Below are positions 1 to 28,656 of a stretch of 28,656 bases of DNA, one piece after another. Source of the DNA: a bacterium (lineage in GTDB: Bacteria; CAIWAD01); NCBI GenBank assembly GCA_030429345.1, contig JAUIFJ010000037.1, forward strand, positions 1 through 28,656, in the 5' to 3' direction. The notes beneath the pieces are model-generated. The model did not search any database. It was not told the origin of the DNA and saw only the letters and a program-made list of their open reading frames with translations. The position numbers and the translations under genes are program-made. How positions within the stretch are numbered: position 1 is the first letter of the stretch; every line of letters begins with the position of its first letter.

Positions 1-1713
<1,713 letters not shown>

Positions 1714-1822
1714 GATCTATTCAAATCGTTTGATTCGAAAGAATTGGTGAGTCTTCCATGCGACATCCGGCCAAGGGATGCCGCGAAACTCATTGTTCCC
1801 GAAGCCCCGAAGGACTTCAGGT

Positions 1823-1849
1823 GACGTGGCCGTTTGTTGTCAACTATGT
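1823..1849 (-). other. 5' strand of the pre-16S processing stem
   Basis: This leader segment is complementary to the trailer at 1-24 (two arms with a 3-nt bulge and wobble pairs), forming the stalk that brackets the 16S rRNA. It lies directly after the boxA element in the transcript, the usual order boxA then processing stem then 16S. Confidence 0.75.
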
Positions 1850-1858
1850 GAAAGAACA
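1847..1858 (-). promoter_or_regulatory. boxA-like rRNA antitermination element
   Basis: The minus strand reads TGTTCTTTCACA, close to the boxA consensus (TGCTCTTTAACA in E. coli) bound as RNA by NusB/NusE to protect rRNA transcripts from Rho. Its position, just upstream of the processing stem in the rRNA leader, supports the call. Confidence 0.65.
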
Positions 1859-1923
1859 ATCTCTGCCATCGCTCACGATGGCGTGCCGTTCAGAACGGCT
1901 GCCGCAAAAGCGACAAGACCCCC

Positions 1924-1952
1924 AACATACCTACGCGATTCTGCTTGTGCAA
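1924..1952 (-). promoter_or_regulatory. second, weaker rRNA promoter candidate
   Basis: TTGCAC (1947-1952) and TATGTT (1924-1929) on the minus strand with a 17-bp spacer. It lies closer to the 16S gene and could act as a P2-type promoter. The matches are weak (3/6 and 4/6). Confidence 0.25.
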
Positions 1953-2061
1953 GAAGGCCGCGTAAATTTGCCTGGAATTTTACACTCGAGCATCGCTCGA
2001 ATGCGGCGGAGAGCATCCGAAGAAACCCTCCTCCAGCGCTGATTAAGCGCAGGGAGGCCCA

Positions 2062-2089
2062 ATTAGATGCATTCCGGTAAAAGTTCCAA
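2062..2089 (-). promoter_or_regulatory. candidate rRNA promoter
   Basis: On the minus strand TTGGAA (2084-2089) and TCTAAT (2062-2067) are separated by 16 bp, giving 4/6 and 5/6 matches to a sigma-70-type promoter. A GC-rich discriminator (TGGGCCTCCC) follows, as in stringently controlled rRNA promoters. It would give a leader of about 340 nt. Assigned by pattern only. Confidence 0.45.
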
Positions 2090-2159
2090 GAACCCTCGCC
2101 GCTCTATCGGCAAAAGTTCGTGGATAACTCAAAGCAAGGTGCAGAAAAATCTCTTGCCC

Positions 2160-4451
2160 CTACCGCGGCGAACCGGTACCGGGGCGTCTGCGGCCCCTGT
2201 GGGGGGCGGTGGCCTTGCGTTCCGGAGCTTCCGCCAGAGCGAAGTCCACTTGCCGATCCTCCAGATCCGCGCGCAGCACAGTGACATCCAGCTCGGTCCC
2301 CGTCGCCAGCACGGTTCCACTGTTCAATCCGACAAGCTCCCAGCGCCGGGCATCATAGTGCCAGCGATCATCCGGAAGCTCTTCGACCGGCAGCAGGCCA
2401 TCACACAATAGATCCGGCAGTTCCACGAAGACCCCGAAGCGCTCCACTCCGCGCACCACTCCCCGGAAGCTCTCTCCAAGGAACTGGCGCAGGTAGAGGA
2501 TCTGGTGCAGGCGAACGCTGTCCCGTTCGGCTTCCTGCGCCAGGATCTCTCGACGATTGGACTGCAGGATCGCCGCGCCCAGCGCCGCCTCCCGGCGGTC
2601 CTTCCCTCCGGCGAGCAGGGATTTCAGCTGCCGGTGAACCAGCAGGTCCGGGTAGCGGCGAATCGGCGACGTGAAGTGGGCGTAGGTCTGGAATCCCAGG
2701 CCGAAGTGGCCCAGTTCCTTGAGGTCATAGCGTGCCTTCATCATCGATCGCAGAACCATTTCCTGCAGCAGCAGACCCTTGCCGCTCTCTTCCGCCTGGC
2801 GGATCACCTGCTGCCAGCCGCTGACGTGGGAAAGGTCGGGCAGGTCCTCCAGTCCCAGGTGCTCGATGAATTCGTGAAAGCGGGATAACTTTTCCCCCGA
2901 GGGCGCTTCATGCACGCGGAAGGGGCAAGCGCGCTCGGCTTTCGAGAGCGCCTGTGCCACCGCCTGGTTCGCGGCGAGCATGAACTCCTCGATCAGGAAA
3001 TTCGCCTCGCGGCTGGTCTTGGCGTGAATCGCCGTGGGCCGTCCATCGGCGTCGCGATCGAATACCGGTTCCGGCAGGGCGAAATCCAGGCCGCCCTTCT
3101 TCAGGCGCCGGCGCTTGAGAATCCGCCACAAGCGGTCCATGTGATACAGCGCCAGGCGATCGGGTTCCTCCCCGTAGGTCACTTCCGGGTCGAATCCGGC
3201 GGGGCGCCGTTTCGGGAACTGCTCCAGGATCTGCTGCACCTGCTCGTAGGCAAAGCGGCGCCGGCTGTGGATCAGACTGGGCGTGAAGCGCGCCGAACGC
3301 ATCACGCCGGATGCGGAAAAGCGCATGAGGGCCGTGAAACAGCAGCGGTCCTCGCCTTCCACCAGGCTGCACAGGTCCGACGACAGGCGGTGGGGCAGCA
3401 TGGGAACGACCTCGCCGACCAGGTAGACGCTGCAGCCGCGTCGCATGGCTTCGCGGTCCAGCGGTCCGTCCTCCTCGACGAAATGGCTTACATCCGCAAT
3501 GTGGACGCCAAGCTCCCAGCCGCCGTCCTCCAGCGGCCGGATCGAGACCGCGTCGTCGAAGTCGCGGGCATCCGGCGGATCAATCGTCATGCAGAAGGTA
3601 TCGCGCAGGTCCTCGCGCCCCTCCTGCGGAGCGATCATCCCCTCGTGCAGCGCCTCCACCTCGGCCAGGACCGCGGGGCGGAAGTCTTCCGGCAGATTGA
3701 AGGAGGCCTTGACGGTTTCCTGCAACACGACCGGCGTGCCCGGCCGGCCGAGGATCCGTGTCACACGCGCAGCAATCGTCCGCGAGGCACCCGCCTCGTC
3801 CGGGCGGATCAGCCGGGCGCGCACCATGTCGCCGTCTTCTGCCCCTTCCGGCAGCTCGCCGTTGATCACGACGCTGCCGCCGAAGCGCGCGCTTTCCGGC
3901 AACAGGACCCAGCTGCGGCTGTAGCGGGCCAGGCGCCCGACCACGTACTGCAGCTGCCGCTCGATCAGTTTCAGGGGACGCGCTTCCCGGGAGGGTCCGC
4001 CGCGACCGGCGACCAGTTCGGCCTCGATGCGATCGTCCTGCAGGTAGCGGTCCAGGTGCTTGCGATGAATGAAGACCCGGTCGCTGCCGTCATCCGGCAA
4101 GAGGAAGCCGTTGCCGCTCTTCTGCACGATCAAGGTGCCGCTGAGCGCCGGCCGGTTGCTGGGAATCACCCAGCGGCGCAGCTCGTCCCGTGTCAACCGT
4201 CCCTCGGATTGCATCTCGCCCAGCAGGGCGCGGAACTCCCGGTACTCCAGGGGCCTTCCCATGCGGTTGTAGAGGCTGCGGCTCTTGAAGCCCCGCCGGC
4301 TGCCCTGCAGAAGGTCCCGCACAGCGGCCGCGGCTGCCCTGCGAGGATCCGTTTCCCTCGCGCCGGCGGAGTCCTTGTGCTCCACGGGGCGGCTGCGATT
4401 GCGGCCTCCGCGGCGGCGCGGCTTCTCCGGGCCTGAATAGCGACGGCTCAT
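2160..4451 (-). CDS. rnr: Ribonuclease R (RNB-family 3'-5' exoribonuclease)
   Basis: The 763-residue protein degrades structured RNA processively from the 3' end, taking part in mRNA decay and rRNA quality control in the cytoplasm. A basic, low-complexity N-terminus (residues 1-40) is followed by cold-shock-like OB domains, one containing SGTLIVQKSGNGFLLPD. The RNB catalytic core follows, with the metal-binding aspartates in TIDPPDARDFDDAVS (about 289-303) and the conserved block AHFTSPIRRYPDLLVHR. A C-terminal S1 domain follows (GVVRGVERFGVFVELPDLL). The length is close to E. coli RNase R (813). The ATG overlaps the prmC stop by 4 nt (ATGA), so translation is probably coupled. It is the last gene before the 16S locus. 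Confidence 0.95.
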   Translation of the reverse strand: MSRRYSGPEKPRRRGGRNRSRPVEHKDSAGARETDPRRAAAAAVRDLLQGSRRGFKSRSLYNRMGRPLEYREFRALLGEMQSEGRLTRDELRRWVIPSNRPALSGTLIVQKSGNGFLLPDDGSDRVFIHRKHLDRYLQDDRIEAELVAGRGGPSREARPLKLIERQLQYVVGRLARYSRSWVLLPESARFGGSVVINGELPEGAEDGDMVRARLIRPDEAGASRTIAARVTRILGRPGTPVVLQETVKASFNLPEDFRPAVLAEVEALHEGMIAPQEGREDLRDTFCMTIDPPDARDFDDAVSIRPLEDGGWELGVHIADVSHFVEEDGPLDREAMRRGCSVYLVGEVVPMLPHRLSSDLCSLVEGEDRCCFTALMRFSASGVMRSARFTPSLIHSRRRFAYEQVQQILEQFPKRRPAGFDPEVTYGEEPDRLALYHMDRLWRILKRRRLKKGGLDFALPEPVFDRDADGRPTAIHAKTSREANFLIEEFMLAANQAVAQALSKAERACPFRVHEAPSGEKLSRFHEFIEHLGLEDLPDLSHVSGWQQVIRQAEESGKGLLLQEMVLRSMMKARYDLKELGHFGLGFQTYAHFTSPIRRYPDLLVHRQLKSLLAGGKDRREAALGAAILQSNRREILAQEAERDSVRLHQILYLRQFLGESFRGVVRGVERFGVFVELPDLLCDGLLPVEELPDDRWHYDARRWELVGLNSGTVLATGTELDVTVLRADLEDRQVDFALAEAPERKATAPHRGRRRPGTGSPR

Positions 4452-5314
4452 CTGCGCACCCCACTGAAAAAGCGTTGCCTGCCCCGGAGATCCAGTCCCA
4501 CCTCCAGGTCCTGTGCCACATCGCGGAAGAGTCCTGCCAGGAGCGGGCCCTGCTCCTCGCCGATCTCGAAGCAGAAGAGCCCTCCGGGCGGCAGCCAGTC
4601 GGCAAGAGTATCACGGAATCGGCAGTAGAACTCCATGCCCTGCTCGTCCTTTGTATACAGCGCGGCCTGTGGTTCGTGCGCCAGCTCTTCCTGAAGCTTG
4701 CCCCTGCGCCCCGGGGGAACATAGGGCGGATTCGAGAGCAGCAGGTCGACCTGCGCCGGGGGCGGTTCTGTCAGCAGATCATGCCTGCGGCAGGCCAGCC
4801 CCTCGCCAAGGCCATTTGCCGCGGCGTTCTCGCGGCAGAGCTCGAGGGCTTCGGTGCTCGCGTCCAGCGCCAGCACGCGGGTCCGGGGCCGTTCCTTGAG
4901 CAGGCTCAGGGCAATGCAGCCCGTGCCGCAGCCCGCGTCGGCCACGCGCAGGGGACCCTCGATGTGAGACACCAGCGCAAGGGCCCGGTCCACCAGCTCC
5001 TCGGTTTCCGGCCGCGGAATCAGGGCCCGCCTGTCGACGATCAGTTCCAGCTCGCGGAAGGGCCAGCGGCCGACGATGTACTGCAGGGGTTCACGGGCCG
5101 CGCGCCTTTTCAGCAGCGGCCTGAGAGAGGCGCGTTCGTCCTCGCCGAGAGGGCGGTCATAGTCCAGGTAGAGATCGAGGCGCTTGCAGCCCAGCCCGTG
5201 GGCCAGCAGCTCTTCGGCCTCGCGGCGGGCATCGGGCAGGCCGGCTTCCCGCAGGAAGGCATCGGCCGCTTCCAGAACGGCAAGCAGGGTCCAGGGGCCC
5301 TTGGCAGGGGGCAT
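4448..5314 (-). CDS. prmC: Peptide chain release factor N5-glutamine methyltransferase PrmC
   Basis: The 288-residue SAM-dependent enzyme methylates the glutamine of the GGQ motif in release factors, increasing termination efficiency. The N-terminal helical substrate-binding domain (about 1-95) precedes a Rossmann methyltransferase domain with the SAM motif DAGCGTGCIALS (126-137) and the diagnostic NPPY motif (195-198). The IPRPETEELV block (about 99-108) is typical of the family. The start overlaps the prfA stop (TGATG), and its own stop overlaps rnr. Its substrate RF1 is encoded directly upstream, which strongly supports the assignment. Confidence 0.96.
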   Translation of the reverse strand: MPPAKGPWTLLAVLEAADAFLREAGLPDARREAEELLAHGLGCKRLDLYLDYDRPLGEDERASLRPLLKRRAAREPLQYIVGRWPFRELELIVDRRALIPRPETEELVDRALALVSHIEGPLRVADAGCGTGCIALSLLKERPRTRVLALDASTEALELCRENAAANGLGEGLACRRHDLLTEPPPAQVDLLLSNPPYVPPGRRGKLQEELAHEPQAALYTKDEQGMEFYCRFRDTLADWLPPGGLFCFEIGEEQGPLLAGLFRDVAQDLEVGLDLRGRQRFFSGVRR

Positions 5315-6390
5315 CAGGAATCCAGGCCGGCGGTCTCGAGCAGGGAACTGAGCTCCGCCAGGCGCAGGGCCTCCAGCAGAGGGGCGATCTCCCCGCCCAT
5401 GACCGCGTCCAGCTTGTGGAGGGTCAGGTTGATGCGGTGATCCGTCACACGGCTCTGGGGAAAGTTGTAGGTGCGGATCTTGGCGCTGCGGTCACCGGTA
5501 GAAACCTGGCTGCGTCTCACGCTGTCCTGCTTCTCCTTCTCTTCCTGGAGCTTCGCCTCCAGGAGCCGGCTGCGCAGGACCTTGAGCGCCTTTTCCTTGT
5601 TCTTGATCTGGCTCTTCTCGTCCTGGCAGGTGACGACCATGCCGGTGGGAACGTGAGTCAGGCGCACGGCGCTGTCGGTGGTGTTGACGCTCTGGCCGCC
5701 GGGCCCGCTGCTGCGGTAGACATCCACACGGATGTCCTTCGGCTCGATGACCAGGTCGACCTCTTCGGCTTCCGGCAGGACGGCCACGCTGGCCGCAGAG
5801 GTGTGGACACGTCCCTGGCTTTCGGTGCTCGGGACGCGCTGCACGCGGTGCACGCCGCCTTCGTACTTCAGAATGCCGTAGGCGTCCTCGCCCTTGAAGG
5901 CGACACTGATCTCCTTGAAGCCGCCCATGGCGCCTTCGCTGGTGGAGAGCACTTCGGTCTTGAAGCCGTTCAGCTCGGCATAGCGCTGGTACATGCGGTA
6001 CAGGTCACCGGCGAAGAGGGCGGCCTCGTCTCCGCCGGCGCCGGCTCGGATCTCCAGGATGCAGTTGCGGCTGTCTTCGGGCGGTCGGGGAACCAGCAGC
6101 AGCTTCAGTTCCTGCTCCAGGGCCTCGATCTGCTCTTCGGCTTCCGCCATTTGCAGCTCGGCCATCTCGCGCAGGTCCTCGTCCTGCTCGGATTGCAGGA
6201 TCGACTGCGCTTCCTCGCGGCCTTCGCTGGCCTCCCGGTAGAGCCTGCCCTTGGCGAGAATTTTGCCCAGGCGCTTGTGTTCGCGCCCCAGTTCCATGGA
6301 ACGGGCGCTGTCGGAGAGCACTTCCGGCTTGACCAGTTCCTGGCCCAGCTCTTCGTAGCGCTCTTCCACCTGACGGATCTTGTCGAGCAT
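5314..6390 (-). CDS. prfA: Peptide chain release factor 1
   Basis: This 358-residue class I release factor reads UAA and UAG. It has the N-terminal coiled-coil domain (1-100), the codon-recognition PxT tripeptide as PST (187-189, in [15 protein letters not shown]) and the catalytic GGQ (231-233, in [17 protein letters not shown]). PxT rather than SPF identifies RF1 over RF2. The ATG at 6390 has GGGAG only 4 nt upstream. A strong terminator (6408-6438) ends just before this ribosome binding site, so expression probably depends on readthrough from rpmE/rho (see findings). It overlaps prmC by one base. Confidence 0.97.
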
Positions 6391-6407
6391 TTCGCTCCCG
6401 AAAAATC

Positions 6408-6438
6408 AAAAAAGGGCCCGCGCTTGAAGCGCAGGCCC
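6408..6438 (-). terminator. intrinsic terminator between rpmE and prfA (possible attenuator)
   Basis: On the minus strand GGGCCTGCGC pairs with GCGCGGGCCC (10 bp, one G-U) around a TTCAA loop and is followed by six T, then GATTTTT. It is a textbook Rho-independent terminator. It lies about 69 nt after the rpmE stop and ends 18 nt before the prfA start codon. Confidence 0.9.
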
Positions 6439-6491
6439 GGAATGGACTCGATGTCCCGAAAGCCGGAGCGGACCTGCCGGTTGTCGCTCCG
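6431..6491 (-). promoter_or_regulatory. candidate antiterminator and competing hairpin upstream of prfA
   Basis: GCAGGTCCG (6469-6477) can pair over 9 bp, with one G-U, to CGGGCCTGC (6431-6439), which contains most of the 5' arm of the prfA-proximal terminator. The two pairings are mutually exclusive. A third structure, CGGAGCG (6485-6491) with CGCTCCG (6464-6470), would sequester part of the antiterminator. This is the classical layout of an attenuator, inferred by eye without folding energies. Confidence 0.4.
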
Positions 6492-6506
6492 CTTCGCGGG
6501 GAAAAG

Positions 6507-6710
6507 CTAGTCGTTCTTGTACTTCTTGTAGAAGCGATCCACGCGTCCCGTGGTGTAGACCTGCTTCTGCTTCCCCGTGTAGAAGGGGTGGCACTGGTCG
6601 CACATTTCCACGTTCATGTCGCCCTGGGTCGTGCGGGTTTCCCAGTTGTTTCCGCAGGCGCAATGGATCTTGGCCAGCTCGTATTTCGGATGGATGGCAG
6701 CCTTCGGCAT
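6507..6710 (-). CDS. rpmE: 50S ribosomal protein L31, zinc-binding form
   Basis: The 67-residue ribosomal protein starts MPKAAIHPKY and ends KKYKND. It has the zinc ligands C17, C19 (CAC), C37 and C40 (CDQC) of the C+ type L31, plus the conserved HPFYTGKQK block. An in-frame ATG exists 22 codons upstream (6776). I chose 6710 because AGGAG lies 7-8 nt before it and the N-terminus then matches the family. It ends in TAG. It sits between rho and prfA, a widespread gene order. Confidence 0.95.
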   Translation of the reverse strand: MPKAAIHPKYELAKIHCACGNNWETRTTQGDMNVEMCDQCHPFYTGKQKQVYTTGRVDRFYKKYKND

Positions 6711-6760
6711 GAGATTCTCCTGAAAATTTCGAACCGGTGAAATAAGCGAAGCACTGTGAT

Positions 6761-6778
6761 ATATGCAAGTCTGCATAT
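6761..6778 (-). promoter_or_regulatory. inverted repeat upstream of rpmE
   Basis: ATATGCA and TGCATAT form a perfect 7-bp inverted repeat with a 4-nt centre (18 bp in all), about 50 bp before the rpmE start in the rho-rpmE gap. Its AT-rich character contrasts with its surroundings, and it could be an operator or lie over a promoter. It does not match a Zur box that I recognise. Confidence 0.4.
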
Positions 6779-6786
6779 CGAGTGGT

Positions 6787-6800
6787 TCGATCGCGATCGA
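6787..6800. repeat. 14-bp perfect palindrome in the rho-rpmE gap
   Basis: TCGATCGCGATCGA is a perfect palindrome 8 bp from the ATATGCA inverted repeat. It could be a protein-binding site or part of the rho 3' end. No T-run follows it, so it is not an intrinsic terminator. Confidence 0.35.
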
Positions 6801-6851
6801 CCCCGTCGCACCCTCTGATCGCCCCTTCTCGCCGGCCTTCCCGGTTCTGCT

Positions 6852-8483
6852 CTAGTTCTTCATCATGACTTCGAAGAACTCGGTGTTGTTCCGGGTCAGG
6901 CGCATTTTCTCCTGCAGGAACTTCATCACTTCCGTCGAAGATTTCTCCGCCTGCAGGTTGCGCAGGATCCAGATCTTGTTCATCACCTTCTCATCCAGCA
7001 GCAGGTCTTCCTTGCGCGTGCCGGACTTGTTGATGTCGATGGCCGGGTAGATGCGGCTGTTGGCCAGGTTGCGATCCAGCACCAACTCCATGTTGCCCGT
7101 GCCCTTGAACTCCTCGAAAATCACCTCGTCCATGCGGCTGCCCGTTTCGATGAGCGCCGTGGCCAGGATGGTCAGGCTGCCGCCGCCCTCGATGTTGCGC
7201 GCCGCGCCGAAGAACTTCTTCGGCTCGTAGAGCGCCACCGCGTCGACACCGCCGGACAGGATGCGGCCCGAATGAGGCACGACCGCGTTGTAGGCGCGGG
7301 CCAGGCGGGTGATCGAGTCGAGCAGGATCACCACATCCGTGCCGAACTCGACCAGGCGCTTGGCCTTTTCGATGACCATGCTCGCCACCTGGATGTGTCG
7401 CTCGGGTTTCTCGTCGAAGGTCGAGCTGATCACTTCCGCGTCGATGTTGCGCTGCATGTCGGTCACTTCTTCCGGACGCTCGTCGATCAGCAGGACGATC
7501 AGCGAGATTTCCGGATGATTGGTGGTGATCGAGTTGGCAATCTTCTGCAGCAGGATGGTCTTGCCCGTGCGGGGCGGGGCGACGATCAGGCCGCGCTGCC
7601 CCATGCCGATGGGCGTGAAGAGATCCATGATGCGCATGGAAATCTCCTTGGGCTCGCGCTCGAGCTGGATGCGCCGTGCCGGGTAAAGCGGCGTCAGGTT
7701 GTCGAAGAGCATCTTGTCGCGGGCGTCGTCCGGATCCGTGTAGTTGACGGCCTGGACCTTGAGCAGCGCGAAGAAGCGCTCGTTCTCCTTGGGCGGGCGG
7801 ATCTGTCCGCTGACCACGTGACCCTTGCGCAGGCCGAAGCGCTTGATCTGGCTCGGGCTCACGTAAATGTCTTCCGGGCCGGGCAGGTAGTTGGAGGCAT
7901 CGCTGCGCAGGAAGCCGTAGCCGTCGGGCAGGATCTCGAGCACTCCCTTGGCGAAGATATTGCCTTCGCGCTGGGCCTGGGCCTCGAGGATCTTGAAGAT
8001 CAGGTCCGACTTGGACAGGCCGGAAGGATTGTCGATGTCCAGGCCCTTGGCCATTTCGAAGAGTTCGCGGATCGGCCGCTTCTCCAGGTCGGAGATGTTC
8101 AAGCCGCGGGCATCGCCGCTTCCACTCTCGGCGGCGGAAGCCTTGGCTTCAGGCGCCTTCGCTTCGGGGGTCCCGCCTTCGGGGGTCCCGCCTTCGGGGG
8201 GCCCGCCTTCGGGGGTCCCGGCTTGGGGCGTTCCGCCCGCAGACTTGCTTTTGGAGGGCGCTTCTTCCACATCCGGAAGAGGCTCGCCGGGAGGAACCGG
8301 CGCCTGGGCGTCCGGAGTCTGAATGGCTGCGTTGATCAGCTCTTCCGCCGCCGCCGCCAGGTCGTCGGACGGGGATTTTTCCTTCTTGGCGGGCTTGTTG
8401 CCGGAAACGCGGGAAGCGCCTACCATTTTTCGACGGGTCCGCTTGGGGGCCGGCGCGCCGCCGGACGGCTTCTGCTCGTCCAT
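6852..8483 (-). CDS. rho: Transcription termination factor Rho
   Basis: The hexameric RNA-dependent ATPase ends untranslated transcripts. The start at 8483 (MDEQKPSGG) has GGAGA 5-6 nt upstream and gives 543 residues; an ATG 12 codons earlier (8519) lacks a ribosome binding site. The protein has a low-complexity N-terminal extension of roughly 130 residues rich in P, G, A, E and K, including tandem PEGGT repeats. Next come the Rho N-terminal helical domain ([19 protein letters not shown]), the RNA-binding cold-shock domain ([11 protein letters not shown]), and the ATPase with Walker A APPRTGKT, Walker [17 protein letters not shown] and the R-loop region. E. coli Rho is 419 residues; the extra length is all N-terminal. 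Confidence 0.96.
8162..8221 (-). repeat. 15-bp minisatellite inside rho
   Basis: Four tandem copies of a 15-bp unit (plus-strand CTTCGGGGGTCCCGC with few changes) encode [10 protein letters not shown] pentapeptides in the N-terminal extension of Rho. The unit length is a multiple of three, so copy-number change would keep the frame. Confidence 0.85.
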
Positions 8484-8542
8484 GTCTTCTCCGTATTGAT
8501 TTTCGGCGGCGCGGTGCATTTACCGCGCTTGCCGCGCTTGCT

Positions 8543-8938
8543 TTAGATCCAGACCTGTGTCAGCTGGATCGGATTGCCGTCCGGGTCGTGGAAGGTGGTG
8601 TGCCTGCGGCTGCCTTCCTGTCCGACGATCTCGCCGTCGAAGACCACTCCGCGTTTTTCCATTTCTTCGCGGGCCGCGCCCAGGTCCTCGACCTCGAAGA
8701 CCGGACAACCGCCGCCACCGCGGGGCACGTTGTCTCCCAGCCGCCATTCGTTGAGTCCCAGTTCCACGCCCTCCGCCCCGGTGTCGAAAGCTGCCCAGCC
8801 GTTCTCCTCGTCCAGGTAGATCAGCTTGAAGCGCACCTGCTCCTTGTAGAAGCGCACGCTGCTGCGCAGATCACGGACATAGAACCAGAGCATCGAGAGT
8901 TGTTTCAGTCCGCCAAGGACCTTGGGTGCTGATTTCAT
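8543..8938 (-). CDS. VOC-superfamily (glyoxalase/bleomycin-resistance fold) protein
   Basis: The 131-residue protein has two beta-alpha-beta-beta-beta halves, with LWFYVRDLRSSVRFYKEQV at the start of the first and the diagnostic HDPDGNPIQL near the end. The usual metal ligands (His/Gln at strand 1 of each half and Glu after DPDGN) are not evident: the positions read F/Y, P/V and Q. The protein may therefore be a metal-free member or bind a ligand. Its ATG overlaps the stop of the MBL-fold gene (ATGA), and rho follows 60 nt after it. Lactoylglutathione lyase activity cannot be claimed. Confidence 0.8.
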   Translation of the reverse strand: MKSAPKVLGGLKQLSMLWFYVRDLRSSVRFYKEQVRFKLIYLDEENGWAAFDTGAEGVELGLNEWRLGDNVPRGGGGCPVFEVEDLGAAREEMEKRGVVFDGEIVGQEGSRRHTTFHDPDGNPIQLTQVWI

Positions 8939-9621
8939 TCGCGGAACCAGTCATTGATGGGATTCGTCATTCGTTCTTCCCCGACCGAGGTCGGATCTCC
9001 GTGTCCGGGATAGAGCCGGCAATGGTCCTGCCTGCTGAAGAGATCCTCGCGGATGGAGCGCACCAGGGTAGCCGCGTCTCCGCCGGGCAGGTCGACCCGC
9101 CCGAAGGCTCCCTGGAAGATCAAGTCGCCGCAGAAGGCCTGGGGAGTCTCGCCCTTTTGCCAGTGCAGGCAGACGTGGCCGGGACTGTGGCCCGGCGTGT
9201 GCGTCACGCGGAAACCCGCGCCGGCGAAGGGAATCCATTCCCCGTCCGCCAGTTCGTGATCCACCGCCGGCGGCTCTTCGCCCTGCAGCTGATAGGCCGC
9301 GGCAATCACCGGGTACTTCTCGTAGAGTTCCCTGTCGCCGGGGTGCAGGTGGATCGGCATGCCGAAGGCCCGCTTCAGCTCGCCGCAGCCGCCCATGTGA
9401 TCCAGGTGCCCGTGCGTCAACAGGACCCGTCCCGGTTTCCAGTCGCGGCGCTGCAGCAGCTCCAGCAAGGGCCAGGGCTCCATGCCGGGATCCACGACGA
9501 TGCAGGATCCGCCCCCTGGTTCTCCCAGAATCCAGCAATTGGTCTGGAAGGGGCCGAGCTCCAATCGTTCAAGATCGAGCTCGCCCTCGCGAAAGGCGTT
9601 CTCAGGGACGGGGAGTGTCAA
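8935..9621 (-). CDS. MBL-fold metallohydrolase, glyoxalase II-like
   Basis: The 228-residue metallo-beta-lactamase-fold hydrolase has the binuclear metal signature: THGHLDH (H70, H72, D74, H75), then H145 (HTPGHSPGH), D166 (CGDLIF) and H207 (YPGHGDPT). This pattern fits thioester hydrolases such as hydroxyacylglutathione hydrolase, but substrate specificity is not readable. The start is TTG, with GGAG 7 nt upstream (GGAGAATCCCC-TTG). It is translationally coupled to the VOC-fold gene; a glyoxalase I-like/glyoxalase II-like pair could suggest aldehyde detoxification, but the VOC partner lacks the usual metal ligands. Confidence 0.88.
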   Translation of the reverse strand: MTLPVPENAFREGELDLERLELGPFQTNCWILGEPGGGSCIVVDPGMEPWPLLELLQRRDWKPGRVLLTHGHLDHMGGCGELKRAFGMPIHLHPGDRELYEKYPVIAAAYQLQGEEPPAVDHELADGEWIPFAGAGFRVTHTPGHSPGHVCLHWQKGETPQAFCGDLIFQGAFGRVDLPGGDAATLVRSIREDLFSRQDHCRLYPGHGDPTSVGEERMTNPINDWFRE

Positions 9622-9650
9622 GGGGATTCTCCGCTTGAGTGGGAACGTGA

Positions 9651-9663
9651 ACCCTTGAAGGGT
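9651..9663. repeat. short inverted repeat upstream of the MBL-fold gene
   Basis: ACCCTT-G-AAGGGT, 6-bp perfect arms about 30 bp before the TTG start. It could be an operator; there is no T-run. Confidence 0.25.
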
Positions 9664-9708
9664 CCGGACGTAGACGGGGCGGGTCGCTTCGTCCTGCAGT
9701 ACGCCGCG

Positions 9709-9714
9709 AATATA
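9709..9714 (-). promoter_or_regulatory. possible -10 element upstream of the MBL-VOC-rho group
   Basis: TATATT on the minus strand (5/6 to TATAAT) lies in the 133-bp gap after the HD-GYP gene. No good -35 element is seen at 16-18 bp. A promoter is expected somewhere here because it is the only sizeable gap before this group. Confidence 0.25.
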
Positions 9715-9754
9715 GGGATTTCAGCAGGAAAGACGAGGGGGGTTGCCCGTTCTT

Positions 9755-11701
9755 CTAGCGCAGAGGCTCCTTGAGTACATCCCAGACCTTGGTGGTCTGG
9801 AAGATTTCCACCAGTTCCGCGTCCACCTTGCCGTCCTTGACCTCGAAGCCCAGGATGTCGAGGGCCTTCTGGTGCGGCACGGCTTTCTTGTAGGGGCGAT
9901 CGCTCGCCGTCAGGGCGTCGTAGATGTCGGCAATGGTCATCATGCGGCTGCCGACCGGAATCTGTTCCGGTGGCAATCCCAGGGGATAGCCCTTGCCGTC
10001 CAGCTTCTCGTGGTGCGCCGCGGCGATCTCGGGCACCCGCGCCAGTTCCTTGGTCCACGGAATGCGGCGCAGGAACTCGAAGGTATGTGTCACATGACTC
10101 TCGATGTCCTTGCGATCGTCGGGAGTCAGGGTACCGCGGGGAATGCTCAGGATCGCCAGTTCCTCTTCGTCGATCAGCGGGCGCGAGGTTCCGCCATGGT
10201 CGACGAAGCTGTGCCCGTGCAGTTCCTTCAGCTGCTCGCTGGCATTCTGCTCGAGCACGCTGGGCTCGTTGCTGCGGCAGACCAGTTCATACCAGGCGTC
10301 CAGCCGCTCGAGTTCGGCCTGGAGCTCGGAATCGATGCGGCCGAAATCCGCCAGGGCGGCCTCTCCCCGGCTGCGGACGAGGGCCAGCTTCTTCTCGGCG
10401 AAGCGGGCCTCCGTATCGCGGCGAAGCCAGAAAAATCGCTGCTGAATGGAAATGAACTGCCACTCGTAGAGTTTCTTGGCCTTGACCAGGACTTCCTCGC
10501 GCACGCCGACCTTGCCGAAATCGTGCAGCAGGCTGGCATAGCGGATCTCGCGCAGATCCTCGGTGCTGAAACGCTGGGGGGCCCAGGAGCCTTCCCGGGC
10601 GTGATCCACCTTCTCCGCCAGTCTTACGGTCATGGCGGCGACTCGGAAACTGTGACCGCTGGTGGTCGGATCGCGTGATTCAATGGCGGTCACGCTGGCC
10701 TCCACCAGACCTTCCAGCAGGGCCTCGATGCTGTCGTAGAGCTGGCTGTTCTCCAGCGCCACGGCGGCTTCGCCGGCAATGGCCATGATGAAGTCCTTGT
10801 GATTCTCGCGGAAGGGAATCACGAAGCGGTCGAAATCCTCCGGCGTCTGCATGACGGCGCGGGGGTCGGTCTTGCGGTTGATCAGCTGGATCACGCCGAT
10901 GATGCGGCCCTTGTGGTCGATCATCGGGACGACAAGCATGCTGATGGTACGGTAGCCGGTCTGCTTGTCGTAACTCTGGTTGAAGCTGTATTCCTTTTCC
11001 GGATCCAGCTCGTAGACATTTTCCAGCAGAAGGGGTTCGCCAGTGGCGGCCACATAGCCGGCGATGCTCTTCTTGGTCAGGGGCATGGTGAATTCTTCAT
11101 AGCCCTGATCGATGCTGAAAGTGTGGGTGATCTTGAAGCGCAACATGGGCTGGCCCTGGTCGTCTTCCTCAACGAGGAAAATCGACCCGGCATCTGCTTC
11201 GGTCAAGGCGAGGCTTTGCTCGAGCATCAACCGCAGCAACTTGTCCAGGTCATGCTCGGCCGTCAGGGCCTTGCCGATGTTGTTGATCTTCTCGAAGTCG
11301 TCGTTGAACTGGTAGAGCTTGTTCTCGAGGATCGCCAGGGTGTGGCCGCGCTCCAGGCTGTTCAGCGCGCTGCGCAAGGCCACGTAGAGCTGGTCCCCGG
11401 TCCAGTCGGCGGGGAGAGTCGCACTGACAGCGTAGTCCAGCAGGCCCGCCTCTTCCCAGTCGCTGAACTCGCCGACGTAGATCACCTTGATTTGCAAGGG
11501 GTTGAACCGCGCCAGCACTCCGCGGGCGATTTCCGGATCCTTCAAGAAGCTTCGAGTGCAGAGCACGACCGTGGAGTGCTCAGGGTCCGGCAGCAGGTCC
11601 AGGGGAGCCTCGACCGCATGAAAGGAGCAATCCCAGGCCTCGAGACGCTTTTTCAGCGCCTCCAGGTCCAGGGGGATCAGGCTGTAGAAGGTGGATTTCA
11701 T
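9755..11701 (-). CDS. GAF / HD-GYP domain signalling protein with an insertion in the HD-GYP domain
   Basis: The 648-residue protein is probably a cyclic-di-GMP phosphodiesterase. I chose ATG 11701 (MKSTFYSL, AAGGA close upstream); TTG 11767 and ATG 11722 lack good ribosome binding sites. Residues 1-115 look like a degenerate receiver-type domain. A GAF domain follows (about 143-320, with DAGSIFLVEED and LVVPMIDHKGRIIGVIQL). The HD-GYP part begins at GHSFRVAAM (H350), with HDFGKVGV at 393. Then about 115 extra residues intervene before SHVTHTFEFL (H536) and the signature HHEKLDGKGYP (563-573). The inserted segment is partly charged and helical. The putative metal ligands are present, so activity is plausible. 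It follows uvrA after 100 nt. Confidence 0.88.
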   Translation of the reverse strand: MKSTFYSLIPLDLEALKKRLEAWDCSFHAVEAPLDLLPDPEHSTVVLCTRSFLKDPEIARGVLARFNPLQIKVIYVGEFSDWEEAGLLDYAVSATLPADWTGDQLYVALRSALNSLERGHTLAILENKLYQFNDDFEKINNIGKALTAEHDLDKLLRLMLEQSLALTEADAGSIFLVEEDDQGQPMLRFKITHTFSIDQGYEEFTMPLTKKSIAGYVAATGEPLLLENVYELDPEKEYSFNQSYDKQTGYRTISMLVVPMIDHKGRIIGVIQLINRKTDPRAVMQTPEDFDRFVIPFRENHKDFIMAIAGEAAVALENSQLYDSIEALLEGLVEASVTAIESRDPTTSGHSFRVAAMTVRLAEKVDHAREGSWAPQRFSTEDLREIRYASLLHDFGKVGVREEVLVKAKKLYEWQFISIQQRFFWLRRDTEARFAEKKLALVRSRGEAALADFGRIDSELQAELERLDAWYELVCRSNEPSVLEQNASEQLKELHGHSFVDHGGTSRPLIDEEELAILSIPRGTLTPDDRKDIESHVTHTFEFLRRIPWTKELARVPEIAAAHHEKLDGKGYPLGLPPEQIPVGSRMMTIADIYDALTASDRPYKKAVPHQKALDILGFEVKDGKVDAELVEIFQTTKVWDVLKEPLR

Positions 11702-11801
11702 GCGTCCTTTGAAACGGGCCATGGACAGCCGTCCGCTAATGTAGCTGCCTCGGGCGGATAAACACAACGTGAAAAGCGCAGCCGGCCCCGCCGGGCCTCC
11801 C

Positions 11802-14678
<2,877 letters not shown>

Positions 14679-14738
14679 GCTCTCTTTCCTGTACTACGCC
14701 ACGGGGCGTCGACAACGGTGACTGGCGTGAACCGTCCC

Positions 14739-15164
14739 CTATCGGGCGGACTTGAACCCGGCCTTCTTGTGGCTGCCGTCGCAGAAGGGCCGGTTGGAAC
14801 TCGCCCCGCAGCGGCAGAGCGCGGTCTTCGCGCCGCAGGGGATCGCCGTCCCCTCTTCGTCGACCAGCTCGATCGGTCCGGTCACCAGCAGGGGCCCGTC
14901 GGAGCCCAGCTGCACGCGAACCCTCGCGGCTGGAGACTCGCCCTGCTCCTCCTGCCCGCGCAGGAACTGCAGGGCTCCCGAGGGACAGCGGGAAACGACC
15001 TGAGCGATCTCCTCCGGCGGGGCGGCCGCGGGATCAATCCACTTGCGGCGGCTGACATCGAAGACCGCGGGCAGCGATTTCACGCAGACGGCGGCGTGTG
15101 TGCAGATCTTCGGATCATAGGTGACCGTCGTGTCTCCGGCCTGGTAGGTCTGCCTGGCTTTCAT
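14739..15164 (-). CDS. Fusion of a YjdI-type [4Fe-4S] mono-cluster domain and a CDGSH iron-sulfur domain
   Basis: The 141-residue protein is expected to carry two Fe-S clusters. The N-terminal part (1-70) resembles the YjdI/Fer4_19 family, with C21, C27 and C60 (CTHAAVC...CPSGAL). The C-terminal part (about 85-141) ends in the CDGSH motif: C117-x-C119, then C128-D-G-S-H132, the 3Cys-1His ligands of a [2Fe-2S] cluster. ATG 15164 is preceded by GAGG at good distance; upstream in-frame ATGs, including 15296 directly after the hemW stop, lack a site. It is probably a cytoplasmic electron carrier or redox sensor. It sits next to hemW and the Rnf-like operon, a run of Fe-S proteins. Confidence 0.9.
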   Translation of the reverse strand: MKARQTYQAGDTTVTYDPKICTHAAVCVKSLPAVFDVSRRKWIDPAAAPPEEIAQVVSRCPSGALQFLRGQEEQGESPAARVRVQLGSDGPLLVTGPIELVDEEGTAIPCGAKTALCRCGASSNRPFCDGSHKKAGFKSAR

Positions 15165-15296
15165 TCTTCCCTCGTTGTTGTGTTCCATTGCGGGACAAGT
15201 CGAATTCGAAGGCGCCTCTTCCGACCCGACAGCTGGCCGGGCAGCAATCGGCAGGACCGGGGTCTCCAGGATGAAGATGCGGTGGGGCCGGGACAT

Positions 15297-16472
15297 TCAG
15301 TCCCGGGCGAGCTTCAGTACCCATTCATCCAGCAGCACCCGCTGCCCTTCGAAGAGGTAGAGCCGCCCCTCCTCCACCTGGAAGGCCTCGGGCCATTCCT
15401 TCGCCGCATCCAGGACCCCTTCGGCCTCTGCCTTCCCGAAGCGCGAGGCAAAGACCTGCAGGTCCACACCTCCCCTCCAGCGCAATCCAAGGTAAAGCGC
15501 TTCGAGAAGCGCCTGATCGCGATCCAGGGGCTCTTCCTCGCAAGGCGGCGCGGCGTGATCCTTGACGGCCTGCTCGAAGAGGTGCCAGCTGGCCCGGGTC
15601 TTCCTGCGCAGGCCCCAGGGCGCGTTCCGCCCGGCCCGGGCGGCGCGCTCCGCTCCCAGCCAGGCTACCGCCGAGGGACCGACCGCCAAACAGTCGCGCC
15701 CTTCCCAGTAGGCGCGGTTGTGGCGGCTTTCCAGCCCCGGACGCGCAAAACTGGAGATCTCGTAGTGCTCGTAGCCCGCCCGCCCCAGGCGCCGGCGCAC
15801 ATGCTCGTAGCGCTCGGCGGCCCGGGAAGCCTCCAGCGCCTGGAAGCGCCCCTGGCGCTCCTGCACGGCGAGCCGCGTGCCGGCCTCGATGCCCAGGCCG
15901 TAGACGCTCAGGTGCTCCGGCTCCAGCTCAAGAGCGCCGTCCAGCTCGTGATCCAGCTCGGCCGTCGTTTCCTCCGGCAACTGGCAGATCAGGTCCAGGC
16001 TGATGTTCTTCAGCCCGCTGGCGCGCAGGTTGCGCATGGCCGCGCGCAGTCCGGCGGCGTCATGCTCCCGCCCCAGGAAATGCAGCCGCTTGCGGTCGAA
16101 GGCCTGGCCGCCCAGGCTGACCCGCAGGATCCCGGCCTCGGCAAGAGTATCACAATACTCCGGCGTCAGGTGCTCGGGATTCGCCTCCAGGCTCACTTCC
16201 GCGCCAGGCAGCAGGCGATCCGCCAGCAGCCCTTTCAGCGCCAGCAGGAAATCGCGGTCCATCAGGCTGGGCGTGCCGCCTCCCAGGTAGAGCGTGCCGG
16301 CGCTCCCCGTCCAGGCCGGCTGGCCCAGTGCGCGCTCCAGGGCCTGCAGCAGCGCTTTGCCGCCCTCGCGCAGCACCTGGGGATCCCGTGTGACCTTGGC
16401 GTAGAAATCGCAGTAGCTGCAGCGCCGGGCGCACCAGGGCACGTGCAGGTAGACGCCGAAGGGCTCCTTCAC
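15297..16472 (-). CDS. hemW: HemW-type radical SAM heme chaperone
   Basis: The 391-residue radical SAM protein starts at GTG 16472, overlapping the rnfB stop (GTGA). The cluster motif CARRCSYCDF (C14, C18, C21) lacks the fourth cysteine of HemN, and the HNRAYW motif matches the HNxxYW signature of HemW heme chaperones. LYLGGGTPSLM is the SAM-binding glycine motif. HemW is thought to transfer heme to respiratory enzymes and is not a true coproporphyrinogen oxidase. A longer in-frame open frame upstream is a shadow of rnfB. Coupling to the Rnf-like operon suggests coordinated supply, but this is inference. Confidence 0.92.
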   Translation of the reverse strand: MKEPFGVYLHVPWCARRCSYCDFYAKVTRDPQVLREGGKALLQALERALGQPAWTGSAGTLYLGGGTPSLMDRDFLLALKGLLADRLLPGAEVSLEANPEHLTPEYCDTLAEAGILRVSLGGQAFDRKRLHFLGREHDAAGLRAAMRNLRASGLKNISLDLICQLPEETTAELDHELDGALELEPEHLSVYGLGIEAGTRLAVQERQGRFQALEASRAAERYEHVRRRLGRAGYEHYEISSFARPGLESRHNRAYWEGRDCLAVGPSAVAWLGAERAARAGRNAPWGLRRKTRASWHLFEQAVKDHAAPPCEEEPLDRDQALLEALYLGLRWRGGVDLQVFASRFGKAEAEGVLDAAKEWPEAFQVEEGRLYLFEGQRVLLDEWVLKLARD

Positions 16473-17383
16473 CCCTCGTCCCGGAAACCGTAGCCAATGG
16501 CGCCCACCACGCGAATGGCGGCTTCCCCGCAGAAGGGTACGCAGAGCCCGCAGCCCACGCAGCGCTCGGGATCGATGCGCGCACGCAGGCCGAGCCCCGC
16601 CGCTCCGCCATCCTGCGTGATACAGTGTTCCACCGGGCAGGAGGACAGGCAGTCCCCGCAGCCGGTGCAGCGCTCGTTGACGGTGAACCAGGGGCGGTGC
16701 GGAATGCGGTCGGCAAAAGACTCCGTCGGACAAAGGCCGATCAGCGGAGCCAGGTTGCGGCTGCGGCTCAGGTCGATCACGCGGCGTCCGTCCCGGGCCT
16801 GGACCGCATGCTCCGTGAAGCGGTTGTCCAGGCAGCGCCCGCTTTCGCGGCAGCCCAGGGAACACAGATCCTGCCTTTTCAGCAGAGGATCCGCGCTGGC
16901 GCAGCGCACATGGACCTGGGCGTCCGAGGGCAGCAGGTGCAGCACGCCCCGCGGGCAACTTGTCACACACTCCCCGCAGCCCGTGCAGCGCTCGGCGTCG
17001 ATCCGCGGCAGGCCCTGCTCCATGCGGATCGCTCCTTCGGGGCAGATCTCGGCGCAGTCGCCCTCGCCCAGGCAGGCCCAGGCGCAATCCCGTTCGCCTC
17101 CGTACTGCAGCTGCAGGTCCCGGCAGCTGCCGCGCCTGGGGGAGACGAAGCCGAGGCGGTTCTCACCGGGTGAGGAGGCGCAGCCGGCGACGGCGACGGC
17201 GCTGCTGCCGTAGCCCTCCCAGCCGGGTTCGGCAACGCTGGTTGTCACACGGCTGCGGAACTGCAGTCCGGCGGGAAGCGGCGTCGCCGGCCCGCGGTTC
17301 TTCGGGACGCTCGCCGGGTTGCGGCGCCGATCCAGCCAGAAAAGCAGTCCCAGGAGAACCAATGGTAGAAGTACATGAATCAC
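16469..17383 (-). CDS. rnfB: RnfB-like polyferredoxin subunit, N-terminal cluster motif missing
   Basis: The 304-residue protein has one N-terminal membrane helix (about 2-17) followed by Fe-S domains. The start is GTG 17383, overlapping the rnfA stop (GTGA). C100-x3-C104-x5-C110-x3-C114P, then C133/136/139/143P, and the flanking text (GLPRIDAERCTGCGECVTSCPRG) match the RnfB core. Two more CxxCxxCxxxC sites lie at 239-249 and 275-285. The CGxCGYxGC motif of ordinary RnfB is replaced by EPGWEGYGSSA (about 52-61), with no cysteines. The next cluster (C174, C178, C184) has lost its second and last ligands. Ordinary RnfB accepts electrons from or donates them to ferredoxin. Confidence 0.85.
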   Translation of the reverse strand: MIHVLLPLVLLGLLFWLDRRRNPASVPKNRGPATPLPAGLQFRSRVTTSVAEPGWEGYGSSAVAVAGCASSPGENRLGFVSPRRGSCRDLQLQYGGERDCAWACLGEGDCAEICPEGAIRMEQGLPRIDAERCTGCGECVTSCPRGVLHLLPSDAQVHVRCASADPLLKRQDLCSLGCRESGRCLDNRFTEHAVQARDGRRVIDLSRSRNLAPLIGLCPTESFADRIPHRPWFTVNERCTGCGDCLSSCPVEHCITQDGGAAGLGLRARIDPERCVGCGLCVPFCGEAAIRVVGAIGYGFRDEG

Positions 17384-17934
17384 ACCCGGCCCTCCAGCAG
17401 CAGGCGGAAGCAGTCCCAGAAGAAAAGCAGGAAGGCCACGAGCGCCAGGCGGAAGGGCAGGCCCTCCACGGAGGCCGGACTGCGGTTGAGCCGGAACTTT
17501 TCCTGCGCTCCGCTGAGCACAAAAAGCAGCACCAGGGCCAGTGAAAGCCAGAACAGGGGCGCGAGGGCCGCCAGGACGGCCTTCGGCAGCGGCAAGGCCA
17601 GGGGCGCCAGTGGAAAGAGCAGCGGCAGCCAGACCAGCCCCGGCAGGATCATGTAGAGCTCGAGCACCTCGCGATCCCGTTCTCCAGTGGCCAGCCGCAG
17701 CAGGCGAATGGCGAAGAGTCCGAGCAGCAGAACGCCCACCTGCGGCAGGGCCTGTTCCATGGGCCCCATGCGCCAGGCCCAAAGCGCCGCCGGGGCCAGG
17801 GCCAGGCCGCTCAGGGGCAGCAGCCACCAGGTCCGGCCGAAGGCATTGAAGCGCAGCTGGCGCACCAGCACCACGGCCAGGAGAGGACCCATGACCAACA
17901 GGAGCAGCGGATGCACGTTGAAGGGCGCGATCAT
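17380..17934 (-). CDS. rnfA: RnfA-like integral membrane subunit, divergent and cysteine-poor
   Basis: The 184-residue protein is almost entirely hydrophobic (about 5-6 membrane segments). I assign it to RnfA/NqrE by position in the operon, by length (usual about 190) and by the C-terminal pattern LALVLLFVLSGAQEKF...EGLPFRLALVAF, which matches RnfA's LALVLFAGIREKLE...GFPIALITAGL. The LGLCPFLG and TTNC motifs that hold the membrane [2Fe-2S] cluster in RnfA are absent; the only cysteine is C165 near the end. ATG 17934 overlaps the rnfE stop (ATGA). Homology is by-eye and needs a profile search. Confidence 0.62.
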   Translation of the reverse strand: MIAPFNVHPLLLLVMGPLLAVVLVRQLRFNAFGRTWWLLPLSGLALAPAALWAWRMGPMEQALPQVGVLLLGLFAIRLLRLATGERDREVLELYMILPGLVWLPLLFPLAPLALPLPKAVLAALAPLFWLSLALVLLFVLSGAQEKFRLNRSPASVEGLPFRLALVAFLLFFWDCFRLLLEGRV

Positions 17935-18533
17935 GCTCTCCTCCTGCGCAATCGGCGCAGCAGCAGCTGGAAAGCGGACAAGAGCAACAGCAACCCCAGC
18001 AGCCGCGGCAGGCCCGGAATGCCCGTGGCTGGCAGCAAGGATTCGCCGAAACCCAGCAATGCCAGGAAAAGCAGCGGCAGGGGCAGGGCCAGGCTTGCGC
18101 GCACGGACCAGGTGCGGGCTTCCTCCGGCCCCGGCCGGTGAATGCTCTTCAGGTAGAGCAGGGCGCTGCCGTGCAGACAAAGCACCAGGGAGAGGCCGGC
18201 CAGGGGCAGGCTCTCGCGCAGCTCCGTGACCTGCAGCAGCCATTGCACGACTCCCAGCAGCAGGGGTCCCAGCGTCACCAGCAGCAGCACCCGCCGGCTG
18301 TCGCCCGCCGGACCTTCTCCCAGGGGCAGCACCGTCAGGGCCAGCAGGGAGAGCGGCAGCAGCAGGATCAGCACGATCCAGTGCAGGAGATCCGGCGCCA
18401 GGCAGAGGGCCGGTCCCAGGCAGCAGGCGTAGCTGGCCGCCTCGATGGGATTCAGCCGGTGTTCCTGAAAAGGGCGTTCACGCGTCAGCGGATTGTGGCC
18501 CGGAACCCAGCGGAAGGAAGGGGCGGGCTTCAT
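17931..18533 (-). CDS. rnfE: RnfE-like integral membrane subunit, divergent
   Basis: The 200-residue membrane protein is assigned to RnfE/NqrD by its place between rnfD and rnfA, by length, and by partial motifs. LNPIEAASYACCLGPALCLA (28-47) stands where RnfE has NPALVQLLGLCPLLAV. ELRESLPLAGLSLVLCLHGS (104-123) stands where RnfE has LYQSLGIFIPLIVTNC. Cysteines C37, C38, C44 and C119 could partly replace the usual cluster ligands. The C-terminus is arginine-rich. ATG 18533 overlaps the rnfD stop (ATGA), leaving no space for rnfG, which normally lies between D and E. Confidence 0.65.
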   Translation of the reverse strand: MKPAPSFRWVPGHNPLTRERPFQEHRLNPIEAASYACCLGPALCLAPDLLHWIVLILLLPLSLLALTVLPLGEGPAGDSRRVLLLVTLGPLLLGVVQWLLQVTELRESLPLAGLSLVLCLHGSALLYLKSIHRPGPEEARTWSVRASLALPLPLLFLALLGFGESLLPATGIPGLPRLLGLLLLLSAFQLLLRRLRRRRA

Positions 18534-19579
18534 CGCGGTCCCCTGGGCAAGGTCCAGTAGTCGATCCAGGGAACCAGCGCCCCGGCAAGCGGCAGGGCCA
18601 GCAGCAGGCCCGGATCCGGCAGTCCCAGCAGCAGCGGCGCGGACATGCAGAGTCCCAGCAGCAGGCCGTAAAGGGCGCGGCCCCGCGGAGTCATCGGCGT
18701 GAAGACCGGATTGGAACTGTAGAAGACCAGCAGAAGACACAGCGGGGTCGAGACCAGCGCTCGCAGGAAGGGCGGCGATTCGACCAGGGAGGCCGCGTCC
18801 AGCAGGCTGAGCACTCCGCCGCAGACCAGCAGGGCTATGAAGGGCGCTTTCCAGTCCAGCACTCGGCGAGCGAAGAGCAGCACCGCGCCCGGCACCACCA
18901 GCAGCAGGCTGAGCTGCCCCAGGGCGGCAGCATCCGGCGCCCAGAGAAACTCCCGCCAGCCGGGAAGGCGCAGGGTCTCCTGCAGGCCGGCAATCCGGTC
19001 CAGGCCCTGAATCTGCCCGGCCTGATCGATCGCGATCCGCTCCAGTTCGCGCAGGGCGCGCCAGGCCTCGTCCCAGACGGATACCGCGCGGGGCGCGTCG
19101 GCGATCGGCCAGCTCAGCCAGCCTTGGGGCAGCCACCAGAGCGCCTGCAGACCTGCCTCGCTGCCCCTGGAAGAGGGGGCCAGCAGGAAGAGCAGCAGCC
19201 TCCCGACGATGGCGGGATGAAAGGGGGTTCTTCCCATGCCGCCGAAGAACTGCTCACCGACCAGCGCTGCCAGCAGGGCGCAACCGAAAAAGGCGAGGGG
19301 ATCCACTCCCACCGGACAAAGGAGCGCCAGCAGCAGGCCGTTGAGCAGGGAGTGTCCGTCGCCGAAGCGCTGCCGGTTGCCCAGGGCCGCCTTGACCAGG
19401 GCCTCGACTCCAATGAAGGCCAGGACCGACAGCGCCTGAAGCCTGAGGGCGGGCAACCCCCAGGCGATCCACGAGACCAGCACCAGCGGCGAAAGGGCCA
19501 GCAGGGACTGCAGATGCATGCTGCGCAGGCCGGAACCCTGGCGCAGCAGGGGCATGGGAGGCAGGACGCTAGCTTTCAT
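18530..19579 (-). CDS. rnfD: RnfD-like membrane subunit without the flavinylation motif
   Basis: The 349-residue membrane protein belongs to the RnfD/NqrB family. GDGHSLLNGLLLALLCPVG (73-91), GEQFFGGMGRTPFHPAIVGR (108-127, cf. NPFNPALVGR) and SSNPVFTPMTPRGR (288-301, cf. DPVTSPTTPRGR) are family landmarks. The SGAT sequence whose threonine carries covalent FMN is not found; the corresponding region reads ADAPRAVSVWDEAW (160-173). The GSxGETSxLA element is also changed, to APDAAALGQLSLLL. ATG 19579 lies inside the end of rnfC (11-nt overlap), with GGGAGG about 6 nt upstream. Confidence 0.88.
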   Translation of the reverse strand: MKASVLPPMPLLRQGSGLRSMHLQSLLALSPLVLVSWIAWGLPALRLQALSVLAFIGVEALVKAALGNRQRFGDGHSLLNGLLLALLCPVGVDPLAFFGCALLAALVGEQFFGGMGRTPFHPAIVGRLLLFLLAPSSRGSEAGLQALWWLPQGWLSWPIADAPRAVSVWDEAWRALRELERIAIDQAGQIQGLDRIAGLQETLRLPGWREFLWAPDAAALGQLSLLLVVPGAVLLFARRVLDWKAPFIALLVCGGVLSLLDAASLVESPPFLRALVSTPLCLLLVFYSSNPVFTPMTPRGRALYGLLLGLCMSAPLLLGLPDPGLLLALPLAGALVPWIDYWTLPRGPR

Positions 19580-20834
19580 CGCGCGCCTCCCTCAGCAGCC
19601 AGCGGCCCTTGCGCAGGCTGTGCCCCAGGTGGATGCGGCTGGGACAGACCCAGCTGCAGATGCCGCAGTGCAGGCAATGGTTGAGCCCCATGCGACGGGC
19701 CTCCTCCAGGCGCTGTTCCTCGATCAGGTGGGCCAGGCGCGGCGGGGCCAGGTTCTGGGGGCAGGCGTCCAGGCAAAGACCGCAGGTGATGCAGGCGTCC
19801 TCGATGCTGTCGGCAATCTGTCCCGGATCCGGCGCGAAGACCGTGCGCAGGGGCGGCAGCAGGGGCATCTCGCCTCCGGGCGCCCGGCTGCCGGTCAACA
19901 GGCTTCCCAGCAGGAGTTCCCCTTCCGTGCCGTCCAGCAACGCCTGAAGAGGCAGTCCCGACGGCACTTCCAGCACTTCGGCCTCCGCCTCTCCGCGAGC
20001 CCAGCTGATGAGGAAACGGTCCGCCGGGCCGACCTGCAGACGGCGCTGCAGCAGGGCCAGACGTTCCATGCCCAGGACCAGCAGCCCCTGGGAAGGCAGC
20101 GGCCTCAAGGGGTCCGGCTCGGCAAGGGCGGCTTCGAGCCGCGCCAGGCGGCGGGCCAGCAGCAAGGGATGCGCGCTGGGATAGTCAGGGGAAAGCTTCA
20201 GCGGACGCAGTTCCGCAAGAGGCGCCAGGCTTGCCTTCAGGGCCAGGGCGTCTTCTTCCTGGTGATCATCGAAGGCGATCCAGACCGATGCCGGCCGGCA
20301 GCGCTCCAGCAGCAGCTGCAGGGCCGGCGCCAGCCGCGGATGCTCGAGCTCGTCGCGGAGAGCCGCCCGGCGGCTGCGCTGGCCGAACTCGGTCTCCACG
20401 CAATTGATCAGCAGGATGCCGCCCTGGCCAAGGAGTTCCAGTTCGTAGTCCAGCGGGAGGCCTTCGCTGCTTTCCATGCCCTGGGCAGAGAGCGCCGTCT
20501 GCGGGTCCAGGGGCGCCTCGTCCGGCGCGCTGACCTGGAGCAGGACGCAGGGAACGCGGCAGCCGTCGGCCAGTGCCCGGTTCTCGACGGCGAGCACGCG
20601 TCCGGAAGCCGGTGCCAGGCGGGGACGCGAAAGCAGGCCGCAGGCCTCGCTCAAGGGCTGGCCGGAACGCACCTCGTCGCCCGCCTGGACCAGCGCTCGG
20701 GCCTGGTCGTAGCGATAGCTGCGCAGGGGAAGGATCAGGTTGTGCCCGCCCCGTTCAAGTTGTCGCAGGGGAGGTGCATCGCGAAGACACCATCCGGCAG
20801 GCCGAATGCTTCTTCGCAGGCGCATGCGTTGCAT
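19569..20834 (-). CDS. rnfC: RnfC-like subunit with two [4Fe-4S] sites but no NADH/flavin loop
   Basis: The 421-residue peripheral subunit has an N-terminal barrel-sandwich part (VQAGDEVRSGQPLSE, cf. VSVGDKVLRGQPL; LAPASGRVLAV, cf. APTSGTV) and two C-terminal clusters, CITCGLCLDACPQNLAP (C348-C358) and CLHCGICSWVCPSRIHL (C387-C397). In canonical RnfC a GLGGAGFPTG loop precedes the LIINxAECEP block. Here ELELLGQGG (131-139) runs straight into ILLINCVETEFG, so the FPT loop is deleted and the ECEP block altered. NADH oxidation by this subunit is therefore doubtful. It starts 35 nt after nrdR and heads the overlapping operon. Confidence 0.86.
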   Translation of the reverse strand: MQRMRLRRSIRPAGWCLRDAPPLRQLERGGHNLILPLRSYRYDQARALVQAGDEVRSGQPLSEACGLLSRPRLAPASGRVLAVENRALADGCRVPCVLLQVSAPDEAPLDPQTALSAQGMESSEGLPLDYELELLGQGGILLINCVETEFGQRSRRAALRDELEHPRLAPALQLLLERCRPASVWIAFDDHQEEDALALKASLAPLAELRPLKLSPDYPSAHPLLLARRLARLEAALAEPDPLRPLPSQGLLVLGMERLALLQRRLQVGPADRFLISWARGEAEAEVLEVPSGLPLQALLDGTEGELLLGSLLTGSRAPGGEMPLLPPLRTVFAPDPGQIADSIEDACITCGLCLDACPQNLAPPRLAHLIEEQRLEEARRMGLNHCLHCGICSWVCPSRIHLGHSLRKGRWLLREARDES

Positions 20835-20869
20835 GGACGTCTTCCAGAAGGTCAGAACCGCGTCCGGGG

Positions 20870-21337
20870 CTAGTCTTCCCGGCTCCGGCGCAGTTTCTCG
20901 AGTTCAGTCAGGAATCCTTCGGCGTCGCTGAATCGCCGGTATACGGAAGCGAATCGAATGTAGGCCACCTGGTCGAAATGCAACAGCGCCTCGAGCACGA
21001 TCTCGCCGAGTCGGGCGCTGGGGATCTCCCCGCTGGCCGCTGCCGGACCCTGGCAGCCGCGCTCGATGTGATCCAGCAGCTCCTCGACCTGCTCCGGCTG
21101 CTTGCCCCGCTTGTGCAGGGCCTGCTCCAGGCCCCGGCGAAGCTTGGCGCGGCTGAAGAGCTCACGCTCCCCGTTCGCCTTCAGCACGGTCAACTGGGCG
21201 CCCTCCACGTATTCCCAGGTCGTGAACCGCGTGTGACAGGAAGTGCATTCCCGGCGGCGGCGCGTCTGCTTGCCTTCCGCCGCGGGACGGCTGTCGATCA
21301 CCGTGTCCTTCAGGCTGCCGCAGGAGGGGCACTTCAT
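20870..21337 (-). CDS. nrdR: Transcriptional regulator NrdR
   Basis: The 155-residue repressor of ribonucleotide reductase genes has an N-terminal zinc ribbon (C3-x2-C6, C31-x2-C34) and an ATP-cone domain (about 46-136) that senses ATP/dATP. Length and MKCPSCGS start are standard. It lies 15 nt after glyA, a common neighbour, and 35 nt before rnfC, so it probably shares their transcript. No NrdR box was recognised in the window. Confidence 0.96.
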   Translation of the reverse strand: MKCPSCGSLKDTVIDSRPAAEGKQTRRRRECTSCHTRFTTWEYVEGAQLTVLKANGERELFSRAKLRRGLEQALHKRGKQPEQVEELLDHIERGCQGPAAASGEIPSARLGEIVLEALLHFDQVAYIRFASVYRRFSDAEGFLTELEKLRRSRED

Positions 21338-21352
21338 GCGCCGAGAGGCTCC

Positions 21353-22639
21353 CTAGCCATAAAGCGGGAAAGCCGCGGCCAGTTCGCGCACCTCGGCGCG
21401 CAGGGCCTCCAGCCGCCCCTCGTCCTTGGGCTCTTCCAGGGCCCGGTCGATGATTCCCGCGATGCGGCGCATGGCGTCTCCATCCATTCCGCGCGTGCTG
21501 AGGGCCGCCGTGCCGATGCGAATGCCGCTGGTAATCAGCGGACTGCGCTTGTCGAAGGGTACCATGTTCTTGTTGACCGTGATTCCCGCCTTTTCCAGGG
21601 CCTTCTCGGCCAGCTTGCCGGAAATGCCCTTGTCACTCAGGTCGAGCAGCACCAGGTGGTTGTCCGTGCCGCCGCTGACCAGCTGGAAGCCGCGGGAGAG
21701 CAGTTCGTCGGCCAGCGCGGAAGCGTTGGACTTGACCAGGCGGATGTATTCGCGGAAGGAAGGCTGCAGGCACTCCTGCAGGGCGACGGCCTTGGCGGCG
21801 ATCACGTGCATCAGCGGACCGCCCTGGATGCCGGGCATGACCGTGCTGTCGAGGATCTCGCTCTGCTGTTTGACGCGCCCGCTCTTGGCGGCGACCAGGC
21901 CATGGACGTTCTCGTAGTCCTTGCCCATGAGCACCATGCCGCCGCGCGGACCGCGCAGGGTCTTGTGCGTCGTCGTCGCCACCACGTGCGCGTGCGGCAG
22001 GGGGCTCATGTGTTCGCCCGCCGCCACCAGGCCCGCGATGTGCGCCATGTCGACGAAGAGCCAGGCGCCGCAGTCCTCGGCGATCTCGCGGAAGCGGGCG
22101 AAGTCGATCTCCCGCGGATAGGCGCTGGCCCCGGCGACGATCATCTTCGGCTTGTGCTCCTTCGCCGCGGCGACCACGGTCGAGAAGTCGATGCGCCCTT
22201 CCGACTGGGATACGCCGTAGGAGACAAAGTTGTAGAGCTTGCCGCTGAAGTTGACCGGGCTGCCGTGGGTCAGGTGCCCGCCGTGCGACAGGTCCATGCC
22301 CAGCACCGTGTCGCCCGGCTGGAGGAAACTCATGTATACGGCCATGTTGGCCTGGCTGCCCGAGTGCGGCTGGACGTTGACGTAGTCGCAATCGAAGAGG
22401 GTCCGGCCGCGCTCGCGGGCCAGGTCCTCGACGGCATCCACGTGTTCGCAGCCGCCGTAGTAGCGGTTTCCCGGATAGCCCTCGGCGTACTTGTTGGTCA
22501 GTACGCCCCCCTGGGTCTCCATGACGGCCCGCGAGGTGAAGTTCTCGCTGGCGATCATTTCCAGGTAGTCCTGCTGGCGCTCCAGCTCCTGCTGGAGAAT
22601 CGCCTGGACCTGTGGATCCTGTTCCTGCAGGCTTTTCAT
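21353..22639 (-). CDS. glyA: Serine hydroxymethyltransferase
   Basis: This 428-residue PLP enzyme interconverts serine and glycine with tetrahydrofolate, feeding one-carbon metabolism. The N-terminal block [20 protein letters not shown], the GxCHVD-like YYGGCEHVD and the PLP lysine K226 in [14 protein letters not shown] are all present. ATG 22639 is preceded by AGGGA about 8 nt upstream. The gap to rpiB (70 nt) contains a GC-rich hairpin. The protein is full length. Confidence 0.97.
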
Positions 22640-22657
22640 GGCGTGTCCCTGAATTGG

Positions 22658-22681
22658 GGCGCGGTGCGCAGGCGCCGCGCC
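22658..22681 (-). other. intercistronic hairpin between rpiB and glyA
   Basis: GGCGCGG and CCGCGCC form a perfect 7-bp stem with further inner pairs and no T-run. It sits 19 nt before the glyA start. A 10-bp palindrome GAACCGGTTC (22683-22692) adjoins it. It may affect mRNA processing or glyA translation; a promoter or operator in this gap is also possible. Confidence 0.4.
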
Positions 22682-22709
22682 GGAACCGGTTCAAGAACGG
22701 AGGACTGTC

Positions 22710-23159
22710 CTAGCAGCCGCTCAGTTCGTGGATCTTCTGTACGCGCGCCTCGTGGCGCCCTCCGCCGAAGGGCTCGTCCAGCCAGGCGGCGAGGATCTCC
22801 AGCTGCAGGGCGGCGTCGCGCATGCGGGCGGCGAGGGCCAGGCAGTTGGCGTTGTTGTGTTCGCGGCTCAGGCGTCCCATTTCCGGCTCCAGGCAGAGCG
22901 CGCAACGCACGCCCTTCGCCTTGTTGGCCGTGATCGAAGCGCCGATGCCGCTGCCGCAGATCACGACGGCGCGCTGCAGCTCTCCTTCGGAGAGGGCGCT
23001 GGCGCAGGGATAGACCGTGTCCGGGTAGTCCATGGACTCCGCCGAGTGACAACCGAAGTCCCGCACCGCAAAGCCGCGCTCGCGGAGCGCCTGGATCACC
23101 GCGAACTTCAGTTCCAGGCCCGCGTGATCGCAGGCCACGCCGATGGGCAGCTGTTCCAC
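22710..23159 (-). CDS. rpiB: Ribose-5-phosphate isomerase B / RpiB-LacA family sugar-phosphate isomerase
   Basis: The 149-residue isomerase of the pentose phosphate pathway has DHAG at 11-14, the catalytic cysteine region ICGSGIGASITANK (67-80, C68) and a downstream RxHNNANCLALAAR block including H101. The GTG start at 23159 overlaps the stop of the TPR lipoprotein gene by one base (TAGTG) and gives the family's standard length. The pairing with glyA downstream is a common gene order. Confidence 0.94.
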   Translation of the reverse strand: MEQLPIGVACDHAGLELKFAVIQALRERGFAVRDFGCHSAESMDYPDTVYPCASALSEGELQRAVVICGSGIGASITANKAKGVRCALCLEPEMGRLSREHNNANCLALAARMRDAALQLEILAAWLDEPFGGGRHEARVQKIHELSGC

Positions 23160-24406
23160 TACTGGACCAGCCAGCCGTAGCAGTCGTGCCCTTCCAGGGT
23201 CTTGCCCTGGTTGAGGAAGCGGTCTCCCTTGGTCGGCAGGACCGGTTCGAGAGCGTCCTTGCGGCTGCGGGCCGTTCCCCGGAAGGAAGGATCGCTGACA
23301 CGGTCGTACTCCTGGCCCGCCAGTTCGTAGGCCAGCTTGTCGTAGAAGTCGAGCTTGCCCGCGGCGGCGCACTGGTCGACCTGGGCCTCGACGATCTTCG
23401 CCCGCAGGATGTAGCTGCCGCCGAAGGAGGCTTCGCTCGAGATCGCCCGGTTGGCCCAGGTCCGGGCCGCCTTGAGCTGCCCCTGCTCCATGTAAAGGTT
23501 GCCGATGCGCACGCGCGTTTCCGCCGTGCCGCCCTCCAGCTCATCGAGCTTCTTGAGCGCCTCGATGCCGCCGCTGAGGTTGTTGACCTGGATGCGGCAA
23601 TCGGCCTGCATGCGGTAGATGCGGGCGTCGGGCGCTTCCGACGCCAGGGCGTCCAGCAGGGGGCCGGCCTTGGCATAGGCCTGGGGAGTGGCGAAATCCA
23701 GGTAGGCCCGGGCCAGGTCGGTGCGGGCCTTGACGTTCGTCGGGTCGGCGGCGACCTGCTCTTCGAGGGTCTGGATGATGTCCTGGATGCTGAAGTTGCG
23801 CTTCATGATGCGCGTCTTCTCTTCCAGGTAGCTGGTATTGTCCGGTTCCAGCCCGATCAGCGTGTCGAGGGTCTCGAGCACGGCCTGCCAGCTCATCGTG
23901 TCGCCCTTGTCCCGCGCCTGGTTCTCCTGGATCTTCTTGATCGCCAGCCAGGAGGCGCTGTCGTCGGCCTTCAGCCCCACGGCGGCACGGTAGGCCTCTA
24001 GGGCCTTGCCGTCCATGCCGTTGTTGTCGTACAGGCGGGCCAGGCTGACGCGCTCGTAGTACTCGTCCGGACGCTGCTCGACGGCCAGCTCCATGATGGC
24101 GATCGCCGAGTCGGGCATCTCCATCTGGCTGTAGCACAGGCTCCAGTACTTGAGGTGCGCGGCCTTGTCCAGCTCCTCGTCCAGGCGGAAGACCTTGGTG
24201 TAGTTGTCCGCCGCCTCGCGGTAGGCGCCCTGCTTCTTGTACTCGGTGGCGAAACTCAGGTGCATGCCGATCTCCTGCCGGCGCGCCTCCTTTTCCGCTT
24301 CGCTGAGCTCCGCCTTGGTCGGCGCCTCGGTCGCCACTTCCTGATAGGCCGAATTGCAGCCGATGGCCAGCAGCCCCAGGGCCAGCCAGCCCACAAGCTT
24401 GTTCAT
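23159..24406 (-). CDS. TPR-repeat lipoprotein of unknown function
   Basis: The 415-residue protein starts at ATG 24406 (GAGG 8 nt upstream) with a lipoprotein signal ending in LAIGC (C17), so it is probably anchored in the outer or inner membrane and faces the periplasm. The rest is helical with tetratricopeptide-like repeats: EYKKQGAYREAADNYTKVF near 55, AIAIMELAVEQRPDEYYERV near 110, ALEAYRAAVGLKADDSASW near 140, and others. TPR proteins scaffold complexes; no partner is identifiable beyond the barrel protein and lipoprotein upstream. Confidence 0.85.
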   Translation of the reverse strand: MNKLVGWLALGLLAIGCNSAYQEVATEAPTKAELSEAEKEARRQEIGMHLSFATEYKKQGAYREAADNYTKVFRLDEELDKAAHLKYWSLCYSQMEMPDSAIAIMELAVEQRPDEYYERVSLARLYDNNGMDGKALEAYRAAVGLKADDSASWLAIKKIQENQARDKGDTMSWQAVLETLDTLIGLEPDNTSYLEEKTRIMKRNFSIQDIIQTLEEQVAADPTNVKARTDLARAYLDFATPQAYAKAGPLLDALASEAPDARIYRMQADCRIQVNNLSGGIEALKKLDELEGGTAETRVRIGNLYMEQGQLKAARTWANRAISSEASFGGSYILRAKIVEAQVDQCAAAGKLDFYDKLAYELAGQEYDRVSDPSFRGTARSRKDALEPVLPTKGDRFLNQGKTLEGHDCYGWLVQ

Positions 24407-24428
24407 GATCGCATCCTCGTCTGCTTGT

Positions 24429-24453
24429 GTCACCGGGTTCTGCTCCGGGTGAC
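24429..24453 (-). other. intercistronic hairpin between the barrel protein and TPR lipoprotein genes
   Basis: GTCACC and GGTGAC pair (6 bp, extended by GG/CC past one mismatch) around a 7-nt loop in a 67-nt gap. There is no T-run, so it may stabilise or process the mRNA and allow different expression of the two genes rather than terminate it. Confidence 0.4.
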
Positions 24454-24473
24454 GTCCAGGGTCGATTCCGTTT

Positions 24474-25721
24474 CTAGTCGTAGCTGCGCCGCAGGAACCA
24501 GAGGTCGCTGCCGGCGAAGGTGACACGCAGCCTGGTGGTGCGCTCCTCCAGCCCCAGGTCGCTTTCCCCGCCGAGCATGCTGTACTCCAGGGCCAGGTCG
24601 AGCCAGCCGCGGCGGGCCCTCGTGGGAATGCTGCAGCCCAGGCTGAGGGTGGTCGAGAGCAGGTCCTCGTAGCGGAGCCCGCCCTGCTGTTGCAGCGCGT
24701 TCCAGGCGAGGTACTCGTTGCGCAGGCGGAAACCGGAGCGCCAGTCCCACTTGCGGTACCACTCCACGGTGAAGTCGTTCTCGTGCACGCGCTCGAAGCC
24801 GAAGGCCAGGCCGGTCGCCGCGTCCTGCAGGCGCGAGACGGGTGTTCCGCTGCTGTTGGTGCCCAATGTGGTGGAACTCCAGTCTTCCCAGGAAAGGTCC
24901 ATGTGCGTGACCCAGTTGCCCCGCTGCCAGCGCAGGCCGAGTTCCAGGGAAGAAGGCAGATCGGAACTGCCCAGGTCGACCTGGCGGTCGCGGTCGTTGC
25001 TCGCGCTTTCCTGGTCGAGGAGAAGGTCGACGGGTGTCGCCGGGCGGTAGACCAGGCCCAGGCTGAGGCCCGGACGCACCTGGGCCACCAGGCCGAAGCG
25101 CATGCTGTAGCCGTTGGCGCCCAGGCGGTAGTTGTTGGCCACGTCGAAGGGCGGGGCGGCGGCGGTGTGATACAGGGAGTATTCCTGCCTCAGGCTGCCG
25201 AAGAAGAAGCCCAGCTCCACGCCGGTCTGCAGGCGCCCGTCCAGCCAGGCCTTGCCGGCTCCGAGGGTCGCCAGCGAGAAGCCCCCGCTGCCTTTGAGGA
25301 ATTCGTAGTACTCCTCGTTCTCGTCATTGGTGCCGCGACTGCTGAGGGCGAAATTCATGCGGCTGAAGGGCCGCAGGCCGACGGCCAGGCTTGTCTCACG
25401 CCAGGTCAGGGGGAAGGAAAGCAGGAAACTGTCGAAGCGGCCGACGGTCTCGCTGTGGCTGCCGCCGGCATTGTCGCTGATCTGCTCGCGCGCTCCGCCG
25501 AAACCCAGCTGCAGCCTCGTCAAGCGCCCGCTGTGCAGGGCCGCCGGATTGCGCAGGTTGATGCGCAGGGTATCCAGCTGGGCCAGGCCGGCCCCGCCGC
25601 GACCCATGTCGGCGGCATTGCCCGTCCATTCGATGCGTCCCCAGCCGCCGCGGGACAGCGGCCCGGCAAGGGCGGCGCCCGCCAGCAGTAGCAGCAGGCC
25701 AAGGGTCATGCGGGTCTTCAT
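24474..25721 (-). CDS. Outer-membrane beta-barrel-type protein
   Basis: The 415-residue protein has a clean Sec signal peptide (MKTRMTLGLLLLLAGAALA, cut after about residue 19). The mature start resembles FadL/PorV-like barrels: NAADMGRGGAGLAQLDTLR and RNPAAL. The remainder shows alternating hydrophobic/polar strands with aromatic girdles and ends in a strand (LWFLRRSYD), consistent with a transmembrane barrel; the terminal residue is Asp rather than the usual Phe. The ATG overlaps the stop of the upstream lipoprotein gene (ATGA). Substrate unknown. Confidence 0.8.
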   Translation of the reverse strand: MKTRMTLGLLLLLAGAALAGPLSRGGWGRIEWTGNAADMGRGGAGLAQLDTLRINLRNPAALHSGRLTRLQLGFGGAREQISDNAGGSHSETVGRFDSFLLSFPLTWRETSLAVGLRPFSRMNFALSSRGTNDENEEYYEFLKGSGGFSLATLGAGKAWLDGRLQTGVELGFFFGSLRQEYSLYHTAAAPPFDVANNYRLGANGYSMRFGLVAQVRPGLSLGLVYRPATPVDLLLDQESASNDRDRQVDLGSSDLPSSLELGLRWQRGNWVTHMDLSWEDWSSTTLGTNSSGTPVSRLQDAATGLAFGFERVHENDFTVEWYRKWDWRSGFRLRNEYLAWNALQQQGGLRYEDLLSTTLSLGCSIPTRARRGWLDLALEYSMLGGESDLGLEERTTRLRVTFAGSDLWFLRRSYD

Positions 25722-27106
25722 GGCTGCCCCCAGGGCTCGGGCGACTCGGTCATCTTGAAGACCAGGCGCGGTTGCAGGCTGTCCCCGGAAAGGGGCTCGA
25801 CCAGGCGCAGGCGGCGCAGTTCCAGGTCGCTGGGACTGTAGCGCAGGGCAATGCGCAGGCTGTCCTCCGCATTGAAATCGCTGCGCTCGGTCCAGTGCTG
25901 CACCAGGTAGTTGACCACGCTGAACTCGATCTCGACCTGTTCCTCCACCTCTTCTTCCAGGAGGGTCTCAGAGGAGTAGAGTCGGAATTCATACTGGGCG
26001 TCGTTCAGATCCAGCGTTTCCGGATCGTAGGAGTCGACTCCGTACATGTGGAGGATGCCGTTGCCGGAATTGAAGGAGCGTTCGAGGATCGGCAGCCGAA
26101 GGTAGGCCTTCAGCAGGCTGGCCGTGGCCGGGCGAAGAAGGGTGTTGTCGATCATGGGCTGGAAGGGAGGCAGCTCCAGCAGGACCTGCCAGGCTCCGGT
26201 GGCATTCAGCGTCAGGCCGTCGCCGGGATTCTCGTCCAGCACGACGCCGTTCTGCCATAGGCTGGACTGGAAAGCCCAATTGGTGGAATCCTGCAGCCCG
26301 AGCTGCTCGTCAATCCAGTAGTCCTGGAAGTACAGCCGGTAGCCTGGCCGCAGACTGTTGTTCCAGCCCTGCGCCAGCCAGGCCAGCATGCCCTCTTCCC
26401 CATCGGCCATGCGGATCAGCAGGGTGCGCCGGTAGCGGGGCGGGCTGCTGTCGGGCACCAGGGTCGCCAGGGAATCGCTGGCGAACCACCATTCGTGTTC
26501 GCCCAGGCCGCGGGTGCTGAAGATGCCGCCTTCCGGGTCCACGTTCAGTTCGCCGTCCTCATCCCCCCAAAGGCGCTCCTGCTGCAGGAACTCGAATCGG
26601 GCGCTGTCCAGGACCTGGGGCGCGCCGTCGCCGTTGAGATCCTCCCAGAGAAGGGAATCCTGGACCTCGTCGCCGTCGAGGGGATCCTCGATCAGCAGGA
26701 AATCCAGTTGGCGGGAAGGGAATTCATTGTCGATGTCCGGGCCGAAGAGCACGCGGCTGGAATCCTTGTCCATGCGCATCGAGAAGACAATGCTGTCCAC
26801 GCTGACCGTATCCGGGATCAGGCTGATCGTGTCCGGCAGCTGGTACTCGAAATGGACAATCATCTGCGCCTGCAGGCCGTGGGCCGGCAGGTTTCCGGTG
26901 AACTGCAGGTCGGCGTAGCGCAGGTGCTGTTCGACGGGGAAGGCCGTGGCGCGGGTCACCATCAGGCTGTCCCAGAAGCCATTCGGGTCTCCGCCCGGCT
27001 GGCCGCCGACAGCGCTCAGTTCCTCGTCACAGGCGATCCACAGGAGGGAGCAGAGTCCCAGCAGGAGAAGCACGCGGCCGCCCCGGCGGCCCCGAAAGAA
27101 GAGCAT
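25718..27106 (-). CDS. Large acidic lipoprotein of unknown function
   Basis: The 462-residue protein has a lipoprotein signal with arginine-rich start and lipobox LLWIAC (C26). The mature protein is rich in Asp/Glu and beta-strand-like sequence, and contains a calcium-loop-like DLNGDG (156-161) and an acidic DEDGELNVDPEGG segment. I recognise no catalytic motif. The general style (lipobox, DT-rich strands, about 450 residues) recalls surface lipoproteins of Bacteroidota such as DUF4270, but I cannot support that assignment. It heads the envelope block and is translationally coupled to the barrel protein, suggesting a shared complex. Confidence 0.75.
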   Translation of the reverse strand: MLFFRGRRGGRVLLLLGLCSLLWIACDEELSAVGGQPGGDPNGFWDSLMVTRATAFPVEQHLRYADLQFTGNLPAHGLQAQMIVHFEYQLPDTISLIPDTVSVDSIVFSMRMDKDSSRVLFGPDIDNEFPSRQLDFLLIEDPLDGDEVQDSLLWEDLNGDGAPQVLDSARFEFLQQERLWGDEDGELNVDPEGGIFSTRGLGEHEWWFASDSLATLVPDSSPPRYRRTLLIRMADGEEGMLAWLAQGWNNSLRPGYRLYFQDYWIDEQLGLQDSTNWAFQSSLWQNGVVLDENPGDGLTLNATGAWQVLLELPPFQPMIDNTLLRPATASLLKAYLRLPILERSFNSGNGILHMYGVDSYDPETLDLNDAQYEFRLYSSETLLEEEVEEQVEIEFSVVNYLVQHWTERSDFNAEDSLRIALRYSPSDLELRRLRLVEPLSGDSLQPRLVFKMTESPEPWGQP

Positions 27107-27222
27107 TCGACTCGTTCCAATCTTGAAGAAGGTTTCTTGCCATGCCTAGGACTGCACAGGCGGCAATTCCGTTCCGCGCGGGTCCACCGGTCCCTCATGG
27201 GACGGCCTGGCACGAATCACGA

Positions 27223-27228
27223 AATATA
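27223..27228 (-). promoter_or_regulatory. possible -10 element for the envelope operon
   Basis: TATATT on the minus strand lies in an AT-rich patch about 115 bp before the lipoprotein start, just after the terminator of the small protein gene. No clear -35 element is seen. A promoter is expected in this gap because a terminator precedes it. Confidence 0.3.
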
Positions 27229-27260
27229 AGGGAGAGCAAGGGGAATCCCCGAACGGATGC

Positions 27261-27296
27261 AAAGAAAGGCGGCCCCTCCCGAAGGAAGAGGCCGCC
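27261..27296 (-). terminator. intrinsic terminator after the small protein gene
   Basis: On the minus strand a GGCGGCC/GGCCGCC outer stem, continued inward by CTTCC/GGGAG-type pairs around a TTC loop, is followed by TTTCTTT. It starts about 22 nt after the stop codon at 27319. Confidence 0.88.
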
Positions 27297-27318
27297 TGTC
27301 GTCAACGGGCCTGGAGCC

Positions 27319-27513
27319 TCAGACGATCGATCCGGAATCCTGGAGGTCCTGCATCAGCCTCAGCTGTGCCTGCAGGAGCCCCAGTTCGAAATCCAGCCGA
27401 CGGTTGAGCGCCACCAGTTCATCGCGGAGTTCGGGGCGGGAAAGCCGGACGTGCAGGAACGTGGTTGGGCTGTCCTTTCCCGGCTCGCGATCACGGTTTG
27501 TCTGTGCGTACAT
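27319..27513 (-). CDS. 64-residue small protein, unknown function
   Basis: The protein starts MYAQTNRDREPGKD and ends DLQDSGSIV. The C-terminal two thirds (about 25-60) form an amphipathic helix with leucines at regular spacing (LSRPELRDELVALNRRL then ELGLLQAQLRLMQDL), suggesting a short coiled coil or helical hairpin. No signal peptide, membrane helix or metal motif is seen. A strong AGGAGG lies 8 nt before the ATG and a strong terminator follows, so this is very probably a real monocistronic gene despite no recognised family. Palindromes precede it. Confidence 0.75.
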   Translation of the reverse strand: MYAQTNRDREPGKDSPTTFLHVRLSRPELRDELVALNRRLDFELGLLQAQLRLMQDLQDSGSIV

Positions 27514-27585
27514 GACCCCATCCTCCTGATTGGAACCCGTTCTCCTTCTTCCGGGGGCCAAGGTGCATGGAATCGTCAGGGCCGA

Positions 27586-27603
27586 GGGTGCCAGCTGGCA
27601 CCC
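27586..27603. promoter_or_regulatory. 18-bp perfect palindrome upstream of the small protein gene
   Basis: GGGTGCCAGCTGGCACCC is self-complementary over all 18 bp, 72 bp before the start codon. A second one, GTGCGC-CA-GCGCAC (27633-27646), lies 30 bp further upstream. They may be operators for a dimeric regulator or RNA hairpins in the leader. No T-run follows either. Confidence 0.5.
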
Positions 27604-27674
27604 GGGCGGGTTGATGCCGAACAAGCCCGCGAGTGCGCCAGCGCACCTGCAAACCTGCATCGGAAGCGGATCGG

Positions 27675-27710
27675 AAAAAGAGCGTCGACGCCTCAGGCGA
27701 TGCCGTGCTC
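27675..27710 (-). terminator. possible intrinsic terminator overlapping the MBL-fold gene stop
   Basis: GAGC...GCTC outer pairs and a CGCC-TGA-GGCG inner stem, with mismatches between, are followed by CTTTTT. The loop contains the stop codon. The stem is imperfect, so efficiency is uncertain. Confidence 0.45.
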
Positions 27711-28343
27711 TTTCTTGTAGGCGGCCCAGTTCTGCTTCAGGTGCAGGAAGGCGGCGAAATCGGCTTGCAGCAGGAAGGGGTTCTCCCTCGCTTCCTGCCC
27801 GATGCTGCTGAAAGGCCGGACTCCCACGTCGTGTCCCGGCCAGACGCGGGTTTCCGCCGGAAGCGCCAGCAGGACCTTGTGCAGGCTGTCGTACTGGGTG
27901 CGGGCCTGCTCCTCCGTCGCGGTTCCGCCGATCTTCCCCACGAAGAGGGTGTCTCCGGTGAGGACATGGCCGGGTTCGCCCGTTTCCCCGGGAACCAAAA
28001 GGCAATGACTGCAGGGTGTGTGGCCCGGCGTAGGCAGCAGCTGGATCTCTTCGCCGCCCAGGGCCAGGCGCTCCTGGTCTTCCGGGCAGAGGTCGGCGGG
28101 TTGACCCGCATTTCGGGACAGGACGAGGCGCCAGTCCCCTTTGGGGATGAGGGGGAGCCCGCAGAGATGGTCCGCGTGGCCATGGGTGCCGATGACCCAG
28201 CGCAGGCGGGCAGCGGATGCATCGAGCGCGCGAAGCAGTCCGGAGGGGTCTTCCCCGGGATCCACGATCGCCGCCTCGCCGCCGGAGAGCAGCAGGTAGC
28301 CGAAGTTGCGGTCGCCGGCAACGGGAATCTGTTTCAGGATCAA
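27693..28343 (-). CDS. MBL-fold metallohydrolase, glyoxalase II-like
   Basis: The 216-residue metallo-beta-lactamase-fold hydrolase has the metal ligands THGHADH (H54, H56, D58, H59), H108 (TPGHTPCSH), D131 (TGDTLFVGKIGGT) and H171 (VWPGHDVGVRP). The C-terminal block with ENPFL is typical of glyoxalase II-like thioesterases; the substrate is not readable. I chose TTG 28343 because GAGGAG stands 6 nt upstream and the protein then begins MILKQIPVAGDRNF, as in relatives. An in-frame ATG at 28379 lies in the tandem-repeat edge and lacks a ribosome binding site. It is a distant paralogue of the 8935-9621 gene. Confidence 0.88.
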   Translation of the reverse strand: MILKQIPVAGDRNFGYLLLSGGEAAIVDPGEDPSGLLRALDASAARLRWVIGTHGHADHLCGLPLIPKGDWRLVLSRNAGQPADLCPEDQERLALGGEEIQLLPTPGHTPCSHCLLVPGETGEPGHVLTGDTLFVGKIGGTATEEQARTQYDSLHKVLLALPAETRVWPGHDVGVRPFSSIGQEARENPFLLQADFAAFLHLKQNWAAYKKEHGIA

Positions 28344-28373
28344 GGGGATCTCCTCAAGCGGTTCCAAGTCAAT

Positions 28374-28656
28374 TGTCATTCCGTGGCTTGACCACGGAAT
28401 CCTTCTCCACGTCGCAGACCGGAGGGGCATCAAACCTCCACCCACCACGCTGTCATTCCGTGGCTTGACCACGGAATCCTTCTCCGCGTCGCAGACCGGA
28501 GGGGCATCAAACCTCCACCCACCCTGCTGTCATTCCGTGGCTTGACCACGGAATCCTTCTCCGCGTCGCAGACCGGAGGGGCATCAAACCTCCACCCACC
28601 CTGCTGTCATTCCGTGGCTTGACCACGGAATCCTTCTCCACGTCGCAGACCGGAGG
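28374..28656. repeat. 77-bp tandem repeat array with a REP-like palindrome
   Basis: Three full units (28374-28450, 28451-28527, 28528-28604) and a partial fourth run off the window edge. They differ at only a few positions. Each unit holds the perfect inverted repeat ATTCCGTGG-CTTGA-CCACGGAAT (28378-28400 in the first copy) and a GGAGG...CCTCC pair. The array abuts the MBL-fold gene start. Similar TGTCATTCC...GGCTTGACC... palindromes are, from memory, common intergenic elements in Alphaproteobacteria. Its promoter for the downstream gene, if any, would lie within or beyond the array. Confidence 0.93.

Follow-up and report, generated by a model that had tools for sequence, protein, structure and literature searches.

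Organization of the rho-rpmE-prfA locus

The DNA analysed here (the window) is a 28,656-nt stretch of a bacterial genome, G000, that is 98% complete. On its minus strand lies a run of genes encoding the termination factor Rho, ribosomal protein L31 and peptide chain release factor 1 (RF1), followed by prmC and rnr, and the same window holds a 16S rRNA gene on the same strand. The features on which the analysis turns are the following:

6852..8519, minus strand: rho, transcription termination factor (NCBIfam PRK09376.1, E 2e-206, and gene caller; stop codon TAG)
6507..6710, minus strand: rpmE, ribosomal protein L31 (NCBIfam PRK00019.1 and gene caller)
6395..6399, minus strand: GGGAG, the putative Shine-Dalgarno sequence of prfA (from the sequence)
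5314..6390, minus strand: prfA, peptide chain release factor 1 (NCBIfam PRK00591.1, E 6.8e-152)
4448..5314, minus strand: prmC, release factor glutamine methyltransferase (NCBIfam TIGR03534, 224.5 bits)
2160..4451, minus strand: rnr, RNase R (NCBIfam TIGR02063, 597.1 bits against a cut-off of 597.85)
1713-179, minus strand: 16S rRNA gene

Gene calls in this genome were made with a simple codon-usage script, which starts rpmE at the ATG at 6710. The listed 89-aa rpmE reading frame from 6776 begins 22 codons too early (6776-6711 are surplus), and the match to PRK00019.1 begins at residue 25 of that frame. As originally predicted, rpmE ends in UAG (TAG at 6509-6507, minus strand); the next base is C, making the stop signal UAGC. 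The prfA gene is a single open frame of 358 codons without an in-frame stop. Between the two genes lies a gap of 116 nt consisting of GC-rich hairpin sequence, and no Rfam family matched in the rpmE-prfA region.

A strong intrinsic terminator directly precedes prfA

The gap contains two stable hairpins:

6455..6500, minus strand: hairpin 1, directly after the rpmE stop codon (folding, -27.3 kcal/mol)
6408..6438, minus strand: intrinsic terminator, stem-loop 6438-6414 followed by six Ts at 6413-6408 (folding and consensus scan)

Hairpin 1 is distinct from the terminator, and no role for it emerged in this analysis.

The original prediction of a strong terminator just before the prfA start is borne out. 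The stem (6438-6428 with 6424-6414) has 11 base pairs, nine of them G-C, a loop of 3 nt and an energy of -23.6 kcal/mol, and the T-run follows it directly. These are the features of an intrinsic terminator (a GC-rich stem of at least five pairs with a short loop, then a T-run), and the structure is beyond chance by form and energy. The end of the T-run is 17 nt from the prfA ATG (6390), and its position agrees with the suggested transcript 3′ end at about 6405.

We favor the reading, to which we give a probability of about 65%, that this structure serves as rpmE's (or rho-rpmE's) own intrinsic terminator. Transcription of prfA-prmC-rnr would then depend on partial readthrough or on a promoter in the gap that has been missed. 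The rpmE terminator would be preceded by a second stable hairpin in the 3′ UTR, and would adjoin prfA because this lineage has no DUF1385 gene at the position where its relatives do. Some polymerases would pass the terminator, so that the supply of prfA-prmC-rnr would stay below that of rpmE; alternatively, a promoter that escaped our scan would add to it. RF1-dependent switching would not be needed. A parallel exists in Bacillus subtilis, where a partial terminator lies between secA and prfB (PMC8073009): there too a hairpin terminator separates an upstream gene from a release-factor gene, the readthrough in our case being the presumed part. Counting against this ordinary reading are the stability of hairpin 1, which it leaves without explanation, and the UAGC at the end of rpmE, a signal that is conserved before prfA elsewhere.

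Since the terminator stands between rpmE and prfA-prmC-rnr, the downstream genes can be expressed only by readthrough or from a hidden promoter. The original prediction held that there was no room for a promoter and that the three genes must rely on readthrough. Our scan of 6370-6900 indeed found no sigma-70-like promoter, and the terminator does intervene as described. The claim of no room is nevertheless too strong, because a scan of this kind overlooks promoters of other types, and the DNA of a promoter may coincide in part with the hairpins; a hidden promoter would serve as well as readthrough. The main rival to the rpmE-terminator reading is therefore that prfA-prmC-rnr has its own promoter in the gap, with transcription beginning within the terminator hairpin or shortly past it, so that the terminator insulates two transcription units. 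The gap is 116 nt long and the Shine-Dalgarno sequence takes up no more than about 10 nt before the start codon. Similarly tight spacing occurs elsewhere in the genome: in a 720-kb sample of G000 (L104-L143 plus the window), strong terminators precede co-directional called starts by 16 and 19 nt at two further places. From our own reading of the translations we take the genes behind them to be protease-like and glycosyltransferase-like. Against a separate promoter stand the negative sigma-70 scan and the GC-rich hairpin character of the gap, and on balance we regard it as unlikely.

The rpmE-prfA gap in related genomes

The collection holds five genomes of this phylum, and the search gave no other member of the genus. 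In the three that share the family of G000, another gene comes between rpmE and prfA, with neither a terminator nor the stems seen in the window. We take the intervening gene to be of the DUF1385 family, a name based on synteny. A genome of the same class has rpmE, a terminator, DUF1385 and prfA in that order; G004 is among the genomes in which DUF1385 lies between rpmE and prfA. There is no match to DUF1385 in the 98% complete G000. The layout of the window thus belongs to this lineage, as its relatives carry DUF1385 in the gap and G000 has no match to it.

Loss of DUF1385 would be the simplest account of this layout. A candidate remnant of the gene at 6441-6421 (minus strand), where 18 of 21 nt equal the codons for PGLWFQR in the DUF1385 gene of G002, was rejected at P 0.2 against shuffles. 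With no demonstrable remnant, loss may not explain the gap.

The rpmE stop codon varies among these relatives. It is TAA, TAG and TAG in the three same-family genomes and TGA in the same-class genome; with the next base included, the signals in relatives are TAAG, TAGA, TAGC and TGAG. This variation speaks against the sensing role originally proposed.

UAGC as a possible RF1 sensor

RF2 controls its own synthesis through a programmed frameshift in prfB. RF1 is without an accepted feedback of this kind. No RF1 autoregulation was known to the authors of PMC8073009, and no programmed frameshift has been found in prfA (PMC12421855). The switch proposed for the window would share with the prfB system a release-factor gene and a sensor stop codon at which that same factor acts, but prfA here differs from prfB in having no in-frame stop. 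An older idea uses a stop codon upstream of the gene: as cited in PMC2680264, UAGC is a weak stop signal, and Elliott (1989) proposed autocontrol of RF1 through the weak UAGC of hemA in Escherichia coli and Salmonella. We confirmed that E. coli hemA ends in UAGC just upstream of prfA. The window shares this feature, with a different upstream gene (rpmE) and with a terminator in the gap.

An Elliott-type feedback might operate in the window without an RNA switch, if stop readthrough or slow termination at the weak UAGC of rpmE altered the fate of the downstream transcript. In addition to the signal itself, this has in its favor that the rpmE frame beyond the stop is open for 399 nt, past both hairpins. 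The hemA-prfA model, however, is one of readthrough and reinitiation, and the open frame in the window meets no stop short of the prfA start and enters prfA out of frame. In E. coli itself, fusions gave little RF1 by hemA readthrough (unpublished data cited in PMC2680264). Nor is UAGC special in this genome. It ends 52 of 502 genes (10%), so that its occurrence at rpmE is not significant, and it varies among relatives as described above. TAG ends 199 of the 502 genes (40%) and is commoner still before terminators (17/26 terminator-followed genes, 65%, versus 182/476 others; p 0.007); the UAG of rpmE is thus unremarkable here. We find no good evidence for RF1 feedback at this locus, and consider an Elliott-type mechanism in the window quite improbable.

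In other lineages UAGC at the end of rpmE is more striking. One order (L311-L339), which on its L31 sequence we read as cyanobacteria-like, has prfA mostly directly next to rpmE, and rpmE ends in TAG in 25 of 29 genomes and in TAGC in 21 of 29. The base rates there are 24% for TAG and 3.8% for TAGC among 419 genes, and the gene upstream of rpmE never ends in TAGC (0/29). In the order of genome G049 the corresponding counts are 17/22 for TAG and 15/22 for TAGC, where 15% of the stops near rpmE are TAG and 22% of TAGs have C as the next base, giving an expectation for UAGC of about 3%. Binomial figures for such counts ignore shared ancestry, and a comparison with other ortholog groups is the fairer control: in the neighbourhoods of the two orders (18 and 14 groups), rpmE is the sole group dominated by TAGC at such a level, and one other group of the 18-group set is equally fixed, for TAAT. 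The bias weakens when other orders of the class of the cyanobacteria-like order are included (TAG 17/25, TAGC 6/25, with prfA near), and it is absent from the order of G027 (2/28). Across diverse genomes, UAGC ends rpmE in 15 of 82 cases beside prfA versus 2 of 30 away from it (p 0.15).

The retention of UAGC before prfA in two other lineages means that the broader idea of RF1 feedback is not refuted, and an upstream-UAG feedback appears better supported there than in the window. Going by the pattern of stop codons, the conserved weak, RF1-only UAGC upstream of prfA may in some bacteria be an RF1 sensor that sets prfA expression, a tentative suggestion that we think rather unlikely to be right; the UAGC of the window could be an unconserved instance of it. 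Such a sensor, if real, would be the RF1 counterpart of the RF2 frameshift. In two distant groups rpmE keeps UAGC ahead of prfA, whereas the other stops of the neighbourhoods drift; with these data Elliott's 1989 idea is open again, in a form directly testable in easily grown cyanobacteria.

A C-terminal extension of L31 by UAG readthrough was considered and rejected, as frame 0 after the UAG does not stand out from frames 1 and 2 in either order; in the order of G049 the frames are open in 10, 9 and 7 of 17 cases, which also counts against an Elliott-type readthrough. A CCCAGC-type hairpin follows the stop at about 21-26 nt in under half of the TAG-ended cyanobacteria-like loci.

The alternative pairing in the gap

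The original prediction viewed the gap as a ribosome-mediated attenuator. When RF1 is low, ribosomes would wait on the rpmE UAG, hairpin 1 would fail to form, a segment of it would pair with the 5′ arm of the terminator, and prfA would be transcribed. The key feature is:

6431..6477, minus strand: proposed antiterminator (6477-6469 with 6439-6431, 9 bp including one G-U)

The pairings were correctly identified, including the 7-bp core of hairpin 1 (6491-6485 with 6470-6464). All the stems exist, and the overlap of terminator and antiterminator is real and makes them partly exclusive. The region folds better than shuffled sequences (z -2.95, a score for the whole stretch with all stems together). 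The 9-bp pairing that would make the switch is not clearly beyond chance (P 0.04-0.09): in dinucleotide shuffles a 9-bp alternative stem has P = 0.041 and an equal or better duplex energy P = 0.088, and stems of at least 9 bp are present at 2 of 51 terminator-like sites of the sampled genome.

We modelled the effect of the ribosome with a partition function in which ribosome-covered bases were blocked and the transcript was lengthened stepwise; the figures hold for equilibrium folding, from which kinetic trapping might depart. By our own estimate, when UAG occupies the A site the ribosome covers the RNA to about 6498. With this footprint hairpin 1, which the waiting ribosome was supposed to upset, persists at 0.84-0.95 in transcripts in which the 3′ arm of the terminator is incomplete. 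A ribosome covering the RNA down to 6492-6488 would behave as the attenuator scheme demands, giving the antiterminator at 0.7-1.0 in most partial transcripts before that arm is made. In the model, therefore, the sensing position is off by several nucleotides, and a ribosome at the sensing codon does not shift the equilibrium to antitermination. Once the 3′ arm has been made the antiterminator is displaced at equilibrium, and the finished terminator stands at about 1.0 at every ribosome position modelled.

The proposed arrangement shares with trp-type attenuation a set of stems that exclude one another ahead of a terminator, and differs from it in that the stalled ribosome (in the model) stops short of the competing stem, the pairing is not clearly beyond chance and the only leader peptide is rpmE itself. 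In the literature library that we searched there was no report of rpmE-prfA attenuation. The scheme could draw on the weakness of UAGC as a stop signal (as cited in PMC2680264). Given also that neither the gene order nor the stems of the window occur in the three same-family genomes, and that UAG is ordinary in this genome, we judge an RF1-sensing attenuation switch here highly improbable.

Terminators after rpmE in other lineages

We surveyed 109 prfA loci, of which 82 have rpmE upstream. Strong terminators directly after rpmE recur in many phyla, with either prfA or DUF1385 as the next gene. In the order of G049 (L204-L225) a terminator lies 50-62 nt after the rpmE stop in all 22 genomes, before prfA or DUF1385. 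The stop was predicted to be held wherever the structure is kept, and this is not what we find: five of these 22 genomes have TAA in place of TAG. In the order of G010, rpmE ends in TGA in 4/4 genomes, and a terminator lies 25-38 nt before prfA in three of the four; the same anatomy is thus found beside a stop codon not recognised by RF1. Among the 82 diverse loci, TAG accompanies 8 of 11 strong terminators versus 20 of 71 other cases (p 0.006), an association that may in part reflect a general preference for TAG in genes with a terminator behind them, such as G000 shows.

In the order of G049 the stem of the rpmE terminator is conserved at its base, with a CGGAAT/ATTCCG-like sequence about 20-24 nt past the stop in most genomes. 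It is not a generic repeat terminator: CGGAAW..WTTCCG followed by five Ts occurs elsewhere 0-4 times per genome, and the paired stem-loop is mostly that of rpmE.

Follow-up and report, generated by a model that had tools for sequence, protein, structure and literature searches.

Rnf is a central ion pump of anaerobes, linked to ferredoxin, and its action is believed to depend on a membrane path of [2Fe-2S] and flavin cofactors. In Acetobacterium woodii, electrons pass from ferredoxin to RnfB and then, by way of the B8/FdI cluster, the RnfA/E [2Fe-2S] cluster, the FMN of RnfG, the FMN of RnfD and riboflavin, to RnfC and NAD+ (PMC11889175). Mutants in the ligands of B8, AE1, FMN-G or riboflavin lose Fd:NAD+ activity and autotrophic growth; direct transfer between RnfB and RnfC was judged unlikely, the nearest clusters of the two subunits being >30 Å apart (PMC11889175). 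In the canonical complex, the cofactors of RnfC lie in line with RnfD, and a conformational change of RnfA/E gates ions (PMC11889175). Na+-NQR is derived from an rnf operon, and its NqrA subunit is an RnfC without its cofactor sites (PMC4014512; PMC12174285). In the open-access literature, we found no prior description of an Rnf that lacks RnfG.

An rnf-type operon without rnfG

The window (the whole stretch of 28,656 nucleotides that was analyzed) encodes homologues of RnfC, RnfD and RnfB together. With two membrane proteins at the RnfE and RnfA positions, they occupy positions 16469–20834 of the minus strand in the order rnfC-D-E-A-B. The features of this region are as follows.

20870..21337, minus strand: nrdR (Pfam NrdR domains), 35 nt upstream of rnfC
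19569..20834, minus strand: RnfC homologue, 421 aa (RnfC_N 40 bits, TIGR01945 108 bits)
18530..19579, minus strand: RnfD homologue, 349 aa (PF03116, 148 bits)
17931..18533, minus strand: six-helix membrane protein at the RnfE position, 200 aa (AF2 fold match)
17380..17934, minus strand: six-helix membrane protein at the RnfA position, 184 aa (profile match in the C-terminal quarter)
16469..17383, minus strand: RnfB homologue, 304 aa, GTG start, N-terminal TM helix (NF005503, 129 bits)
15297..16472, minus strand: hemW-like radical SAM gene (Radical_SAM and HemN_C), its start overlapping the rnfB stop by 4 nt
14739..15296, minus strand: small protein with divergent 4Fe-4S mono-cluster and CDGSH domains (Fer4_19, zf-CDGSH), directly after hemW

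All five reading frames are intact and rnfG is missing. The original prediction of this gene order, of the overlaps and of the lack of room for RnfG was confirmed by the coordinates: C and D overlap by 11 nt, the pairs D/E, E/A and A/B by 4 nt each, and no gene lies between rnfD and rnfE. The only FMN_bind domain in the window genome (G000) belongs to a separate, canonical operon. The NCBIfam scores of C, D and B are far under the family cut-offs, which indicates high divergence of these proteins.

The subunit names proposed earlier stood to differing degrees. Rnf profiles recover C, D and B; E and A had been named from their position and general landmarks, and E now takes its name from its fold and A from a weak profile match only. 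Neither E nor A reached the cut-off of any Pfam or NCBIfam family in profile searches. An AF2 model of E was built from the four family sequences without templates (mean pLDDT 63). Its 12 best PDB entries were all RnfA, NqrD or NqrE (Z 9.0–11.8 over 159–166 residues), and the first unrelated protein ranked below them at Z 8.5; helical bundles call for caution in such a search, though the top 12 represent one family. A profile of E matched canonical RnfE weakly (score 18.0; best of 60 shuffles 16.6). For A, in which six helices are predicted, the profile match to canonical RnfA was better but still weak (E 5e-4, score 31.7 over 51 columns; best of 60 shuffles 17.8), and the fold search with a model of the A-position protein, too poor to count at pLDDT 50, listed no Rnf protein. 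The modeled fold gives good support to E as a probable RnfE homologue, and the profile match makes A a likely RnfA homologue.

Cofactor sites of the five subunits

The structures of the A. woodii and C. tetanomorphum complexes (PMC11889175, PMC9588780) supplied the ligand positions, and each site was scored in alignments with 15–19 canonical sequences per subunit. The predicted loss of the motifs for the RnfD covalent FMN, the RnfA [2Fe-2S] cluster and the RnfB N-terminal cluster held in these alignments, and the ligands of RnfE proved to be lost too. The covalent-FMN threonine of RnfD (T153/156) is changed in every family RnfD that covers it. The search pattern for this motif was found in 30/30 control RnfD; within the aligned set it misplaces c_G072, in which the alignment shows the Thr. 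The riboflavin ligands of RnfD, N123 and D249, are kept in three relatives (G002, G003 and G004) and are replaced by H and N in the window genome only. C25 and C113 of RnfA and C25/26 and C108/109 of RnfE are changed in every family sequence covering them (G and L occupy the Cys columns of the window RnfE), and the window complex does not have the four RnfA/E cysteines of a membrane [2Fe-2S] cluster. In a genome from another family (G199), RnfD is without the FMN motif but the RnfE cysteines are kept.

In the window RnfB, Pfam recognized the ferredoxin domains and did not recognize the N-terminal FeS domain PF04060. The four cysteines of the N-terminal shuttle [4Fe-4S] cluster (FdI) are lost in both full-length RnfB sequences (G000 and G003), and the partial RnfB of G004 likewise lacks the FdI segment. 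Both full sequences keep clusters II, III, VI and VII, which make up two dicluster modules, together with a linker cluster of 2+2 Cys. Clusters IV and V are partly lost, as they are in the canonical operons of G005, G148 and G058. The long C-terminal ferredoxin domain was considered as a gain and rejected, as it is ordinary in canonical C-D-G-E-A-B operons.

The two C-terminal [4Fe-4S] clusters of RnfC retain 8/8 cysteines in all four family genomes which, with the RnfB clusters kept in two genomes, bears out the prediction that the [4Fe-4S] sites of C and B remain. The flavin/NADH site of RnfC had been described as apparently missing; of its 12 conserved positions, the window protein has changes at 7 and the three relatives at 8–10, and the site is mostly lost. 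In the window protein it is not wholly erased, as a vestige of the FMN site persists (LLINCVETE, and the YP of KYPQG). The residues lost from RnfC support well the earlier proposal that the complex would no longer use NADH.

Conservation in the family and a parallel set in Candidatus Edwardsbacteria

The phylum of the window, which carries a 16S gene at 179–1713, was sampled by five draft genome assemblies, four of them from the window's family. A search of these relatives for the same five-gene set, suggested with the original prediction, found the stripped operon in 4/4 family genomes at the glyA-nrdR site, in the order glyA-nrdR-rnfC; it was not seen in the fifth genome, which is from another family and 67% complete. 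Contig ends cut the operon in G002 and G004, such that A is covered in three genomes and B is complete in two; hemW adjoins rnfB in G000 and G003. The copies contain no stops, the frames are intact wherever they are complete, and the same cofactor losses recur across the four genomes wherever the sequence covers the sites, at 32–62% amino acid identity between species. Between G000 and G003, RnfB is best kept (54%, versus 32–43% for C, D, E and A); the canonical RnfC is 44% identical. Identity of E and A is 37–43%, a rapid divergence that would also follow from relaxed constraint. Within genus g2, to which the three closer relatives belong, substitutions are most frequent at the third codon position; in comparisons of D and E with the window, the codon positions are near saturation. 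The pattern of substitution argues for selection on the protein; the case is clearest for B and C and least clear for E and A.

Canonical rnf genes are also present in the family. On contig C65 of the window genome, a canonical B and a large ORF are followed by C, D, G, E and A and then by korA and korB; canonical genes occur in G002 and G003 as well. No canonical RnfD and no FMN_bind domain (RnfG) were detected in G004, a 90% complete assembly. Contig C87 of the window genome carries, next to a microcompartment shell gene, a relative of RnfC that is presumably PduS-like. A second canonical rnf operon had been named beforehand as grounds for giving up the original prediction. The C65 operon is one, but it cannot explain the loss, because the missing residues lie in D, E and A themselves, RnfD itself being without the FMN Thr.

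RnfD/NqrB-type proteins were found in 161/290 sampled genomes. Two outliers, G133 and G270, had a weak RnfD only. They belong to Candidatus Edwardsbacteria (RnfC 89% identical to that of MAG DeMMO3_1), and their genes are split, with rnfC-rnfD near recA and rnfE-rnfA-rnfB elsewhere. No FMN_bind domain (RnfG) was found in these two genomes. In 10/10 Edwardsbacteria genomes, representing 10 species, there was a weak RnfD only, no canonical RnfD, and a stripped RnfE. All 10 have lost both cysteines of RnfE; in RnfA, both are gone from 8 genomes and one of the two from the other 2. The FMN motif of RnfD is missing in all 9 sequences that cover the site, whereas its riboflavin Asp is kept in all Edwardsbacteria sequences (the alignment at Asn123 is doubtful). 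The Fe-S motifs of RnfB and RnfC are kept. Because these E and A proteins are still recognized by PF02508, they can be taken as genuine RnfE and RnfA that are missing their ligands.

The Edwardsbacteria set resembles that of the window in having no canonical RnfD, in the loss of the E cysteines and of at least one A cysteine, and in the retention of the B and C Fe-S motifs. It differs in being split into rnfCD and rnfEAB rather than forming one operon. Its RnfB keeps FdI, which the window RnfB has lost; the FMN domain of its RnfC is still recognized (PF01512, 46 bits), whereas the site is mostly lost from the window RnfC; and its E and A match PF02508, whereas those of the window match no Pfam family. 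No gene neighbors are common to the two lineages (hemW/nrdR in the window family, recA in Edwardsbacteria). HemW was considered as the electron acceptor because of its 4-nt overlap and synteny, and was rejected when hemW was not detected in the loci around the Edwardsbacteria rnf genes.

The window family and Edwardsbacteria each form a well-supported group in the B and D trees, and the two groups do not come together there. The C tree places the two stripped lineages side by side, outside the canonical clade, in a join flagged as long branches meeting. We take the Edwardsbacteria stripped set as an independent parallel. By identity, the nearest proteins to the window C and D are the canonical ones of the same family, and the nearest to B is that of G005; the B, C and D trees, with their long branches and biased composition, are compatible with an origin from the present canonical copy or from an older one.

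Possible function and comparison with Rnf and Na+-NQR

The original prediction favored repurposing over decay, and the intact frames, the kept Fe-S ligands, the excess of third-codon change among the closer relatives and the independent set in 10/10 Edwardsbacteria genomes support it. The losses track the electron pathway, a pattern that suits the discarding of a single function better than random decay. Extrapolation from the A. woodii mutants predicts that Fd:NAD+ oxidoreduction with Na+/H+ transport is lost (PMC11889175). We infer that canonical redox-driven ion pumping has been lost in the window complex, whose task is probably something other than NAD+-linked ion pumping. Our preferred reading, held tentatively and at a little under an even chance, is that the complex is a membrane-tethered Fe-S relay from reduced ferredoxin to an acceptor other than NAD+. 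An Rnf-descended complex would have given up RnfB FdI, RnfA/E [2Fe-2S], RnfG FMN and RnfD FMN, that is, the whole known transmembrane electron path, and also, for the most part, the NAD+ site of RnfC. What would remain is a D/E/A scaffold in the membrane, bearing the cytoplasmic Fe-S chains of RnfB and RnfC. Reduced ferredoxin would pass electrons to RnfB, and the RnfB clusters would hand them to the acceptor, either via the two clusters of RnfC or by direct docking. Given the >30 Å gap between RnfB and RnfC in A. woodii (PMC11889175), a B-to-C relay would need an altered arrangement. Assembly as one complex, ferredoxin as the donor and the direction of flow are what we infer from the subunits and sites retained.

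Two other explanations draw on the canonical genes. The operon could be an old one, redundant with the canonical C65 operon, under relaxed selection and on its way out; the canonical rnfB-CDGEA set in the same genome, the canonical genes in G002 and G003, the low identity of E and A and the FMN-site vestiges of RnfC would all be in keeping with this. Such a decaying remnant is nonetheless quite unlikely, since frames are intact across the family, Fe-S ligands are kept, the losses are selective for transmembrane and NAD sites, neither a canonical RnfD nor an RnfG was detected in G004, and the stripped form occurs alone in 10/10 Edwardsbacteria species. It is very improbable that the complex is completed by RnfG or further subunits from C65, or that its five proteins regulate the canonical complex: RnfG cannot supply the RnfD Thr or the A/E Cys, and the searches found no canonical partners in G004 or Edwardsbacteria, even if a complete canonical rnf, RnfG included, is at hand in the window genome.

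The remaining explanations concern the membrane subunits. D/E/A could move or gate Na+ or H+ without transmembrane electrons, switched by the state of the Fe-S clusters in B and C. The RnfD Asp (D248/249), a ligand of riboflavin and possibly of Na+, is kept in G002, G003, G004 and all Edwardsbacteria sequences, and ions are gated by RnfA/E movements in Rnf (PMC11889175). We consider this conduit or sensor unlikely, as the position is Asn in the window species and the AE1 cluster, whose reduction is the known trigger, has been lost. The same retained residues (Asn123 and Asp249 in G002, G003 and G004; the Asp in Edwardsbacteria), along with the alignment of RnfC cofactors with RnfD in the canonical complex (PMC11889175), could instead mark a ferredoxin:quinone-type reductase, in which electrons from the RnfB/RnfC clusters would leave through RnfD riboflavin to a membrane quinone in an NQR-like exit. 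His and Asn at the riboflavin ligands of the window species, the doubtful alignment of Asn123 in Edwardsbacteria and the failure to identify a quinone site make this distinctly improbable. A broader proposal, that there is a class of Fe-S-only Rnf complexes which evolved at least twice and in which the oxidation of ferredoxin is coupled either to the movement of ions or to a new acceptor, with no transmembrane electrons, has in our estimate a small but real chance of being correct.

These complexes are natural cofactor-deletion variants of Rnf that would let ion movement or redox chemistry of D/E/A be tested without the path. They also indicate that rnf genes annotated as energy conservation can mislead, notably in Edwardsbacteria, where no Rnf other than the stripped form was found.

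Compared with the RnfCDGEAB complexes of A. woodii and Clostridium tetanomorphum, the window complex has homologous C, D and B and probably E and A, in the same order except for G, with a long-form RnfB bearing C-terminal dicluster modules and an RnfC with two [4Fe-4S] clusters. It differs in the absence of RnfG, the RnfD FMN site, the A/E [2Fe-2S] ligands and RnfB FdI, and in an RnfC NAD/FMN site that is mostly lost. Na+-NQR provides the precedent of an Rnf derivative whose RnfC-type subunit, NqrA, lost its cofactors (PMC4014512). The window complex is not itself an NQR, in which NqrF stands in place of RnfB and NqrB and NqrC are flavinylated: RnfB is present and the operon has no FMN_bind gene. 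Na+-NQR keeps the membrane path (FMN of NqrB/NqrC, Fe-S of NqrD/E) and replaces RnfB by NqrF, whereas in the window complex the membrane path is lost and the clusters of RnfB and RnfC stay.

Partial loss of cofactor sites

L071 6031-6672 and L077 3922-4554 (genomes G264 and G127): RnfE lacking the second [2Fe-2S] cysteine
L139 5461-7445 and L075 4125-5180: rnf genes of genome G199

In the Candidatus Edwardsbacteria genomes G293 and G294, RnfA (loci L168 and L169) keeps one of its two cysteines (ANCAVLG), apparently an intermediate of cysteine loss. The RnfE proteins of G264 and G127 have VAFA in place of VVNC at the second [2Fe-2S] cysteine, which leaves three ligands; their operons, in C-D-G-E-A-B order, are otherwise canonical. 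An RnfD without the FMN-threonine motif adjoins an RnfE with both cysteines in G199, where RnfB lies on a different contig.

Canonical operon and PduS-like protein of the same genome

L007 367-12666 (G000:C65, 60.4-72.7 kb): canonical rnf operon
L008 5936-8004 (G000:C87): PduS-like relative of RnfC, with a gene for a bacterial-microcompartment shell protein downstream

Between rnfB and rnfC of the canonical operon sits a 1384-aa ORF with ferredoxin-like and oxidoreductase-like stretches. The operon is followed by 2-oxoacid:ferredoxin oxidoreductase genes, by appearance korA/korB.

Gene neighborhoods

Window 179-1713, minus strand: full-length 16S rRNA gene
Window 14739-15296: gene whose product contains a divergent 4Fe-4S mono-cluster domain and a CDGSH domain
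L073 8114-9968 (genome G106): nrdR and canonical rnfCDGEAB

No tRNA genes were found in the window. The mono-cluster/CDGSH gene lies immediately 3′ of the hemW-like gene. In G106, from an unrelated family, nrdR stands immediately 5′ of the canonical operon, the same context as that of the stripped operon.
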